A stretch of 64,000 nt of DNA from an uncultured Collinsella sp. (GTDB taxonomy: Bacteria > Actinomycetota > Coriobacteriia > Coriobacteriales > Coriobacteriaceae). Below, piece after piece: positions 1-64,000 of this stretch. Under the pieces are notes generated by a model. The model did not search any database, was not told where the DNA came from, and saw only the letters and a list, made by a program, of their open reading frames with translations. The DNA lies in NCBI GenBank assembly GCA_934646865.1, contig CAKUEU010000002.1, positions 7,434 through 71,433 on the forward strand. The letters are read 5' to 3'. The number at the start of each line of letters is the position of its first letter. The stretch's first letter is position 1. Made by a program: the position numbers and the translations under genes.

Positions 1-1861
1 TTTCGCGGTCACCGGGGAGATAGACGACAAAGTCGTCCTGGCCCCAGTATCCGGCGAGTCCGTTGCAGTCGGCCTTTAGCGTCTGCAGCGTACTTCCCAC
101 CTCGGCGATGAGGGCGTCGCCCGCCTGGCGTCCGTACCACTCGTTAAAGACGCGCATGCGACCCAAGTCGATGGCGATGATGGCACGGTTTTCGTTTGTG
201 TGCGTGGACCAGTGCTTGTCGGCCACGTGGAGAAAGTCGCTGCCGCGCATAAGCCCGGTCATCTTGTCTCGTCGGTCGTGCGCGGCGGGGCTGCCGGGTT
301 TTGCCAAGGCGTTTTGGTCGTGATATGCCGGAGCCTTGCTGCGTATCACGGCGTCGAGGCGGCGGTTGAGGCTAGACAGAATCGTGAGCGGCTGCGAGAT
401 GATAGACGGGTAGCGCGCAAAGGTTGTATAGGCGATGGGGGTGATGTCGATGTTATGCGCCGTGATGGGGTCCATGAGCGCGCGCTGCAGCTTCTGGGCG
501 ATATCGGAAAGTTCGACGTCGGGCTGGCTGTCAAACATAAGGACAAATTGCAGTCCATATGACCGGAAAAGCTCGAGCGACCCGTCGAGTTGAGACAGGA
601 CGCGTTCGGTGAGCTCCATGAGCACATCGTTGCCTGTTTGATATCCGTAGACGGCATTGATACGGTCGATATTTTCGAACTTAAACGCCACCAGATCGGT
701 GGGCCTGCCGAGCTCCTGGCGTCTTTCGATGGCCGCCATGAGCGCGCGCACATCGCCCACGCCGGTAGCGGGATCGGTGCTTTCGACAATGCTCGCGTTT
801 GTGATGGAGCCGGCAAAGATCGCGGGCTCGCCGTCGCTGCCATCGAGACGGACGCCGGAGCAGGTGACCGTGATGTATCGGCCGCTTGCATCCTTGGCAC
901 GATAACGCATGTTGTGCTGGCGCTTTTTGCCGGTCATCACTTCTTCGATGTCTCGGCGCCAGGCATCGATATCGTTGGGGTGAATATGCTGCGACCATAC
1001 CTTGTCCATCTGATAGACAGTTCCGGACGGTAGGCCAAAGTCCTGTACCGCGTTTTGAGACCAATGGGACTGATCGGTGTCGACATTGCAGATAAACAGG
1101 TAGCGTCCGGTATCTGTGAGCGATAGTGCCTGGAAGATGCGATCCTGCACGTCATGGAAATTGTCATAGGTGTCGAGCGCGTGGAACCGTTCGTTGAACG
1201 CTTTGTTCATGCGGCTGCGCGCGGCGCTGGCAAATTTGTAGTCGTACATGTGCCGGTCTGCTTCGGCCGTCATCTTGTGAAGGACATCGCCTGCCCGGGG
1301 GTTGGCATGGGCGCAACCGTAGCTGTAGCTCATGGGAGTCTCGCCGTCATCGAACGTTGAGGCGGCAAGAGAAGCCCGGCAAGCCTCGAGTCGCTGGTTG
1401 AGCATATCGACCGAGTCGGTCATAGAGATGAGCACGAATTCGTCGCCGCCTAGGCGGTAGATGCGCTCATCGGGACGGCAATGCAGTTTGAGGCAGTTGG
1501 CGACCTTGATGATGTAGCGGTTACCTGCCGGGTGTCCAAAATGGTCGTTGCAGATTTTCAGGCCATCGATATCGATATAGGCAATCGTGTGCTCGAGCTG
1601 TCGGTCCCAGACGCAGACGATGTCATAGTTGTAGGCGGTGCGGTTGGGCAGGCCCGTGAGTTGATCGATGTAGGCGTCGTCCCTGAGGCGCTTGAGGTGG
1701 CTGCCTAGGCGGGCAGCGGCTTCGGTCGCCTCTGCAAGCAAGCGCTCTGCCTCGGGCTGCGGTAGGTCGCGGATGTTCGAGAGTTCGGCGAGACATGCAT
1801 TGAGTTGGTCGAGCTCGCTGTGCTGTTGCGGCTCGACGCCCTGCGCTTTGCTTGTTTCCAT
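1..1861 (-). CDS. Multi-domain GGDEF/PAS signalling protein, C-terminus cut by window edge
   Basis: The frame stays open for about 620 codons from an ATG at 1861 to the left edge, so the C-terminus is missing. Domains in order: a short helical N-terminus; a complete GGDEF domain with LTGLPNR near residue 68 and an intact RLGGDEF motif near 136-140; a PAS-like domain (about 235-345, with a W-rich core and an SGVRLDG strand); a second GGDEF fold (about 350-470) whose signature is degraded to RSYGLQF near 435; and a third (from about 510) beginning DKMTGLMRG with GQDDF in place of GGDEF near 607. No membrane segment or signal peptide is seen, so it should be cytosolic. GGDEF domains make cyclic di-GMP from GTP; only the first copy looks catalytic, and the others may be sensory or structural. 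An EAL domain could lie beyond the edge. Domain calls are from motif reading; the exact product is unknown. Confidence 0.85.
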   Translation of the reverse strand, partial: METSKAQGVEPQQHSELDQLNACLAELSNIRDLPQPEAERLLAEATEAAARLGSHLKRLRDDAYIDQLTGLPNRTAYNYDIVCVWDRQLEHTIAYIDIDGLKICNDHFGHPAGNRYIIKVANCLKLHCRPDERIYRLGGDEFVLISMTDSVDMLNQRLEACRASLAASTFDDGETPMSYSYGCAHANPRAGDVLHKMTAEADRHMYDYKFASAARSRMNKAFNERFHALDTYDNFHDVQDRIFQALSLTDTGRYLFICNVDTDQSHWSQNAVQDFGLPSGTVYQMDKVWSQHIHPNDIDAWRRDIEEVMTGKKRQHNMRYRAKDASGRYITVTCSGVRLDGSDGEPAIFAGSITNASIVESTDPATGVGDVRALMAAIERRQELGRPTDLVAFKFENIDRINAVYGYQTGNDVLMELTERVLSQLDGSLELFRSYGLQFVLMFDSQPDVELSDIAQKLQRALMDPITAHNIDITPIAYTTFARYPSIISQPLTILSSLNRRLDAVIRSKAPAYHDQNALAKPGSPAAHDRRDKMTGLMRGSDFLHVADKHWSTHTNENRAIIAIDLGRMRVFNEWYGRQAGDALIAEVGSTLQTLKADCNGLAGYWGQDDFVVYLPGDRE

Positions 1862-2091
1862 GCCCCCGCCTTGCTGCATCGCTGAGTCTATTTGCCAGCT
1901 ACTGTTCGTTGCTGAAAAGTACTGAGTAGTATGAACAACCATTATATGGGCGTGTGGGGGCGGGTGTGCTGTGAGGCGCCGCTTATTCGCCAAACGGTAA
2001 TGCGGTTTCGTGCGCACAAATGCGACGAGAACGATACTTGTTGACGGGTATACTTGTTCCGTTTGAATTGCGCAGGAACGGAGATGGTCGC

Positions 2092-2961
2092 ATGACACAG
2101 CCAAATACGGCGCCTACGGTGGGGCTGGCACTCGAGGGAGGCGGCTACCGCGGTATGTATACGGCGGGCGTGCTCGACGTTTGGATGGAGCATGGCCTGA
2201 CCTGCGATCATATGGTGGGCGTCTCGGCGGGGGCGGCGTTTGGCTATAACTTTAAGTCGCGCCAGATCGGTCGCGCCATTCGCTATAACAAGGCCTATTG
2301 CGCCGACAAGCGCTATGCGAGCGTGACGAGCTGGCTGCGAACGGGCGATATGTTCAATGCCGATTTTGCCTATCACGAGGTGCCGCTTGAGCGCGACCCC
2401 ATCGACCTTGAGGCGTACCGTGCCTGCCCCATGCGGTTTACGTGTGTTTGCACCGATATCGAGACGGGTGAGGCGGTCTATCATGATCTGCCCTATGGCG
2501 ATGAGCGTGATATCGAGTGGATTCGCGCGTCGTCGGCAATTCCCGTGGCGACCAAACCCGTTCGGATTGATGGACATCGATATTTGGACGGCGGCGTGGC
2601 GGATTCCATTCCCAGCGCGTGGATGTTCGAGCAGGGTTACGATCGCAATGTGGTGGTGCTGACGCAGCCGGCGGGGTTCGTGAAGCAGCCCAACAGCTTG
2701 ATGCCCATGTTGAAGCGCGTATTCCGTCATTATCCAAAGTTCGTTGCGGCGCTTGAGCATCGGCACGAGGTTTACAACGACACGCTCGCCGACCTGGCGC
2801 GTCGCGAGGCCGCCGGCGAGATCTTTGTGGTTCGTCCGAGCGAGTCGGTAAAGGTGCCATCCCTCTGTCGCGAGCCCGAGGAGCTCGAGCGCATCTACCA
2901 GGTCGGTCGCCATGATGCCGAGGCGACGCTGCCGGCGCTGGAGGCATACCTGGCAGGGTAG
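2092..2961 (+). CDS. Patatin-like phospholipase
   Basis: This 289-residue protein belongs to the patatin / cPLA2-like acyl hydrolases. The oxyanion-hole glycine loop GGGYRG is at 16-21, the nucleophile elbow GVSAG places the catalytic Ser at 45, and the DGG motif places the catalytic Asp at 166, so the Ser-Asp dyad is complete. No signal peptide is visible, which suggests action on lipids from the cytoplasmic side. I chose the ATG at 2092 because GGAG lies eight bases upstream; an in-frame ATG at 2020 has no such site. The gene stands alone between the GGDEF gene and the convergent thiamine operon, and a strong hairpin follows its stop. Length is usual for YjjU/RssA-type bacterial patatins. 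Substrate is not predictable. Confidence 0.9.
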   Translation: MTQPNTAPTVGLALEGGGYRGMYTAGVLDVWMEHGLTCDHMVGVSAGAAFGYNFKSRQIGRAIRYNKAYCADKRYASVTSWLRTGDMFNADFAYHEVPLERDPIDLEAYRACPMRFTCVCTDIETGEAVYHDLPYGDERDIEWIRASSAIPVATKPVRIDGHRYLDGGVADSIPSAWMFEQGYDRNVVVLTQPAGFVKQPNSLMPMLKRVFRHYPKFVAALEHRHEVYNDTLADLARREAAGEIFVVRPSESVKVPSLCREPEELERIYQVGRHDAEATLPALEAYLAG

Positions 2962-2979
2962 GGCGTAGCCCGCAGACTC

Positions 2980-3031
2980 AGCGGAAAGCGCATCCCGGAA
3001 TGGAGCTCCAAACTGGGATGCGCTTTCCGCT
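2980..3031. terminator. Perfect 17-bp hairpin between convergent genes
   Basis: Arms 2980-2996 and 3015-3031 are exact reverse complements with an 18-base loop. The hairpin sits between the convergent patatin gene and thiE, so it probably ends transcripts from both sides. There is no clear T-run on either strand, so this is a hairpin with likely, not certain, terminator function. Confidence 0.6.
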
Positions 3032-3071
3032 CTTGAAAAATGAGGCTGTGGAGCAACTGCTCGGCTTGCGT

Positions 3072-3767
3072 TTATGCCTGTTGCCAGGTGTCGACGAGCT
3101 CCTTGGCCGCAGCGTAGGGGTCGTTTGCGCTGCAGACGGCGCTCACCACAAAGAAGCCGTCGACGCCGGTGGCCTTGAGCTGCGGCAGGTCGGCCGTCTT
3201 GACGCCGCCGCCAACCACGATGGGCACGGGGCTTGCCTCATGGAGGGCAGCCAGGTCCTCAAAGCTCTTGGTGATGATAGAGCCGTCAGCCGCGCGTCCG
3301 CAATCGCGCTTGGTCTCGGTCTCGTGGAGCGGACCGATGCCCAGATAATCGACCAGGCTCATGTCGGCAGTTTTGACGTACTCGAGCATTTCCTCGCAAC
3401 GGGCCGAGAGGCCCACGATGGCGTCGGGCCCCAGCAGCTTGCGGCAGACCTCGACGGGAATGTCGCTCTGGCCCACGTGCACGCCGTCGACGGCAATGCC
3501 CTGTTCGCGCGCGGCGAGCACACAGTCCAGGCGGTCGTCGATGAGCAGCGCGACCTGACCGGTCTTGCCCGCACGGGCGATAGCCTGCGCGGCATCGTCC
3601 GTCAGCGCGATAATCTCGCGCGCGCTTGCCACCTTGGAGCGCACCTGGATGCAGGTAAAGCCGGCGTCAAGTGCTTGAGCCACCACGTCGCCCACAGGGC
3701 GATCGAGGGTGTTTTCGGGGCCGAGCACCAGATAGGCCGAGATATCAAGGTTGTCGCGGATGCTCAT
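3072..3767 (-). CDS. thiE: Thiamine-phosphate synthase
   Basis: ThiE (231 residues) joins HMP-pyrophosphate and thiazole phosphate to give thiamine monophosphate. The TIM-barrel signatures are visible: the CIQVRSK strand with Lys and Arg contacts near residue 40, LLIDDRLD near 75, GVHVGQSD near 95, LGIGPLHETETK near 145, and the phosphate-binding PIVVGGG near 180. It is the last gene of the riboswitch-controlled thiM operon. Its ATG (3765-3767) shares one base with the TAA of the upstream gene (TAATG), which implies coupled translation. No thiD is present here, so pyrimidine phosphorylation must be encoded elsewhere. Confidence 0.95.
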   Translation of the reverse strand: MSIRDNLDISAYLVLGPENTLDRPVGDVVAQALDAGFTCIQVRSKVASAREIIALTDDAAQAIARAGKTGQVALLIDDRLDCVLAAREQGIAVDGVHVGQSDIPVEVCRKLLGPDAIVGLSARCEEMLEYVKTADMSLVDYLGIGPLHETETKRDCGRAADGSIITKSFEDLAALHEASPVPIVVGGGVKTADLPQLKATGVDGFFVVSAVCSANDPYAAAKELVDTWQQA

Positions 3768-4105
3768 TATGCTTCCTCCTGCTTTTTGATCTGCGCTTCC
3801 ATGCGCTCGAGCTTGCCGTTCATGGTGTTAGTAAACCCGGGGCGAATATCTGCCTTGAGCACAACTTCGGTGCGGATGCCCTTGTTTGCCAGTACAAAGG
3901 TGGCGTCGCGTACGACCTGCATGACCTCGTCCCAGTCGCCTTCGATCTCGGTGAACATCGAGCTGGTGCGGTTGGGAAGGCCGCTTTCGCGGATGACGCG
4001 CACGACCTCGGCGACCTCGGCGGAGAGCTCGTCGCCCGTACCGCACGGGGCGATGGCCACGGCGACCAGCGTGTTCATGCCGGTATTAGCTGCGGACTCG
4101 GACAT
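3767..4105 (-). CDS. Thiamine-binding protein, MTH1187/YkoF-like (DUF77)
   Basis: This is a 112-residue protein of the DUF77/MTH1187 family, small ferredoxin-like-fold proteins that bind thiamine or related ligands and often sit in thiamine operons. Visible family features are the first strand VAVAIAPCGTGDELS, the FTEIEGDWDEVM stretch and a second-half strand VVLKADIRPG. The start at 4105 has AGGAGG about ten bases upstream, and this site overlaps the 3' end of thiM, whose stop is four bases away. It lies between thiM and thiE under one TPP riboswitch, which supports a role as a cytosolic thiamine or precursor carrier. The exact ligand is inferred from context. Confidence 0.8.
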   Translation of the reverse strand: MSESAANTGMNTLVAVAIAPCGTGDELSAEVAEVVRVIRESGLPNRTSSMFTEIEGDWDEVMQVVRDATFVLANKGIRTEVVLKADIRPGFTNTMNGKLERMEAQIKKQEEA

Positions 4106-4109
4106 GGCC

Positions 4110-4949
4110 CTATGCCTCCTCGAGCTCGAGTTGGTTGTCGGCGATGTCCTGGGCAGTTGCACGGTAGAGCTCGTCGATAAAGGCGACCTTAAAGCTCGCC
4201 GGGGCATCGGCGACGGCGGCGGCACGCGTGCCGGCAACGTTGTAGACGGCGGTGCCGCAGACGGCTGCCGTAAACGGATCGGCGGCGCAGGCATATACGG
4301 CCAGCACGCCGCCCTGCGAGCAGCCGCAGCCGGTGATCTTGGACATGAGCGGGCTGCCGCCGTGGGACTTGGCCACGGTCGTGCCGTCGGTGATCAGGTC
4401 GACCTCGCCCGAGACCACCACGGCGCCACCGGTGTAACGGGCGAGTGCCACGGCGGCATCGCGGGCGGCGTCAACCGTATCGGTGGTGTCGACACCGCGT
4501 ACACGGCTCAGATCGGCCGCCTCGCCCTCAAGGCCCCACAGGCCGGCGAGCGCGATGATCTCGGAAGCGTTGCCGCGTACGATGGCGGGCTTGTACTGCT
4601 TGAGTTCGTTTACCAGCTGGGTGCGCAGGCTGCCGATGCCCAGGCCCACCGGGTCGAGCACCCAGGGCTTACCGGCGTCGTGAGCCGCCTTGGCCGCGCG
4701 TGGAATCGTCTGCTCGTAGATGGGGAAGAGCGTGCCCATGTTGAGATAGATGGCGCCGCCGCCGGCAACGAGTGCCTCGCCCTCGTCGGGCAGATAGACC
4801 ATGGCGGCCGAACCGCCCACGGCGAGCTGCGCGTTGGCGACAAAGTCAATCGTCACCGTGTTGGTGATGGAGCCTGCCATCGGGTTGGTGGCTCGAATCT
4901 CGTCCACGGCCTTGACCACGTTTTGCTTAAGCTGTTCCGAATCAATCAC
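4110..4949 (-). CDS. thiM: Hydroxyethylthiazole kinase
   Basis: ThiM phosphorylates 4-methyl-5-(2-hydroxyethyl)thiazole in the thiamine salvage route. The 279-residue product shows the ribokinase-like ThiM core: TNTVTIDFVAN near residue 30, GGSAAMVY, WVLDPVGLG near 120, IVRGNASEIIAL near 150, and the anion-hole motif KITGCGCSQGG near 205. I start it at the GTG at 4949, because AAGGAGG lies eight bases upstream and the residues before it do not look like ThiM. It is the first gene of thiM-(thiamine-binding)-thiE and is preceded by a TPP riboswitch with its own terminator, so thiamine pyrophosphate should shut the operon off. Confidence 0.95.
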   Translation of the reverse strand: MIDSEQLKQNVVKAVDEIRATNPMAGSITNTVTIDFVANAQLAVGGSAAMVYLPDEGEALVAGGGAIYLNMGTLFPIYEQTIPRAAKAAHDAGKPWVLDPVGLGIGSLRTQLVNELKQYKPAIVRGNASEIIALAGLWGLEGEAADLSRVRGVDTTDTVDAARDAAVALARYTGGAVVVSGEVDLITDGTTVAKSHGGSPLMSKITGCGCSQGGVLAVYACAADPFTAAVCGTAVYNVAGTRAAAVADAPASFKVAFIDELYRATAQDIADNQLELEEA

Positions 4950-4971
4950 TGCACATGCCTCCTTGGCATAG

Positions 4972-5001
4972 AAAAGGGGCGCTGTGCATAGACAGCGCCC
5001 C
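4972..5001 (-). terminator. Riboswitch expression-platform terminator
   Basis: On the minus strand a hairpin with exact 10-bp arms (plus-strand 4976-4985 and 4992-5001) is followed by TTTTC. It lies between the TPP aptamer and the thiM start, which is where a transcription-termination expression platform belongs. Confidence 0.85.
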
Positions 5002-5011
5002 TGCAAAGGCG

Positions 5012-5104
5012 GCATGCTCCCTACGCCAGCATTAACTGACAGGTTCAAAGGATTGGGCCCATTGCCCTCTCAGCCTTGTGGTTTGCACCGCCGGCACTCC
5101 CGCA
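5012..5104 (-). promoter_or_regulatory. TPP (THI-box) riboswitch upstream of thiM
   Basis: Read on the minus strand, the segment contains the conserved THI-box blocks in order: a GGAGTGCC-type P1/P2 start, GGCTGAGAGGGC, CCTTTGAACCTG, CAGTTAATGCTGG and GCGTAGGGAGCATG. These are the TPP-binding core and the P4/P5 pyrophosphate helix. A T-tailed hairpin follows before thiM, so thiamine pyrophosphate binding should end transcription early. It governs thiM, the thiamine-binding protein gene and thiE. Confidence 0.95.
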
Positions 5105-5132
5105 TCGAATCTGTTGTCCCCTATACTAGCGC

Positions 5133-5234
5133 ACCTGCCAAAAAGGGTCAGGTTTATTTTGGCAGGTACCAACTGGGGCGATGCGTTTTCCCAGATAAAA
5201 CCTGCCAAAATAAACCTGTCCCTTTTTGGCAGGT
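5133..5234. repeat. Long inverted repeat, GGGACAGGTTTATTTTGGCAGG family (copy A)
   Basis: Two 35-base arms, 5133-5167 and 5200-5234, are reverse complements with one mismatch, separated by 32 bases. The right arm plus its leading CCCAGATAAAA recurs at 47033-47079. The element lies between the thiM riboswitch and the divergent HAD gene. It resembles a REP-type or miniature mobile palindrome; no transposase is nearby. Confidence 0.8.
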
Positions 5235-5274
5235 CGGTACAATAGACGGGATAAAGAATGACCGAGGGGACCTT

Positions 5275-6183
5275 ATGATCAAACTTGTGCTGACCGATAT
5301 GGACGATACGCTGATTCCCGCTGGACAAGACGGCGCCAGCGACTATGCCATCGATGGCATTCATGCTATGCAGGCAGCGGGCCTGCATTTTGGCCCGGTT
5401 TCGGGCCGTCAGCCGTCCGCGATGGGCTGGATGTTCCGCAATCGCTCCGAGTGCTTTTCGACCGGCGCCTTTTGCAACGGGCAGGTGATGTTTGTCGACG
5501 GTCAGGTGGTCGCTTCGCGCGCAACCGACAACGATGCCTTGATGCGCCTGGCCGACTACCTTGAGCAAGAGACCGACGACACCTATCTAAAGGTCTACAG
5601 TCTGGGCGATGACTTTTGGGACAACGACGCCTATTGCGTGACGAGCGATTCCGAGCGCGTTCGTCGCGCCATGGAGTCGGGCGGCAACGCGTGGCTCAAG
5701 GGCGAAGAGGCCCCGTGCCGCCCTGTCGTCGATGACGCCCCGGTATACAAGGCGAATATCTGGAGCGCCCGCTCGCGCGAAGAGCTCGCCGAGCTGCGTG
5801 AGCGCGTTGCCGCCGAGGTGCCGGAGCTCTCGCTCGTGTTCCCCAACAACCGTGTGCGCCTGTTCGACATTCTCCCGGCCGGTTGGGACAAGGGCTGCGC
5901 TGCGCTGGAGCTGGCGCGCGCTCTGGGCCTGACGCCCGACGAGGTGGCCGTGTTTGGCGACTCCGATAACGACCTGCCCATGATCGGTGCCGTTCCCAAC
6001 TCTGTGGCAGTTGCCAACGCCAATGAGGCCGTCACGGCCGCCGCGCGCTGGCATATCGGCGCTGCGGCAGACGATGCGGTTGCCGAGGCTCTGCACCAGA
6101 TCGCTGCCTGTGCGGCGACGGGGGAGATGCCGTCGTTTATGCGCCTGCCGGGTGTGGCTGACGCGAATCTCGCGAACAGCTAA
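5275..6183 (+). CDS. HAD-superfamily (Cof-type) phosphatase
   Basis: This 302-residue protein is a Cof/YidA-like HAD hydrolase. Motif I is LTDMDDTL at residues 6-13, giving the Asp nucleophile and the acid/base Asp two residues later. Motif IV is VFGDSDNDLPMI in the C-terminal third, and a large alpha/beta cap lies between. Such enzymes dephosphorylate sugar phosphates, nucleotides or flavin precursors; the substrate cannot be read here. The ATG at 5275 has GAGGGG a few bases upstream; the frame is open further upstream but crosses the inverted repeat and riboswitch. The LysR gene begins 11 bases after its stop, so the two are probably co-transcribed. Confidence 0.85.
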   Translation: MIKLVLTDMDDTLIPAGQDGASDYAIDGIHAMQAAGLHFGPVSGRQPSAMGWMFRNRSECFSTGAFCNGQVMFVDGQVVASRATDNDALMRLADYLEQETDDTYLKVYSLGDDFWDNDAYCVTSDSERVRRAMESGGNAWLKGEEAPCRPVVDDAPVYKANIWSARSREELAELRERVAAEVPELSLVFPNNRVRLFDILPAGWDKGCAALELARALGLTPDEVAVFGDSDNDLPMIGAVPNSVAVANANEAVTAAARWHIGAAADDAVAEALHQIAACAATGEMPSFMRLPGVADANLANS

Positions 6184-6194
6184 GGGGGGCGGCC

Positions 6195-7091
6195 ATGAAG
6201 CTCCAGCAGCTCAGGTATGTCGTTAAGGTTGCCGAATGCGGCAGCATTACCGAGGCTTCACGTCGGCTCTTTGTGTCGCAGCCTTCGATCACTGCATCGA
6301 TCCGCGAGCTCGAAAACGAGATGGGCGTTCATATCTTTGAACGCACCAACAAGGGCGTTATCGTGTCCGAGGAAGGCGAGACCTTTTTGGGCTACGCGCG
6401 CCAGGTGCTCGATCAGGCCGATCTGCTCGAGGACAAGTACAAAGGCGCGTCCGAGCAAGTGCCGCATTTTAGCGTGAGCTGCCAGCACTACTCGTTTGCC
6501 GTCAACGCGTTTGTCGATGTGATCCGCGAATTCGATGCCGCGCGCTACGACTTTACCCTGCGCGAGGAGCAGACCCACGAGATTATCGAGGATGTCGCGC
6601 ACATGAAAAGCGAGCTGGGCATCCTGTACCTGTCCGAGCACAATCGCGAGGTTATCGAGCGCATGCTGGCGGCCAACGAGCTCGTATTCGAAGGGCTCTT
6701 CTGCGCCGCACCGCATATCTTTGTGTGTGCCGAGCATCCGCTGGCGGGCCGCTCCCGCGTAACGCTCGAGGATCTGGAAGACTACCCCTTCCTGTCCTAC
6801 GAGCAGGGCAGCTACAACTCGTTCTATTATTCCGAGGAGCTGACCTCGACGTTTGAACGCCGCAAGAATATCCGCGTGCGCGATCGTGCGACGCTGTTCA
6901 ACCTGGCCATGGGCCTCAACGGCTACACGGTATGCTCGGGCGTGATCAGCCACGAGCTCAACGGCCCCGGCATTATCTCGATTCCGCTCGATGTGGACGA
7001 GTACATGGAGATTGGCATTATCACGCGCAAGAACACGACGCTCACGCGCTATGGGCAGGCCTATATCGACGCGATTCGTCAGCATATCTAA
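6195..7091 (+). CDS. LysR-family transcriptional regulator
   Basis: The 298-residue protein has the LysR layout: an N-terminal winged helix-turn-helix (about residues 1-60, with ITEASRRLFVSQPSIT as the recognition region) and a two-lobed effector-binding domain (about 90-290). It starts at an ATG preceded by GGGGGG. It follows the HAD gene closely and lies directly upstream of a methionine-synthase-like gene whose promoter holds an ATAG-N7-CTAT dyad, so control of that gene is a reasonable inference. Effector unknown; a sulfur amino acid or homocysteine signal would fit the neighbour. Confidence 0.85.
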   Translation: MKLQQLRYVVKVAECGSITEASRRLFVSQPSITASIRELENEMGVHIFERTNKGVIVSEEGETFLGYARQVLDQADLLEDKYKGASEQVPHFSVSCQHYSFAVNAFVDVIREFDAARYDFTLREEQTHEIIEDVAHMKSELGILYLSEHNREVIERMLAANELVFEGLFCAAPHIFVCAEHPLAGRSRVTLEDLEDYPFLSYEQGSYNSFYYSEELTSTFERRKNIRVRDRATLFNLAMGLNGYTVCSGVISHELNGPGIISIPLDVDEYMEIGIITRKNTTLTRYGQAYIDAIRQHI

Positions 7092-7136
7092 CCCGTGCGG
7101 ACCGCGCGTGCGAGCCGCATCCCTATTGTTTGTTAT

Positions 7137-7151
7137 ATAGATAATACCTAT
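7137..7151 (+). promoter_or_regulatory. Dyad ATAG-N7-CTAT upstream of the MetE-like gene
   Basis: The short inverted repeat fits the T-N11-A type of LysR operator. It lies about 92 bases before the start of the MetE-like gene and 46 bases after the LysR stop. Function is inferred only from shape and position. Confidence 0.35.
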
Positions 7152-7242
7152 GGCGAACAGAAACAAACGCATATTTTACGATAGCGATGCGGACGCTCAT
7201 ACTCTGTCTCGGTAAAGCAACCAAGACAAAGGGAGACACCTT

Positions 7243-8376
7243 ATGAGCACTTCGACCACACTGAATGCGCCGTTTCGCGCCGATATCGTCGGCAGCTTTC
7301 TGCGCCCGCAGACCGTAAAGGATGCTCGCGCGGCCTATGCCGCGGGTACGCTCGACGATGCCGGCCTTAAGGCCGTCGAGGACGAGGCCATTCGCGACTT
7401 GGTAGCCAAGCAGAAGGCCGCCGGCTTGCAGGTAATCACGGACGGCGAGTTCCGCCGCAGCTACTGGCACCTCGACTTTATGTGGGGCCTCAACGGCGTC
7501 GAGCGCCGCACCTCTCGCACCGGCTATATGTTCCATGACGAGGAGACCACGGCCGATACCGCCGTGGTGACCGGTCCCATCAGCGGCGAGAATCACCCGT
7601 TCGTCGAGCACTTTAAGTTCGTCAAGGCGCTCGAGGGCGAGGGCCAAGTCGCGCGCCAGACCATTCCGGCGCCGATCCAGACGTTCTCCGAGGTCACGCT
7701 CGATCGTTGCGACGGTCAGCAGGAGAGCCTGCGCGCCGTCTATAAGACCGACGAGGAGCTCGCCGACGCCATTGCTGCCGCTTATCGCACCGTGATTGCC
7801 GACCTATACGCTGTGGGCTGCCGCAACATTCAGTTTGATGACTGCACCTGGGGCATCTACTGCGATACCGATTTTGTCGCCAAGACCGGCATGAGCCCGG
7901 TCGACCTGCAGAAGGTAAGCGAGCTGGGCGTGGCGCTCAACAACGCCGCCATTGAAGGCAAGCCCGACGACCTGGTCATCAACACGCACGTGTGCCGCGG
8001 CAACTATCACTCCACCTATGCCTTCGAGGGTGGCTATGATCCCATCGCGCCATACTTGTTCGCCAACGAGGACGTCGACGCGTTCTATCTTGAGTTCGAC
8101 ACGCCGCGCGCCGGCGGTTTTGAGCCGCTCAAGTACGTTGCCCCCGGCAAGAAGGTCGTGCTGGGCCTGGTGACCACCAAGGCGGCCGAGCTCGAGGATG
8201 AGGAGGTTATCGTCGAGCGTATTCACGAGGCGGCAAAGTATGTGCCGCTCGAGAATCTGTATCTGTCGCCTCAGTGCGGTTTTGCGAGCTGCGAGATTGG
8301 CAACAAGCTGACCGAAGACGAACAATGGGCAAAGATTGCGCTGGTCAAGCGCATTGCCGAGCGCGTTTGGAAGTAG
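7243..8376 (+). CDS. MetE C-terminal-domain-like methyltransferase (YxjG/YxjH type)
   Basis: This 377-residue protein matches only the C-terminal catalytic barrel of cobalamin-independent methionine synthase, like B. subtilis YxjG/YxjH. Supporting motifs: VITDGEFRRSYWHLDF near residues 65-80, IQFDDCTWG near 195, the zinc-ligand pair in NTHVCRGNYHS (His249, Cys251), and a third ligand in SPQCGFAS (Cys345). It lacks the N-terminal half of full MetE, so it probably transfers a methyl group to homocysteine or a related thiol from a simpler donor. GGGAG precedes the ATG. It is monocistronic, with a LysR gene just upstream as the likely regulator. Confidence 0.85.
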   Translation: MSTSTTLNAPFRADIVGSFLRPQTVKDARAAYAAGTLDDAGLKAVEDEAIRDLVAKQKAAGLQVITDGEFRRSYWHLDFMWGLNGVERRTSRTGYMFHDEETTADTAVVTGPISGENHPFVEHFKFVKALEGEGQVARQTIPAPIQTFSEVTLDRCDGQQESLRAVYKTDEELADAIAAAYRTVIADLYAVGCRNIQFDDCTWGIYCDTDFVAKTGMSPVDLQKVSELGVALNNAAIEGKPDDLVINTHVCRGNYHSTYAFEGGYDPIAPYLFANEDVDAFYLEFDTPRAGGFEPLKYVAPGKKVVLGLVTTKAAELEDEEVIVERIHEAAKYVPLENLYLSPQCGFASCEIGNKLTEDEQWAKIALVKRIAERVWK

Positions 8377-8498
8377 CGCCACCGTTCGCGGGTGACGGCA
8401 TGTGCGGGATGACTCGTATCACGTACAATGGTTCGGATCGTATCGTTCGGGCAGATAATCAGCCATGCCCGGGCGCCCTTCCATTCGAAAGGACTTCT

Positions 8499-9833
8499 AT
8501 GTCCCAGTCTTCGACGCCCGCCGTCACCGATGCCATCTACGATGCGTCATCGCTCGGCCGCCCGCGCATGTTTGTGTTGGGCTTGCAGCACATGTTCGCG
8601 ATGTTTGGCGCCACGGTGCTCGTGCCCGTGCTCACCGGCCTTTCCGTTTCGGCGACGCTTCTGTTCGCCGGCATCGGCACGCTGCTGTTTCATTTTCTAT
8701 CGCGCGGTAAGGTGCCGGCCTTCCTGGGCTCGTCGTTTGCCTTCATCGCGGGCTATGCCGCGATTGCACCCAACGGTGAGACGGAGCTTTTACCTTACGC
8801 CTGCTTGGGTGTTGCCTGCGCCGGCCTGCTCTATCCGGTGCTGGCGGCGCTGTTCCGCGCATTTGGTGCCAAGCGCGTCATGCGCTTCTTTCCGCCGGTG
8901 GTGACTGGTCCCATCGTCATTTCCATCGGCTTGATTCTGGCGAGCTCTGCCATTGCCAACTGCCAGACCAACTGGCTCGTTGCCGTCATTGCTGTCGCCG
9001 TTATCGTGATCTGCAACATCTGGGGTCGCGGCATGGTCAAGATCGTGCCGATTCTGCTGGGTGTCGTGGTGAGCTATGCCGTAGCGGCGGCACTGGGCGA
9101 AGTTGATTTTTCGGGCGTTGCTGCCGCTCCGTGGGTCGGCCTGCCCGTTGTATGGGACAACACCGTGTTTGCGCTCTTTGGTCCGCAGTTCGATAACGGT
9201 CTTGCCACGACGGCCATCATCACCATCATGCCGCTGGCCTTCGCGACCATGATCGAGCATATTGGCGACATCTCGGCTATCGGCTCTACCTGTGAGCGCA
9301 ACTACATCGCCGATCCTGGCCTGCATCGCACGCTGCTCGGTGACGGCCTTGCCACGATCCTGGCTTCGCTCTTTGGCGCTCCGGCAAACACCACCTATGG
9401 CGAGAACACCGGCGTGCTCGCTCTGACGCGCGTGTTCGACCCGCGCGTGATCCGCATTGCCGCGTGCTGCGCCATCGTGCTTTCGTTCTGCCCCAAGTTC
9501 GCTGCAGTCATCGCCGCCATGCCGGCGTGCGTCATCGGCGGCGTGTCGCTCGTGCTCTACGGCATGATTAGTGCCGTGGGTGTTCGCAACCTCATCGAGA
9601 ACCAGGTCGATTTCCAGAACAATCGCAACGTGCTGGTGGCCGCGCTAGTGCTTGTGCTTTCGCTCGGCATTGCCTACAGCACTGCTGGCGCCATCGTGTT
9701 GGAGCTGGGCGGCGTGACGATTTCGCTTTCGGGCCTTGCCGTGGGCTCGCTGGTGGGCATTGTGCTCAACGCCATCCTGCCGGGTAACGACTTTGAGTTC
9801 GATGTTTCCGAGCTCGAGGAAGCTGTTGAGTAA
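8499..9833 (+). CDS. uraA: Uracil permease (NCS2 family)
   Basis: The 444-residue protein is a polytopic NCS2 (nucleobase/ascorbate) transporter with about 14 membrane segments. It carries the uracil-type signature around TTYGENTGVLALT in the second half and the AFATMIEHIGD segment in TM8. It should import uracil by proton symport. I place the start at the ATG at 8499, after GAAAGGA; the frame is open upstream through non-membrane sequence that does not look like protein. A strong bidirectional terminator follows. A purine permease of the other NCS2-like branch lies 0.9 kb downstream on the opposite strand. Confidence 0.9.
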   Translation: MSQSSTPAVTDAIYDASSLGRPRMFVLGLQHMFAMFGATVLVPVLTGLSVSATLLFAGIGTLLFHFLSRGKVPAFLGSSFAFIAGYAAIAPNGETELLPYACLGVACAGLLYPVLAALFRAFGAKRVMRFFPPVVTGPIVISIGLILASSAIANCQTNWLVAVIAVAVIVICNIWGRGMVKIVPILLGVVVSYAVAAALGEVDFSGVAAAPWVGLPVVWDNTVFALFGPQFDNGLATTAIITIMPLAFATMIEHIGDISAIGSTCERNYIADPGLHRTLLGDGLATILASLFGAPANTTYGENTGVLALTRVFDPRVIRIAACCAIVLSFCPKFAAVIAAMPACVIGGVSLVLYGMISAVGVRNLIENQVDFQNNRNVLVAALVLVLSLGIAYSTAGAIVLELGGVTISLSGLAVGSLVGIVLNAILPGNDFEFDVSELEEAVE

Positions 9834-9854
9834 CAGCTGCGTTCAGCTACATCA

Positions 9855-9892
9855 AAAAATGGCGCCCATGCGTACACGTGGGCGCCATTTTT
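9855..9892. terminator. Bidirectional terminator uraA / esterase
   Basis: Exact 14-bp arms (9855-9868 and 9879-9892) form a GC-rich stem flanked by A-run and T-run, giving a good intrinsic terminator on either strand between convergent genes. Confidence 0.9.
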
Positions 9893-10556
9893 AATGCGTC
9901 AGTATCCAGTGGATGCCGCGGGCCATGCGCAAGTCGGTTTGCGCAAAATGATTGCCGGGGTTGATCTCCAGCGTTGTTGGAATGCCACGCTCGACGAGTA
10001 GCTCTTCCATCGCGCGCGTGTCGTCGAGCACGTGTCGCATCATGCGGTTGGGCGTCTTGGTTTCCTTTTTACCGAGCGACAGGTAGACGGCTTGCGGGTT
10101 GCTGACAAACGGCTCCGTGCTGGCACGATCGACAAAGTGGGGAAACCACAGCGACCCCGATGCGCTCGCGGCGCGGTCAAAGGCGTTGGTTTGCCAGAGG
10201 GCCCAAAGCGCGAAAAGGCCTGCGAGCGAGTAACCGGCAATGCCGCGCCAGATGGGCGGCTGGGGAAGCGTCGACTCGACCTCTGGGATTATCTGGCCCA
10301 GCAACTCATCAAGAAAACCGGCAGCCTGACCGCCGAAAGGCTCAGCGTCGCGTACAGTTCCATCGCATGCCCAGGGGCTCAACTCGCGATTCCAATCGAG
10401 CCCGCCAATGGCAACGAGCGTAAACGGCGGACAGTCGAGCTCTCGACAGCGGTCATAAACCTCGCTGCCGTTGCCCATAACCACGGGGAGGTAGATGATA
10501 GGTGCACCTGTGGCATGCTTTGAATGAACGGTTACTTGTTTTCGACTCGCCTGCAT
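9891..10556 (-). CDS. Alpha/beta-hydrolase esterase (YbbA/IroE-like)
   Basis: This 221-residue protein is a small alpha/beta hydrolase of the esterase/IroE type. The nucleophile elbow GYSLAG lies near residue 110, GSLWFP follows, and the catalytic His is in GNHF near 205; the acidic residue is likely in the QAVYLSLGKKE region. No signal peptide is seen, so it acts in the cytoplasm. It may cleave simple esters; true IroE homologues cut siderophore esters, but no siderophore genes are nearby. The stop overlaps the terminator hairpin shared with uraA. Upstream lies azgA on the same strand, with a terminator between, so it probably has its own promoter. The SD is weak. Confidence 0.75.
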   Translation of the reverse strand: MQASRKQVTVHSKHATGAPIIYLPVVMGNGSEVYDRCRELDCPPFTLVAIGGLDWNRELSPWACDGTVRDAEPFGGQAAGFLDELLGQIIPEVESTLPQPPIWRGIAGYSLAGLFALWALWQTNAFDRAASASGSLWFPHFVDRASTEPFVSNPQAVYLSLGKKETKTPNRMMRHVLDDTRAMEELLVERGIPTTLEINPGNHFAQTDLRMARGIHWILTH

Positions 10557-10631
10557 GGCTTGCTTCTCTCAACGTTTCGATATCGACAATCAGGATTGTC
10601 GCACGCCCGCACAAGGATCGTCGCTAAAAGA

Positions 10632-10666
10632 AAGGCGCGGAGCCGCTCGATGCGACTCCGCGCCTT
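10632..10666 (-). terminator. Terminator after azgA
   Basis: Arms 10632-10642 and 10656-10666 are exact 11-bp complements. On the minus strand the stem is followed by TTTCTTTTAG, 27 bases after the purine permease stop. Confidence 0.85.
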
Positions 10667-10692
10667 GTTGTTTTACTTTTGCGTCCTTGCTG

Positions 10693-12006
10693 TTACGCCA
10701 CGAAGAAGTAGACGAGGAAGGCGAGGGCGGCAATCCACATGAGCGGCTTGATCTTGGAGGCCTCGCCCTTAAAGAGCGCGACGACCACGTAGGCGATGAA
10801 GCCCAGGCCGATGCCGGCGGAGATGGAGTAGGTGAAGGGCACGCCCGCGACGATCATAAACGCCGGGAAGCCCTGCGAGACATCGGACCAGTCGATCTCG
10901 GAGGCCTCGCTCATCATGAGGTAGCCGACGTAGACCAGGGCACCGCAGGTGGCGGCGCTGGAAACGATGGAGACGACGGGGGAGAAGAACGCGGCGAGGA
11001 TAAACAGCACGCCGGTAGTGACGGAGGTGAGGCCCGTGCGGCCACCGTCGGCGGCGCCGGAGGTGGACTCGACGAAGGTGGTGATGGAAGAGACGCCCAT
11101 AAAGCCACCGGCAGCGGCAGCCACGGAGTCAACGACCAGGATGGGGCGGATGTCCTCGACATTGCCGTCCTCGGTCAGGAACTCGCCCTGCTTGGCGACG
11201 GCCATAGCGGTGCCCATGGTGTCGAAGAAGTCACTCATGAGCAGCGAGAAGGCAACGACGAGCAGCATGGGGTCGGTCAGGACCTTCACGATGGCCATGT
11301 TGCCATCGGCGGTGCTGGCAAACGGAGCGCCAAAGGTCGAGAAATCGAGCGGGGCGATGAGGCCCTCGGGGGCATGGGTGACGCCCAGCGGGATACCGGC
11401 GATAACGGCGACGATGATGCCGATGAGTAGCGAGCCCGGCACGTTGCGGGAGGCCAGGGCAACCGTCACGATGATGGAGATGATGCCGACGATAAAGGTG
11501 GGGGAGGTGATGTCGCCCAGACCGACGAGCGTACCGGCGCCAGCGGTGATGATGCCGGCGTCGCACAGACCGATCATGGCGATGAACAGGCCCAGGCCCA
11601 CCGAGATGGCATGGCGCAGGACCACGGGGATGGCGTCCATGATGGCCTCGCGCAGGCCGCAAAGGACGAGCAGCAAGATGACGACACCTTCGAGGAAGAT
11701 AACGCTCATGGCCACGTGCCAGTCACCGCCGCACATGGTGGTGGTGATGCCCGCGATCATGGCATTGATGCCCAGACCCGACGCGCAGGCGAGCGGACGG
11801 TTAGCGAAGATGCCCATGCAGATGGTCATGATGCCAGCGCCCAGGCAGGTGGCGCAAGCGAGCGCTCCCGCATCGATGCCGGCACCCGAGAGCACCGCGG
11901 GGTTGACGGCAATGATGTAGGCCATTGCCAGGAACGTTGTCAGTCCAGCGCGAAGTTCGGTCCCGATTGTGGACTTGCGCTCGCTGACGTGAAATAGTTC
12001 GTCCAT
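10693..12006 (-). CDS. Purine (guanine/hypoxanthine/adenine) permease, AzgA-like
   Basis: A 437-residue NCS2/AzgA-family transporter. The diagnostic N-terminal segment TEIRAGLTTFLAMAYI-type (here with LRAGLTTFLAMAYII) is present near residues 18-35, followed by NPAVLS; later segments show GLGLFIAMIGL and the SDFFDTMGTAM motif. It has 12-14 hydrophobic helices. It should import a purine base by proton symport. The start at 12006 is supported by AAGGAAAGG just upstream. A purine riboswitch could be expected, but I do not see its core in the 190 bases upstream. Confidence 0.88.
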   Translation of the reverse strand: MDELFHVSERKSTIGTELRAGLTTFLAMAYIIAVNPAVLSGAGIDAGALACATCLGAGIMTICMGIFANRPLACASGLGINAMIAGITTTMCGGDWHVAMSVIFLEGVVILLLVLCGLREAIMDAIPVVLRHAISVGLGLFIAMIGLCDAGIITAGAGTLVGLGDITSPTFIVGIISIIVTVALASRNVPGSLLIGIIVAVIAGIPLGVTHAPEGLIAPLDFSTFGAPFASTADGNMAIVKVLTDPMLLVVAFSLLMSDFFDTMGTAMAVAKQGEFLTEDGNVEDIRPILVVDSVAAAAGGFMGVSSITTFVESTSGAADGGRTGLTSVTTGVLFILAAFFSPVVSIVSSAATCGALVYVGYLMMSEASEIDWSDVSQGFPAFMIVAGVPFTYSISAGIGLGFIAYVVVALFKGEASKIKPLMWIAALAFLVYFFVA

Positions 12007-12199
12007 GCATACCCTTTCCTTGTTCGGCCCCGAGTTTAGGCCGATTGACACGAACTCACCCACTATATCGCCTTTGCGAAGTTGGTGTTCCCCACATGTT
12101 GATGTTCGGCGCAATGTAGCAGACGGGCGGTATTTTCCGTATGAAAATGTGTAGGTACCGTATACTTAAGCAGTTACAACGACCCCTATGGAGGAACGT

Positions 12200-12619
12200 A
12201 TGATTAAAGAGCTCTGCCACGACGAGGCTATTCTGTCCCAGCGTTGCGAGGTCGCGACCGTCGAGGACGAGTCGGTGGCCCAGGATCTGATCGATACCAT
12301 CAAGTCGCTCGACGATGCCGGCTGCCTTGCCGCCAACCAGATCGGCGTTACCAAGAAGGTCTGCGTCTACCTGGACGATGCCGGCGAGCCCCACGTGCTC
12401 TACAACCCCCGTCTGGTGTTTGGCCTGGGCGCCAGCAAGATGGAGGAGAGCTGCCTGACGCACGAGGAGATCACCAAGTCCACGCGCTACATCAAGTGCA
12501 AGGTTGCCTTTGACGTGATCGTCGACGGCAAGATGCGCGAGCGCAAGCAGGACTTCGTCGGTTTTGAAGCTCAAATGGTTCAACATATGATCGACCATTG
12601 TCTAGGAAAGCTGGTTTAA
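12200..12619 (+). CDS. Peptide deformylase paralogue lacking the catalytic Glu
   Basis: This 139-residue protein has the peptide deformylase fold: motif 1 GCLAANQIG (41-49), motif 2 ESCLT with the metal-ligand Cys at 85, and motif 3 QHMIDH with both metal-ligand His (129 and 133). The catalytic Glu that follows the first His in active enzymes (HEIDH) is Met130, and the usual EGCLS is ESCLT. It should therefore bind metal but deformylate poorly if at all. A second paralogue at 20047-20457 keeps all catalytic residues. The ATG at 12200 follows GGAGG; the ATG at 12188 overlaps that site and is less likely. It may be a decayed copy, a regulator or an enzyme with another substrate. Confidence 0.8.
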   Translation: MIKELCHDEAILSQRCEVATVEDESVAQDLIDTIKSLDDAGCLAANQIGVTKKVCVYLDDAGEPHVLYNPRLVFGLGASKMEESCLTHEEITKSTRYIKCKVAFDVIVDGKMRERKQDFVGFEAQMVQHMIDHCLGKLV

Positions 12620-12722
12620 AGCGCCGATGCACCGCACCTTGGCGTTCAATCGTCGCTTGCGTACCGTTAGTACGCGGCGCTCCTCTTTCACGCCAATCTG
12701 CGGCACCTCGACACTTTAAACC
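12613..12722. repeat. ~110-bp imperfect hairpin overlapping a stop codon
   Basis: The ends GGTTTAAAG and CTTTAAACC pair, and pairing continues inward through GCACCTTGGCGT / ACGCCAATCTGC to a central GCGTAC/GTACGC palindrome. The TAA of the deformylase-like gene lies inside the left end. It looks like an inserted palindromic element, or a structured 3' RNA. No protein is encoded. Confidence 0.7.
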
Positions 12723-12779
12723 GACCTGTTCGGTTATTTCTGGTCGAGCGATTCGATCGGGGATTGAATCGGTGCTTTG

Positions 12780-12813
12780 AGCCCGGGCGTGACATTGTTG
12801 TCATGTCCGGGCT
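12780..12813 (+). terminator. Terminator downstream of the deformylase paralogue
   Basis: Fifteen-base arms 12780-12794 and 12799-12813 pair with two mismatches and are followed by TTGTTGTTT. It lies between the large hairpin and the bile salt hydrolase gene. Confidence 0.65.
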
Positions 12814-12879
12814 TTGTTGTTTAGCGCCTCTTTGTTTGGTGACAATGAGCCTAGCAAGAACGTTTAGCTAGGAGGCGCT

Positions 12880-13845
12880 ATGTGCACGAGCATTCGATTT
12901 ACCGATAATTCCGGCCATATGTATTTGGGTCGCAACCTGGACTGGAGTTTTGGCTATGGCCAGCAGGTCCGCGTGATGCCGCGCGGGTTCCACATTCCGT
13001 ATTCGTTTATGAATGACGCGACGGCCGCGCACGCGGTGATTGGCATGTGCATCGACTACAAGAACTACCCCATGTATTTCGACTGTGGCAACGATGCGGG
13101 CCTCGCCGTGGCGGGCCTCAACTTTCCCGGTTATGCCGAGTATGCCGAGGGCCCCGTCGAGGGCAAGACCAACATTGCAGCCTACGAGTTTCCCCTGTGG
13201 GTGGCGTCGACGTTCTCGACGGTCGATGAGGTCGAGGTCGCACTGCACGATGTGACAATCGTTGGCAAGTCTGCCGGCGAGGGGCTGGGCGTATCGCTGC
13301 TCCATTGGATTATCGGCGATGGCAAGCGCAGCATTGTGGTCGAGATGATGGCTGACGGCCTGCATGTGTATGACGATCCGGTCGATACCCTTGCCAACCA
13401 GCCGACCTTCCCGTGGCACATGGAAAACCTGCGTACCTACATCACCGCCACGAACGATTTTCCGCAGACGGCAACGTGGCGCGGCGCCGAGCTCAAGCCC
13501 TATGGCGCAGGCGCCGGCATGCGCGGCATTCCGGGCGATTGCTATTCGCCGAGCCGTTTTGTAAAGGCGGCGTACCTTAACGCCAATTACCCGCAAAAAG
13601 ACAGCGAGGCCGAGAACGTCGTTCGCATGTTCCGCTCGCTCGAGGGCGTGGCGATGATCGAGGGCGCGTCCAAGATGGGTGATGGCAAGTTCGAGAAGAC
13701 TATCTACACGGGATGCTTTAGCGCGCGTACGGGCAATTACTATTACTCGACGTATGAGGACCCGTCGATTCGCTACGTGAGCCTGATGGATGCCGAGGGC
13801 GCTGGCCCCGATAAGCTCGTGACTCCCGAGCCGCGCCGCTCGTAG
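12880..13845 (+). CDS. bsh: Bile salt hydrolase (choloylglycine hydrolase family)
   Basis: The 321-residue enzyme belongs to the Ntn-hydrolase choloylglycine family, which removes glycine or taurine from conjugated bile acids. Catalytic residues fall at the canonical places: Cys2 exposed after Met removal, Arg18 and Asp21 in GRNLDW, Asn81 in GLNFPGYAEY, Asn173 in LANQPTF, and Arg226 in SPSRF. The GLNFPG sequence and spacing favour bile salt hydrolase over penicillin V acylase. There is no signal peptide, so it is cytosolic as in most gut bacteria. AGGAGG lies six bases before the ATG. It has its own terminator; no bile transporter is adjacent. The gene strongly suggests life in an animal gut. 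Confidence 0.93.
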   Translation: MCTSIRFTDNSGHMYLGRNLDWSFGYGQQVRVMPRGFHIPYSFMNDATAAHAVIGMCIDYKNYPMYFDCGNDAGLAVAGLNFPGYAEYAEGPVEGKTNIAAYEFPLWVASTFSTVDEVEVALHDVTIVGKSAGEGLGVSLLHWIIGDGKRSIVVEMMADGLHVYDDPVDTLANQPTFPWHMENLRTYITATNDFPQTATWRGAELKPYGAGAGMRGIPGDCYSPSRFVKAAYLNANYPQKDSEAENVVRMFRSLEGVAMIEGASKMGDGKFEKTIYTGCFSARTGNYYYSTYEDPSIRYVSLMDAEGAGPDKLVTPEPRRS

Positions 13846-13868
13846 TCTGCCAGTTTATTACGACGCAA

Positions 13869-13902
13869 AACGGCCCCGCATCTCGTGAGGTGCGGGGCCG
13901 TT
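13869..13902. terminator. Bidirectional terminator bsh / kup
   Basis: Exact 12-bp arms 13869-13880 and 13891-13902 lie between the convergent bsh and kup genes; an A-run precedes and TTGT follows. Confidence 0.85.
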
Positions 13903-13921
13903 GTCGTGGATAGATGACGGG

Positions 13922-16153
13922 CTAGAAGTTGGCGTCGTTGAGCTGGGTGCTCTCGAGTCCGTCGAGCTGCTGCTGCTCGGGCGTGTCGGCGACGCTTTCG
14001 AGCTGCTCGGTGGGGTCGACATTCATGCTCTTGCCGGCCTCGTTGCCGTTGACCAGGTCGTCCGAGAAGATGTCGACTTCCATTTCCTCGGCCTCCTCGA
14101 CCTGAACCTCGAGCGGCACCTGGGTGCGCACCAGCTTGACGGCCGGACGCATGCGGGCAAACAGCGGCACGTACTCGATGATGATGGCCGAGTTCTCAAG
14201 GCCATACCAACGTGCTGGGCTTCCGCAGGCGCGACGGACGGCGTACTTGATGGCCATGACGCGGTGGTCGTTGCGGTTGATGTCCGTCTCGGGGGCGAGC
14301 ATCTTGCGCAGCATGCAAAAACGGAAGTCGCCCACGTTGCCGCGCGTTTCGTAGATAGAGTAGGTGTGGTGCTGCGGCGGCAGCTCGCCCGAAGCCATCA
14401 GGTCGCCGACGATCTGGCGCAGGTAGGCGTTGACGCGCTGGTTGACCTTAAAGCCCAGATCCAAGCGTACGCGGAACAAGAAGTCCGTGCCAAAGGTTTC
14501 GACGGAATACTCGTGCGTATAGGGCTCGTCGGTAACGTGCACGTTGATGAACCAATATGCCTTGGCGCGCTTGGGGTGCTTGTCCAAGATGGAATAGAGC
14601 ACATCGCGGTCGAGCGTGAGCGGGTCGGGGCTGTTGGTGAGGAACACCAGGTTGTCGGCGAGCACGGGATAGGTCTCGTCGTTGCGCAGACGGTTGAGCT
14701 GGTCGATGTATTTGGAGACGGGCAGCAGGATCGTCTGCGTGCGCTCGATAGCGGTACCGCGACGCCACACATACATAAGGCCAAACAGCAGCGAGGCCAG
14801 GAAGATCATGACGTAGCCGCCGTCAAAGAACATGGTGAGGCACGAGGCGAAGAAGCACAGCTCAATAGCGCCAAAGAGCAGAGCGAAGACGCAGGCGCCC
14901 AGCTTGTGCTTCATGATGCCGGCGATGTAGCTCGTCAAAAGCGTCGTGGTCATGAGCATGGTCACGGTAATGGCGAGGCCGTAGGCGCTCTCCATGCGCT
15001 CGGAGTTTTGGAACAGCAGCACGATGAAGATGCAGCCGATCCACATGATGTTGTTGACGAGCGGAATATAGAGCTGGCCCTTAGTGTCGCTGGGGTAGTG
15101 GATGCGCAGGTGCGGCATGAGGTTGAGGCGGGTGGCCTCGGATACCAGCGAGAACGAGCCGGTGATGAGCGCCTGCGAGGCGATGATGGCCGCCACGGCC
15201 GAAAGCACGATAGCGAAGGGGCGCAGGGGCTCGGGGAGCATCATATAGAACGGGTTGACGATATCCATCGCGAGCATCTGGGGGTTGGAGTTGTTGGCGA
15301 GCAGCCAAGCGCCCTGGCCCAGATAGTTGAGGATGAGCGCCGCCTTTACGAACGGCCAAGATGCATAGATATTTGCCTTGCCCACGTGGCCCATGTCCGA
15401 GTAGAGCGCCTCGGCGCCGGTCGTCGACAGGAAGACGAAGCCGAGCACCATGATGCCCGAATGGTTGACGGGCGAGAACAGGAACATGATGCCGCGAATG
15501 GGGTTGAGCGCGCGCAGGATGGACAGGTTGCCGAGCATGTTGAACAGACCGGCGCCTGCCAAGAACAGGAACCATAACGTCATGAGCGGACCGAACAGCT
15601 TGCCGATCGACGAAGTGCCGGCACGCTGCATGGCAAACAGGCCGCAGATAATGATGATGGTGATGATGATTACGTTGGTCTGGCCGTCGCCCAGCAGCGC
15701 ATGGCCCCACTCGATGGTGCGCAGGCCTTCGATTGCCGTGGTGACCGTGACGGCGGGGGTAAGGATGCCGTCGGCGAGCAGCGCCGCGCCGCCAATCATG
15801 GCGGGCAGAATCAGCCACGGCGCCACCTTACGCACAAGGCTGAACAGGGCGAAGATACCGCCTTCGTTGTGGTTGTCGGCCTTCATGGCGATCAGCACGT
15901 ACTTGACCGTGGTCACGAGCGTCATGGTCCAGATGACGAGCGAAAGCGCGCCCAGGATCATGTCCTCGCTGACGGTGCCGATGCCGCCGTTATTGGCGAC
16001 GATTGATTTCATGGTGTACATGGGGCTCGTGCCGATGTCGCCGTAGACGACGCCGAGCGTAACGAGCAGCATACCGGCGGAGAGGGGGATGGCTCCGTGC
16101 CCGCCCTGACTCTGCTGGTCTTGGAGACTTGCCTCCAGTTTGTTGTGTGCCAC
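13922..16153 (-). CDS. kup: KUP-family potassium transporter
   Basis: A 743-residue KUP/HAK/KT potassium uptake protein. The N-terminal signature GVVYGDIGTSPMYT near residues 35-50 is typical, followed by about 12 membrane helices to around residue 450, then a long cytoplasmic C-terminal domain of about 240 residues ending in an acidic tail, as in E. coli Kup. It should take up K+ with protons. I prefer the GTG at 16153, because AAGGGAG lies five bases before it; an ATG at 16171 has no SD. An 8-bp hairpin sits just upstream of that ATG. Confidence 0.92.
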   Translation of the reverse strand: MAHNKLEASLQDQQSQGGHGAIPLSAGMLLVTLGVVYGDIGTSPMYTMKSIVANNGGIGTVSEDMILGALSLVIWTMTLVTTVKYVLIAMKADNHNEGGIFALFSLVRKVAPWLILPAMIGGAALLADGILTPAVTVTTAIEGLRTIEWGHALLGDGQTNVIIITIIIICGLFAMQRAGTSSIGKLFGPLMTLWFLFLAGAGLFNMLGNLSILRALNPIRGIMFLFSPVNHSGIMVLGFVFLSTTGAEALYSDMGHVGKANIYASWPFVKAALILNYLGQGAWLLANNSNPQMLAMDIVNPFYMMLPEPLRPFAIVLSAVAAIIASQALITGSFSLVSEATRLNLMPHLRIHYPSDTKGQLYIPLVNNIMWIGCIFIVLLFQNSERMESAYGLAITVTMLMTTTLLTSYIAGIMKHKLGACVFALLFGAIELCFFASCLTMFFDGGYVMIFLASLLFGLMYVWRRGTAIERTQTILLPVSKYIDQLNRLRNDETYPVLADNLVFLTNSPDPLTLDRDVLYSILDKHPKRAKAYWFINVHVTDEPYTHEYSVETFGTDFLFRVRLDLGFKVNQRVNAYLRQIVGDLMASGELPPQHHTYSIYETRGNVGDFRFCMLRKMLAPETDINRNDHRVMAIKYAVRRACGSPARWYGLENSAIIIEYVPLFARMRPAVKLVRTQVPLEVQVEEAEEMEVDIFSDDLVNGNEAGKSMNVDPTEQLESVADTPEQQQLDGLESTQLNDANF

Positions 16154-16290
16154 GTGGACTCCCTTAGACATCTAATTTCTGTCGGGACAGAAATCTTTTA
16201 TGCCGTCTTTATATATAAGAGCAGTTTGGCACATCGGGGTGCTTTAGACAATAATCCCCAGCTGGGGAGTATTCGTTTGCGCAGATGACA

Positions 16291-16362
16291 TTTCAAAACA
16301 GGGGCGAATCCGCTGTGTGGCTTGCTGCAAGGTGGTACCGCGGACGCACCCCTGTTTTGAAA
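16291..16362 (+). ncRNA. Hairpin enclosing an orphan T-box-like core
   Basis: Arms 16291-16304 and 16349-16362 are exact 14-bp complements. The loop contains GCAAGGTGGTACCGCGGA (16327-16344), an exact match to the T-box that reads the tRNA acceptor end in T-box riboswitches, plus a TCCGC/GCGGA inner stem. I find no Stem I upstream, and no plus-strand gene follows: the next feature is the 3' end of an EamA gene on the opposite strand. It may be a T-box remnant or an unrelated structured element. Confidence 0.4.
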
Positions 16363-16376
16363 CCGAAGAGGGGCCG

Positions 16377-17288
16377 TTAGGCGCGCGCTGCCTGAGCGAT
16401 ACTGCCCTTGGTACCCGCGCGTTTGCCGGCGAGCTCGCAGAAGATCGCGCCGCCGATGATCAGCGCGGCTCCCATTAGGCGGATGGGCGTCATGGCCTCG
16501 CCCAAAAGGACGACGGAGAAGACAACGGCCGAAAGCGGCTCGAGGTAGCCGACGACGGCGACGGTCTGCACGGGCAGTTTGGCGACAGCGCTAAAGTAGA
16601 GCAGGCAGCCGAGCCCGGTGTTGACGACGCCGAGCATGGCGACAGCGCGCCAGTCGATGCCGGTGGCAATACTGGAGGAGAAAAACGAGGGGGCGCCTTG
16701 CGTGATGAGCGTGAGGATCAGTGCGGTCGCAAAGGCGGCGCTCACCTGGAGCGTGGAGTTCTCGAGGCCCTCGATGTGCGGCGCCCCCTTGCTGGCGATG
16801 ACCATCAGCGCGTAGCAGAAGGCCGAGGCGATGCCGCAGACGATGCCCGAGATGGGCATGTTGCCGCCCAGGCCTTGTGCCGCGATGAGGAAAGCGCCGC
16901 AGGCAACGGCGACAAAGCCGGCGATTTTACCGCCAGTCAGTTTTTCTCCAAAGATGAACGGGGAGAGCGCCATAACGATGATGGGACCGCAGTAATACAG
17001 CAGCGAGGAGATGCCGACGCCAATGGTCTGGTAGGCGCGGAACAGGAAAATCCAGCTGGCACCCAGCGCGGCTCCCGAGAGGATAAGGGCCGCAGCTTCG
17101 CGGGGACGAGACGGCGCCTGCAAGTTATGGCGCTGGGTGATGACAAGGATGACAACAAGCGAGAGTGCGCCTAGAAACGTGCGCAGGAGCACGATATCGG
17201 AGCTCGGCAGTGCGATCGCGGCGGCGATGATGCCGTTGGAGCCAAACAGCAGCAATGCTGCTAAGTATGTAAGCAATCCGTTGTTCAT
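16377..17288 (-). CDS. EamA/DMT-family transporter
   Basis: This 303-residue membrane protein has ten hydrophobic helices made of two EamA repeats, the first ending around residue 140 and the second starting near 150 (ISGIVCGIASAFCYAL). The typical TM4 motif SLLYYCGPIIVMALSPFIFGEKL is recognisable in the first half and VGYLEPLSAVVFSVVLLGE in the second. Such proteins export or import amino acids, nucleosides or drugs; substrate unknown. A LysR gene is divergent 84 bases away, which suggests it is the local regulator. Start at 17288. Confidence 0.85.
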   Translation of the reverse strand: MNNGLLTYLAALLLFGSNGIIAAAIALPSSDIVLLRTFLGALSLVVILVITQRHNLQAPSRPREAAALILSGAALGASWIFLFRAYQTIGVGISSLLYYCGPIIVMALSPFIFGEKLTGGKIAGFVAVACGAFLIAAQGLGGNMPISGIVCGIASAFCYALMVIASKGAPHIEGLENSTLQVSAAFATALILTLITQGAPSFFSSSIATGIDWRAVAMLGVVNTGLGCLLYFSAVAKLPVQTVAVVGYLEPLSAVVFSVVLLGEAMTPIRLMGAALIIGGAIFCELAGKRAGTKGSIAQAARA

Positions 17289-17372
17289 GCACTGCCGTCC
17301 CCTCTATATCCGTGCAAGTTCACTATGGAGTAGCGGGCAATAGAAGAAAAGCGAATATAATGCATAGGTGAC

Positions 17373-18263
17373 ATGACAAATACTCATGCAAAGGCGGGGC
17401 GTGTCGTGGAGACTAATATCCAAAAGATGCAAGTGCTGCTCGAAACGGTGCGTGCCGGTAGTTTTACGCGTGCCGCTGAGCGCCTGAGCTATTCGCAGTC
17501 GGGCGTGAGTCGCATGGTGGGCGATCTCGAGGCCGACTGGGGTTTTAAGGTGCTCGATCGCAGCCGCGAGGGTGTGGTGCTTTCTGCCGACGGGCGGCAG
17601 GTCATGCCGGCGGTCGAGGCGTTATGCGAGGAGTTTGGCCGCCTGCAGCGACGCGTGGACGAGATGCGTGGGCTTATGCGCGGCAAAATCTGCATCGGTA
17701 CGTTTTCGAGTGTGGCGACTCATGTGCTGCCACCGGTCATTGCGCGCTTTCGCGCCGATCACCCGGATGTCGATTACGAGCTGCTGATGGGTGATTACTC
17801 CGAAATTGAGCAATGGGTGGCGGAAGGTCGCTGCGACCTCGGCTTTATCCCGCGCGAGCCACGCGGCACCGGCATGACGTCGCGGCCGTTGGTACAAGAC
17901 GAGCTGATGGCTGTGGTGCCGGCAAGCTCTCCGCTTGCCGCTGCGGATGTCGTTTCTCTTGCCGATTTGACCAACGAGCAATTTATCCTGCTGGAGCGCG
18001 GTAGCGACGACGAGATTACGCCGCTGTTCCGCCGTGCGGGCCTAACGGTGCGCTCTAAGCTGTCGACCTGGGATGACTATGCGATCATGGCCATGGTCGA
18101 GGACGGATTGGGCGTGAGTGTTCTTCCGGCACTCATCTTGCGCCGCTGTCAGTTCGATGTCGCTATCCGGCCGCTGGAGGGGCATCCTCATCGGCAAATC
18201 AATGCCATACACCGCACGGCCGACGTTTCGCTTGCGGCGGCTCGATTTCTCGAATATCTCTAA
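17373..18263 (+). CDS. LysR-family regulator divergent from the EamA transporter
   Basis: The 296-residue protein has a LysR N-terminal helix-turn-helix (AGSFTRAAERLSYSQSGVSRMV) and a substrate-binding domain starting KICIGTFSSVATHVLP near residue 105. It is divergent from the EamA gene across 84 bases, the classic layout for a LysR regulator and its target. The start is uncertain: the ATG at 17373 has AGGTGA too close, and an in-frame GTG at 17406 follows a GGCGGGG run. Either start keeps the whole DNA-binding domain. Confidence 0.85.
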   Translation: MTNTHAKAGRVVETNIQKMQVLLETVRAGSFTRAAERLSYSQSGVSRMVGDLEADWGFKVLDRSREGVVLSADGRQVMPAVEALCEEFGRLQRRVDEMRGLMRGKICIGTFSSVATHVLPPVIARFRADHPDVDYELLMGDYSEIEQWVAEGRCDLGFIPREPRGTGMTSRPLVQDELMAVVPASSPLAAADVVSLADLTNEQFILLERGSDDEITPLFRRAGLTVRSKLSTWDDYAIMAMVEDGLGVSVLPALILRRCQFDVAIRPLEGHPHRQINAIHRTADVSLAAARFLEYL

Positions 18264-18321
18264 TGGTGCACACTGTTATCTGCTCTGGAGCAAATCTTGG
18301 AACTTGGCGCATTTCTTTGTG

Positions 18322-18406
18322 AAATTGAACTTTCGTACTATGTGCCGCGCTATACTGCTGCCTAAATTGAACTCAGGTTCAATTCGTGTTCTATAAATTG
18401 AACTTT
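18322..18406 (+). promoter_or_regulatory. AAATTGAAC operator array and promoter
   Basis: The box AAATTGAACT(TT) occurs at 18322, 18364 and 18395; the middle one extends into a perfect palindrome AATTGAACTCAGGTTCAATT (18365-18384). A TATACT -10 element lies at 18351-18356, between the boxes. This is the layout of a repressor operator, and the next gene starts with an XRE helix-turn-helix, so autoregulation is likely. Confidence 0.7.
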
Positions 18407-18424
18407 GCCAGCAAGGAGGTTCTA

Positions 18425-19945
18425 GTGGCCCAAGAGACGTTTAGCGATCGCCTGCGACAGGCTATGTCCGATCGCGACGTTCGCCAGTCGGACGTGATTC
18501 GTGCATCGGAGATGCTCGGCAAAAAACTCGGCAAGAGTCAGATGAGCCAATATGTGAGCGGCAAGACGATCCCGCGGCGCGATGTGGCAGAGCTGCTCGC
18601 CCGTATTTTGGAGGTCGATGTTACCTGGCTGCTCGCCAGTGACGCCGACCAAGGCGAGACGCCCTCGTTCCATAACGTTGACAAATCCGAACCTAGTCCC
18701 ACGGCTCAAATTGCAAGGAGCACTACCATGCGCACTTTCTCTAAATCCACCAAGCTCGATAACGTCCTGTATGACGTGCGCGGCCCCGTCGTCGACGAGG
18801 CGGCCCGCATGGAGGACGAGGGCGAGCGCATCCTCAAGCTCAATATCGGCAACCCGGCGCCTTTTGGTTTCCGCACGCCCGATGAGGTCATCAAGGACAT
18901 GCGCCAGCAGCTGCCCGACTGCGAGGGCTATTCCAACTCGCGCGGCCTGTTCTCCGCTCGCAAGGCGATCATGCAGTATTCGCAGATCAAGGGCCTGCCC
19001 AACGTTCAGATGGAGCATATCTATACGGGCAACGGCGTGTCCGAGCTCATTCAGCTTTCGATGAACGCGCTGCTCGACAATGGCGACGAGATCCTGATCC
19101 CCAGCCCCGACTATCCGCTGTGGACGGCGTGCGCAACCCTTGCCGGCGGTCATCCCGTGCACTATCTGTGCGACGAGCAGGCCGATTGGTATCCCGACCT
19201 TGAGGATATGGAGTCCAAGATCACGAGCGCGACCAAGGCCCTCGTCATCATCAACCCCAACAACCCCACGGGCTCGGTCTATCCGCGCGAGGTACTCGAG
19301 GGTATCGTCGAGATCGCGCGCAGGCATCAGCTGATGATCTTTGCCGACGAGATCTACGACCGCCTGTGCATGGACGGCTACGAGCACGTCTCGATTGCTT
19401 CGCTCGCGCCCGATCTGCCCTGCGTCACCTTTAGCGGCCTTTCCAAGTCACACATGATCGCGGGCTACCGTATTGGCTGGATGGTGCTTTCGGGCAACCA
19501 GCGTTGCATGAGCGACTTTATTATGGGCATCAACATGCTTTCGAACATGCGCCTGTGCTCTAACGTTCCGGCTCAGTCGATCGTTCAGACGGCGCTCGGC
19601 GGTCATCAGTCGGTTAACGACTACATTCGCCCCGGCGGCCGTGTCTACGAGCAGCGTAACTTTGTGTACGAGGCGCTTAGCAAGATCGATGGCATCTCGG
19701 TGGTCAAGCCGCGCGCGGCGTTCTACATCTTCCCCAAGATGGATGTGAAGAAGTTCAACATCACCGACGACGAGCAGTTCGCCCTCGACCTGCTGCACGA
19801 GAAGAAGATTCTGATCACGCGCGGCGGCGGCTTTAACTGGGCCGAGCCCGACCACTTCCGCATCGTGTACCTGCCGCGCATGGAAGTGCTCAAAGAGTCC
19901 CTCGAAGACCTCGCCGACTTCTTCGATCATTATCGCCAGTCGTAG
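18425..19945 (+). CDS. XRE helix-turn-helix / alanine-type aminotransferase fusion
   Basis: The 506-residue product joins an XRE DNA-binding domain (residues 5-70, QSDVIRASEML...SQMSQYVSGK) to a complete class I/II aminotransferase. In the enzyme part the PLP lysine is Lys341 in SGLSKSHMIAGYRIGW, the PLP-contacting Asp is 308 in FADEIYDR, and INPNNPTG lies at 276-283; it closely resembles AlaA-type enzymes. The fusion starts at a GTG with AGGAGG five bases upstream. An in-frame ATG at 18728 (residue 102) has its own AAGGAG seven bases upstream and begins like stand-alone AlaA, so a shorter free enzyme may also be made. It could act as an enzyme that senses its substrate and represses its own promoter through the AAATTGAAC boxes. 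Confidence 0.88.
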   Translation: MAQETFSDRLRQAMSDRDVRQSDVIRASEMLGKKLGKSQMSQYVSGKTIPRRDVAELLARILEVDVTWLLASDADQGETPSFHNVDKSEPSPTAQIARSTTMRTFSKSTKLDNVLYDVRGPVVDEAARMEDEGERILKLNIGNPAPFGFRTPDEVIKDMRQQLPDCEGYSNSRGLFSARKAIMQYSQIKGLPNVQMEHIYTGNGVSELIQLSMNALLDNGDEILIPSPDYPLWTACATLAGGHPVHYLCDEQADWYPDLEDMESKITSATKALVIINPNNPTGSVYPREVLEGIVEIARRHQLMIFADEIYDRLCMDGYEHVSIASLAPDLPCVTFSGLSKSHMIAGYRIGWMVLSGNQRCMSDFIMGINMLSNMRLCSNVPAQSIVQTALGGHQSVNDYIRPGGRVYEQRNFVYEALSKIDGISVVKPRAAFYIFPKMDVKKFNITDDEQFALDLLHEKKILITRGGGFNWAEPDHFRIVYLPRMEVLKESLEDLADFFDHYRQS

Positions 19946-19968
19946 GGGATAGAAGCTCCGTACAACTG

Positions 19969-20003
19969 AAAGCGCCCTGCAGCCATTCGGCCGCGGGGCG
20001 CTT
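19969..20003 (+). terminator. Terminator after the aminotransferase fusion
   Basis: Twelve-base arms 19969-19980 and 19992-20003 pair with one mismatch and end in a T5 run, between the convergent aminotransferase and deformylase genes. Confidence 0.85.
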
Positions 20004-20046
20004 TTTCGTGGATCCGTTGTCTCGCGTGACCTTCTTGAACTGGCGT

Positions 20047-20457
20047 CTAAATGACCACACCTTGGCAGTGGTCGATTTCGTGTTGGATGATTTCGGCGGT
20101 GTAGCCCGAGAAGTTTTTGATACGGCGGACGAAGTTCTCGTCCAGATACTCCACCTTAATGCGGCGATAACGTGTGCAGGGGCGCTCGCCGACCAGCGAA
20201 AGGCATCCTTCGCTCGTCTGGTAGGCGTTGACCTGCTCAAGAATCTGTGGGTTGTACATGAGCAACGACTTGCTGCCGTCCTTTACGCAAATGATGCGCT
20301 TGCGTACGCCGATCATGTTGGCGGCAAGCCCCACACACTCGTGCTCATGCTCGTGCAGCGTATCCAGAAGATCCTGCCCGGTCGCGGCATCTTCGGGGCC
20401 GGCGTCTTCGGAGGGTAGGCGTAAAAAGAACTCGGACTTCATGATGGGCTTGATCAT
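20047..20457 (-). CDS. def: Peptide deformylase
   Basis: A 136-residue peptide deformylase that removes the formyl group from new proteins. All three motifs are intact: GLAANMIG (43-50), EGCLS with metal-ligand Cys85, and QHEIDH with His126, catalytic Glu127 and His130. It is short and has the C-terminal end typical of the compact type. The ATG at 20457 follows AAGGAG; the in-frame ATG five codons later is less likely. A paralogue without the Glu is at 12200-12619. Confidence 0.9.
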   Translation of the reverse strand: MIKPIMKSEFFLRLPSEDAGPEDAATGQDLLDTLHEHEHECVGLAANMIGVRKRIICVKDGSKSLLMYNPQILEQVNAYQTSEGCLSLVGERPCTRYRRIKVEYLDENFVRRIKNFSGYTAEIIQHEIDHCQGVVI

Positions 20458-20667
20458 GGCGGGCTCCTTATGGTGGGTGTTTGATTTAAGCCATGATACC
20501 GCGACATGTTGCATTAATGTGTGCACATAGATTCTGCAGCTAGATTGACGGACGACACCATAAACTAATGGACGTTTTGCCGAGAGGCATGATTTATAAG
20601 CGCAAAGAGTGCGCGACGGGCCCCGCGAATGGGGCGATGATGCCCGAGAGGGCCAAGAAGGAGTCTC

Positions 20668-21579
20668 ATGTCTGAGAACGAAGAGATCATGAACGAGACC
20701 GAGAACGAGACCATGGCTGCCGAGGTTGAGGCAGTCGAGACCGTGGAGACCGAAGCTACCGAGGTTGAGGCTGCTGACGAGGTTTCCGCCGAGGAGGAGG
20801 CCGAGGTTGTCGAGGCCGCCGCTGATTACGATGACGAAGAGCTGATGGACAAGATGCAGAAGGCCGCCCGCCTGCTGCGTAGCCGTCGCTTTGCTATTTC
20901 CAAGGAGGAGGAGGCCAAGGCCGAGCGCATGGCGAACATTGAGCGCGCCATCAAGCTTCTTGACCTCAAGCCCAAGATGGAGCAGAAGGAGATGTCCGAC
21001 CTGCTGGGCATGCGCCTTCGTGAGCTCGATGGCCTGATGGCCGAGGCCGAGGCTGCCGACCTGGTCGGCCGTATCGACGACGCTGAGGGCGACATGCGCA
21101 AGATCGTCGTCTTCGCTGCTGAGGATGCTGCCGAGGGCCTGACCGAGCTTGCCAACAAGAAGGAGAAGCTCCTGCCCGAGCTTTCTTACGAGGAGGCCAC
21201 CGAGCTGATGGCTGCCCTCGATAAGGTTATCGCCCCGCTCGTCGCCATGGGCCTGGACGAGGACCGCGGTCCTCGCGGCGGTCGTGACGATCGCGGTGGC
21301 CGTGGCGGCGACCGTGGCGGTCGTGGCGGCTTTGGCGATCGCGGCGGCCGTGGCGGCGACCGTGGCGGTCGCGGTGGCGATCGCGGCGGCCGTGGCGGCT
21401 TTGGTGACCGTGGCGGCGACCGTGGCGGTCGTGGCGGCTTCGGCGGCAACCGTGGTGGCTATGGCGACCGCGGTGGCAACCGTGGTGGCTTCGGCGGCAA
21501 CCGTGGCAACGACCGTGGCGGTCGCGGTGGCGATCGTGGCGGCCGCAACGGCGGCGGCTTCCGCGGCAACCGATTCTAG
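20668..21579 (+). CDS. Acidic protein with central helical domain and long RGG-repeat tail
   Basis: The 303-residue protein has three parts: a very acidic, disordered N-terminus (1-58); a charged helical middle (about 59-198) with a winged-helix-like core MSDLLGMRLRELDGLMAEAEAADLV-type; and a tail from about 203 to the end made of RGG, RGGFGDRGG and RGGDRGG units with many Arg and Gly. RGG tails bind RNA and promote condensation in known proteins such as some DEAD-box helicases and cold-shock factors, but no helicase domain is present here. AAGGAG lies five bases before the ATG. I do not recognise a named family; a role in RNA binding is inferred from composition. The TAG overlaps the left arm of a 12-bp hairpin. 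Confidence 0.75.
   Translation: MSENEEIMNETENETMAAEVEAVETVETEATEVEAADEVSAEEEAEVVEAAADYDDEELMDKMQKAARLLRSRRFAISKEEEAKAERMANIERAIKLLDLKPKMEQKEMSDLLGMRLRELDGLMAEAEAADLVGRIDDAEGDMRKIVVFAAEDAAEGLTELANKKEKLLPELSYEEATELMAALDKVIAPLVAMGLDEDRGPRGGRDDRGGRGGDRGGRGGFGDRGGRGGDRGGRGGDRGGRGGFGDRGGDRGGRGGFGGNRGGYGDRGGNRGGFGGNRGNDRGGRGGDRGGRNGGGFRGNRF
21276..21576 (+). repeat. In-frame degenerate tandem repeats encoding the RGG tail
   Basis: GGCGGTCGTGGCGAC-type units of 9 to 24 bases are repeated throughout and encode RGG/RGGDRGG. They are prone to slippage, so length may vary between strains. Confidence 0.8.
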
Positions 21580-21606
21580 TTACGGCGTTTTACCAAACGC
21601 CGTAAC
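21579..21606 (+). terminator. Hairpin at the RGG gene stop
   Basis: Exact 12-bp arms 21579-21590 and 21595-21606 around a TACC loop, starting within the stop codon. There is no following T-run, so termination is probable rather than certain. Confidence 0.6.
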
Positions 21607-21619
21607 CGGCCGACGCTGC

Positions 21620-21719
21620 GCGCCCACCAGAGCGACAACTTGTCATTCAAAGAGGACGGCATGACCAGAAGGTCTATGCCGTCCTCTTTTCATGCCAATT
21701 TGTTCGCTCTGGTGGGCGC
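21620..21719. repeat. 100-bp two-part hairpin element
   Basis: Outer arms 21620-21635 and 21704-21719 are exact 16-bp complements; inner arms 21649-21666 and 21671-21689 pair with small bulges and a GAAGG-type loop. It encodes no protein and resembles in size the hairpin at 12613-12722, though the sequences differ. Confidence 0.7.
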
Positions 21720-21761
21720 TCGCTGTCCGTTCTCTACCTGCGGCGTTGTCACGGTCCAAGG

Positions 21762-21862
21762 TAGTCATTGGGGACGTTCTTAAATGACTAGTCAGAATGA
21801 GAGTGGATAATCTCTCGGTTTTGGCCTGAATGTTGGCTTAAAGTGGGAGATTATCCACTCTC
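21762..21862. repeat. Two adjacent inverted repeats in the pdxT downstream region
   Basis: TAGTCATT/AATGACTA (21762-21769, 21783-21790) encloses GGGGACGTTCTTA, a REP-like palindrome. Next to it exact 16-bp arms 21799-21814 and 21847-21862 flank a 32-base loop. With the preceding hairpins they fill the 323-base gap between the RGG gene and pdxT; nothing coding is seen. Confidence 0.7.
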
Positions 21863-21902
21863 AATTTCTATGTGTCCGAAAATCCACTTTCGTTTTATCT
21901 GC

Positions 21903-22490
21903 CTACATTTGTAGGAATAGTTCGTGGAGGCGGGTGTCTTCGTCGAGTTCTGGGTGGAAGGTTACGCCTAGTTGGTTGCCTTGGCGGGCGGCAACGATGC
22001 GGCCGTCGACTTCGGCTAAGGCCTTGGCGTCACCGTGGACCTCGACGATGCGGGGTGCACGGATAAACGTCAGCGGTACCTCGCCATCGATTCCGGTTAC
22101 TTGCCCCTTGGTTCGAAAACTGCCGAGCTGTCGGCCGTAGGCGTTGCGCTCGACGAGCACATCCATGGTCGCCAAACGTGGCGTGCCCTTATCGTCATGG
22201 GCGGCAAGATCGTGCGCCAGCAGAATCAAGCCGGCGCAGGTGCCCAAGACGGGCATGCCCTCAACAATGCGGGTGCGAAGCTCATCGAGCATACCAAGCT
22301 CGGCAAGTAACTTGCCCTGAACGGTGGACTCGCCGCCGGGGAGGACCAGACGGTCAAAGTCCTGCCTCAAATCAGCTGCCTGCCTCAGCTCAATACAACG
22401 TGTGCCTAGCTCGGACAGCCTTGCCTCGTGCTCGGCAAAAGCGCCTTGGACCGCCAGCACGGCGACCGTCTGGTCTGCGTAATCGCTCAT
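21903..22490 (-). CDS. pdxT: Pyridoxal 5'-phosphate synthase glutaminase subunit
   Basis: PdxT (195 residues) hydrolyses glutamine and channels ammonia to PdxS for PLP synthesis. The triad is complete: Cys85 in GTCAGL, and His179 and Glu181 in FHPEL; the PGGEST oxyanion segment is at 51-56. It lies 20 bases downstream of pdxS on the same strand and is surely co-transcribed. The operon faces a MocR-type regulator. Confidence 0.95.
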   Translation of the reverse strand: MSDYADQTVAVLAVQGAFAEHEARLSELGTRCIELRQAADLRQDFDRLVLPGGESTVQGKLLAELGMLDELRTRIVEGMPVLGTCAGLILLAHDLAAHDDKGTPRLATMDVLVERNAYGRQLGSFRTKGQVTGIDGEVPLTFIRAPRIVEVHGDAKALAEVDGRIVAARQGNQLGVTFHPELDEDTRLHELFLQM

Positions 22491-22510
22491 GTGCGATCCT
22501 TTCTGCCGGA

Positions 22511-23401
22511 CTAGCGTCCGCGCTCCTCCATGATGATCTCGATCTCGTCGGCATTGATGCCGACCATAGCCTCGCCCAGATCCTCCGAGAGCTCGGCGAT
22601 GAGCTTGGCGTCGGTGAAGTTGGCCACGGCCTTGACGATGGCGGCGGCGCGCTTGGCGGGGTCGCCGCTCTTAAAGATGCCCGAGCCCACAAAGACGCCC
22701 TCGGCACCCAGCTGCATCATCAGCGCAGCGTCGGCAGGGGTCGCCACGCCGCCGGCGGCAAAGTTAACGACGGGGAGCTTGCCCGTGGCATGGACCTCAC
22801 GCACCAGCTCGACCGGAACCTGCAGCTGCTTGGCCGCCTCAAAGAGCTCGTCGTCACGCAGGGCAACAACGTCGCGGATCTGCTTCTGGATCTTGCGCAT
22901 GTGACGCACGGCCTGGACAACGTCACCCGTGCCCGGCTCGCCCTTGGTGCGGATCATCGTGGCGCCCTCGGCAACGCGGCGCAGCGCCTCGCCCAGGTCA
23001 CGGGCACCGCAGACAAACGGCACGTCAAACTGGGTCTTGTCGATGTGGTAGACATCGTCGGCAGGGGAGAGGACCTCGGACTCATCGATGTAGTCGATCT
23101 CGATAGCTTGCAGGACCTGGGCCTCGACGATGTGGCCGATGCGGCACTTGGCCATAACGGGGATGGAGACGGCCTCCTGAATGCCCTTGATCATCTTGGG
23201 GTCACTCATGCGCGACACGCCACCGGCGGCACGGATATCGGCTGGAATGCGCTCGAGTGCCATGACGGCGCAGGCGCCCGCCTCCTCGGCGATGCGTGCC
23301 TGCTCGGGCGTGGTGACGTCCATGATGACGCCGCCCTTGAGCATCTGCGCGAGCTCGCGGTTGAGTTTGACGCGATCGGCCTTGCTGGTCTGTTCTGCCA
23401 T
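22511..23401 (-). CDS. pdxS: Pyridoxal 5'-phosphate synthase, PdxS subunit
   Basis: PdxS (296 residues) builds PLP from ribose 5-phosphate, glyceraldehyde 3-phosphate and ammonia. The TIM-barrel hallmarks are clear: [44 protein letters not shown], the VMAKCRIGH strand with the catalytic Lys, and [20 protein letters not shown] with [11 protein letters not shown]. The start at 23401 follows GGGAG; an upstream in-frame ATG at 23443 adds residues not typical of PdxS. It is the first gene of pdxST and diverges from pdxR. Confidence 0.96.
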
Positions 23402-23493
23402 GGTTGCTCCCTTGGTTGGCATGTGTATTGCTTGACGGAACATCCTATAGGGGAGCTGGGTATGGCGGAATACTCAGTTTTCGAGATAATAAC

Positions 23494-23535
23494 AAGGTCA
23501 GACTAATACCAGATTGAATGACACGATAAGGTCAG
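23494..23535. promoter_or_regulatory. Direct repeats AAGGTCAG in the pdxS-pdxR divergent promoter
   Basis: AAGGTCAG occurs at 23494-23501 and 23528-23535, 34 bases apart, about three helix turns. MocR/PdxR dimers are known to bind spaced direct repeats, so these are likely PdxR sites controlling both directions. Confidence 0.6.
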
Positions 23536-23546
23536 GTGGCAAACTC

Positions 23547-24986
23547 ATGCTTGACTACAATTTGGAACAACGCGGCGAAGCATCGCTCTATGAGTATGTT
23601 TACCAGCAAATTCGAGATGATATTGTTGCTGGCCGTATTGCGGCGGGGGAACATCTGCCGTCTAAGCGCACCTTTGCCAGTCATCTGGGAATCAGTGTCA
23701 TTACTATTGAGAATGCATATAGCCAGTTACTTGCCGAGGGCTATATTTGTTCAATGCCGCGTCGTGGCTACTACGCCTGCGAGCTTCCGGATGCACCGGT
23801 TTTGGCTTCGGCTGCGGAGGGCATCGACCGAGATGCCGTCTCTGTGGGCCCCAGCGCGCATGATGTCAACGGACAGATCGAGCGATTCGACGCACTTTCT
23901 CCTTCCGCTTTGGAGGCGGCGCGGCTTTGGCAAAGCGCACTACGGGCGACGCTGACGTCCGAAGACGAGCGTGAAATCTTTTCGCCCGCACCGGCGCAGG
24001 GCACCGCTCGACTGCGACGTGCGATTGCGCACCATCTGCGCGGGACAAGGGGCATGAATGTCAATCCCGACAATATCGTTATCGGTGCGGGCGCCCAGCT
24101 GCTCGATACCATGTTGGTTCAGTTGCTTGGCGCGGACAAGGTGTATGCCGTCGAGGATCCAGGCTATTTGCGCTTGACGCGCATCTATCAGGCCATGGGT
24201 TGCGAAGTGCGGCATGTCCCGTTGGATGCTGAGGGCGTGGACTTGAGCGCGCTGCAGAAAACCGGGACCGATGTCCTTCACCTGATGCCGTCTCATCAGT
24301 ATCCGACCGGTCTTGTGACGAGCATTGCACGTCGCTATGCGTTGCTGAGCTGGGCCGCCGAGCGGCCAGGTCGGTATCTCATCGAAGACGACTTTGATTG
24401 CGAGTTTCGTCTGGCTGGCAAGCCGATCCCCGCGCTCGCATCGATCGATGCTGCCCAATCGGTCATCTACACCAATACCTTTTCTAAGAGCCTGTCATCG
24501 GCGTTGCGTTTGGCGTACATGGTGTTGCCCGATGAGCTGATGGAACGGTTTGGGCGCGACCTTGGTTTTTACGCTTCGTCGGTGAGCTCTGTTGACCAGG
24601 TCGCTTTAGCGCGCTTGCTGGAATCGGGTGATTACGAGCGGCACGTGAACCGTGTGCGCGTGCGTGCTCGCGAGGCACGCGATGGCCTGGCAGCGCTTGT
24701 ACGGAAAGCGTTTCCGGCAGGGGAGGTGTCGATCGAGCATGCAGACGCGGGCCTTTACTGCACCGTGGTTGCGGAGTGCGAAGCGGGCGGAAGCTCTTTT
24801 GCACGGGCCCTCATGCACTCAAGTATCCCTTTTATCGATATCAGTGATTGTTTTTGGTGTACCGATGGCGCATCTGTCCCTGAAAACTCAACTCAAATTC
24901 TTGTCCAGTATGACGATCTGAGCCCGAAAGTGCTTAATACCTTGGAATTGCAGCTAACGGGGGCGCTCTGCAACCTAAGTGAGTAG
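23547..24986 (+). CDS. pdxR: GntR/MocR-family PdxR-like transcriptional regulator
   Basis: The 479-residue protein has an N-terminal GntR winged helix (residues about 8-75, IAAGEHLPSKRTFASHLGIS...TIENAYSQL) and a C-terminal fold-type-I aminotransferase-like domain with NTFSKSLSSALRLAYMV carrying the PLP lysine and IEDDFDCEFR. It is divergent from pdxST, the usual arrangement of PdxR, which senses PLP and controls its synthesis. I use the ATG at 23547 because AGGTGG lies seven bases before it; a TTG at 23514 is also in frame. The last codons, CTA AGT GAG TAG, come from a 121-bp repeat that begins inside the gene, so the natural C-terminus may have been replaced. Confidence 0.88.
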   Translation: MLDYNLEQRGEASLYEYVYQQIRDDIVAGRIAAGEHLPSKRTFASHLGISVITIENAYSQLLAEGYICSMPRRGYYACELPDAPVLASAAEGIDRDAVSVGPSAHDVNGQIERFDALSPSALEAARLWQSALRATLTSEDEREIFSPAPAQGTARLRRAIAHHLRGTRGMNVNPDNIVIGAGAQLLDTMLVQLLGADKVYAVEDPGYLRLTRIYQAMGCEVRHVPLDAEGVDLSALQKTGTDVLHLMPSHQYPTGLVTSIARRYALLSWAAERPGRYLIEDDFDCEFRLAGKPIPALASIDAAQSVIYTNTFSKSLSSALRLAYMVLPDELMERFGRDLGFYASSVSSVDQVALARLLESGDYERHVNRVRVRAREARDGLAALVRKAFPAGEVSIEHADAGLYCTVVAECEAGGSSFARALMHSSIPFIDISDCFWCTDGASVPENSTQILVQYDDLSPKVLNTLELQLTGALCNLSE

Positions 24987-25095
24987 ACTTGTGGCACTTT
25001 GACGACCAGGCAGTTTTGTAACAAGCTATCTACCTGTGGTTTTGAGAAGCAGAATGACCGGTCTGCTCGGGGTGTTCCAAATAGTCTACTCACTT
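24975..25095. repeat. 120-bp palindromic-ended element, copy 1
   Basis: It begins CTAAGTGAGTAGACTT and ends in the complement AGTCTACTCACTT. Internal blocks CACTTTG.CGACCA, CAGTTTTGTAACAAG and CTACCTGTGGTTTTGAGAAGCA match copy 2. The left end supplies the pdxR stop codon. No transposase is encoded. Confidence 0.85.
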
Positions 25096-25129
25096 GCCGC
25101 GCAAAGCTTCGGCGTGAGAAATAAAAGGG

Positions 25130-25195
25130 GTTTTCAACAGGGCTTCGTCCAGTTCTCGGTAAGTTTTTGGTCAGTTGGGGAGGGCTGTTGAAAAC
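25130..25195. repeat. Inverted repeat GTTTTCAACAG / CTGTTGAAAAC
   Basis: Exact 11-bp arms at 25130-25140 and 25185-25195 lie between repeat copy 1 and the next gene. It may be a terminator or another small palindromic element. Confidence 0.5.
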
Positions 25196-25279
25196 TTAGC
25201 AGTCCGTTCGACGCCATTTTTTGGTGCGTTCGCGCCAATGCGAGACCGATTGGGTTGAAATTCGTGTTTTCCTGTGCCT

Positions 25280-26407
25280 ATGAAGGATCTGCTTTGTGAC
25301 ATATCGGCTTTTAGGTACTGGCGTTTGCCCCCTCAGGTTCGCGCTTTGTGTCCGCCGCTTCCACGGCCGGAAGAAGACCGGCAGCGATATGACCTCGCCC
25401 GTAACCCGACGGCTGCGGTTGCGCTCGGCTTTCCGTTGTATACATTGGTTCGGACGAGAAACAAGCGGACTTGTCCTGCCAGCATTAGGCAGCGGCTGTT
25501 CCTCGGCGAGCTCCCCAGGGAATCCGTGCTGGAAACGGAGCATGGATTTTTGATTACGTCTCCTCTACTGACGGCATTCATCATGTTGCGGCATCTGACG
25601 GATCTTCAGCTTCTTTTGGTATTAGCGGAGATGTGCGGCTTGTTTGCGGTGTGCGCTCTGCCGGCGGCGCTTGAGGCGGAGCTTACGCGCGCAATTGATT
25701 CGGGCGCGATTTCGACAACGTTCGGTTGGGTGCGCTGCCCGTCCGAGGACGGCACTGCCTCAAATTTATGGCGTCGAGACGCTTTGGTTTTGGGTGGAGA
25801 CCTTGACCGTTTTTGTTCAGATGTTTGCGGGATGCGTTACGGCAATAGATTTATGGCGGTATCGCAACTCGTTCCATTGGGTGCCGCGTCGCCTTTTGAG
25901 GTCGAGGCGTATTTGTTGCTTGGACTGCCGCGAGCCCTGGGAGGCGAAGGGTTCTGCGGCATAGAGCTCAATGTCGAAGTGACGCTAAGCACAAGTGCTC
26001 GAGCGATTGTGGGAAAGTCCCGTGTATATATCGACCTACTTCTTTCTTCGCCGGACGGCAGGCGACAGGTGGCCATTGAATGTCAGGGGAAGGCCTCGCA
26101 CGGACGCGCAGGGGATGGCTTGCGTGACGCTGACCGCATGACAGCCCTTCAGGCCATGGGCTACGATGTACTTCTCCTGACACACAGACAGATATCCGAT
26201 GAGGGTAGATTCCGCGCGATTGTTAAGGCCGTATGCAGGATGCTCGATGTTGAATATCGTGATAAAAGCTCAGATGAGCAAAGGGCTGAGACATTACTTC
26301 GGTCTGAACTATTCGTTGACTGGACAAAATTGGGAGTAATTGACGGAAAGATGCCCGTTAGACACAAAACAGCTCGATCGTGGACGGCTGTGGTTCTAAG
26401 TGAGTAG
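25280..26407 (+). CDS. AbiEi/DUF559-like protein with nuclease-like C-terminus
   Basis: I do not recognise a named product. The 375-residue layout resembles actinobacterial AbiEi-antitoxin-like/DUF559 proteins: an N-terminal SAFRYWRLPP..ALCPPLP region, a middle ITSPLLTAFIMLRHLTDLQLLLVLAE helix pair, and a C-terminal PD-(D/E)XK-like block with YIDLLLS (Asp), VAIECQGKASH (Glu, Gln), RDADRM and GYDVLLLTHRQI. The nuclease-like acidic residues look intact. Starts are weak: GTG 25274 or ATG 25280, both without a good SD. The gene is bracketed by two direct copies of the 120-bp element and its last codons (LSE-stop) come from copy 2. Base composition looks lower in GC than its neighbours, which suggests transfer. 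Confidence 0.6.
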   Translation: MKDLLCDISAFRYWRLPPQVRALCPPLPRPEEDRQRYDLARNPTAAVALGFPLYTLVRTRNKRTCPASIRQRLFLGELPRESVLETEHGFLITSPLLTAFIMLRHLTDLQLLLVLAEMCGLFAVCALPAALEAELTRAIDSGAISTTFGWVRCPSEDGTASNLWRRDALVLGGDLDRFCSDVCGMRYGNRFMAVSQLVPLGAASPFEVEAYLLLGLPRALGGEGFCGIELNVEVTLSTSARAIVGKSRVYIDLLLSSPDGRRQVAIECQGKASHGRAGDGLRDADRMTALQAMGYDVLLLTHRQISDEGRFRAIVKAVCRMLDVEYRDKSSDEQRAETLLRSELFVDWTKLGVIDGKMPVRHKTARSWTAVVLSE

Positions 26408-26518
26408 ACTTTTGGCACTTTGGCGACCATGCCGTTTTGCAACAAGTCATTTACCTGCGGCTTTATAAAGCAATATGGATGGTGTGCTCGGCAAGTTCCA
26501 AAAAGTCTACTCACTTAG
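26396..26518. repeat. 120-bp palindromic-ended element, copy 2
   Basis: It has the same CTAAGTGAGTAGACTTTTGG left end and the complementary right end CCAAAAAGTCTACTCACTTAG. The interior is closely similar to copy 1 (CGACCATGCCGTTTTGCAACAAG, TACCTGCGGCTTT). It supplies the stop codon of the upstream gene in the same frame as copy 1 does for pdxR. Confidence 0.85.
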
Positions 26519-26584
26519 TTTTTGACGAGATGCCAATGCCTAAGGCGGTCCTATTTCAGGGCGTTAACGAGTCCTCGAGACACA

Positions 26585-26616
26585 AAAAGGCCCGAATCGC
26601 GTGGTCCGGGCCTCAT
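26585..26616 (-). terminator. Terminator after the rubrerythrin gene
   Basis: AGGCCCG/CGGGCCT arms around 26589-26595 and 26606-26612; on the minus strand the stem is followed by TTTTTG. Confidence 0.75.
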
Positions 26617-26647
26617 TGAGCTAGAGGTTATGTCTCAGGCGGCTATC

Positions 26648-27208
26648 TTAGCCGAAGTAACGCTTGAGCAGGCCGGCGAAAGCCTTGCCGTGGCGAGCCT
26701 CGTCGCGAGCCATCTCGTGCACGGTGTCGTGGATGGCATCGAGGCCAGCGGCCTTGGCGCGCTTGGCGAGGTCGGTCTTGCCGGCGGTAGCGCCGTTCTC
26801 GGCCTCAACGCGCATCTCGAGGTTCTTCTTGGTGGAGTCGGTCACGACCTCGCCCAGGAGCTCAGCGAACTTGGCGGCATGCTCGGCCTCCTCGTAGGCA
26901 GCCTTCTCCCAGTACAGGCCGATCTCGGGATAGCCCTCGCGATGAGCGACACGAGCCATGGCCAGGTACATACCGACCTCGGAGCACTCGCCCTCAAAGT
27001 TGGCGCGCAGGTCGGCAACGATGTCCTCGGAGACGCCCTCCATCTTGGCGACGCCCACGACGTGCTCGGCAGCCCACTCGAGCTGGCCCTCCTCCTGCTT
27101 CAGGAAACGAGAACCGGGAACGCCGCACTGGGGGCACTTGAAGTCCTCGGGCAGCTGATCGCCGTCGAACTCTTCCACATAACCGCAAACGGGGCAAACA
27201 AACTTCAT
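26648..27208 (-). CDS. Reverse rubrerythrin
   Basis: A 186-residue NADH-peroxidase-type protein in the reverse domain order: an N-terminal rubredoxin-like Fe(Cys)4 site (Cys5, Cys8, Cys25, Cys28) followed by a four-helix diiron domain with [17 protein letters not shown] and DEARHGKAF ligand motifs. It scavenges hydrogen peroxide in anaerobes. The start at 27208 follows AAAGGA; the frame extends upstream without similarity. A hairpin (about 27240-27285) lies in the leader. It is single and convergent with nothing coding; regulation by PerR is possible, but no box is evident. Confidence 0.92.
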
Positions 27209-27365
27209 GATTCGATCCTTTCGATCGATGGCGATGGGGCGCTTGTCCGGTCCCGTAAGGGCCCTCTCCGGACGCGCGTCTTGACGAGTTCTATTATCCA
27301 TAAATGAGACCGAATGTGAAGCCTATTAGGAATGATTTTTAATAAAACAATTTTGACGCTGTCAT

Positions 27366-28259
27366 CTAACAGCGTCCACATAGTCCGCAGAGGACGCAGC
27401 CGTTGCAGATGAACTTGCTTCCGCAGGTTTCACACCACTCAAAATACGGTGGATCCCAAAGCTCCGAGCTGGGGATTTCCAGGCCGAGCGGATCCCTTAG
27501 GTCCCATTCGATTTGACGGCCACGGTGCTGGAGGCCTGATTTCCATGCCTGTTCGCTTTGCAGGTTTTTGCCGCGAAGGTGATATGTTTGCCCGTCCTTA
27601 ACGAAGGTGCTTCCGGTTTCGATGAAAGCGAACGTTGCATCTGCCGCCACGCATTCAGCATGCAACTGGCGCACCCATTCGTAATGACAGGGACGCGCTC
27701 CCGCGTAGTTTTCTCCGCCTGCGATGACCCGCTCGATCCCATCGGGTTTTCCAAGGCTACCGGGGGCGGCTTTCTCGACCGACACGCTTCCGATGAACGG
27801 CGCACACATGATGCCGCGGTGTGCGGCCGGCGTGGCGAGCAGGAGGGGAATCCGCTCATTTGCCCTGCGCTGGTTTTCGCAGGTTACGTTGAGCATGACG
27901 TTTTGCCAGCCATCGCCCCAGTCACTGGGCAGACAGTCGCAAAAGCGCTCGGGACGTTTGGTCAGAATGAAGAACTTTACGTCGGGCCTCTGGCGGATGA
28001 TGTCCCATACCTCTGGTCGCCAGGGATCGGCTTCGGGCAACAGGAAATCGCTTGTCATGCAGATGCGGATAAGCTCGCCGGCGCGAACTTTGTAGCTGCC
28101 GTCTCGTCGGCGTTGGAGGGGATAGGTGAAGCCCGACTTGCTTTTTCTAATCACGGAGGGGTCGATACCGCGTTGTCCGTCCATGTAATACATGTAGCAG
28201 TTGTCGCATCCCTCGCTGACGCGCGTGCAGCCATGCCAGGGGTTCCAGATGTCATGCAC
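27366..28259 (-). CDS. DUF5131 (phage Gp37/Gp68-like) radical-SAM-like protein
   Basis: The 297-residue protein matches the Gp37/Gp68 family (DUF5131), related to radical SAM enzymes: IWNPWHGCTRVSEGCDNCYM at residues 4-23 gives a Cys cluster (Cys11, Cys18, Cys21), followed by ICMTSDFL, FILTKRPER and VIAGGENYAG. It has an extra C-terminal zinc-ribbon-like tail with seven Cys between residues 276 and 297. Function is unknown; homologues occur in phages and bacterial defence-rich regions. The start is a GTG at 28259 with GGAGG eight bases upstream; the nearby ATG is out of frame. Confidence 0.75.
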   Translation of the reverse strand: MHDIWNPWHGCTRVSEGCDNCYMYYMDGQRGIDPSVIRKSKSGFTYPLQRRRDGSYKVRAGELIRICMTSDFLLPEADPWRPEVWDIIRQRPDVKFFILTKRPERFCDCLPSDWGDGWQNVMLNVTCENQRRANERIPLLLATPAAHRGIMCAPFIGSVSVEKAAPGSLGKPDGIERVIAGGENYAGARPCHYEWVRQLHAECVAADATFAFIETGSTFVKDGQTYHLRGKNLQSEQAWKSGLQHRGRQIEWDLRDPLGLEIPSSELWDPPYFEWCETCGSKFICNGCVLCGLCGRC

Positions 28260-28447
28260 CTTTGCGCCTCCTTTGCGGCGGACGTGAATCCAATGGACTC
28301 TGAAAGACTAACACCGGATGACGCCGGGAAGCTCCGAACAATATGAAGATGTTGATTGATTAACGATTACCGTGCTGCCTGCGTCCCACGATGAGTACAA
28401 TCGGTCGAGCAAATGTTGACCCATCAACAAATGAAGGAGTTTCCTTT

Positions 28448-29668
28448 ATGCATCTAGCCCGTCGTGCCTGGTGCCGAACATATCAGACGGTTTTTCGCAT
28501 CGCATTGCCGATTCTGCCCTATACCGAGCCGCGCATTTTGGAGCATGCCGAGGATGTGCCCGCGGTGTTCCAAAAGCGCTCGATACAGCAGGTCCTTATC
28601 GTGACGGATCCTGGCATTGCTCGTCTGGGGCTTACGGCGCCGCTCGAGCGCGCGCTCGCGTCCAAGGGGATTGGCGTTACGGTCTATGCCGAAACGCGTG
28701 CGAACCCCACGGTCTCGAATGTGGAGGAAGCGGCGGCGCTGTATCGCGAGAACGACTGCCAGGCCATTATCGGCTTTGGTGGCGGTTCGGCCATGGACTG
28801 CGCCAAGGGCGTGGGCGCGCGCATTGCGCAGCCAAACAAACCCATCAACAAGATGCGCGGCCTGTTGCGTGTTCACCGTCTCCTGCCGCTGCTTATCGCG
28901 GTTCCCACTACCGCCGGTACGGGAAGCGAAGTCACGCTCGCGGCGGTGATTACCGACGACGAGACGCACTATAAGTACCCCATCAATGACTTTGTGCTCA
29001 TCCCGCGCTTTGCGGTGCACGACCCCGAGTTTACGCGTGGGCTGCCGGCGTCCATTACGGGGCAGACGGGTATGGATGCTCTGACGCATGCCGTCGAGGC
29101 TTTTATCGGCCGTAGCACCACGCCCTACACGCGCAAGATGGCGCGCCAAGCGGTTCAGCTCATCCACGACAATTTGCTCGAGGCCTATGAGCATGGCGAC
29201 AACATGCGTGCGCGTCGCAATATGCTTTCGGCGGCGTATAAGGCGGGCGTCGCATTTACGCGCTCCTATGTTGGATATGTGCATGCCATCGCGCACAGTC
29301 TGGGTGGCCGATACGGCATTCCGCACGGTTTGGCCAACGCCATTATCCTGCCGCACATGCTGCGCGCTTATGGCGAAACTGCAGTTCCCAAGCTTGCCGA
29401 TCTTGCTCGCATGGCGGGCATTGCGCCGGCTAACGCGCAGGACGGCTTGGCTGCCGAGGCCTTTATCGATTGGGTCGATCGCATGAACGATGCCTTGGGA
29501 ATTCCTAAATACGTCTCGGGTATTCGCCGCTCCGATATTCCGCAAATGGCCGCCCATGCCGATGCCGAGGCCAATCCGCTGTATCCTGTCCCGCTTTTGA
29601 TGGACCGTGTGGAGCTCGAGCATATGTACGAGGTCGTCGCGGGTGGTATGTTTGAGGACGAGAACTAG
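28448..29668 (+). CDS. Iron-containing alcohol dehydrogenase
   Basis: A 406-residue group III (Fe-dependent) alcohol dehydrogenase. Signatures: IGFGGGSAMDCAKGV for the nucleotide phosphates, PTTAGTGSEVT, and metal ligands in GMDALTHAVEAF and HAIAHSLGGRYGIPHG. It interconverts alcohols and aldehydes with NAD(P)H. I start it at ATG 28448, with AAGGAG nine bases upstream; the ATG at 28391 overlaps the leader. The aldehyde dehydrogenase begins eight bases after its stop, so the pair forms an alcohol/aldehyde/acid pathway. Confidence 0.92.
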   Translation: MHLARRAWCRTYQTVFRIALPILPYTEPRILEHAEDVPAVFQKRSIQQVLIVTDPGIARLGLTAPLERALASKGIGVTVYAETRANPTVSNVEEAAALYRENDCQAIIGFGGGSAMDCAKGVGARIAQPNKPINKMRGLLRVHRLLPLLIAVPTTAGTGSEVTLAAVITDDETHYKYPINDFVLIPRFAVHDPEFTRGLPASITGQTGMDALTHAVEAFIGRSTTPYTRKMARQAVQLIHDNLLEAYEHGDNMRARRNMLSAAYKAGVAFTRSYVGYVHAIAHSLGGRYGIPHGLANAIILPHMLRAYGETAVPKLADLARMAGIAPANAQDGLAAEAFIDWVDRMNDALGIPKYVSGIRRSDIPQMAAHADAEANPLYPVPLLMDRVELEHMYEVVAGGMFEDEN

Positions 29669-29676
29669 GAGGGTCC

Positions 29677-31056
29677 ATGAACACCGAGGAAATTGCGCGC
29701 ATCGTTAGCAGTCAGCGTGCCTATTTTAAGACGCATGCCACGTTTGATGTCGATGCTCGCCGCCGCGCGCTCATGCGCCTGCGCGATGCGGTTCGGGCGC
29801 ACGAGGACGATATCGCCCATGCGCTCAAGACCGATTTGGGCAAGTCGCATGACGAGGCGTACATGTGCGAGATCGGCACGTCGCTTTCCGAGATTCGCCA
29901 CCAGATTGCGCATGTGGCCCGGTGGAGTCGTGCGCACCTGCGCCCGTGCGACCTCGCCAATGCTATTAGCGTGTGCAAGACGCAGCCGGTTCCCTATGGC
30001 GTGACGCTGATCATGGCGCCTTGGAACTATCCGTTTCTGTTGACGCTGGAGCCGCTCGCCGGCGCGCTCGCTGCGGGCAACACGGTGGTCATCAAGCCGA
30101 GCGCCTATGCGCCGGCTTCGAGTGCGGTGCTCAGGCAGATTTGCGAGGAAGCGTTTGATCCGCGTCTGGTGACGGTCGTCGAGGGCGGTCGTGCCGAGAA
30201 CGAGGCACTGCTCGATGAGTGCTGGGATAAGATTTTCTTTACCGGCAGCGTTCCGGTCGGCAAGCTCGTCATGGAGCGCGCGAGCAAAAACCTCACGCCC
30301 GTGACACTTGAGCTGGGCGGCAAGAGCCCCTGCATCGTGGATGCCTCCGCAAATTTGAAAGTCGCGGCGCGGCGTATCGCCTTTGGTAAGTGGCTCAACG
30401 TGGGCCAGACCTGTGTGGCACCCGACTACCTGCTGGTCGATGCGCGCATGCACGATGAGCTGCTGGGCCTCATCAAGGAAGAGGTCCGCCGCATGTTTGG
30501 CGAGCACCCGCTCGACAACGAGGACTACGGCCATATCGTCAACGCCAAGCATTTCGCGCGCGTGCGTGGGCTGATCGACCCCGACAAGGTTGTGCTGGGA
30601 GGTGCTGCGCGCGAGACCTCGCTCAAGATTGAGCCGACGATCCTGGACGGCGTGACCCCCGATGACGCCGTGATGCAGGAGGAGATCTTCGGTCCCATCT
30701 TGCCGGTGCTGACGTTTGAGAGTCTGGACGAGGCCGAGACGTTTATCACGGATCGCCCGACGCCGCTGGCCCTGTATATCTTTAGCCGGGATCGCGCGGT
30801 GCAGCAGCGCTTTGTGCGCTACGTGCCCTTTGGCGGCGGCTGCGTTAACGATACGATCATGCATCTGGCTACGAGCCATATGGGCTTTGGCGGCATGGGC
30901 GCGAGCGGCATGGGGCAGTACCATGGCCGCGAGAGCTTCGATGCGTTTAGTCACAAGAAGAGCATCGTGAACAAGGCAACATGGCTGGATGTACCGTTCC
31001 GCTACGCGCCCTACGCAAGCTGGAAGCACAAGTTCGTACGCATGTTTGTGCATTAG
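29677..31056 (+). CDS. Aldehyde dehydrogenase (class 3-like)
   Basis: A 459-residue NAD(P)-dependent aldehyde dehydrogenase of the short, class 3/ALDH3 type. Visible: APWNYPF near 115, the general base Glu212 in ELGGKSP, the nucleophile Cys246 in GQTCVAPDY, and EEIFGPILPVL near 340. Length is normal for the class. GGAGGG precedes the ATG and it follows the Fe-alcohol dehydrogenase by eight bases. Together they could oxidise alcohols via aldehydes to acids, or run in reverse for redox balance. Confidence 0.92.
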   Translation: MNTEEIARIVSSQRAYFKTHATFDVDARRRALMRLRDAVRAHEDDIAHALKTDLGKSHDEAYMCEIGTSLSEIRHQIAHVARWSRAHLRPCDLANAISVCKTQPVPYGVTLIMAPWNYPFLLTLEPLAGALAAGNTVVIKPSAYAPASSAVLRQICEEAFDPRLVTVVEGGRAENEALLDECWDKIFFTGSVPVGKLVMERASKNLTPVTLELGGKSPCIVDASANLKVAARRIAFGKWLNVGQTCVAPDYLLVDARMHDELLGLIKEEVRRMFGEHPLDNEDYGHIVNAKHFARVRGLIDPDKVVLGGAARETSLKIEPTILDGVTPDDAVMQEEIFGPILPVLTFESLDEAETFITDRPTPLALYIFSRDRAVQQRFVRYVPFGGGCVNDTIMHLATSHMGFGGMGASGMGQYHGRESFDAFSHKKSIVNKATWLDVPFRYAPYASWKHKFVRMFVH

Positions 31057-31090
31057 AAAAAGACAGCAGATAGGGGACAAACAGAGTGGC

Positions 31091-31122
31091 CGCCCCCGCG
31101 TAAGCGAAGACGGCCACTTATC
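31091..31122 (+). terminator. Hairpin after the alcohol/aldehyde dehydrogenase operon
   Basis: AGTGGCCG (31091-31098) pairs with CGGCCACT (about 31112-31119) around a second GCG/CGC stem. No T-run is present. A further hairpin (GGC..ACCCG/CGGGT..GCC, about 31148-31172) follows in this 270-base gap. Confidence 0.45.
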
Positions 31123-31326
31123 ACGATGAAAACGTGTGCCGGAGTTGGCAAGACCCGCTGCAACGGGTGCCATCCGTGCCCCTATCCTATTTGCAAGCGC
31201 TCCGTCATGCAATCGTTGCGATGAACGGTCGAAAAGGCCCGGGTTGGTGAATTTGTATCCGCACGTGCCTTTAGACTTCTCGGTAAGGTCAAACGCCGGA
31301 CATTCCGGCTTCTGGAAGGGCTTGCT

Positions 31327-31506
31327 ATGTTTGATGACGACGACCTGTTCGATCTGACGGACGATCCATTTGAGTGGGACCTGTTGCTCGATGATGATGA
31401 GTTGGAGCAGGATCGCAAAAAGCGGAAGGATAAGAACGCGCAGGTCGACGTATCGAAAAGGAATGACAAGCGCCGCCGTGGATTGTTTGGCGGGCTCTTT
31501 GGCTAG
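31327..31506 (+). CDS. Small acidic/basic protein of 59 residues
   Basis: A short frame with a convincing GGAAGGG SD about seven bases before the ATG. The product has a strongly acidic first half (MFDDDDLFDLTDDPFEWD), a Lys/Arg-rich second half (QDRKKRKDKNA, NDKRRRG) and a hydrophobic-glycine tail GLFGGLFG. No family is recognised. It sits alone between the dehydrogenase operon and a metallophosphoesterase 67 bases downstream. A charged small protein binding nucleic acid or a membrane is possible; this is a guess from composition. Confidence 0.55.
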   Translation: MFDDDDLFDLTDDPFEWDLLLDDDELEQDRKKRKDKNAQVDVSKRNDKRRRGLFGGLFG

Positions 31507-31573
31507 GCGGTCCTGTTAAAGCGTCTGTATACTAGGCACGTGTTAGACGCGTTGCGAAATGAGGACACAGACG

Positions 31574-32119
31574 ATGATGTGGTTTACCGCCGACCTGCAC
31601 CTGGGCGACACGAATATCCTGCACGATATGGATCGGCCGTTCGCCTCGGTTGAGGAGATGAACCGCAAGGTTATTGACGCCATTAACGAGTGCGTTGTTG
31701 CGGACGACCGCCTCTACATCCTGGGAGACTTTACGTATCGGTTGCCCATGGCGGAGGCCGTGCGCCTGCGCGATCGTATTGCCTGCCAAAACGTGACGCT
31801 CATACGGGGCAACCATGACGGCGATTGGGAAGATCCGGACGCGCCGCAAATCTGGGATGAGGTGCGCGACTATCTGGAGATTGCTCCCGGTTATGCCAAG
31901 GGACATCGTCTGGTTCTGAGCCATTACCCCATGCTTAGTTGGAACGGCAAAGCGCGTGGCGCCATTATGCTGCACGGGCATATCCACAGCAGGGGAGACC
32001 GCACCAACACGCGCAACCGTGATCGCGAGCGTCCCATTTTCCGCTACGATGTCGGCCTCGACGCCAACAACTACCGACCTGTAAACCGAGACCAGATCTT
32101 AAGCTTCTTTGGACTGTAA
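31574..32119 (+). CDS. Calcineurin-like metallophosphoesterase
   Basis: A 181-residue metallophosphoesterase. All metal-site motifs are present: FTADLHLGD (Asp7, His9), ILGDFTYR, LIRGNHDGDW, LSHYPML and LHGHIHS. Such small enzymes hydrolyse phosphodiesters or phosphomonoesters; the natural substrate is unknown. The ATG at 31574 follows GAGGA nine bases away; an ATG at 31559 overlaps that SD. A T-tailed hairpin containing a GGGGACAGGCACC loop ends the gene. Confidence 0.85.
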   Translation: MMWFTADLHLGDTNILHDMDRPFASVEEMNRKVIDAINECVVADDRLYILGDFTYRLPMAEAVRLRDRIACQNVTLIRGNHDGDWEDPDAPQIWDEVRDYLEIAPGYAKGHRLVLSHYPMLSWNGKARGAIMLHGHIHSRGDRTNTRNRDRERPIFRYDVGLDANNYRPVNRDQILSFFGL

Positions 32120-32127
32120 CCCTCAAG

Positions 32128-32166
32128 CCACCATAAAGGGGACAGGCACCTTTGTGGTGTTTTTTC
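32128..32166 (+). terminator. Terminator hairpin with GGGGACAGGCACC loop (left copy)
   Basis: Arms 32129-32139 and 32149-32159 pair with one G-T wobble and are followed by a T6 run. The sequence recurs in inverted orientation at 32956-32995, so two opposite copies bracket the deacetylase gene. Confidence 0.85.
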
Positions 32167-32183
32167 CTTAGATTGGAGTCGTT

Positions 32184-32948
32184 ATGAAGCAACTGCTCAT
32201 TCGTGCCGATGATATTGGCTATTCGTACGCCGTTGACTTGGGGATTGCCTGTAGTGTTAACGAGGGCCTCGTGCGCTCGGTGGGCCTTATGCCCAATATG
32301 CCCGAGGCTGAGCGTGGCTGGTCGCTCGTGGCGGATGCCGGTATTGCGGTGGGCCAGCACACCAACGTGTGCCTGGGCAAGCCGTGTGCCGATCCGGCGC
32401 TCATTCCAAGCCTGCTCGATGAAAACGGCGAGTTCCATAGCAGTCGTACCTTCCGCGAGCACTTTAAGCGTGGCGAGGAACTGATTGACTTCGACGAGGC
32501 CTGCATTGAGATTCGCGCACAGCATGACCGCTTTGTCGAGATTGTGGGGCGCGAGCCCGATTACTTTGAGGCTCACGCCGTTATGAGCAAAAACCTCAAC
32601 CGCGCGATTTCGGTGGTGGCACAGGAGCTGGGCCTTAAGGAGCAAAAGGCGAGCTTTGACCCCACGGCCGTGGTGCACTGCGGAGACACCGATCTGCGCA
32701 TGGTGATGCATTCGATGGAGCCGGGCTACGAGCCCAAGGACTCGATTATGCAGACGGTTCGCGAGATGGACGATGGCGAGACGGTCGTCTTCGTGTGCCA
32801 TCCGGGTTATCTCGATCGCTTTATCCTTGAGAGCAGCTCGCTTACGACTAATCGTACCAAGGAGGTCGATGCGCTGATCGATCCCGAGCTGCGGGCGTGG
32901 CTCGAGGCTCAGCCCGACCTTCGCCTCATCGACTATCGCGACCTATAA
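32184..32948 (+). CDS. ChbG/YdjC-family carbohydrate deacetylase
   Basis: A 254-residue protein of the YdjC/ChbG family, which removes acetyl groups from N-acetylated sugars such as chitobiose. Family signatures: LIRADDIGYS with the metal/catalytic Asp pair at residues 9-10, GQHTNVCLGKP with a metal His near 58, FEAHAVM, and FVCHPGYLD in the C-terminal third. GGAG precedes the ATG. It is a single gene, bounded on both sides by terminator-like copies of one palindrome. Confidence 0.85.
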   Translation: MKQLLIRADDIGYSYAVDLGIACSVNEGLVRSVGLMPNMPEAERGWSLVADAGIAVGQHTNVCLGKPCADPALIPSLLDENGEFHSSRTFREHFKRGEELIDFDEACIEIRAQHDRFVEIVGREPDYFEAHAVMSKNLNRAISVVAQELGLKEQKASFDPTAVVHCGDTDLRMVMHSMEPGYEPKDSIMQTVREMDDGETVVFVCHPGYLDRFILESSSLTTNRTKEVDALIDPELRAWLEAQPDLRLIDYRDL

Positions 32949-32955
32949 AGCACTC

Positions 32956-32995
32956 AAACCACCACAAAGGTGCCTGTCCCCTTCGTGGTGGTTTT
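32956..32995 (+). terminator. Terminator hairpin with GGTGCCTGTCCCC loop (right copy)
   Basis: Arms 32958-32970 and 32980-32992 pair with one mismatch, extended by AAA/TTT, and TTTTGG follows. It is the reverse complement of the element at 32128-32166. Confidence 0.8.
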
Positions 32996-33088
32996 GGCAC
33001 CGTTGCCATTCTGGCGGCGGCGCCTTTTTTGTCCGCATGGCGCGGTAGAGTGTAGGCGGTTGAAATTTGCGTCCATCGAGGAGCTGCT

Positions 33089-34846
33089 ATGAACGAGATC
33101 AAGTGCCCGCATTGCGGCGAAGTCTTTAAGGTTGATGCGTCCGGCTATGCAGACATCGTCAAACAGGTGCGCGATGCTGAATTTTCGCATGATCTTGACG
33201 AACGTGTGAAGGCTGTCCAGCGCGAAGGCGAGCAGGCATTGGAGCTTGAGCGTTCGCGTTCGGCGTCTGCCTTGCAGGAGGCGGAGTCCCAGCGCAACGC
33301 TCAGCTTGTTGAGCAGAAAAACGCCGCGGCTCAGGAGCTGGCGCAGGAAGTTGCCAAGCGCGACGCCGAGCTTGCCGAGCTGCGTGCCAAGCTCGAGGGC
33401 GCTGCCGCAGAGCGCGAGAGCGCAAGCCAGCGTGCGGCTGTTGAGGCCCGTGCCGATGCTCAAAAGGAGAATGCTGAGCTCCAGCGCGAGATTGACAACC
33501 TGCGTGCGCAGCTGGGACGCAAGGACGACGAAGCCAAGCTTGCCGAGGCTGCGGTGCGCAATGCCGCTCAAAACGACCTGTCCGCACGCGATGCCCAGAT
33601 TGCCGAGCTGCAGGCGAAGCTCTCCGCGGCAGGCAAGGCCCAGGAGATGGCGCTCGCCGCCGCGGCCGCCGAGTCGCAGCGCGAGCTCGCTGCGGCTCGC
33701 AGCGAAGCCGAGCGCACGCTTGCCGACTATCAGGCGAAGGTGCAGGAGAAATTCTCCGCTGCAAAGGCTCAGTCTGCGCAGGAGGCAGAGGGTCTGCGTG
33801 CGCAGCTGCGCGAGCAAGAGCTGACGGCAAAAATGAACCTGTCGGAGGCGGTCGCCGCGGCGGAGCGTGAGCGTGATGAGGCGCGCGCGAAGCTCACGAG
33901 CGAGCTTGCGGTGCGCGATTCTCGCGAGGAGCAGGCCAAGGCGGCCCACGAGCTCGAGCTTGCTCAGGCAAAGCGCGCGAGTGACGAGCTCATTCGCTAC
34001 AAGGACGAAGAGATTGAGCGCCTGAAGGACATGAAGGTGCGCCTGTCCACCAAGATGGTGGGCGAGTCGCTCGAGCAGCACTGCGAGACCGAGTTCAATC
34101 GCTTGCGCATGACGGCGTTTCCCAACGCGTATTTTGAGAAAGATAACGATGCATCCGAGGGCACCAAGGGCGACTTCATCTTCCGTGAGTGCGACGCGAG
34201 CGGCAACGAGATCATCTCGATTATGTTCGAGATGAAAAACGAGAATGACGAAACCGCGACCAAGCACAAGAACGAGGACTTCTTTAAGAAACTCGACCAC
34301 GATCGCCGCCAGAAAGGCTGCGAGTATGCGGTGCTCTGCACCCTGCTCGAGCCCGAGAGCGAGCTCTATAACGCCGGCATCGTGGACGTGAGCTATCGCT
34401 ACGAGAAGATGTATGTGATCCGCCCGCAATTCTTCATCCCGATGATCACGCTGCTGCGCAACGCTGCCATGGGCTCGCTGCGTTATAAACAGGAGCTGGC
34501 GGAGTACAAACAGCAGAACATCGACGTGACGAACTTCGAAGCCAAGATGGAAAAGTTCAAGGACGGTTTCTCGCGCAACTACAACCTGGCGAGTAAGCAA
34601 TTCGAATCGGCGATCAAAGAAATCGATGCTGCCATCAAGCAACTTGAGAAGACCAAGGACGACTTGCGCCGCAGCACCGAGAACCTGCGCCTGGCCCATA
34701 ACAAGGCCGATGAGCTCACCATTCGCAAGCTCACCTGGGGCAACAAGACCATGAAGGCGGCGTTTGACGAGGCGCGCGAGACGGCAGCGGGCGCGGGCGA
34801 TGAGCCCGCCGAGGCCGATTCGTATGAGGTCGAGGATACCGAGTAG
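33089..34846 (+). CDS. DUF2130 coiled-coil protein with N-terminal zinc ribbon
   Basis: The 585-residue protein begins with a small zinc-finger-like IKCPHCGEVFKVD, runs as an Ala/Glu/Lys/Arg-rich coiled coil from about residue 25 to 325, and ends in the DUF2130 domain (about 330-560: TKGDFIFRE, MFEMKNENDETATKHKNEDFFKKLDHDRRQKG-type core). The FEMKN..K segment resembles the catalytic core of PD-(D/E)XK nucleases. Function is unproven; it may act on DNA. The gene is monocistronic, with an SD of GAGGAG and a perfect 16-bp terminator. Confidence 0.85.
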   Translation: MNEIKCPHCGEVFKVDASGYADIVKQVRDAEFSHDLDERVKAVQREGEQALELERSRSASALQEAESQRNAQLVEQKNAAAQELAQEVAKRDAELAELRAKLEGAAAERESASQRAAVEARADAQKENAELQREIDNLRAQLGRKDDEAKLAEAAVRNAAQNDLSARDAQIAELQAKLSAAGKAQEMALAAAAAESQRELAAARSEAERTLADYQAKVQEKFSAAKAQSAQEAEGLRAQLREQELTAKMNLSEAVAAAERERDEARAKLTSELAVRDSREEQAKAAHELELAQAKRASDELIRYKDEEIERLKDMKVRLSTKMVGESLEQHCETEFNRLRMTAFPNAYFEKDNDASEGTKGDFIFRECDASGNEIISIMFEMKNENDETATKHKNEDFFKKLDHDRRQKGCEYAVLCTLLEPESELYNAGIVDVSYRYEKMYVIRPQFFIPMITLLRNAAMGSLRYKQELAEYKQQNIDVTNFEAKMEKFKDGFSRNYNLASKQFESAIKEIDAAIKQLEKTKDDLRRSTENLRLAHNKADELTIRKLTWGNKTMKAAFDEARETAAGAGDEPAEADSYEVEDTE

Positions 34847-34866
34847 GGGATAGCATATAGTGCAAA

Positions 34867-34904
34867 AAGCGGGGCCGCTGGCGATGTTGCCAGCGGCCCC
34901 GCTT
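34867..34904. terminator. Bidirectional terminator DUF2130 / helicase
   Basis: Exact 16-bp GC-rich arms 34867-34882 and 34889-34904 with a 6-base loop, preceded by an A-run and followed by TCGTTTCGTT. Confidence 0.9.
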
Positions 34905-34926
34905 CGTTTCGTTCCGCCACGCTGGG

Positions 34927-37608
34927 CTAGTCTTCGAGCAGGTCTTCGATAAAGCCGACGCGGTAGTGGGTGAAGATGACCTCGCCGCCGTCTTGCGTGG
35001 CGTCCAGGTCGACATCGCCCATGATGCCAAAGTCGTGGTCGCCATCCTCGTCGGCAAAGATCTGATGTACGTGCCACACGTGATCGGTCTTCTCATCGCT
35101 CTCGTTGATGGTGAACATCGCGGTGCTGCGGGCGTCGCCGTTGGTGAGGATTTCCTCGTGCTGCTCGTGATAGGCGTCGAGTGCCTTTTGCCAGCGAACC
35201 TCGCTCATACCCCAGTCCTCATCGAGCTCGCCCAGGTCGCGGACGTACTCGCGGGCTGCAAGGGTCACGCGGCGGAAGAGCGCATTGCGCACCAGCAGGG
35301 TGCAGCCGCGGCGGTCTGCCACAACCTCGTCGATACCCTGAGGTGGCGCGGCGTCGAGTGCGGCCGGGTTGCCGGCGTTCTCCCACTCGTCCACCAGGCT
35401 CGAGTCGACCGAGCGCACCACAAAGCCCAGCCACGAGATGATGTCGCGCAGACGCTCGTCGCGCTTTTCGATGGGCACGGTGCGATCGAGGGAACGATAG
35501 GCCTCAGCCAGGTAGCGCAGCAGAATGCCCTCGGAGCGAGCGATACCGAGCTTTTGGATATAGCCCTTAAAATCGCTCGCGCTCTCCAGCATGTCGCGCA
35601 GGACGCTCTTGGGCGAGAGCTGGTAGTCGTTGGCCCAGGGCACTTCTTGGCAGTACTTATCAAAGGCGGCGTCGAGCAAGTCCTCGAGCGGCTTTTCGTA
35701 GGTGACATCTTGGATGCGTTCCAGGCGCTCCTCGTACTCCACGCCGTCGGCCTTCATCTCGGCCATAGCGCGGTCGCGCGCGGCGCGCTCCTGTGCGCGC
35801 AGCACCTGTTTGGGGTCCTCGAGCGTGGCCTCAACCATCGAGATGAGGTCCATGGTGTAGGTCTCGCTCTCGGGATCGAGCAGCTCCAGTGCGGCGAGCA
35901 AAAACGGTGAGAGCGGCTGGTCGAGCGCAAAGTCCTCGGGCAGGTCGACCGTCAGCGCGTAGTCGATGTCCGGCGCGGCGTCAGCCGGAGCGTCGGGCGC
36001 GGGCGGCACTTCGGTGCGCACGACGACGCCGGAGTCGATGAGCGTGGCGAAGATCTCGTCGGCGCGAATCTCGAGCTTCGCCTTTTCCTCGGGCGTTTGC
36101 AGGCTCGTCTGGATGAGGTTGTGCACGCGGGTGCGGGCGTCGCCGCCCTGCTCGACCACGCTAATCACCATGGAGTGCGTGATGCGCAGACGCGGTTTGA
36201 GCGTCTCGGGCTGCGTCTCGATCAGGCGCTCAAAGGTCTGTTTGTTCCAGGTGACAAAGCCCTCGGGAGCTTTCTTCTTTTTGATCTTGCGGAGCTTTTT
36301 GGGGTCGTCGCCCGCCTTGGCCATGAGCTTGGCGTTCTCGATCTCGTGTTCCGGGGCCTCGGCGATGACCATGCCCTCGGTGTCGAAGCCCGAGCGGCCG
36401 GCGCGACCGGCGATCTGATGGAACTCGCGGGCGCGTAGGCGGCGCATCTTGTAGCCATCGAACTTGGTGAGCGCGGTGAGCACCACGGTGTGGATGGGCA
36501 CGTTGATGCCGACGCCGAGCGTGTCGGTGCCGCAGATGACGGGCAGCAAGCCTTGCTGCGCCAGGCGTTCGACCAGCAGACGATAGCGCGGCAGCATGCC
36601 GGCGTGGTGTACGCCGACGCCGCAGCCGAGCAGGCGTTTGAGGATCTTTCCGAAGGCGGTCGAGAAACTTGTGCCCTTGGCAGCCTCCTTGATGGCCTCG
36701 CGCTGCTCCTTGCTGGCGATGCCAAAGTTGGCGAGCGATTGCGCCGTGGCAAGCGCGGCGTCCTGGCTAAAGTGCACGATGTAGAGCGGGGCCTCGCCGC
36801 GGCGCATCGCGAGCTCGACGGTGCCCTCGAGCGAGGTCGTCACGTAGTCGTAGCTCAGCGGCACGGGACGCGGGGCGTCGACGACCAGGTCGCAGGTGGC
36901 GCCGGTGTGCTCCTCGAGTGAGGCGGCGATAGCGGTGACATCGCCGAGCGTGGCGCTCATGAGCATGAATTGAGTATGGGGCAGGGTGAGCAGCGGCACC
37001 TGCCAGGCCCAGCCGCGGTCGGGGTCGGCGAAGTAGTGGAACTCGTCCATGGCGACGCAACCCACATCGGCATCCTCGCCCTCGCGCAGCGCGTCGTTGG
37101 CAAGGATCTCGGCCGTGCAGCAGATGACGGGTGCCTTGGTGTTGATATGCGTGTCGCCGGTGATCATGCCGACGTTATCGCGGCCGAGCACCTGCACCAG
37201 GTCAAAAAACTTCTCGCTGACCAGGGCCTTGATGGGAGCGGTGTAATAGCAGCGCTTGCCTTGCGCCATGCCCATAAAGAGCATGCCTAGTGCAACAAGC
37301 GACTTACCCGAGCCGGTCGGCGTGCCCAAGATGACATGATCGCCGGCTGCCAAGTCCATCAGGGCTTCTTCTTGGTGATCCCACAGCTCAATGCCGCGCT
37401 CGCTCGTCCATTCAAAGAAGCGCTCGAAGGCCTGATCGGGCGTGAGCCATGGTTCGGGCTCGCTGCCGTCCTCGGGCTCCCACCAGGTGGGGGAGAGTGC
37501 GCCGAGCGAGCCGAACTCGGCCTCGGTGCCCGTGCCGCCCGAGAACGAGCTGGCCGCGCCGGCGCCGGAAACGGTGCTGGCGGAAGAATCTGTCGTGGTC
37601 TGAGCCAT
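34927..37608 (-). CDS. Ski2-like DEAD/DEAH-box helicase with DUF3516 C-terminus
   Basis: An 893-residue superfamily 2 helicase. Motifs: Walker A GTPTGSGKS at 95-103, DEFHYF (DExH) near 185, MSATLGD, HHAGMLPRYR, TDTLGVGINVP and QIAGRAGR (motif VI). A C-terminal region of about 370 residues matches the DUF3516 type found with such helicases in Actinobacteria. It probably unwinds RNA or DNA in a housekeeping role, by likeness to Ski2/Mtr4 enzymes. The N-terminus is a 40-residue Ser/Gly/Thr-rich stretch. The SD is weak (AGAAAG). Confidence 0.9.
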   Translation of the reverse strand: MAQTTTDSSASTVSGAGAASSFSGGTGTEAEFGSLGALSPTWWEPEDGSEPEPWLTPDQAFERFFEWTSERGIELWDHQEEALMDLAAGDHVILGTPTGSGKSLVALGMLFMGMAQGKRCYYTAPIKALVSEKFFDLVQVLGRDNVGMITGDTHINTKAPVICCTAEILANDALREGEDADVGCVAMDEFHYFADPDRGWAWQVPLLTLPHTQFMLMSATLGDVTAIAASLEEHTGATCDLVVDAPRPVPLSYDYVTTSLEGTVELAMRRGEAPLYIVHFSQDAALATAQSLANFGIASKEQREAIKEAAKGTSFSTAFGKILKRLLGCGVGVHHAGMLPRYRLLVERLAQQGLLPVICGTDTLGVGINVPIHTVVLTALTKFDGYKMRRLRAREFHQIAGRAGRSGFDTEGMVIAEAPEHEIENAKLMAKAGDDPKKLRKIKKKKAPEGFVTWNKQTFERLIETQPETLKPRLRITHSMVISVVEQGGDARTRVHNLIQTSLQTPEEKAKLEIRADEIFATLIDSGVVVRTEVPPAPDAPADAAPDIDYALTVDLPEDFALDQPLSPFLLAALELLDPESETYTMDLISMVEATLEDPKQVLRAQERAARDRAMAEMKADGVEYEERLERIQDVTYEKPLEDLLDAAFDKYCQEVPWANDYQLSPKSVLRDMLESASDFKGYIQKLGIARSEGILLRYLAEAYRSLDRTVPIEKRDERLRDIISWLGFVVRSVDSSLVDEWENAGNPAALDAAPPQGIDEVVADRRGCTLLVRNALFRRVTLAAREYVRDLGELDEDWGMSEVRWQKALDAYHEQHEEILTNGDARSTAMFTINESDEKTDHVWHVHQIFADEDGDHDFGIMGDVDLDATQDGGEVIFTHYRVGFIEDLLED

Positions 37609-37729
37609 GTGGTTTGCTTTCTCTCGCGTTTGTCGCTATCCATTATGGCGTAGCGGCGGCGTGGGGCGCCAGCGCGCGAGAAAATGCAGGAAATGGGCGT
37701 TCTGCCCAGCTCTTTGGCACAGCTGCCAG

Positions 37730-37852
37730 CTAAGTGAGTAGACTTTTTGCAATATCGCGAGCAAACGGCTTTTGCGCAAGGGCTCTACCTGCGGTTTTAT
37801 TTTTCGTTATGTGGGTTGTGCTTGGCTATTGCAAAAAAGTCTACTCACTTAG
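37730..37852. repeat. 120-bp palindromic-ended element, copy 3
   Basis: The ends CTAAGTGAGTAGACTTTTTGCAATA and its complement TATTGCAAAAAAGTCTACTCACTTAG are longer and more perfect than in copies 1 and 2; the interior keeps GGCTTTTGCGCAAGG and CTCTACCTGCGGTTTTAT. It lies 23 bases after the trmB-like stop and fills most of the gap to the helicase start. Confidence 0.85.
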
Positions 37853-37875
37853 ATTTGAGGGCCGTTCGCTGGCGC

Positions 37876-38757
37876 CTACTTGCGCTTGCTTGTCGATGCC
37901 GCGACCATTAGAGGCCTCTGGGACTCTTGCGGCAGGCGCTTCTTGCCTTTGCGGGCGCGGTTTCTAAAGTTCTCGACGGCCTCTTCCATACCGAGGGGCA
38001 CGTAGGTGAGCTCATCGAGGTCGTCGGGCAGATAGCAGGCAAGACTTTGCTCCTGCGCCCGGCCTGCCGCGAGTTGCTCTTCGGTAGGCTCCGCGCCGGG
38101 TGTGGCACAGATGCCATAGACGACGGCGCCCATCTCGCGCGTGCGGGATTCGTACTCGGTCTCGGGATGCTCGGGATGGTCGCGGCGGACGTCGTCGCTT
38201 ACCCAAAGCGTGTCGTAGCCTGCCGCGGCAAACTGCCCCAGGGCGTAGTCGCGCAGCGGTTTGCTGTCGGTGCGCAGCGTGACGGTGGCGCCGTCTGCAA
38301 AGAGCGGGCGGTAGAGCATCAGATGGTCGACGTACACGAGTCGCTTTTTGGCGTACTTGGCCTTGGGCTGCGGCGTGGGAAAGTTGATGGTGATGGCATC
38401 CAGCTCGCCTGCGGTAAACAGCTGCGGCAGCGATGCGGCACCTCGGGGCAGGACAAGTGCGTTGGATAGTGCCTGCTCGCAGATTTTCTGGGCAGCATAG
38501 GCAATACAGATGGGCTCCTGGTCCATGCCGATAAAAAGCGTGTCGGGCTCACGGCGAGCGCGCTCAACCAGATAGGTGCCTTTGCCACAGCCCAGATCCA
38601 GGTGAAGGCGGGCGAAGGGCTTGCCACCAGCCGGCGTGCATGCCTCACGCCAACGTCCGGCATAGTTCTCGGGGCTCGTTTCGATGGCGTCGGCGTAGCG
38701 CTCCAGGCGCTCCTCGAGCACGAAGTTCTTGGGCGTGCGAACGTGGACGGCTCCCAT
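37876..38757 (-). CDS. trmB: TrmB-like tRNA (guanine-N7) methyltransferase
   Basis: The 293-residue protein has the TrmB fold: the SAM site LHLDLGCGKGTYLVERA near residues 51-67, LFIGMDQEP, and ETEYESRTREMG near the end of the core. TrmB makes m7G46 in tRNA. The family motif NFPDPWPKKRH-KRRL appears here as NFPTPQPKAKY-AKKRL, so the usual Asp and Trp are Thr and Gln. A C-terminal extension of about 65 residues, rich in Lys/Arg at its end, goes beyond usual TrmB length. AAGGAG precedes the ATG. The call is good; activity is less certain because of the altered motif. Confidence 0.8.
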   Translation of the reverse strand: MGAVHVRTPKNFVLEERLERYADAIETSPENYAGRWREACTPAGGKPFARLHLDLGCGKGTYLVERARREPDTLFIGMDQEPICIAYAAQKICEQALSNALVLPRGAASLPQLFTAGELDAITINFPTPQPKAKYAKKRLVYVDHLMLYRPLFADGATVTLRTDSKPLRDYALGQFAAAGYDTLWVSDDVRRDHPEHPETEYESRTREMGAVVYGICATPGAEPTEEQLAAGRAQEQSLACYLPDDLDELTYVPLGMEEAVENFRNRARKGKKRLPQESQRPLMVAASTSKRK

Positions 38758-38873
38758 GAGGCTCCTTGGTCATAAGTATGGAACGCATGGCCGCGCGTTC
38801 CAGCAATGGGTTGGAAGGGGCGGACACAATGTGCCCGAAAGATGCGGTGCGGCTCGGGGCGAGCTGCTTGGCC

Positions 38874-39746
38874 TTACAATCGCTTGAGGATCACGTAGCG
38901 GTTGAGCTCGCCGCTGCGGCCGTCGGCGTGGAAGCGCTCAAGTTCGCGCACAGGGACCTCGCCGCTCTTGTAGAATGTGCGCACGCCGCGCACCAGGTCG
39001 GTGATCTGCTGATCGTCAAAGTGATGGCAATAGCGGTAAGCGTGGCGGTCGTTTTGCCAGCCGATGAGGTGGTCGCCGGCTTCGAACTGCGCAGAGTCAT
39101 AACCCTCAAACGGCGGGGTGAGTTCGGCGCGGGCTTCTGCTCGAACGGCCTTGCGCGCCATGCGCTCGTCATTCATAAACTCCCAAAAGCTGATGGCGAT
39201 GATGCCGCCCGGGCGCGTCTGGCGCACCAGGGCGTCGAGCACGCGCACGCGGTACTCGCACGAGGGCACGTGGTGCATAAAACCAAAGCAGACCGAGATG
39301 TCGGCAAGTGGCGCGTCGAAGAGCACGTCGGGCGTCTCGGCGGGGTTGAGCTTCATGAGGGCGTCGAGCACGTCGAGTTCCTGGAAGTGCAAGTTGGGGA
39401 TGCGCAGGGCATGACCGCGCGCGTCGATGGCCAGATCTTGGCACGAGTCGACGCCGTAGAACTCGAAGGGACAGCTGGCATCCGCCGAGGGGCTCGCGCC
39501 ATCTACGCCCTTGGCGGCAAGCGTGCCGCCGGCGGCAAAGTTCTCGAATCGCATGTTGCCGCAGGCAAGATCGAAGACGCGTACGGGGCGCTCGATGGTG
39601 GCAACGTCGAGCTGCTCGAGCGCGATATCCATGGTGCGCACCCAGCCGGGCCACGGGGCCTGGCGTGTGTCGGAAAAGGAGGCGGAGTGCTCGCGATAGA
39701 ACGTATTGTTGAGCTGGATGAGCGATGAGGCGAAATCGCGGTTCAC
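38874..39746 (-). CDS. Class I SAM methyltransferase, Trm9/ALKBH8-like
   Basis: A 290-residue Rossmann methyltransferase: VRVFDLACGNMRFENF (about 55-70) is the SAM loop, FYGVDSCQDL is motif II, and VCFGFMHHVPSCEYRVRVLDALVRQTRPGG-type sequence gives the post-motif with the HH typical of Trm9-like enzymes, which methylate cm5U34 of tRNA. The start is a GTG at 39746 with GGAGGGAG upstream; upstream residues in the frame are not methyltransferase-like. It lies between trmB and elp3, which supports a tRNA role, but a small-molecule methyltransferase is possible. Confidence 0.65.
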   Translation of the reverse strand: MNRDFASSLIQLNNTFYREHSASFSDTRQAPWPGWVRTMDIALEQLDVATIERPVRVFDLACGNMRFENFAAGGTLAAKGVDGASPSADASCPFEFYGVDSCQDLAIDARGHALRIPNLHFQELDVLDALMKLNPAETPDVLFDAPLADISVCFGFMHHVPSCEYRVRVLDALVRQTRPGGIIAISFWEFMNDERMARKAVRAEARAELTPPFEGYDSAQFEAGDHLIGWQNDRHAYRYCHHFDDQQITDLVRGVRTFYKSGEVPVRELERFHADGRSGELNRYVILKRL

Positions 39747-40013
39747 GGCGCGGGACTCCCTCCGTTGGCGGTGCGGAATAAACAGTACGACCATACTACC
39801 GTTAACGCCGCAACGGGGACAACCAAGCGGCGGATCATTGCTCTGTTTAGACACATTTCCGCAGTTCATATGCGCCCGCAACCGCCGGTTGTCAAAATAC
39901 TCACTAGAATAGGTGGCATGTTTTTGGCGGTGGCGGATAGATTTTTAACTGTGCAAGGCGCCTTAAGAACAAAAGCGGTCCGGCGGCACGGCTGGCAACA
40001 CATAGGAGGAACC

Positions 40014-40736
40014 ATGAATGTAGAAACTGCGCAGCGGCTCGCCGACCTTCGCCGCAGCAAGGGCTTTAGCCAAGAAGGGCTGGCGCGAAAGCTGGGGCTG
40101 TCGCGCCAGGCGGTCAGTAAATGGGAACGTGCGGAGAGCTCGCCCGATACCGAAAATCTGATTTCGCTCGCAAAGCTCTATGGTGTGAGTCTGGATGAGC
40201 TCCTCAATCCGAGCGATGAGATCGAGGACGATATCGAGTTTGAGAACGAGGACCGCGCCCGTCAGCGCGAGGCCGAGGCAGCGGAGCGCGCCCGTACCCA
40301 TGAGGCGGCAGCACGTGCTACCGAGGCGGCAACACAGGCGAGTGATGCCGCCGCCAAGGCGGCGCAAGCGGCAAGCTGGAGCGCGCAGGCAGCTAATGCG
40401 GCGACGGCTCAGGTGACGGGTGCCGGTGCGACCAGCGTGACTCCGGTGAAGGGCCCCTTCCAGTCGTTCCCGTATTGGGCCGTGTGCTGGCTACTGTTCT
40501 TTTTACTGATGTTCCTGGTTGGTGCCAGCCCCTTTCCCGCACTGATCTTCTTTACGATTCCCATCTATCACTGGGTGGCGCGTGCGCTCGATGGCGATTG
40601 GGCACGCGGGGATATTCAGGTTGGTCCGGTGTCGGTGGCGGTCAAGGCCCAGGGGAAGGATACTTCTGCGGAACCTGATGCTGACGTGGCTACCGCGGCC
40701 ACCGCTGAGCCGTGTGCCAAAGAGGGTGACGAATGA
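40014..40736 (+). CDS. XRE-family regulator with coiled coil and two membrane helices
   Basis: The 240-residue protein begins with an XRE helix-turn-helix (about 5-60, SQEGLARKLGLSRQAVSKWE), continues with an Ala/Glu/Arg-rich coiled coil (about 75-140) and then two membrane helices (about 158-200, SFPYWAVCWLLFFLLMFLVG and FPALIFFTIPIYH) before a short tail. It is therefore a membrane-anchored DNA-binding protein. AGGAGG precedes the ATG. The DUF4097 gene begins within its stop codon (ATGATGA), so the two are translationally coupled and likely form a surface-stress sensing pair. Confidence 0.85.
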   Translation: MNVETAQRLADLRRSKGFSQEGLARKLGLSRQAVSKWERAESSPDTENLISLAKLYGVSLDELLNPSDEIEDDIEFENEDRARQREAEAAERARTHEAAARATEAATQASDAAAKAAQAASWSAQAANAATAQVTGAGATSVTPVKGPFQSFPYWAVCWLLFFLLMFLVGASPFPALIFFTIPIYHWVARALDGDWARGDIQVGPVSVAVKAQGKDTSAEPDADVATAATAEPCAKEGDE

Positions 40737-41602
40737 TGAAGCTTTCGCATGAATCCAAGCTGCGTCTGGGCGTCGGCATCGGAGCGTTTGTGCTTATCAT
40801 CGGGCTTGTATTTGGCATTTCGAGGACTTTGATTCATTTTGAGGGACCGTGGGATTTCGGCACCGCTACGCTCGATTGGCCTGGTCGGGATAGCGGCAAC
40901 TATTCTGCTCAGCCTCAGAAGCTTTCGAGTGAGACCTTTGATGCTGACTCATTCCAGTCCCTTGATTTGGATGTGACATCGAGCACGGTCGAGATCAAGC
41001 ACGTCTCCGGTGGGCCGGTGCGTGTCATCGAGAGTGGTCGCGTTGCGAAGGGGGCATCTGCTTCAGATGCGGCAACCCGGAACCTTGCAGAGGTCAAGGG
41101 CTCTACGCTTAAAATCAGCCAGTACGATTGCGACGACGAGCGCGCGATTAACCGTACGGTCACCATTGAGCTTCCGCGCGAAGTTGCCGAGAACATGGTC
41201 GGCATTACGGCAAGCGTTGAATCGGGCGACTTGACGTTTACGGGCATTGCATGCCGCGATCTGGATGTGACGCTTGGTTCGGGCGACGTTGAGTTTACCG
41301 GCGCCGTAACCGACACTCTGAGTGCCGAGGTTGGTTTGGGCGACGTGACGTTTGACCTGAATCAGGCCCCTGCGAAGTCGATGGACGTTACCGTGGGTTC
41401 GGGCGATGCGGAGATAACGGTTCCGAACTCTACGGGCTTTAAGGCGAGCCTCACCTTGGGTTGTGGCGACTTCGAGAGCGACTTCCTTCCGGATGGCTAT
41501 GACGGTGAGATGGTTTCGAATCTTGAGTTCGATAACGGTGACAAATCCGCCGCGTATCGTTTTGAGGTCGGTGCGGGCGATATGTCGTTTGACTCGGAGT
41601 AA
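40733..41602 (+). CDS. DUF4097-type membrane-anchored beta-repeat protein
   Basis: A 289-residue protein with one N-terminal membrane anchor (about 12-32, GVGIGAFVLIIGLVFGI) and an outside domain of short beta repeats: DVTSSTVEIKHV, ASVESGDLTFTG, DVTLGSGDVEFTG, EVGLGDVTFDL, TVGSGDAEITV, LGCGDFESDF, VGAGDMSFDSE. This is the DUF4097 (adhesin-like beta-helix) pattern. It overlaps the upstream regulator by four bases. These pairs often sit in envelope-stress operons; the actual role is unknown. A terminator follows at 41653-41684. Confidence 0.8.
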   Translation: MMKLSHESKLRLGVGIGAFVLIIGLVFGISRTLIHFEGPWDFGTATLDWPGRDSGNYSAQPQKLSSETFDADSFQSLDLDVTSSTVEIKHVSGGPVRVIESGRVAKGASASDAATRNLAEVKGSTLKISQYDCDDERAINRTVTIELPREVAENMVGITASVESGDLTFTGIACRDLDVTLGSGDVEFTGAVTDTLSAEVGLGDVTFDLNQAPAKSMDVTVGSGDAEITVPNSTGFKASLTLGCGDFESDFLPDGYDGEMVSNLEFDNGDKSAAYRFEVGAGDMSFDSE

Positions 41603-41652
41603 TGGGGCGGATGAAGGTCTAGAGGCAAAAGCGCAGACGCACTCTTTGATGG

Positions 41653-41684
41653 AGGCGCCGGAGCCGTGGTCGGCTCCGGCGCCT
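41653..41684 (+). terminator. Terminator after the DUF4097 gene
   Basis: Exact 14-bp arms 41653-41666 and 41671-41684 around a TGGT loop, followed by TTGCCTTT. Confidence 0.85.
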
Positions 41685-41703
41685 TTGCCTTTACAATGGG
41701 GGC

Positions 41704-43608
41704 ATGGAACAGATTATCTTGAACATACTCGAGGCCCTGCGTCGCGGCGAGACCGTAGACGACAAGGCGCTCGTCAAACTGATACATGCCGAGGCGCGCC
41801 GCGAGGGTGCCGACAAACGTGACCTGGCCAAGCGCCGTCTGCTGCCGTTCTATCAGCGGGTGAAGCGCGAGGAGCCGACTCGCTGGACGGCATGGAATGT
41901 CGACGCTGAGCTAGAGCGTCAACTGCTGCAGGTGCTGCGCATGAAGCCGCGTCGCACGGCTTCGGGCGTGGCGACCATTACCGTCATCACCAAGCCGTGG
42001 CCGTGCTCGGGCGATTGTCTGTTTTGCCCCAACGATCTGCGCATGCCCAAGAGCTATCTGCACGCCGAGCCGGCGTGCGCCCGTGCGGAGCAAAATTGCT
42101 TCGATCCCTATTTGCAGGTGAGTGCTCGTCTGACGGCGCTTTCGCAGATGGGGCATGCGACCGATAAGATTGAGCTCATTGTGCTTGGCGGTACCTGGAG
42201 CGACTATCCGGAAGGCTATCAGACATGGTTTATGTCGGAGCTCTTCCGCGCACTCAATGACGATGCCGTGGCCGGCGTGGCGGCTAACCCCATGCTGGCG
42301 CGTCCGGGTATCAGCCGTGCCGAGGCGGGGCGTCTGCTCGATGACGCTCCCGCCGATGCCCTGCCGCCGGTGGTAGCGGAGCGACGCGAACGCTATCGGG
42401 CTGCCGGTATTGCGACCGATGAGGTTGAGCTTGCGAGCGGTGTTGCCGGCGAACAGGAGCGTGTTGATGCTGCCGTGGGCGGCTATAACCGCGCGGTGCG
42501 TCGGCTGTACGGCCCCGGCACGCCGTGGGGCGAGGTCGCCGAGTGGCAGACGGCCACGATGGAGGAACTTGAGCGTCAGCAGCGCATCAACGAGACGGCG
42601 AAGCATCGCGTGGTGGGGCTCGTTATCGAGACTCGTCCCGACGCCGTGACGCCACAGGCGCTCACGCTTATCCGTCGTTTGGGCTGCACCAAGATTCAGA
42701 TGGGCATCCAAAGCCTTGACCAGCACCTGCTCGATATCAACGAGCGTCGCATTTCGGTGGCTCAGATTGAGCGTGCGTTTTCGCTTGCAAGACTGTTTGG
42801 CTTTAAGATCCACGCGCATTTTATGCTCAACTTGCTGGGCGCCACACCCGAGGGGGACAAACGCGACTACGAGCGCTTTATGACCGAGGACGCCTTTATG
42901 CCCGACGAGGTCAAGGTCTACCCGTGCGCGCTCATTGAGGGTTCGCGCCTGGTAGGCTGCTACGAGCGTGGCGAGTGGCGCCCCTATACCGAGGAGGAGC
43001 TGCTCGACGTGCTGGCCGACGACATTGTGGTGACGCCGGCGTTTTGCCGTATCAGCCGTATGATTCGCGACTTTAGTTCCGACGACATTATGGTGGGCAA
43101 CAAGAAGCCCAACCTGCGTCAGCTCGTTGAGAACCGCTTGGCGGTTCGTGGGGAAGGCGCGGTGGTGCGCGAGATTCGCTATCGCGAGATCAGTACTGTG
43201 GGCGCCGACCTAGATAAGCTATCTCTTGACGAGGTTGCCTACGAGACGCCGGTGACAAGCGAGCGCTTTTTGCAGTGGGTGACGCCCGAAGGCAAGATCG
43301 CGGGCTTTTTGCGCCTGTCGCTGCCCGACCGCGCGTTTGTTGCTGCACATGAGGGCGAGCTGCCGACGGCGTCGGACGAAGCGATGATTCGCGAAGTGCA
43401 CGTGTATGGTATGGCGGCGCGCGTGGGCGATCAAGGTCAGGCGGCACAGCATCACGGACTGGGGCGCTTACTCGTGGAGCGTGCGTGCCAGATTGCACGG
43501 GATGCGGGCTATGCGCGCATCAATGTGATCAGTGCGATTGGTACGCGCGAGTACTACCGTCACCTGGGTTTTTACGACCATGGTCTCTATCTGCAAAAGG
43601 AGCTCTAG
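41704..43608 (+). CDS. elp3: Elp3-like tRNA U34 radical SAM/acetyltransferase
   Basis: The 634-residue protein is a bacterial Elp3. It has an N-terminal tRNA-binding helix region, the radical SAM cluster with Cys101, Cys105 and Cys108 in WPCSGDCLFCPND, the barrel motifs VIETRPD, QMGIQSLD and HFMLNLLG, a zinc/linker region, and a C-terminal GNAT domain (about 490-634) with VHVYGMAARVGDQGQAAQHHGLGRLLVE for acetyl-CoA. Elp3 adds a carboxymethyl-type group to U34 of tRNA. It starts at 41704 right after a terminator and is followed with no gap by a spermidine-synthase-fold gene. Confidence 0.93.
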   Translation: MEQIILNILEALRRGETVDDKALVKLIHAEARREGADKRDLAKRRLLPFYQRVKREEPTRWTAWNVDAELERQLLQVLRMKPRRTASGVATITVITKPWPCSGDCLFCPNDLRMPKSYLHAEPACARAEQNCFDPYLQVSARLTALSQMGHATDKIELIVLGGTWSDYPEGYQTWFMSELFRALNDDAVAGVAANPMLARPGISRAEAGRLLDDAPADALPPVVAERRERYRAAGIATDEVELASGVAGEQERVDAAVGGYNRAVRRLYGPGTPWGEVAEWQTATMEELERQQRINETAKHRVVGLVIETRPDAVTPQALTLIRRLGCTKIQMGIQSLDQHLLDINERRISVAQIERAFSLARLFGFKIHAHFMLNLLGATPEGDKRDYERFMTEDAFMPDEVKVYPCALIEGSRLVGCYERGEWRPYTEEELLDVLADDIVVTPAFCRISRMIRDFSSDDIMVGNKKPNLRQLVENRLAVRGEGAVVREIRYREISTVGADLDKLSLDEVAYETPVTSERFLQWVTPEGKIAGFLRLSLPDRAFVAAHEGELPTASDEAMIREVHVYGMAARVGDQGQAAQHHGLGRLLVERACQIARDAGYARINVISAIGTREYYRHLGFYDHGLYLQKEL

Positions 43609-44484
43609 ATGAACAAGCCAAGTGTTTCTGCCGGGGTTGTTGCCGGCGTTGCCCTGGGGGCTGCGGCGCTTGGTGCAGCCGCCGTCGCTGTTCGTGCTGC
43701 CTGTTTGCAGGTCGCGCGGACCCGCAATGGGTTGGCGCGTGTGAAACGCTTGCACGACGAGAGCGGTGACGAGGTCCGTGTGCTCGTGCAGGGCGGCGTC
43801 TACCAAAGCGCGAGCTATGTTGGCGATCGTTGGGCGGAGCCGGTCTTTGCGTACTATCGCGCATTTGACGATGTGTTTGAGGCCGAGGATGCAATGCGTG
43901 ATGCTTGCGGGCATGGTATCGACCGCATGCTCATGCTGGGCGGGGGCGGGTTTGCCTATCCCAAGTATGCGCTGATGTCGCATGAGGGCCTGCGCATGGA
44001 TGTCATTGAGTATGATGCCGAGATTACGCGTCTGGCGCGTCGCTGGTTCTACTTGGAGGAGCTGGAGCGCACGGTAGGCGATCGCTTACGGGTGATTGCC
44101 GCCGAGGCGCGCTCGTACCTGGGCGTGACAAGCGTTGGGCATCGTCGCTACGACGTGGTTGTGAGCGATTGCTTTGGCGGCGCCGAACCCGTGCGCGAGC
44201 TAGCGACCGTTGAGGCACTCCGTTTGGTGCGGGGTAGCCTGAACCCGGGCGGCATCTACGTGGCCAATATCGTGAGCGCAAACGAGGGGAGCGATGTGGC
44301 GTTCCTGCGCGATTGCGCCGCCACGGCGCTCGAGGTGTTCGACCGCGCTTGGGTAATTCCCTGCGGTGACACGGAGTTCGGCGGCGAGGAAAACTACCTG
44401 CTCATCGCCAGCGACGGTGACTACACCTTTGCCGAAGCCGTGCCCTTCGACACAGATTTTCTCGGCACCCCGCTCCACGACTAG
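43609..44484 (+). CDS. Spermidine-synthase-fold protein with N-terminal membrane anchor
   Basis: A 291-residue protein: one N-terminal hydrophobic helix (about 8-32, Ala/Gly/Val-rich), then a SpeE-like Rossmann methyltransferase fold with MLMLGGGGFAYPKYAL, VIEYDAEITRLARRWF, YDVVVSDCFGG and GGIYVANIVS. The Asp used in SpeE for aminopropyl transfer corresponds to VVVSDCFGG. It begins at the base after the elp3 stop, so it is in the same transcript. It may be a polyamine enzyme or an orphan methyltransferase; the membrane anchor is unusual for SpeE. Confidence 0.8.
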   Translation: MNKPSVSAGVVAGVALGAAALGAAAVAVRAACLQVARTRNGLARVKRLHDESGDEVRVLVQGGVYQSASYVGDRWAEPVFAYYRAFDDVFEAEDAMRDACGHGIDRMLMLGGGGFAYPKYALMSHEGLRMDVIEYDAEITRLARRWFYLEELERTVGDRLRVIAAEARSYLGVTSVGHRRYDVVVSDCFGGAEPVRELATVEALRLVRGSLNPGGIYVANIVSANEGSDVAFLRDCAATALEVFDRAWVIPCGDTEFGGEENYLLIASDGDYTFAEAVPFDTDFLGTPLHD

Positions 44485-44516
44485 CTCATTGAGCCCAGTC
44501 CCAAAAAAGACAGGTC

Positions 44517-46961
44517 TTAGGCGTGGTCGCGCCAGCTGAGGACGCGTTGCTTCATGCCTTGGATGTCAAGGACGCCTTCGGCAAAGCCTTTGCGAACGAG
44601 TTCCTCGGGAACGTACTCGTCGTAACGATCGAAGTAAGGTACCTCGCCGGGGTAGACGAGCTCGATAGGGTCGAAGTCCTTCTCGGCCTCGGCAGCGAGC
44701 ACCTCAAAGAACGTCTCCTCGTCGGCCTTCATCTTAAACTGCATAAAGTACGGGCGCGACGGATCGAGCCCGCGAAGACCCAGCTCTGCGGCGCATTTAA
44801 TCTTGAGCATGCGTTCGAGCGCCAGGAAGGCGTAGCTGCCCAGCCACGGGAAGAGCACCCAGGTATCACCGCCTAGGTTAACGAGTGGCTTAGTTCCCGC
44901 GCCCGAAATCTCGGCGGTATGGCGAGCCTGCACAAGGCGCGCTCGCGCGTTGCCCATAAGGTACGGATATGCCGCATGTTCGTTGAGCGCCTGGCGCATG
45001 CGCTCGAGCACATGCGTATTGATGTCTCCGGGACAGTCGCCAAAGTAGGCCGGCACACGGCCCTTGACCTGCGTGGCAAAGACGGTGTGGCGCTTCCAGT
45101 CCACTTCCTCGACAATCCAGCAATGGCCTGCAATGGCGATGCGCTCGCCGGGCGGTGGCGGATTAACGATTGTGCCCAACTCGGCCGATTCGCTGCGGAC
45201 GGTAAACTCCTCGTTCTCCTGGAACACGGCGTAGAACTTAAAGTTGTTGATGATGCGCTCGCCCGCGAGGCCCACGATGAGCCCGCCGCCCTCGGTGACC
45301 TGGATGTGGTCGATCTTAATGAGGTGGCGCAGCAGCACACGGTAGTCGTCGGCAGAGACACGGTGGAAATAGCTGAGCGTGAGCACGCGCTGGGCAAGCT
45401 CGGCCGGTGTGAGCTCGCCGGTGCTGGCGAGCGTCGACATGGTCTGGTGATAGAGCAAGCTGTAGGGGAGTCGATCGAGCTCGGGCGGCTCGACCCACTT
45501 TTCCTCGCGATAGAGTTGTACGAGTGCGATGCCCTGCAGAAGCTTCCAGGGTATCGTCTCGGGCATCATCGTGCGCGGCTCGGGCTCTTCCTCGCGCATG
45601 ACGAACCACATCTCGGGCGGAAGATCGCGGCGGCCTGTACGCCCCATGCGCTGTAAAAAGGAGCTGACGGTAAACGGCGCGTCAATCTGGAACGCGCGCT
45701 CCAGGCGGCCGATATCAATGCCGAGCTCCAACGTTGAGGTGGTGACGGTTGTCTGTGCCTGTTCCTCGTCGCGCATGAGCTCCTCGGCGGTCTCGCGTAG
45801 CGATGCCGAGAGGTTGCCATGGTGGATCAGGAAGCGGTCTGGCTCGTGCCGGTTCTCACAGTAGCTGCGCAGCATGGAGCACACGGCCTCTGCCTCCTCG
45901 CGCGAGTTGGCAAAGACCAGGCACTTGCGGCCGCGGGTATGTTCAAAGATATAGCCCATGCCGGGATCGGCGTTGTCGGGCGCGGTATCGGTGGGGTTGA
46001 GCAGCGCCTGCTCGGTCGCTCGCGGGATGTCGACTTCTCCCTCGGGGGCCGAGGAAGTGCGACGGTCCTTAGGGGCGGCCTTGCCTCGCGCTCGCTCGCG
46101 ACGTTGGCGGCGTTCCTCCTGTGTGAGTTGTCCGCTGTGGCGCATATCTTGGGTGCCGGCGGGCAGTGCCGCGGGTGCCGCTGCTTCAATGCGCTCGCAT
46201 GCGAGCACCTCAGCTTCCTGCGGACCTGCGCTCATAAATCCTCGTTGCTGCGCCTGGGGGGCCGAGTTGTAGAAGTGCTCCATGGAGATGCGCCACACGC
46301 GGCGCGGTTCCTCAAAGCGGGGGATGACGCAGTCGCGCCCCGTTCCCTGTGAGAGAAAAGTGCCCGTGCGCTCGGGGTCCCCGATGGTGGCCGAAAGGCC
46401 GATGCGGCGGGGCTGCACGCCCGCCATGCGCGAAAGGCGCTCGATAAGGCAGAGCGTCTGACCGCCACGGTCGCCGCGCATGAGCGAGTGGACCTCGTCG
46501 ATGACCACATAGCGCAGGTCGCAAAACATGCGCGGGATTGCCATGTGCTTATGGATCAGGAGCGCCTCGAGTGATTCGGGCGTAATTTGCAAGATACCAC
46601 TCGGCTTTTTGATGAGCTTTGCCTTGTGCGATTGCGAGACATCGCCGTGCCAGTGCCAGACAGGGATATCGGCCTCTTCGCACAGGTCGTTGAGACGGAC
46701 GAATTGGTCGTTGATGAGTGCCTTGAGCGGGCCGATGTAGAGGGCGCCCACGCTTGCGGGCGGGTTTTCCCAAAACTCGGTCAGGATGGGAAAGAAAGCC
46801 GCTTCGGTTTTGCCGGACGCCGTGGATGCCGTCAGGAGCACATTGTCTTGCGTGTTGAAGATGGCATCTGCCGCCGCAACCTGAATAGAGCGCAGGCTCT
46901 CCCAGTCGTGGGAGTAGATGAAGTCTTGGATGAATGGGGCATATCGGTCAAAGGCGTTCAT
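44517..46961 (-). CDS. Lhr-like DEAD/DEAH-box helicase (BrxHI-like) of the TerB module
   Basis: An 814-residue superfamily 2 helicase: Walker A TASTASGKT at 44-52, DEVHSL, LSATIGDP, FANSREEAEAVC, TSTLELGIDIG and QRMGRTGRR. A long C-terminal part includes an insertion with Arg-rich, disordered sequence (around residues 270-330). It is like Lhr/BrxHI helicases. It is the third gene of the operon after the TerB-N protein and the BrxD-like ATPase, on the same strand; a 47-bp repeat separates it from the ATPase gene. The ATG at 46961 follows AGGAGG. DNA unwinding as part of a defence or DNA-processing machine is inferred. Confidence 0.85.
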   Translation of the reverse strand: MNAFDRYAPFIQDFIYSHDWESLRSIQVAAADAIFNTQDNVLLTASTASGKTEAAFFPILTEFWENPPASVGALYIGPLKALINDQFVRLNDLCEEADIPVWHWHGDVSQSHKAKLIKKPSGILQITPESLEALLIHKHMAIPRMFCDLRYVVIDEVHSLMRGDRGGQTLCLIERLSRMAGVQPRRIGLSATIGDPERTGTFLSQGTGRDCVIPRFEEPRRVWRISMEHFYNSAPQAQQRGFMSAGPQEAEVLACERIEAAAPAALPAGTQDMRHSGQLTQEERRQRRERARGKAAPKDRRTSSAPEGEVDIPRATEQALLNPTDTAPDNADPGMGYIFEHTRGRKCLVFANSREEAEAVCSMLRSYCENRHEPDRFLIHHGNLSASLRETAEELMRDEEQAQTTVTTSTLELGIDIGRLERAFQIDAPFTVSSFLQRMGRTGRRDLPPEMWFVMREEEPEPRTMMPETIPWKLLQGIALVQLYREEKWVEPPELDRLPYSLLYHQTMSTLASTGELTPAELAQRVLTLSYFHRVSADDYRVLLRHLIKIDHIQVTEGGGLIVGLAGERIINNFKFYAVFQENEEFTVRSESAELGTIVNPPPPGERIAIAGHCWIVEEVDWKRHTVFATQVKGRVPAYFGDCPGDINTHVLERMRQALNEHAAYPYLMGNARARLVQARHTAEISGAGTKPLVNLGGDTWVLFPWLGSYAFLALERMLKIKCAAELGLRGLDPSRPYFMQFKMKADEETFFEVLAAEAEKDFDPIELVYPGEVPYFDRYDEYVPEELVRKGFAEGVLDIQGMKQRVLSWRDHA

Positions 46962-47032
46962 GGGGCCTCCTCTCAACAACGGGTTATCAAACGCAGCGGG
47001 CAACAGGTCGTCGAATTTCAACATCGGCGTTT

Positions 47033-47079
47033 ACCCAGATAAAACCTGTCAAAATAAACCTGTCCCTTTTTGGCAGGTT
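47033..47079. repeat. GGGACAGGTTTATTTTGGCAGG family, copy B
   Basis: It repeats CCCAGATAAAACCTG(T/C)CAAAATAAACCTG and TCCCTTTTTGGCAGGT from 5189-5234 with one or two changes. It lies in the gap between the ATPase and helicase genes and its end overlaps the ATPase stop codon. Only one arm plus the flank is present, forming a small CCTG..CAGG hairpin. Confidence 0.8.
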
Positions 47080-48382
47080 AGATGGTGAATTCGGCGAAGT
47101 TGCGGTTGTCGCCTGCGGTGCCGGTGTCGTTTGTTGCGGCTGTCGGTGCCAGCGCATCGCCGCCGACGCTTTGCAGTAGCTCGGCCACGTCGGCGTCGGG
47201 GTTTTGACACAGAATGTCGAGTAGCTCGATAAAGTCGCGGATGACCTCACGGGGCGTCAGGTGCGTGTCGGCTCCCACGCGGCCAAACTCAATCTTGAGG
47301 AAGTCCACCAAGTCGCTCTCGGTAAGCGTAGGGGTCCAGCCAAAGTAGCCGGCATGGATCTGCATGAGCTTTTCGATCAGCACCAGCAGCTCCTCATAGG
47401 TGAGCGGCTGCAGGCGGATGATGGGCGCGAGCATGTCTTTGAGGTCCTCGCGCGCAAAACGGCCCTGGGCGAGACGGCTGCGCAGAGCCTCGTAGGAAAA
47501 GACGCCGCGGCGTCGGTCCTCGATAGAGGTTGGAGTGCCGCCCATAATCATGCCCAGGTACTGTGCCTTGCCTTGCAGCGTGTCGTTGTACATCGTTAGG
47601 ATCTTCTCGTAGTTGTACTGGCGCGTGATGGCGTTGGGAATCTTGTACAGGTTTACAAGTTCGTCGATGAGCACCAGCATGCCCTTGTAGCCGCTGCAGA
47701 CCAAAAAGCGTGCAATGAGCTTGACGTAGTCGTACCAGTCGTCGTCGCTGATGATGGTCGAGGAGCCTAGCTCGGCGCGCGCCTCGCTCTTGGTGCGATA
47801 CTCGCCGCGAATCCATTTGGTTACGCGGCTCATGGCCTCCTCGTCGCCCTCTGCGACGGCCGTGCGGTAACGGCGGAGCATGCGGGTGAAGTCAAAGCCG
47901 TGAACCATTTCTTCGAGCGGGGCAAGCTGGGCATTGATGGCCGACTCGTCGGCGTCGGCACACGAGGCGACCCAGCGATCCAGGATAAGATTGAGCGCGC
48001 CGCCCTCGGGGCGCGTTTTGGTCGATATGTTGCGGATAAGCTCGCGATAGGTGGCCAGACCTTGGCCCTGGCCACCCTGCAGGCGGCGCTCAGGGGATAG
48101 GTCGGCATCGGCGACGACGAAGCCCTCACCCATGGCGTGTGTGCGGATGGTTTGGAGCAAAAAGCTCTTGCCGGCGCCGTAGCGACCGACCAAAAAGCGG
48201 AAGCTCGCGCCGCCATCGGCGATAAGGCTGAGGTCGGTGAGCAGGGCACGAATCTCGACCTCGCGCCCCACGGTAATGTAGGGAAGGCCGATGCGCGGGA
48301 CGACGCCGCCCTTGAGCGAGTTGAGAATGACGGCGGCGACGCGCTTGGGCACGCGGGGCGCTGCGGATGCGGTATCACTCAT
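47078..48382 (-). CDS. BrxD-like (DUF2791) P-loop ATPase of the TerB module
   Basis: A 434-residue P-loop ATPase of the DUF2791 family, the same family as BrxD of BREX. Walker A is GRYGAGKS at 66-73, preceded by PRIGLPYITVGREVEI that is typical of the family; a Walker B-like MLVLIDELVNLYK lies near 240, sensor-type MGGTPTSIEDRRRG near 285. It overlaps the TerB-N gene by eight bases and is followed by the helicase gene. In BREX type 2, BrxD works with an Lhr-like helicase BrxHI, which is the pair seen here without the other BREX genes. Confidence 0.85.
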   Translation of the reverse strand: MSDTASAAPRVPKRVAAVILNSLKGGVVPRIGLPYITVGREVEIRALLTDLSLIADGGASFRFLVGRYGAGKSFLLQTIRTHAMGEGFVVADADLSPERRLQGGQGQGLATYRELIRNISTKTRPEGGALNLILDRWVASCADADESAINAQLAPLEEMVHGFDFTRMLRRYRTAVAEGDEEAMSRVTKWIRGEYRTKSEARAELGSSTIISDDDWYDYVKLIARFLVCSGYKGMLVLIDELVNLYKIPNAITRQYNYEKILTMYNDTLQGKAQYLGMIMGGTPTSIEDRRRGVFSYEALRSRLAQGRFAREDLKDMLAPIIRLQPLTYEELLVLIEKLMQIHAGYFGWTPTLTESDLVDFLKIEFGRVGADTHLTPREVIRDFIELLDILCQNPDADVAELLQSVGGDALAPTAATNDTGTAGDNRNFAEFTI

Positions 48383-50135
48383 GGTCTAGGTATCCTCTCA
48401 CGTCTGCTTCGTAGTCCTCGATAATCTGCGGCCCTGCCGCGCCAAATTCAATAACAGTGTCGCCCACCAGGTCAAAGAGGGTCTCGTTGATGCTGTCGAC
48501 GAGCATATCTTCGCTCTGCTCCGACTTCTCCACCGCCGATGCCGCCTGCGCCGCGTTTTGCTCGAGCAGCGCACGAAGATAATCTTCTGCGGCGGGGGCG
48601 AGTGCGGACGTGATGTCGGCGGGCATGGCCGTCGCGGGTGTGGGTGCTGGTGCGAGGAGCGGGGCTACGACGCCAAATTGCTCGGTGGAGATGGTTGGCT
48701 CGTCATCCTCGTCCTGTTCCATGGGCGCCGCGACCGGCTCGACAATCGCCTCGGTCATGGGCCTGGCTTCTGGCTTCCCAGGGCCTGCCGCCTCGGCATC
48801 CTCAAGCGCGTCGTCCTCGCGTTCCTCGTCGATCAAAAGCGCCTCGCGCGTCTGTGCAGCGGCGCTTCGGATGTGTCCCAGCTGGCTCAGGTCGATATCG
48901 ATCTTGACGGGCTGGTGCGCGGCATCCCACGAAAGCCATGCCACGATCTCATCGTCGATGATCTTGGCCAGATATTTGGGGACCTTTTCTTCCTTAAGGG
49001 GATGGGCGGGATCTAGCGCCAGGCGCAAGCGCTGATCGCAGGCGCGCATCATCTCGCCGAGCTTGCTGCTCTTTTGCCTGCTGCCGTGGATGCGCATGCA
49101 CTCCCAAAAGCCGTTTTGGCAACGGTAGATATGGATGGGGTCCAAGCGATATTCGCAGTCCTCGTGGCGCTCGGGCGCAAAGAACACGGCCGAGGCAAAC
49201 ATGGTGTAGGGCATGGCCGTCTCCTCCCCAAACAAGCTCGCCACGATGCCGGTCTTTCGATGCGTGTCATAGTAGCGCGCCATGCGGACATATACGGCGC
49301 ATGCCACGTGGCGAAGGTCGCGATGGTGGGAACGGTCGAGCCGTGAGTTATTCAGGTTGTACGTGGAGAGCGCATTGATGGCGGCCATGAGTCGCTCCTC
49401 GCGAGCCTCATCGGGTGGAAGGGGGAGCGTGGGCTCGGAGGCTTTTCGACGCTTGGGAGCTTGGGCCGACGGCGCTGACGCAGGTACAAGGTCTCGCGCT
49501 GCACGGCGCAGCTCGATGAGGGCGTTGTCGAATGCAACGGTTTTAGAGTCGTGAAGCAGCTTGGGATCGAGCCCGTGGAACACGGCGTAGTCCTGCAGCC
49601 ATACGCGTGCGAACCGGTCGATACCGGGCTCAAAGGCGCGATAGGCATCCCAAAAGGCCTTGATCTTGTCAAAGCCATCGAGCGGGTCGTCGACGCCAAT
49701 GCCGCAGATCAATTCGTAAAGATACAGAAAAGCAAACGAGGTCGATGTCTCCTCGATGTTGCCGCGACGCACTTGGGCGCGCCAGGTAAAGTAGCCACGC
49801 AGCTGCCGGTCACTCATGGCGTTGTAGGTAGGAAAGTACGACTTAAAGGTGCCGTTGTAGGGGCAATCGTCCTCGAAGTCGGCCATCAGCAGGCCCTGAC
49901 GGTAAAAGAGCTCCGCCTCCGATAGCCAACGCCCCGCGCCGCCCTTGGGATCATCCTGCCAGCGCGATATCTCGCGCATCTTGCGGTACTGGTCGGGGAG
50001 GAAGTTCTGCATCTGACGGCCGGTCTTGAGAATCGGCTCGTCAGCATAGATTTTGTTTGAGAAACGGGCGGACTGATGGGTCCGGGCCTCGGCCATAATG
50101 CGCTCGATGAGCATCTTGACGTCCTGGTCGGCCAC
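48375..50135 (-). CDS. TerB-N / TerB-C domain protein
   Basis: A 586-residue protein with an N-terminal TerB-N domain (about 55-200; SYFPTYNAMSDRQLRGYFTW then SFAFLYLYELICGIGVDDP), a middle conserved region with RMARYYDTHRKTG, an acidic disordered linker (about 450-530) and a TerB-C-like end (DTVIEFGAAGPQIIEDYEAD). TerB-type domains occur in tellurite/stress and DNA-processing systems and are thought to bind metal. It starts at a GTG with a GGAGAGGAGAGGG SD. It is the first gene of the three-gene operon. The function is inferred from the module, not known. Confidence 0.85.
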   Translation of the reverse strand: MADQDVKMLIERIMAEARTHQSARFSNKIYADEPILKTGRQMQNFLPDQYRKMREISRWQDDPKGGAGRWLSEAELFYRQGLLMADFEDDCPYNGTFKSYFPTYNAMSDRQLRGYFTWRAQVRRGNIEETSTSFAFLYLYELICGIGVDDPLDGFDKIKAFWDAYRAFEPGIDRFARVWLQDYAVFHGLDPKLLHDSKTVAFDNALIELRRAARDLVPASAPSAQAPKRRKASEPTLPLPPDEAREERLMAAINALSTYNLNNSRLDRSHHRDLRHVACAVYVRMARYYDTHRKTGIVASLFGEETAMPYTMFASAVFFAPERHEDCEYRLDPIHIYRCQNGFWECMRIHGSRQKSSKLGEMMRACDQRLRLALDPAHPLKEEKVPKYLAKIIDDEIVAWLSWDAAHQPVKIDIDLSQLGHIRSAAAQTREALLIDEEREDDALEDAEAAGPGKPEARPMTEAIVEPVAAPMEQDEDDEPTISTEQFGVVAPLLAPAPTPATAMPADITSALAPAAEDYLRALLEQNAAQAASAVEKSEQSEDMLVDSINETLFDLVGDTVIEFGAAGPQIIEDYEADVRGYLDHE

Positions 50136-50224
50136 CGCCCTCTCCTCTCCCTATACGGTGTCGGTGACCTCATATCATAGCACAGCATCAAACAGATGTT
50201 CGAGATGCCGCTATGTAGATAGAC

Positions 50225-50941
50225 TTAGAACAGGAGGGCGTAGATGACGGCTATGACGACGGCGGGGAGCATGTTGGCCGTGCGGAAGGTCTGAGGTCGG
50301 ATAAGGTTGACGCCGACGCAGAAGATGAGCATGGACCCCACGAGTGAGAGGCTGTCGAGGGCTGCGGTGGTCATAATGGGGGAGAGCGCGCCGGCAAACA
50401 GCGTGATCGTTCCCTGGAACACGGCAACGGGCAGGGCCGAGAAGATACAGCCGCGTCCGAGCGAGGCTGTCATGGTGCAGACGATGATGCAGTCCAGTGC
50501 ACCCTTCAGGGCGAGCGTAGACCAATCGCCGAGCAGACCGTCCTGAATCGATCCCACGATGGCCATCGCGCCGATGCACACGGTGAGCGATGCCGAGACA
50601 AAGGCGTTGGTGAACTCGTTGTCTCCCTCGCTCCCGGTTTTGCGTTTGAGCCATTCGCCGAGGTTTTCGATGGCGGCCTCCAGGTTGATGGCCTCGCCGA
50701 TAAGCGAGCCGAGCGCGAATGAGACGATCAACATGGTGGTGCCGGTGGTCGACAGGACGCCGCCGTCGATGACGAGCATCTTTTGCATGGTGCCGCCCAA
50801 GCCGATAAACAGGACGCACAGCCCCGATGCTTTCATGAGCGTGTCTTGGATACGCGGTGTGATAAAGCGACCGCCCGCTAATCCCAAAAGACCGCCCGCA
50901 ATCAAAAGCACAACGTTGATGATTGTTCCCAAGCCCGGCAT
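50225..50941 (-). CDS. DUF554 membrane protein (YdfK-like)
   Basis: A 238-residue membrane protein of the DUF554 family, with about seven hydrophobic helices. Typical features: GTIINVVLLIAGGLLGLAGG at the start, GGTMQ, ALGSLIGEAINLEAAIENLGEWLKRK, and ASLTVCIGAMAIVGSIQDGLLGD. Function unknown; a transporter is likely. I use the ATG at 50941 after GGAGGG; an upstream in-frame ATG at 51010 adds a Cys/His-containing stretch unlike the family. A palindrome (51011-51036) lies upstream. Confidence 0.85.
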   Translation of the reverse strand: MPGLGTIINVVLLIAGGLLGLAGGRFITPRIQDTLMKASGLCVLFIGLGGTMQKMLVIDGGVLSTTGTTMLIVSFALGSLIGEAINLEAAIENLGEWLKRKTGSEGDNEFTNAFVSASLTVCIGAMAIVGSIQDGLLGDWSTLALKGALDCIIVCTMTASLGRGCIFSALPVAVFQGTITLFAGALSPIMTTAALDSLSLVGSMLIFCVGVNLIRPQTFRTANMLPAVVIAVIYALLF

Positions 50942-51010
50942 GAGCCCTCCCGTATTGATGCCAACGTGGCAATCGTAGCAGAACGGAATGCGAGGCACAT
51001 CGCGACTCAT

Positions 51011-51036
51011 CTAATACGTTATATAAGTGGTATTAG
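51011..51036. promoter_or_regulatory. Palindrome CTAATAC-N12-GTATTAG upstream of DUF554
   Basis: Exact 7-bp arms with an AT-rich 12-base centre (GTTATATAAGTG) that could hold a -10 box. It has the form of an operator; the binding protein is unknown. Confidence 0.45.
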
Positions 51037-51059
51037 AAACGACGCGCAGCATTTAAGCC

Positions 51060-52490
51060 TCAGGTGGTTGTCGGGACATAGGGATAGTAGTCAAAGCGCA
51101 GTGTCATAAGTCGCTGTGGGGATTCAATAGCCGCGGCGATGATATTGGCATCGCGGGCTCGATCAAACCCCTCGAGTTCGATCTGATACGAGACGTCTTG
51201 CATAATGTCCAGACGCCGCCAGGCCAGGAGCGTGTCGCCATCGAATTCCAGGGTCTTGCTTCCGTCTGGGGCAACGGCGTATAGACGCAGCTTGGCGGTA
51301 GTTGCAGGGTCGACAACCGTGATCTTTTTAATTTCGTTTCGAGTATTCTTAGCACCCAGCAAGGTGAGCAGTGTCGGGGCCACAACCTCGCCCGATGGCA
51401 AAAAGACGACCTCGACGGACTCGGGAAATGCGATGATGGCCGACTTACGGACGGGCTGATTGGCGGCGGCAACTTCGATGTTCGCGGCGTCGATAGTCTC
51501 TGTGTGGTCGAGCGCGGCAAGCACGCAGCAGTTGCCCTCATCGACTTCTTGAGGACCAGCAAGCCCTAGGCTGTCCGCAAGCTCGGAATCGTTTGGATCG
51601 GCAACGGTTTCGTCCGGTGCTTCGAAAGAAGCTGGGACGCTGTTTGCCAGCGATGGCGTGTCCCCCGCACCCGCTTCTTTGTCTGCGCCCTCTTCTTTTA
51701 TGGTTGCGTTGCTGGGTCCTTCGTTTGAGGGAAGTGTCTTGGCTCCAAGCGCGGAGGGGACAATCCCGACGGCCCCGGATCCGTTCCACTCCATTTCGAG
51801 AAGCGCCGGGTCGGCGAGAATGTATTGCCTGCCTAGCGCGTGGGCATCAATCTCAATGGGGCCTGCTTTCGTCCCTCGCGTAAGGCTGAGTGCCCCGGCT
51901 GGCTTCTCGAAATGAACGTCTGTGTCTTTGGTGCTGACGGCGTAGAACAGCAGGGACGCTTCTCCCGCCGCGATGGCATCGGTGCCGGCCTTGGTCAGCC
52001 GCAACGATGCCGTGAATGAGAGGGTGGGCTGCGCATCGTCTGCATTCGCGGCGGCGCAGCCCAGACATATGCCGCCTCCTTTCTCGAAAAACGTGCTGTC
52101 GAAGGCGACCTTCGCTCCGTTCGCCGAGTCATCGATCGAAGCGATGTCGATGCGCAGCTCCAAATCGCATGGATCGTCATCTGCGTCAAGCACAACCGAA
52201 TGCCATGTGCAGACGGCACAGCCTGCCTGGGATTCGTTTTCCTTATTCGAGCGCTCGATATCCACGACTATCGAGGCGTCCGTATTCCGGCGAAGGCATC
52301 CCGAGGTCGAGATTGCTGCCTGCGCGAGCGAAAACCGCTTGCGAGCAATGACGCTCGACGGGTCTGGTGCGGGGCTTAGGACTGCCGGCAAGGAGTCCGC
52401 CATGACGGGGGTCGCCCAAGCGGCGACAGGCGTTCCGGTTGCGAGCGCGCCGCAGAGTGCGACGACGGGCAAAAGGTTCTTCGATGCCAT
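51060..52490 (-). CDS. Secreted protein of unknown function
   Basis: The 476-residue protein begins with a signal peptide (about 1-32: MASKN, hydrophobic LPVVALCGALATGTPVAA, then a likely cut near AWATPVMA). The mature part has beta-strand-like sequence, nine or ten Cys (for example GCAVCTW, GGGICLGCAA, NCCVL) and an acidic Ser/Pro/Glu-rich linker near residues 260-320. No sorting signal or C-terminal membrane helix is seen. It is the last gene of a run of exported proteins, 42 bases after the LAQTG protein, with AAGGAG before the ATG. No family recognised. Confidence 0.7.
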   Translation of the reverse strand: MASKNLLPVVALCGALATGTPVAAWATPVMADSLPAVLSPAPDPSSVIARKRFSLAQAAISTSGCLRRNTDASIVVDIERSNKENESQAGCAVCTWHSVVLDADDDPCDLELRIDIASIDDSANGAKVAFDSTFFEKGGGICLGCAAANADDAQPTLSFTASLRLTKAGTDAIAAGEASLLFYAVSTKDTDVHFEKPAGALSLTRGTKAGPIEIDAHALGRQYILADPALLEMEWNGSGAVGIVPSALGAKTLPSNEGPSNATIKEEGADKEAGAGDTPSLANSVPASFEAPDETVADPNDSELADSLGLAGPQEVDEGNCCVLAALDHTETIDAANIEVAAANQPVRKSAIIAFPESVEVVFLPSGEVVAPTLLTLLGAKNTRNEIKKITVVDPATTAKLRLYAVAPDGSKTLEFDGDTLLAWRRLDIMQDVSYQIELEGFDRARDANIIAAAIESPQRLMTLRFDYYPYVPTTT

Positions 52491-52532
52491 GGGGTCTCCT
52501 TACCAAATTATGTGTGGCCTGCCTGTGTCAGG

Positions 52533-52790
52533 CTACTGGCTGCGTTTGATGCGCAGGCCGAGTCCGGCTGCCCCCGCGCCTGCCACAGCGACGCTTGCTG
52601 CCAAGAGCTGCTTTTCGTCGCCCGTTTGCGCCAATGGTTCCTGGCGGTCGCCATGGTCGAGCCCCGAGAGGTCGACGGTCACTTGCGTGGCGGCCTGCGC
52701 CTGCTCTTGTTGGGCAAAGGCTGCTGCCGGCGCGAGCGCCAAGATGCCGACGATGGCGACAGATGCGATCGCCTTATGCCGTGTGCGCAC
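52533..52790 (-). CDS. Small LAQTG-type sortase substrate
   Basis: An 85-residue surface protein: a basic N-terminus and signal peptide (to about AAAFAQQ), a mature part of only about 30 residues rich in Gln/Ala/Asp, then LAQTGDEKQ, a hydrophobic helix and the basic tail RIKRSQ. This is the LPXTG cell-wall sorting layout with A for P. I use a GTG start at 52790, which overlaps the upstream gene by 17 bases; a TTG at 52820 is also in frame and the SD is poor, so the start is uncertain. It lies between two secreted-protein genes and may anchor or cap a surface complex. Confidence 0.65.
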   Translation of the reverse strand: MRTRHKAIASVAIVGILALAPAAAFAQQEQAQAATQVTVDLSGLDHGDRQEPLAQTGDEKQLLAASVAVAGAGAAGLGLRIKRSQ

Positions 52791-53373
52791 CGGGCTCGAC
52801 CGTCCAGGTGATCGTTGCAACTTGATCGCCTCCGCCGGTTATATGGAAGATGTCGCGCGTGACGCGGGCGACATTTCCGCTCGTCTTGAGCTTGATCTTG
52901 TCCGAACCGCCGGCAATACCCTGATAGCCCATATCAAAGGTTGCGTTCTTGGAAAGATCGATTCCTGTTCCCTGCGTTGCGGCGCTGGCGTCCTGGAGTG
53001 CGCCTTCGGGGCCGACCTTAAAGTCAATGGAATTCTGTGCAGTTCCGGTCTTTGCGTCGGCGGCAATGGTCCAGGTGTTCATGGCGTCGATCTTCATGTT
53101 GGTGACATGGATGCCGTAGGCCGAAAGGTTGTCGATGGTGGTTACATCTTCTGAGGGGCCCTGAAGCGTGCCGTCGGCCTTGGCGACGAACGGAATAACC
53201 GTCGGAACTTTGAAATTAACGTTGTCGATCTCGGTCCTGACCATTACCTTCGTGCTTCCAACACGCCCGGCTGCCATGGCTGGCGTCGGGGAAGCGCCCA
53301 TTGCGAGCGCGAGCGCGAGCCCTGCGCCCACGACGAGCGCTCTGGCTCCGTTCATGTTTCTGGTGATGTCCAT
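52774..53373 (-). CDS. Secreted beta-rich protein of unknown function
   Basis: A 199-residue protein with a clear signal peptide (residues 1-34, ALVVGAGLALALAMG then PAMAAG). The mature part looks like a beta-sandwich: FKVPTVIPFVAKADGTLQGP, TIDNLSAYGIHVTNMKI, WTIAADA, ATITWTVEPG. No Cys, no anchor. AAAGGA precedes the ATG. It overlaps the LAQTG protein gene downstream, so the two are likely partners. The VP..IPF..DG....P....I.N.S pattern recalls WxL-like or pilin-like surface domains, but I cannot assign a family. Confidence 0.7.
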   Translation of the reverse strand: MDITRNMNGARALVVGAGLALALAMGASPTPAMAAGRVGSTKVMVRTEIDNVNFKVPTVIPFVAKADGTLQGPSEDVTTIDNLSAYGIHVTNMKIDAMNTWTIAADAKTGTAQNSIDFKVGPEGALQDASAATQGTGIDLSKNATFDMGYQGIAGGSDKIKLKTSGNVARVTRDIFHITGGGDQVATITWTVEPGAHTA

Positions 53374-53462
53374 GGTCGTTCCTTTCTATTCGCCGCGGGC
53401 CGTCCCCGCGATGATTGGACGAGTGTTGGTGGCCGCGCGCAATGATCGGCGGGCGTTAGGGG

Positions 53463-53972
53463 CTAGTTCTCGGCCTGTTCCACCCGGACCTTGACGCGCG
53501 TCGGATTGCCGTGGTTGTCATGGGTCTTGGTGTCGAGTGCCTGGATTTCGATATACGCCTCGCCTTCCTCGATGTCGCCGGCGGGACACGTCTCGACCGT
53601 CTTGCCGGTTTCGACGATGCCGGACTCATAAATGGTCTCGTCGTTTTGAATGATGCGGAATCGCTGGGGGAACTTGTTGTCCTGGACGTTTTGCACGTTG
53701 ACGCGCAACTTGCCGCCTTCCTGCAACTGGGCGACCGGCGCGACCGAGATCGTCATCATGTTGTCGCGGACGATGGCGTCGAGCTCATCTTGGATCTCTT
53801 GGCGCGATTTGCCCTCGGCCGTTGTGACCGAGGCGCCCGCTTCGGGTACGGGCTGCGACTGCCAGGCGTACAAGCCTACGGCGACGAGGGCACAGACGAT
53901 AGCCAAACAGACAGCGATGAGTTTCTTGCGATGCCTCTGACTCGCGAGTTGGGGCAACTTCTTCGCGCTCAT
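53463..53972 (-). CDS. Membrane-anchored extracytoplasmic protein
   Basis: A 169-residue protein with a basic N-terminus (KKLPQLASQRHRKK), one membrane helix (about 18-38, LIAVCLAIVCALVAVGLYAW) and an outside domain of about 125 residues with beta-strand pattern (MMTISVAPVAQLQEGGKLRVNVQN, FRIIQNDETIYESGIVETG, RVKVRVEQ). It begins inside the stop of the upstream 98-residue gene (ATGA overlap). Function unknown; an assembly or export partner of the downstream secreted proteins is plausible. Confidence 0.7.
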   Translation of the reverse strand: MSAKKLPQLASQRHRKKLIAVCLAIVCALVAVGLYAWQSQPVPEAGASVTTAEGKSRQEIQDELDAIVRDNMMTISVAPVAQLQEGGKLRVNVQNVQDNKFPQRFRIIQNDETIYESGIVETGKTVETCPAGDIEEGEAYIEIQALDTKTHDNHGNPTRVKVRVEQAEN

Positions 53973-54265
53973 GCGGCGTCCTTGGCGGTGTAGACGCGTG
54001 CGAACGTGGACGGGTCCGCTCCAAAGAGCATGTGAAGCATCAGACGGCGCGAGTAGACAAGCTCATCGAAGTCGGGAGGGAGCTCGATGTCGTGGATGCG
54101 TGCGATGTGGTGGGCGAGCGCCGAGAACGACTCGGGGTCGCAGATCACATCGGTAGTGACGTGGTAGACCGTCGTGTCGGGGAATGCCTCTTCTTCGAAA
54201 GGCAGGAGATGGGGATCGTCGTCGACTTCGATGGCGACGCCGTACTGGGGCCAGTAATATGCCAT
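53969..54265 (-). CDS. 98-residue protein, possible nuclease-fold remnant
   Basis: The product starts MAYYWPQYGVAIEVDDDPH, which resembles the IExD strand of DUF559/PD-(D/E)XK-type proteins, and continues with TTVYHVTTDVI and a helical C-terminus (RIHDIELPPDFDELVYSRRLMLHMLFG). It is too short for a full nuclease domain. It is translationally coupled to the next gene. It could be a truncated copy or a small cytosolic regulator of the surface-protein operon; I cannot name it. The SD (GGAGG) is good. Confidence 0.6.
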   Translation of the reverse strand: MAYYWPQYGVAIEVDDDPHLLPFEEEAFPDTTVYHVTTDVICDPESFSALAHHIARIHDIELPPDFDELVYSRRLMLHMLFGADPSTFARVYTAKDAA

Positions 54266-54611
54266 GGGAACCTCCCTGCTTCTGGGGCCAAAACTTCCAT
54301 TGGTTTTGGCTGTCGATGCCGACCGTATCAGACGCTACTTGACCAAAAGCTGACCAAATGCTTGACGGATTTGCATCACCGCAGGTAGCAGGTGGTAAAA
54401 AATACTTCAACATTTTTCGAGTGCCAATTTCGCGATCGTTGGCGGCGAAGCGATATGTGTCAAAAACATCGCCTGCCGAGAACAAGCAACCGCTCGCCGA
54501 ATTGCACGGACGTAAAAATCCTCAATTATGGAGACGGTCTCGAACACGTCAACGAAACGATGCGGTAACATCTCCCTGCAAACACTGTAGTTAGCTAAAG
54601 GGGAGTTCTGC
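54266..54611. promoter_or_regulatory. Divergent promoter region of the surface operon and LDH operon
   Basis: The 346 bases hold no gene. They include a TGACCAAAAGC-TGACCAAATGC direct repeat (about 54338-54361), an AT-rich patch GGTAAAAAATACTTCAACATTTTT (54391-54417) and the AAAGGGGAG SD for the LDH gene. I can point to no exact -35/-10 pair with confidence. Confidence 0.4.
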
Positions 54612-56213
54612 ATGTCTGCAACCATCAAACCCTTCACCGATGAGTTCGAGGAATACGGCCGCGACGAGTCTCGCTCGTCGGGCGAGGCCTCGAGCATCTC
54701 GTTCCCGACATCGGAAGACGAGACGCGCGCCATCCTGCGGCAGCTCCATGTCGACGGTGTCCCGGTGACTGTCCAGGGCGCTCGAACGGGTCTCGCTGCC
54801 GGCGCCGTGCCCCATGGCGGCCACATCCTCAACACCTCCCGTATGAATCGCTACCTAGGCCTTCGCCGCGATGACGAGGGTCACTTTCTCTTGCGTGTTG
54901 AGCCCGGCGTCGTGCTGTCTGAGCTGCGCAAGCAGCTGGGCAAGAAGGTGCTTCCGACCGCAGATTGGGACCAGGCTTCGCTTAAGGCTTACGAGGAATT
55001 CCAGGAAGCCCCCGAGCAATTCTTTCCTACCGATCCCACCGAGGCGTCTGCTTGTCTGGGCGGTATGGCGGCATGCAACGCTTCCGGCGCCCGTAGCTAC
55101 GCTTACGGTCCCATGCGTCCGCACGTCACGGGCCTTCACGTCGCGCTGACCGACGGTGACCTGCTCGAGCTTCGGCGTGGCGAAGTTTTTGCCCGGGGCC
55201 GCCACCTGTCACTCGTGACGGCGGAAGGTCGTGCGCTCGAGCTTGATCTTCCCACCTACACCATGCCCAAGACCAAAAATGCCTCGGGCTATTTCGTCGC
55301 GGACGACATGGATGCCATCGACCTCTTTATCGGTGCCTGCGGAACGCTCGGCGTCATCACCGAGCTCGAGATTGCCCTGCAGCCGGCACCGGAGGTCGTT
55401 TGGGGCGTGAGCTGTTTCTTTGACAGCGAAGACAAGGCCGTGTCCTTTACCGATTCCGTGCGTCCCGTCCTATCCCATGCAGCCGCCATCGAATATTTCG
55501 ATGCAGGCGCCCTGGATATCCTGCGCCGTCAGCGTGAGCAGTCGACGGCGTTTTCTTCGCTGCCGGCGCTCGACAAAGAGGCCAAGGTCTGCGTCTACGT
55601 GGAGCTCGATTGCGATGACGAGAAGCAGGCGACTGAGGAACTGTATCACCTGGGATGGGTACTGGAGCTTGCGGGCGGTCGTGACGATGCGACCTGGGTC
55701 GCGCGCACCGAGGTCGATCGCGAGTGCCAGCGGTTCTTCCGCCATGCGGTGCCCGAAAGCGTCAACATGCTCATCGACGAGCGCCGCCGCACCGACCCAA
55801 CGATCACCAAGCTAGGCTCGGACATGTCGGTGCCCAACAATCGCCTGGCCGATGTTGTTGCCCTCTATCGCAAAACGCTGGCCGAAAGCGGGCTCGAATC
55901 TGCCGCCTGGGGGCATATCGGCAACAACCACCTGCACGTGAACATCCTGCCGCGCGACGCCGAGGACTATCGTCGCGGTGGAGAGCTCTTTGCCCAGTGG
56001 GCAGCCGAGGTCACTGCCATGGGCGGCGCGGTGTCGGCCGAGCACGGCGTCGGCAAAATCAAGGCGGGCTTCCTGGAGACGATGTACGGTCACGAGGCCA
56101 TGGTCGAGTCGGCACGGCTTAAGCTCCAACTCGATCCTGCCGGACAGCTGGGCCGCGGAAACCTGTTTTCGGAGAAGCTCTTGGATGAACTCGTCCAGAA
56201 AGGGGGCGCGTGA
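54612..56213 (+). CDS. FAD-dependent D-lactate/glycolate-type dehydrogenase (LctD/GlcD-like)
   Basis: A 533-residue FAD-linked oxidase of the GlcD/D-LDH family. The N-terminal FAD domain shows VTVQGARTGLAAGAVPHGG, RVEPGVVLSEL and an ASGARSYAYGPMRPHV segment; the C-terminal cap shows WGHIGNNHLHVNILP and AEHGVGKIK with catalytic His. It is followed at once by etfB and etfA, as in the electron-bifurcating lactate dehydrogenase of Acetobacterium. It probably oxidises D-lactate (or a similar 2-hydroxyacid) and passes electrons to the Etf pair. GGGGAG precedes the ATG. Confidence 0.85.
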   Translation: MSATIKPFTDEFEEYGRDESRSSGEASSISFPTSEDETRAILRQLHVDGVPVTVQGARTGLAAGAVPHGGHILNTSRMNRYLGLRRDDEGHFLLRVEPGVVLSELRKQLGKKVLPTADWDQASLKAYEEFQEAPEQFFPTDPTEASACLGGMAACNASGARSYAYGPMRPHVTGLHVALTDGDLLELRRGEVFARGRHLSLVTAEGRALELDLPTYTMPKTKNASGYFVADDMDAIDLFIGACGTLGVITELEIALQPAPEVVWGVSCFFDSEDKAVSFTDSVRPVLSHAAAIEYFDAGALDILRRQREQSTAFSSLPALDKEAKVCVYVELDCDDEKQATEELYHLGWVLELAGGRDDATWVARTEVDRECQRFFRHAVPESVNMLIDERRRTDPTITKLGSDMSVPNNRLADVVALYRKTLAESGLESAAWGHIGNNHLHVNILPRDAEDYRRGGELFAQWAAEVTAMGGAVSAEHGVGKIKAGFLETMYGHEAMVESARLKLQLDPAGQLGRGNLFSEKLLDELVQKGGA

Positions 56214-56215
56214 AG

Positions 56216-57031
56216 ATGAGCGATTTCCATATGGTGGTGTGCGTCAAGGCGGTGCCGGGTAGCACCGAGGTTAAGATGGACCCCAAGACCAATACCATCG
56301 TTCGCGATGGCAAGCAGGCAGTCATCAATCCCTTTGACGCGAGCGCTCTGGAGTGCGCGCTGGCACTTAAAGACGACTTTATCGGCTTTGGCATGGATGT
56401 TCGCGTGACGGTGGTGTCGATGGGTATTCCCGCGACCGAATCGCTGCTGCGCGACTGCATCGCACGTGGCGCCGACGACGCGCTGCTGCTAACCGATCGC
56501 GCCTTTGCAGGTGCCGATACCCTGGCGACCACGTATGCCCTCAAATGCGGTATTGAGGAGCTCGATGAGGACTTTGACCTGCTCATCTGCGGCAAGATGG
56601 CAGTGGACGGCGATACGGCCCAGATCGGACCCGAGCTGGCCGGCGCCTTTGAGATCCCCTGCGTGACCGACGTGAGCTGTGTGCAGAGCGTGGGATTTAC
56701 GACGTGTGGCTCGCTGGCGCTCGTCCACGGCTGCGATGCCGGCGAGGAGACGGTGTACCTGGAGATGCCGTGTGCGATGACGACCGCCAAGGAGATTGGC
56801 CAGCTGCGCATGCCGAGTATTGCCGGTATTCGCGCGGCCGAGGATGCAGACGTGCGCGTGGCCAGCGCTGCCGACGTAAACGCCGATCCCTCGCGTTGCG
56901 GCCTTGCCGGATCACCGACGCAGGTCGTGCGCTCGTTTGTGCCCGACCGTGACCAAACGTGTGAGGTCGTTGAGGGAACGGCGTCCGAGCAGGCGGCAAA
57001 ACTTGCCAAGATTATCGAGGGGATGGCATAG
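56216..57031 (+). CDS. etfB: Electron transfer flavoprotein beta subunit
   Basis: A 271-residue EtfB. Signatures: VVCVKAVPGSTEVKMDP, NPFDASALECALALKD, and CGKMAVDGDTAQIGPELA, the last a pattern shared with bifurcating EtfB proteins such as LctB. The GTG at 56210 overlaps the LDH stop, but the ATG at 56216 is nine bases from AGGGGG and is preferred. It pairs with EtfA encoded directly downstream and accepts electrons from the dehydrogenase. Confidence 0.92.
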   Translation: MSDFHMVVCVKAVPGSTEVKMDPKTNTIVRDGKQAVINPFDASALECALALKDDFIGFGMDVRVTVVSMGIPATESLLRDCIARGADDALLLTDRAFAGADTLATTYALKCGIEELDEDFDLLICGKMAVDGDTAQIGPELAGAFEIPCVTDVSCVQSVGFTTCGSLALVHGCDAGEETVYLEMPCAMTTAKEIGQLRMPSIAGIRAAEDADVRVASAADVNADPSRCGLAGSPTQVVRSFVPDRDQTCEVVEGTASEQAAKLAKIIEGMA

Positions 57032-58237
57032 ATGAGCGGACTGATTATCGATAGCGAAGTCTGTATCGGCTGCGGTCGCTGCGTTCGCGCCTGCGCCTCG
57101 GGCGGCATTGTGGTGGAAGGCGAGCGCCCCAACCGCTGTGCCCGCGTGACCGACGGCTGCGTTCTGTGCGGCGGGTGCGTCGATGCCTGTCCCGTTAACG
57201 CCATCTCGATCGAGCGTGACGAGGCCGCCGGCGCGGCGGACCTTGATGCATTTCGAGACATTTGGGTATACGTGCAGACCGATGAGCACGATACGGTGGC
57301 TCCCGTTGCCTACGAGCTCATGGGCAAGGGCCGCGAGCTTGCCGATGCCCGTGGCTGCCGTCTGGTGGCGCTGGTCGGCATGAGCCCCGAGAGCTCGTTC
57401 GAGGAGCTTGAGCATTTGGTTTGCGCCGGTGCTGATGAAGTTATGGTCTGTCGCGATGAGCGCCTGCGCCAAAACGATGCGGAGGTCTACGCCCGCCTGA
57501 TCTGCGATTTGGTGGCCGAGCGCAAGCCCGAGGCTATTCTGTACGGTGCGACCGCCTTTGGCCGCGAACTGGCGCCTGGCGTTGCCGTGCGCTTGCAGAC
57601 GGGCCTTACGGCCGACTGCACCGTGCTTTCGATGGATACGGAGACGGGGCTGCTGCAGCAGACGCGCCCGGCGTTTGGCGGCAACCTGATGGCCACCATC
57701 GTTTGTCCCAACCACCGCCCTCAGATGGCAACGGTGCGCCCCGGCATCTTTAAGGCGCCCGACTTCGACTACGGTCGTTCCGGCGCGATCGCCCAGGTAG
57801 CGCTTGCAGAAGATGTTAAAGCCCGCGTCGAGATCTCGATTCCCGCTGAGGAGTGGGGACAGCAGGCATCAATTGCCGACGCCGAGCGCCTGGTCGTGGT
57901 GGGCCGCGGCATTGGCTCCAAGAAAAACTTGCCGCTGATGCGAAGGCTCGCCGAGGCTCTGGGCGCCGAGCTTGGCTGCACGCGCCCTGTCGTGGAGGCC
58001 GGCTGGTTGGAGTACCGCCATCAGATTGGCCAGACGGGCGTATCCGTTTCGCCCAAGCTTCTCGTGAGTATCGGTGTCTCGGGCGCCATCCAACATCTTG
58101 CCGGCATCGGTGGGGCAGAGCGCATTATCGCCATCAACGAGGACCCGGATGCCCCTATCTTTGGCGCCGCCCAGTACAAGGTTGTCGGCGACGCCGTCGA
58201 GGTCGTCGAGGAGCTGCTGGCCCAGCTTGAGCGCTAG
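57032..58237 (+). CDS. etfA: EtfA with N-terminal 2x[4Fe-4S] ferredoxin domain (LctC-like)
   Basis: A 401-residue EtfA fused to an N-terminal ferredoxin domain with two CxxCxxCxxxC clusters (Cys11/14/17/21 and Cys43/46/49/53). The Etf part shows [37 protein letters not shown] and the FAD-binding [35 protein letters not shown] and [10 protein letters not shown]. This domain set matches LctC of bifurcating lactate dehydrogenase, where uphill oxidation of lactate by NAD+ is paid for by ferredoxin oxidation. It starts on the base after the etfB stop and converges with the HD gene, overlapping it by four bases. Confidence 0.93.
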
Positions 58238-59046
58238 GCACGCGCCAGCCAGTCGCGCATCTCGCCCTTTAGGCGCTCCCAGGTCGCTTGCGTGGCGGGA
58301 TCGGTGAAGGGCCGCGTAATGCCAAAGGGCGCGTCGAGCAGGCGGTAGATATCGCCCTGCTTGCGCGCCAGAGCACGGCTTGCCGGATAGACGAGCTCAA
58401 ACATAAAGCAGATGAGCCCTACCAGGAAGTCTGCGGGCTCGTTGCGCTCATCGCGTGCAACGCAGCGATGCTCGTCAAAGGCGGCGAGTGTCGGCGACGA
58501 GAAGTGGCTGGCAAGAAACGTATCCTCATCAACTTTGAGGATGGTATCGACGGTGCTGTCGGCGATAGTGCGCATAATGTCGACCTTATCGCCGTCGCGC
58601 ACGATATCACAGAAGCGCCGCGTGCGCTCGTCGAGCTCCTTGGGTAGGCGAAAGTCGCTGTGATAGGCGATGCTCGCGCGGATGAGTTCGTCTTCCACCG
58701 GACCGTCAATAAAGTCGCGGATGCTTGTTGCGGCGGGTGCATCGGCGGGATTCTCGCCAAAGAGGACCTCGACGCCCAACGCCGCATGGCTCATACTCTC
58801 GGCATCTTTAAAGGTGTCCCAGCGTCGCAGCTGCTCAAAGCGGCCCATATCGTGCAGCAGGCCGCAAAGCCAGGCCAGGTCAATATCCTCTGTCGACCAG
58901 TTCTGCTCGCGCGCCACGGCATCGCACGCTTCCGCCACGTGATAGGTGTGCTCGATTTTGAGCGCGATGCGCGGATTGGCGGCGTCGTAAGCATCGGTAT
59001 AGCGTTTGAAGGCCGCGGTCGCCCGGCCTCGATCGATAGCTGTCAT
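58234..59046 (-). CDS. HD-domain phosphohydrolase
   Basis: A 270-residue HD protein. The metal site is seen as KIEHTYHVAEAC (first His), LLHDMGRFEQ (His-Asp), SHAALGVEVLFG and IVRDGDKVDIMRTI (last Asp). It probably hydrolyses a nucleotide or cyclic nucleotide; substrate unknown. It is convergent with etfA, with the two stop codons overlapping, and divergent from azlC. Confidence 0.85.
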   Translation of the reverse strand: MTAIDRGRATAAFKRYTDAYDAANPRIALKIEHTYHVAEACDAVAREQNWSTEDIDLAWLCGLLHDMGRFEQLRRWDTFKDAESMSHAALGVEVLFGENPADAPAATSIRDFIDGPVEDELIRASIAYHSDFRLPKELDERTRRFCDIVRDGDKVDIMRTIADSTVDTILKVDEDTFLASHFSSPTLAAFDEHRCVARDERNEPADFLVGLICFMFELVYPASRALARKQGDIYRLLDAPFGITRPFTDPATQATWERLKGEMRDWLARA

Positions 59047-59174
59047 AATGACTTCCTAAAAAGTTTGCGTTGTTCGATTCGGTGGCAATTGTAGGCGAAC
59101 TCGGTTGCCGGCGGACGACGATTACAATGTGCGGCTGCGCGCGATGCGGATGACTTGACAGAGCGAGGAGCGAT

Positions 59175-59867
59175 ATGGTGCTCAGAATTGTTAAAACCGT
59201 TTGGCCGGTGATGCTCACCTATGTTGCGGTGGGCGCGCCGTGCGGAATGATTATGGGTCAAACGGGGATGGAGCCCTGGATGGTCTTTGCCCTGAGCAGT
59301 ACGTTTGTGACGGGCAGCGGCCAGTTCATGATCTGCAACCTATGGCTGGCGGGCGTACCGGCACCTTCGATTATCGCAAGCGTCGCCGCCATCTCATCTC
59401 GTTTTGCGCTCTACTCGGCATCGCTTGCGCCGCACCTTGCCGGGGCTTCGAAACGCCAGACGCTGGCGGTCACGGCGACGCTTACCGAAGAGGCCTACGG
59501 CATCTCGCTGGCCAAGTTGGTCGAGGACGATGGTTGGGGCCCTAAGGAGGCCTTTGCGCTTAATGCGATTCTGATCGCAACATGGGGCGTCGCATGTACG
59601 GCGGGCGCTGTTGCCGGCGCCGCCATCGATGTTCCTACCGCTATCGCGGGTTTTGTCTGCACGTCTCTCTTCATCTGCCTGCTCTTTTCGCAGCGCCTGT
59701 CGCGCGGTAATGTCGTCGCGGCGGTTTCGGGAGCGGTATCCGTCGCCATGTTCAAGTTCTTGGGCCTTACGAATATCGCCGTGCCGGCAAGCGTCGTTGT
59801 CGGCGTTGTCATCGCGCTTGTGTGCGATGCCGTATTCGACGGAAGGAGTGCCCGCGATGCCCGTTAA
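59175..59867 (+). CDS. azlC: AzlC-family branched-chain amino acid exporter subunit
   Basis: A 230-residue AzlC homologue with about six membrane helices; YVAVGAPCGMIMGQTG, STFVTGSGQFMICNLW and ISSRFALYSASLAPHL are family features. With AzlD it exports branched-chain amino acids. GAGGAG precedes the ATG. The last codons overlap the azlD start by 11 bases. Confidence 0.9.
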   Translation: MVLRIVKTVWPVMLTYVAVGAPCGMIMGQTGMEPWMVFALSSTFVTGSGQFMICNLWLAGVPAPSIIASVAAISSRFALYSASLAPHLAGASKRQTLAVTATLTEEAYGISLAKLVEDDGWGPKEAFALNAILIATWGVACTAGAVAGAAIDVPTAIAGFVCTSLFICLLFSQRLSRGNVVAAVSGAVSVAMFKFLGLTNIAVPASVVVGVVIALVCDAVFDGRSARDAR

Positions 59868-60180
59868 CGAGTTCTTGGTTCTGTGGCTGTCGTCGTGGGC
59901 AGCCATCGCATTCTTTCGCATCGCGCCGGCGTTCGCCCTGCGCGGACGGACCCTGCCGCCCCGCGTCACCGAGGCCCTGGGCTACATTCCGCCCGCCGCC
60001 TTTGCCGCGCTGGTAGCCAACGACTTGGTAAGCCCCGGGGCCTTCGATGCGGGGTTGTGGCCGGCCTTGGTTCCCTGGATTGCGGCTGCCGGTGTCGTGG
60101 CGGTGGCAATCAAGACAAAGTCGATGTTGTGGTGCTGCGTCTCGGGCGTTGTGCTGTATATCGTTTTGAGCCTCATATAG
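59857..60180 (+). CDS. azlD: AzlD-family branched-chain amino acid exporter subunit
   Basis: A 107-residue AzlD protein with three to four membrane helices, including RVTEALGYIPPAAFAALVAND, typical for the family. It overlaps azlC by 11 bases and has GGAAGGAG about ten bases before its ATG, so the two are co-translated. It works with AzlC as one exporter. Confidence 0.9.
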   Translation: MPVNEFLVLWLSSWAAIAFFRIAPAFALRGRTLPPRVTEALGYIPPAAFAALVANDLVSPGAFDAGLWPALVPWIAAAGVVAVAIKTKSMLWCCVSGVVLYIVLSLI

Positions 60181-60324
60181 GGGCCGGTGCCTCCTTTTGT
60201 CGTCGCTGCCCCCGAATCGAATTTCTCATCGAGCTGGTCTGCTTCTTCTGGTACCATGGTCAGACTTTACTGTAGCAAAGCATGACGTGGGCTTTTGTTC
60301 CCCGTCAGCGGAAATGGGGGTTTC

Positions 60325-61347
60325 ATGGCACAGGAAGCAACCGCCAACGAGAAAAAGAAATTCAAGGTCCCGCGTATCCCGGGCGACATCATGATCTATC
60401 CCATGATCGTCGGCCTTTTGCTCAACACCTTCTGCCCGCAGGTCTTTGAGATCGGCGGCTTCTTTACGGCTGCCTGCCGCGGTGGTTCCAATACCATCGT
60501 TGCGGCGATCCTGCTCTTCGTGGGTGCCGGCATCAGCTTTAAGTCCACGCCGGGCGCCATCAAGACCGGCATTGTCGTGCTGATCCCCAAGCTTGTCGTC
60601 GCGGCGGCTCTCGGTTTGGGCGTGGCCTATTTCTTTAACGACAACTTCCTTGGCCTCAGCTCCGTGTCCATCATCGGCGGCATCACGTTCTGCAACATGG
60701 CGCTCTATACGGGCATCATGGGTGAGTTCGGTGACGAGTCCGAGCAGGGCGCCGTTGGTATCCTGTTCTTTACGGCTGGCCCCGCCGTCACCATGATCAT
60801 TCTGGGTGTCTCCGGCCTCGCCAACATCCCCGTCGGTACCATCATCGGCTCTATCCTGCCGCTCGTGATTGGCATGGTGCTGGGCAACCTGTTCCCGTTC
60901 ATCAAGAATCTGCTGGTCCCCGGCACCAATCCCGCAATTGCCGTCATCGGTTTTCAGCTCGGTGCGTCCATGAGCCTGTCGAGCTTCATCACCGGCGGTA
61001 TTTCGGGCATCCTGCTGGGCCTCATCACGCTCTTTATCGTCGGCCCCATCACCTTTGCCTTTGAGCGCCTGTGCGGCGGCAACGGCAAGGCTGCTGTTGC
61101 CTGTTCCACCATCGCCGGTACGGCCATGACCACGCCGGTCGCCCTCGCCGAGGTCGCGCCGCGCTATGCCGAGCTTGCGCCCACCGCGTATGCGCAGATC
61201 GCCACCGCCGTCATCATCACGGCAATCATGGCCCCGATCCTGACCGGCTGGGTCGACAAGAAATTCTGCCACGGCGAAGAGGATCTGTCGGTCGAAGGCG
61301 TCGAGGCTATTGAGGAAGCCGTCGCGACCGACATCGACGGCGAGTAA
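60325..61347 (+). CDS. kdgT: 2-keto-3-deoxygluconate permease
   Basis: A 340-residue KdgT-family transporter with about ten helices. Family features: IPGDIMIYPMIVGLLLNTFCP, GGSNTIVAAILLFVGAGI, and CSTIAGTAMTTPVALAEVAP. It should import 2-keto-3-deoxygluconate from pectin or uronate breakdown by proton symport. GGGGG precedes the ATG at 60325. No kdg catabolic genes are adjacent; a terminator follows. Confidence 0.88.
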   Translation: MAQEATANEKKKFKVPRIPGDIMIYPMIVGLLLNTFCPQVFEIGGFFTAACRGGSNTIVAAILLFVGAGISFKSTPGAIKTGIVVLIPKLVVAAALGLGVAYFFNDNFLGLSSVSIIGGITFCNMALYTGIMGEFGDESEQGAVGILFFTAGPAVTMIILGVSGLANIPVGTIIGSILPLVIGMVLGNLFPFIKNLLVPGTNPAIAVIGFQLGASMSLSSFITGGISGILLGLITLFIVGPITFAFERLCGGNGKAAVACSTIAGTAMTTPVALAEVAPRYAELAPTAYAQIATAVIITAIMAPILTGWVDKKFCHGEEDLSVEGVEAIEEAVATDIDGE

Positions 61348-61396
61348 TCGTCGACGCGAGTCAATCAAGCCGGCGTGTGCAATTCGCGCCGTATGG

Positions 61397-61446
61397 GCGC
61401 CCGAACGAGAGCTGTCTTGCAGCAACGTTCGGGCGCTCTGCTATTA
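61397..61446 (+). terminator. Terminator after kdgT
   Basis: Exact 11-bp arms 61397-61407 and 61436-61446 with a 28-base loop, followed by TCTGCTATTATT. A second small hairpin (ACCCCT/AGGGGT, about 61455-61474) lies downstream. Confidence 0.6.
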
Positions 61447-61537
61447 TTCCCTTTACCCCTACGGAGTAAGGGGTGTTTATTGCCCAGGTTCGAATTGGGC
61501 GATTCTGACCACTTGGATATTGAAGGGATGGCGTCTA

Positions 61538-62680
61538 GTGGTTAAGGCACTCAAGATCGAGATATTCCTGCTGTGCATGATTATTCTTATCGGGCTTGCC
61601 GTACGAAGCCGTCGCTCCCTGTTCTCGAGCACCCAGCAGCTTTTGTTTAGCATGCTGGGCTACACGTCTGCTGCCTACATTTTCTTCGATATGATCTGGA
61701 CGCTCTCGGACGGCGTGAGCACTCCTGTAGGCATCACGGCCAACTGGATTTCCAACGCGGTTTCGTTTTCGCTGTTCGCCATCGCGTGCCTCATTTGGTT
61801 TTTCTATTCCGAGACGATGCAGGGCTCGCGGCTCCTGACCACGCCCTATAGGGTGGTACTTTTAACGTTGCCAACCGCATTGGTGGTCGTGTTGGCATTT
61901 ACCAGCTACTGGACGCACACTATGTTCTATATCGATGCGCAGGGCGTATATCGTCGCGGAGCGCTTTATATGATTCAGCCTATCGTTAGCTACTGCTACG
62001 TCATATATACGTCCTTGCATGCCTTTATTCAGGCTCGAAAAGTCGAAAGCCTGCAAACGAAGGCCATCTATCGAACCTTGGCATTTTTCGCCATTCCGGC
62101 CCTGGTGGGCGGTACCTTTCAGGTTGTATTATCGGTGCCCGGCCTTTGTGTCGGCATAATGATTAGCATATTGCTACTCTACATCATCTACCAGGAGCAG
62201 CTGATCTCGACCGACCCGTTGACTGGCCTTAACAATCGCAACCGTTTTGAGACCTATATGCTGTCGCTGTTCTCAAATGTGGAACAGGCCGAAGATGTGT
62301 ATCTGCTTATGATGGACGCTGACGGCTTTAAGCAGATTAACGATCACTATGGACATGTGGAGGGCGACCATGCCCTCCAGGTCGTATCTGCTACGCTCAA
62401 AGAGGTCTGCTCGGCGTCTGGTGGCTTTATCGCACGTTATGGCGGCGATGAGTTCGTGGTGCTCCAAAAGGCGACGGCGGAGCAGGACATCATAAGCCTG
62501 TGTGCGGCAATCAACGATGAGCTCGCACGTGCCGACGTGCCGTATCTGCTGCGGATGTCCATCGGCTACGCACGGGTTGGTGATGGCGTCGATACCTGGC
62601 AAGACTTGCTTCGTGCTGCCGACGCGGAGCTCTACCGCGTAAAGCGCGAGAAGAAGAAAGCCGGCGTTCAGATACGCTAG
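61538..62680 (+). CDS. Membrane diguanylate cyclase (GGDEF)
   Basis: A 380-residue protein: about seven membrane helices (residues 5-220) followed by a full GGDEF domain with DPLTGLNNRNRF, MMDADGFKQINDHYGH and an intact YGGDEFVVL near residues 301-308. It should make cyclic di-GMP in response to a membrane or outside signal. I use a GTG at 61538 with GAAGGG ten bases upstream; the frame is open further upstream, but through the terminator. A strong terminator follows. Confidence 0.88.
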   Translation: MVKALKIEIFLLCMIILIGLAVRSRRSLFSSTQQLLFSMLGYTSAAYIFFDMIWTLSDGVSTPVGITANWISNAVSFSLFAIACLIWFFYSETMQGSRLLTTPYRVVLLTLPTALVVVLAFTSYWTHTMFYIDAQGVYRRGALYMIQPIVSYCYVIYTSLHAFIQARKVESLQTKAIYRTLAFFAIPALVGGTFQVVLSVPGLCVGIMISILLLYIIYQEQLISTDPLTGLNNRNRFETYMLSLFSNVEQAEDVYLLMMDADGFKQINDHYGHVEGDHALQVVSATLKEVCSASGGFIARYGGDEFVVLQKATAEQDIISLCAAINDELARADVPYLLRMSIGYARVGDGVDTWQDLLRAADAELYRVKREKKKAGVQIR

Positions 62681-62681
62681 G

Positions 62682-62723
62682 AAAAGGGGCACACGACCGT
62701 TGCGATGGTCGTGCGCCCCTTTT
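62682..62723. terminator. Terminator after the membrane GGDEF gene
   Basis: Seventeen-base arms 62682-62698 and 62707-62723 pair with one mismatch, flanked by AAAA and TTTT. Confidence 0.9.
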
Positions 62724-62870
62724 GCGTTTGTGGGGGCCACCGGTCATAATGCCCAGGCGCGGTGCGGCAAGACGGGCGTCTGCCGCCGCGACTCGGTGCG
62801 AAATCAACGAGAACCAGTGCATTCCATTAAGCTAAAGTGTGTGAAGGCTCTCCCTAAAAAGGTGAGCTCT

Positions 62871-63806
62871 CTAGGCTTTTTTGGGTTTGTTGACGATGAT
62901 GATGCCGCCGCAGACCAAGAGCAGGGCAACGATGACGGTAACGGGGCTCGTGCCAGCACCCTCGCCGAGCAGCAACGCGCTCAGAGCTACGCCAAAGACC
63001 GGGTTCATAAAGCCAAAGACCGAAACGCGGCTGACGGGGTTGACGGCGAGCAGGCGGGACCACAGCGAGTACGCGGCGGCAGAAATAAGTGCCATATAAA
63101 TGATGAGTGCGATAGCGGGGGCGATTGCGGTGGGGGATAACGTGCCACCCATCAAAAAGCCGATTGCGGTGAGGACCAGGCCGCCGACCAAGAACTGCCA
63201 CCCGGCAAGCAAGACGCCGTCGTGCTTGCGCGAGAAGATGCCGATCAGGCAGGTCGAAAGAGCACCCGCGACAGTGGAGGCTAGGATAAAGCCCTCGCCA
63301 TCGAGCCTGAAGCCAAAGGTGCCATCTGCGCCCGAGATGTTGACGAGCGCGACGCCGGCAAAGCCCAGCGCACAGCCAAGCACCTTGGCCGTATTGAGCT
63401 TCTCGGTGTGAAATGCCAGGGCGGCAAAGAGGATTGCGAGGAAGTTGGCGCTGGCCTCGATGATGGAGCTCGACATGGCGCTGGCGCGCGAGAGTCCCAG
63501 ATAGAAAAAGAAGTACTGCCCGATAGTCTGGAAGAGCGACAGGATGCAGATGGGCTTGATATCGCGTGTCTTTGGGACGAGCGGGCGGCGCTGGGCCGCA
63601 CTCATACCGGCGATAACCAGGATACCGGCAAGCGTGAAGCGCAAACCTGCAAAGAGTAACTGCGAAGCGCTATCGTGCGCTGGGATACCAAAGAGTGCGT
63701 AACCGATCTTGATGCAGGGAAAGGCCGATCCCCAAAGTGCACAGCAAACAAGACAGCCCAGGATGAGTCCGGGCAGGGTGGCGAGATGCGGCTTGCGGCT
63801 TTCCAT
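62871..63806 (-). CDS. EamA/DMT-family transporter
   Basis: A 311-residue protein with ten membrane helices in two EamA repeats: CCALWGSAFPCIKIGYALFG in the first TM, FFYLGLSRASAMSSSIIEASANFLAILFA in TM4-5, and VSVFGFMNPVFGVALSALLLGEG near the end. A metabolite exporter or importer of unknown substrate; sequence differs from the EamA protein at 16377-17288. GGAGAAGGA precedes the ATG. It ends in a basic KPKKA tail. Confidence 0.87.
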   Translation of the reverse strand: MESRKPHLATLPGLILGCLVCCALWGSAFPCIKIGYALFGIPAHDSASQLLFAGLRFTLAGILVIAGMSAAQRRPLVPKTRDIKPICILSLFQTIGQYFFFYLGLSRASAMSSSIIEASANFLAILFAALAFHTEKLNTAKVLGCALGFAGVALVNISGADGTFGFRLDGEGFILASTVAGALSTCLIGIFSRKHDGVLLAGWQFLVGGLVLTAIGFLMGGTLSPTAIAPAIALIIYMALISAAAYSLWSRLLAVNPVSRVSVFGFMNPVFGVALSALLLGEGAGTSPVTVIVALLLVCGGIIIVNKPKKA

Positions 63807-63841
63807 GATGTCCTTCTCCTATACGCGCAAAGCAAAAAAGA

Positions 63842-63870
63842 ACCCGCCACCGGGCGTGCCGGTGGCGGGT
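63842..63870 (-). terminator. Terminator between the right-edge gene and the EamA gene
   Basis: Arms ACCCGCCACCGG and CCGGTGGCGGGT are exact 12-bp complements; on the minus strand TTCTTTTTTGC follows. It ends the gene that enters from the right edge. Confidence 0.9.
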
Positions 63871-63907
63871 GTTGTTACCCGAGGGGATTGTACCCGATGG
63901 GAAAGCT

Positions 63908-64000
63908 TTAAGCGAAGTAGGCCACGCCGCTCTCAAAGATCGGCATGAACTTATCGCCGGGGACATGCTCGGGCACGTTGCGGTACAGGTTGTCGCCGCG
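63908..64000 (-). CDS. 3' end of an unidentified gene cut by the window edge
   Basis: Thirty codons are open from the right edge to a TAA at 63908-63910. The encoded end includes NLYRNVPEHVPGDKFMPIFE and finishes SGVAYFA. This is too little to name a family. The strong minus-strand terminator just downstream supports a real gene end. Confidence 0.6.
   Translation of the reverse strand, partial: RGDNLYRNVPEHVPGDKFMPIFESGVAYFA

Follow-up and report, generated by a model that had tools for sequence, protein, structure and literature searches.

In a 64,000-nucleotide stretch of DNA (the window) that resembles Collinsella aerofaciens, three adjacent genes constitute, as judged by profile matches, the known anti-phage system Shango (SngA, SngB and SngC). 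Shango itself has been described; what is unexpected is its fixed distribution in the Coriobacteriaceae. Because of its near-universal presence, the fixed neighbour of sngC and a low dN/dS, Shango here appears to be a core locus handed down vertically, serving either as permanent immunity or as a genome-maintenance machine. We consider it slightly better than an even chance that the trio is Shango made permanent in the Coriobacteriaceae chromosome, vertically inherited and providing standing anti-phage immunity; the family's ancestor would then have acquired it, and its function would still be immunity.

The open reading frames lie where the first-pass annotation had placed them, in the order sngA-sngB-sngC on the minus strand, the first two overlapping by eight bases (48375-48382) and the last two separated by 53 bases. 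More specifically, sngA (48375..50135) has a GTG start and encodes 586 amino acids with a TerB_N (aa 65-209) and a TerB_C domain (aa 407-580); sngB (47078..48382) encodes a 434-aa AAA+ ATPase of the BrxC/BrxD Pfam family; and sngC (44517..47024) encodes an 835-aa Lhr/BrxHI-like SF2 helicase. None of the three reading frames is interrupted in any of the 11 C. aerofaciens-type loci that were compared (L001-L010 and L058).

Using the PADLOC models PDLC03958, PDLC03959 and PDLC03960, SngA, SngB and SngC score 261.5, 562.9 and 916.4 bits, respectively. All three components are present, in the gene order and on the single strand that Shango membership requires. Shango is reportedly also described in Millman et al. 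2022, which Johnson et al. 2023 cite. The same models give 350, 618 and 936 bits for a Klebsiella plasmid trio and 360, 682 and 820 bits for a Paenibacillus plasmid trio, both with a gene order identical to the window. SngA thus scores 262 bits in the window versus 350–360 in the two plasmid trios, and sngA also evolves fastest of the three genes, which suggests that the specificity of SngA may differ.

The first-pass annotation had described an unnamed compact module derived from BREX; the trio corresponds instead to a named system. Its proposal of membership in a defence family is borne out by the Shango models and by the phage activity known for the Pseudomonas aeruginosa PA14 trio, which, in the accessible text of the report (PMC10250203), protects against many, not all, of the phages tried and does so modestly (10–100-fold in plating). 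A reading of the trio as BREX type 2 in decayed or minimal form, close to the initial suggestion of reused BREX-like parts, is very improbable. The kinship with BREX parts does stand: SngB belongs to PF10923 together with BrxC/BrxD, SngC resembles BrxHI (408.5 bits), and SngC, BrxHI, DruE and DpdJ are grouped as a potentially distinct helicase clade in the available portion of PMC12278908. However, the SngB and SngC models outscore by far the PADLOC models for BrxD (134 bits) and BrxHI, and SngB reaches 135 bits against the NCBI BrxD equivalog NF033438, far under its cut-off of 350. Furthermore, PglZ occurs in just 12/42 genomes of the genus versus 42/42 for SngA and SngC, and no PglZ, PglX or PglW match was found among the flanking proteins scanned (10 in each of two scans), in line with the initial remark that PglZ and PglX are missing beside the trio.

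The first-pass assignments of a TerB-N/TerB-C protein, a BrxD-family (DUF2791) ATPase and a DEAD/DEAH helicase held in profile searches, with matches of a strength far beyond chance: TerB_N at 114 bits (cut-off 25) and TerB_C at 55.8 bits (cut-off 26.3) for SngA, PF10923 (BrxC_BrxD) at 500 bits (cut-off 22.2) for SngB, and DEAD at 93.6 and Helicase_C at 65.6 bits for SngC. The catalytic motifs of the ATPase and the helicase are intact. The Walker A motif GRYGAGKS, correctly read at the outset, occupies SngB residues 66–73 (48164..48187, minus strand), and its residues G66, G69, G71 and K72 are invariant across 33/33 aligned SngB sequences. SngC contains ASGKT (69), DEVH (176), SAT (211) and QRMGRTGR (458); the DEVH box (residues 176–179; 46488..46499, minus strand) is invariant in 40/40 aligned SngC sequences.

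The predicted SngC model, which is of only moderate confidence (mean pLDDT 71), has Mycobacterium smegmatis Lhr (5v9x) as its best PDB match (E 1.3e-18, TM 0.52), followed by MrfA, which backs the earlier Lhr-like label; a low-confidence insert of roughly 80–100 residues lies between both helicase lobes. Compared with PDB sequences, SngB gave five matches, none judged meaningful, the best (7rdr) being 29 residues of a repeat protein. The SngA C-terminus (aa ~507-586) may adopt a winged-helix-like fold, to which the match is weak. A SngA profile search of PDB sequences gave no match up to E 1, and since Foldseek returned nothing at E <= 0.001, a catalytic fold in SngA is neither claimed nor excluded. 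Domain and profile searches detected no nuclease domain in any of the three proteins, as the first reading had anticipated.

Convergent with sngC lies a gene for a spermidine-synthase-like protein (43609..44484, plus strand; NF037959 at 70.6 bits, cut-off 40; no match in a Pfam search), next to a conserved flanking gene for an Elp3-type tRNA-modifying radical SAM/GNAT enzyme (41704..43608, plus strand; TIGR01211 at 406.5 bits, cut-off 350). Upstream of sngA is a gene for a DUF554 protein (50225..51010, minus strand; PF04474). A possible extended -10 of sngA (TGC-TATGAT; 50174..50182, minus strand), spotted by eye, sits in a block identical across 12/12 C. aerofaciens-type sequences; a promoter and terminator scan gave matches no more numerous than in shuffles and did not report this candidate. 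The sngB-sngC gap, for which RNA folding gives a weak z of -2.0, holds a dispersed intergenic repeat core, GGGACAGGTTTATTTT (47051..47066, minus strand), with further copies at 5145-5160 (plus strand, one mismatch) and 5207-5222 (minus strand). A PADLOC scan of 10 neighbouring proteins gave generic helicase matches for one, helix-turn-helix matches for another and, for a third, a MADS protein hit of just 25 bits; nothing among them resembles a defence system. Clustering with known defence genes, proposed earlier as a check, is not seen among these neighbours, and no defence island was found at this locus.

All three genes are found in 41/43 Collinsella-genus genomes (SngA 42/42, SngC 42/42 and SngB 41/43), these and the following tallies being for genomes of unstated completeness and for genus and family as grouped by the search tool. 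The searches for SngA and SngC covered 42 of these 43 genomes; the one left over (G038) shows all three proteins. The two genomes with an incomplete set are without SngB only, and a contig end truncates SngA in both of them and SngC in one of them. At the family level, SngB is present in 62/65 Coriobacteriaceae genomes versus 16/148 in a Bacillota family; one SngB-negative genome of the family (G463) was checked for SngB alone. Across the class, a strong SngB match occurs in 136/296 genomes, leaving about half without. Presence in essentially all members is thus a property of the genus and the family and not of the class. Against a defence role, the first-pass annotation had set the prospect of a trio universal in Coriobacteriia at one locus with a housekeeping phenotype: universality effectively holds for the genus, 41/43 genomes sharing the sngC locus, and nearly so for SngB in the family, but fails at the level of the class, and our literature search found no housekeeping phenotype. 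Among other systems in the genus, besides the PglZ count given above, Cas1 was found in 12/42 and HSDR_N in 18/42 genomes.

The locus itself is marked by the spermidine-synthase-like gene, which 41/43 Collinsella-genus genomes have at a distance of about 5 kb or less from sngC. This position is not retained by every member of the family: loci L012, L022, L039 and L055 have no such neighbour in the DNA examined. Spacing within the trio is looser. The sngB-sngC gap ranges from none to 7 kb in relatives, sngB and sngC lie 1.7–9.7 kb apart in 13 genomes, and the sngA-sngB gap reaches 4.7 kb in Atopobiaceae. Defence cargo or a missing nuclease was first suspected in such gaps; scans of part of their content did not support defence cargo. 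Of 20 open reading frames picked from a longer list, nine scored above a Pfam family cut-off (substrate-binding protein, ABC transporter, Fe-hydrogenase, MFS transporter, DUF5104, 5'-nucleotidase, PIN_3, M13 peptidase and glutamate synthase) and 11 were unmatched, some of which may be spurious since the picks were greedy in GC-rich DNA. PADLOC on 10 of the 20 gave one match, the ABC transporter, recognized as a generic ATPase by the MADS, AriA and Toprim-ATPase models. We also note that PIN_3 is the one PIN-domain family among these gap reading frames.

Selection and phylogeny were compared with the surroundings and with LigA. Within the C. aerofaciens group, purifying selection on the sng locus is strong: dN/dS is 0.034 for both sngB and sngC, the lowest of 11 local genes and below Elp3, with dS in the range of neighbouring genes. 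Trees were built by a quick method without a mixture model from the 39/47 genomes that had all proteins (eight were dropped). A Coriobacteriaceae clade of 16 rows is common to the SngB+SngC and LigA trees; with LigA it gains two further rows, and its internal branching differs in places. A nine-row Atopobiaceae clade is the same in both. Six other rows, mostly from ruminants (L049, L063, L066, L068, L073 and L074), cluster with Atopobiaceae by LigA but not by Sng, and Bacillota rows are much closer in the Sng tree than in the LigA tree. These discordances indicate that genes have passed from one lineage to another, at least beyond the core family.

Such transfer, together with SngB homologues on 691 plasmid records (542 typed conjugative), would fit an ordinary accessory, mobile defence operon present here by chance. 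We regard this as very unlikely, since both distribution and position are fixed: sng genes occur in every one of the 43 Collinsella-genus genomes, 41 with the same gene close to sngC. Moreover, no mobile-element or defence gene was recognised among the flanking proteins (10 each in the Pfam and PADLOC scans), and the dS of sngB and sngC lies in the range of the neighbours. No SngB match was found among 50,697 phage records.

Genes that are universal, present once per genome and slow to evolve are atypical of defence and would suit housekeeping too. It is quite possible, if short of probable, that Shango was domesticated for housekeeping in the Coriobacteriaceae: its Lhr-like helicase, loaded by the ATPase, would clear stalled forks, R-loops or damaged host DNA, and defence against phages would be secondary or lost. 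Consistent with this are the near-universal, single-copy occurrence, with a locus shared by most of the genus, retention of the genes even in the two genomes (G020 and G021) where sngC is unlinked from sngAB, a dN/dS below that of Elp3, the lack of a defence system among the 10 neighbours scanned, and the match of SngC to Lhr and then MrfA. Lhr and MrfA are repair helicases. More tentatively, an anti-phage system may have been converted to a core genome-maintenance machine on which the whole family depends; in SngABC, the ATPase would then load a Lhr-type DNA translocase, with recognition by the TerB/winged-helix subunit. Against a housekeeping role, the literature search found no essential, housekeeping or repair phenotype for the trio; absence of a strong SngB match from about half of the class implies that sng is not needed by all relatives; and homologues elsewhere are plasmid-borne and, in the accessible text of PMC10250203, phage-active. 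SOS control was considered and rejected, since a LexA-like pattern occurs less often in the window than chance predicts (10 matches versus 22.5 expected, one mismatch allowed).

The same search found no phage data for any Coriobacteriaceae Shango and, among the titles listed, none linking Shango to Coriobacteriia; the available parts of PMC13356809 and PMC10924106 contain no such link, and papers naming both Shango and Collinsella concern, by their listing, colorectal cancer, gut metabolites or bile acids. The portions of the literature examined offer no explanation of how Shango works. If the trio is indeed permanent immunity, folds and homology suggest a mechanism. SngB, an AAA+ ATPase of helicase-loader type, would load or power SngC, as BrxD is proposed to do for the BrxHI helicase in the available text of PMC12839542. 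SngC, a Lhr-type SF2 DNA translocase, would act on foreign or abnormal DNA, and SngA may be the subunit that recognises this DNA or serves as adaptor, using its helical TerB part together with what is probably a DNA-binding winged helix at its C-terminus, for which the match is weak. Because no nuclease was detected, the complex might block replication or packaging of the target DNA through translocation rather than cutting.

Genomes usually acquire and lose defence systems rapidly. A near family-wide Shango, at one locus in most of the main genus and under purifying selection above that of its neighbours, is therefore a natural experiment, implying either that some immunity is worth keeping permanently or that Shango has a role in the host cell. 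If conversion to genome maintenance were true, the mechanism of Shango would gain a cellular DNA substrate, and the direction of exchange between defence and repair genes would be shown.

Several known systems resemble the trio. Hachiman (HamAB) and Druantia type III (DruHE) are, like Shango, helicase-centred anti-phage systems, and DruE and SngC are placed in one potential helicase clade (PMC12278908, PMC13316683, in the parts available, which mention no TerB or BrxD-like part for either system). HamA is a nuclease, whereas SngA, SngB and SngC gave no HamA or DruH match (for SngC, among the best 25 of 58 families). BREX type 2 pairs a same-Pfam ATPase, BrxD, with BrxHI, an SF2 helicase with a Lhr-like C-terminal domain, much as SngB pairs with SngC, and the loader idea may carry over to SngB (PMC12839542, available text). 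Unlike BREX type 2, SngB falls below the BrxD cut-off, the scanned neighbours are free of PglZ, PglX and PglW, and SngA has no BREX-model match. The closest solved fold to predicted SngC is the M. smegmatis helicase Lhr, which is a DNA-repair helicase not known to work with SngA or SngB; SngC, in contrast, is conserved together with both. Closest of all is Shango as described by Johnson et al. 2023 (PMC10250203, accessible text), which shares the same three proteins and the sngA-sngB-sngC order with the window. Compared with known Shango, found in a defence hotspot or plasmid setting, the Coriobacteriaceae copy has a diverged SngA, an insert in SngC and a sngB-sngC linkage loosened in many species, and it is fixed in the family, at one chromosomal locus in most of one genus.

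Three minus-strand genes of the window, the first two overlapping by 8 bases, encode a protein with TerB_N and TerB_C domains (sngA, 48375-50135), a BrxC_BrxD protein (sngB, 47078-48382) and a DEAD plus Helicase_C protein (sngC, 44517-47024), and both coordinates and Pfam matches bear out the arrangement and domain types described in the first-pass annotation. The same annotation proposed a new module, a claim that fails because the trio belongs to a known system, Shango, which had been overlooked: PADLOC models for SngA, SngB and SngC score 261.5, 562.9 and 916.4 bits, compared to 134 bits (BrxD) and 408.5 bits (BrxHI) for the next-best relatives. The NCBI BrxD equivalog model gives SngB 135 bits against a cut-off of 350. 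Trios with the same gene order are carried by a Klebsiella plasmid (350, 618 and 936 bits with the respective models) and a Paenibacillus plasmid (360, 682 and 820 bits). At comparison locus L147, a gene for a hypothetical protein of 461 aa with no PADLOC match (8218-9603) comes after the Shango operon of Paenibacillus.

The finding worth pursuing is the fixation of Shango across a whole family. The window's SngB shares 96-97% identity with its counterparts at the ten best loci, mostly named C. aerofaciens. SngB is found in 41 of the 43 Collinsella genomes; SngA and SngC are each present in 42 of 42, the search having covered all genomes except G038, in which all three genes are present. The two genomes lacking a SngB match are interrupted by contig ends, 9 bases beyond the SngA match in G031 and within both SngA and SngC in G037, and therefore there is no clear case of absence among the 43. 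Within the Coriobacteriaceae, SngB is detected in 62/65 genomes (E <= 1e-50; G463 is the third negative), and in the class Coriobacteriia in 141/296 (E <= 1e-3), 136 of these matches being strong. For comparison, Cas1, PglZ and type I restriction HSDR_N are found in 12, 12 and 18 of 42 genomes of the genus, and SngB in 16 of 148 genomes of a Ruminococcus genome's family (E <= 1e-50). Fixation in the whole family is consistent with permanent immunity, the reading towards which we lean slightly; it is also consistent with domestication of the system for genome maintenance, which we consider possible and rather less probable. According to a community survey (PMC10924106), co-localisation of Shango with restriction-modification systems occurs by preference outside defence islands, a pattern that at least does not link Shango to islands.

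The locus itself is conserved. In 41/43 genomes of the genus, sngC has a spermidine-synthase-like gene no more than about 5 kb away, followed by an Elp3-type gene in 40 of those 41 (in G033 the contig stops before it); the two genomes outside the 41 are G032 and G040, the latter on a contig of just 9 kb. Elsewhere in the family this neighbour is kept at L011, L017, L026, L030 and L037, and was not found within the locus DNA examined at L012, L039 and L055. Beyond the family, synteny is partial: of the Atopobiaceae loci whose left flank is complete (within L031-L048), most have the spermidine-synthase-like gene near sngA, both flank genes are retained beyond sngC at a Slackia locus (L062, the same place as L171), and L176 is the only one of 16 further class-level loci (L172-L187, two of them from a single genome) with the spermidine-synthase-like gene. 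When the window is compared with 11 C. aerofaciens-type loci (with 9 in the case of the helix-turn-helix gene), sngB and sngC both have a median dN/dS of 0.034 and sngA one of 0.092; neighbouring values are 0.052 (Elp3), 0.054 (DUF554), 0.067-0.068 (FAD oxidase and spermidine-synthase-like gene), 0.125 (methyltransferase) and 0.16-0.21 (three faster local genes), and dS of the trio falls inside the range of its neighbours.

Linkage within the trio is looser. The sngB and sngC matches are 1.7-9.7 kb apart in 13/43 genomes of the genus. In G020 and G021, sngAB and sngC occupy two different long contigs, each with ample margin to the contig ends, and the part displaced from the conserved locus is sngAB, not sngC; in G031, over 20 kb separates sngC from both contig ends and sngA is on another contig, while in G033 and G040 contig ends are too near for a call. 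Pfam matched 9 of 20 intervening ORFs from the genus and related genera, mostly ordinary metabolic or transport genes, and 11 had no Pfam match. The trio is therefore retained in the genome without requiring a tight single operon. Downstream of sngB, several Collinsella species encode a 548-630 aa protein family (cluster c1; L014, L016, L019, L020, L021, L024 and L025), whose one scanned member, at L016, has no Pfam or PADLOC match. Between sngB and sngC, four Atopobiaceae loci carry a PIN_3-domain gene, assigned by Pfam match at L035 (14182-14676) and by clustering at L036 (12263-12757), L043 (12238-12732) and L046 (12247-12741); in 3/4 of these loci it sits beside a gene for a ~130-140 aa protein, with which it could form a toxin-antitoxin pair.

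The sngB-sngC gap of the window also contains a dispersed intergenic repeat with core GGGACAGGTTTATTTT (47051-47066, minus strand), two further copies lying near 5.2 kb (5145-5160, plus; 5207-5222, minus), that is 3 matches with up to two mismatches versus 0.01 expected. The repeat occupies this gap in 10/11 C. aerofaciens-type loci, and exact copies occur in 26 of the 187 loci examined, some of which overlap. Close to the 5145-5222 pair is a candidate TPP riboswitch (5001-5111, minus strand), barely over the gathering score (54.5 versus 54.3 bits).

Quick trees of 39 genomes were compared between SngB plus SngC and LigA, a ligase encoded separately from the sng locus. Both recover a Coriobacteriaceae clade, of 16 rows for Sng and of those rows plus L039 and L055 for LigA, with certain inner branchings differing, and an identical 9-row Atopobiaceae clade. 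Six more rows, mostly ruminant-derived, join Atopobiaceae in the LigA tree only, and the Bacillota rows sit much nearer for Sng than for LigA. These conflicts show that sng genes have been transferred between lineages, at least outside the core family.

The predicted model of SngC best matches M. smegmatis Lhr, with MrfA second; residues ~256-350, between the helicase lobes, hold an insert of roughly 80-100 residues that is modelled with low confidence. SngC from Klebsiella and from Paenibacillus is about 100 residues shorter overall. SngA is predicted to be mainly helical, confidently except in linkers, with a winged-helix-like C-terminal domain; structural matches of the protein are weak. 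The Walker A residues of SngB and the DEVH box of SngC are invariant in alignments. Given this parts list, SngA would most likely recognise target DNA, SngB would help load SngC onto the DNA so recognised, and that DNA would then be blocked without being cut. Shango as published combines a TerB-like protein with an ATPase and a DEAD/DEAH helicase; plating of many but not all tested Pseudomonas phages was modestly reduced (10-100-fold), and cells in liquid culture were strongly protected (PMC10250203). In BREX, BrxD has been proposed to act as a helicase loader for BrxHI (PMC12839542), and SngC, BrxHI, DruE and DpdJ are reported as a potentially distinct clade (PMC12278908).
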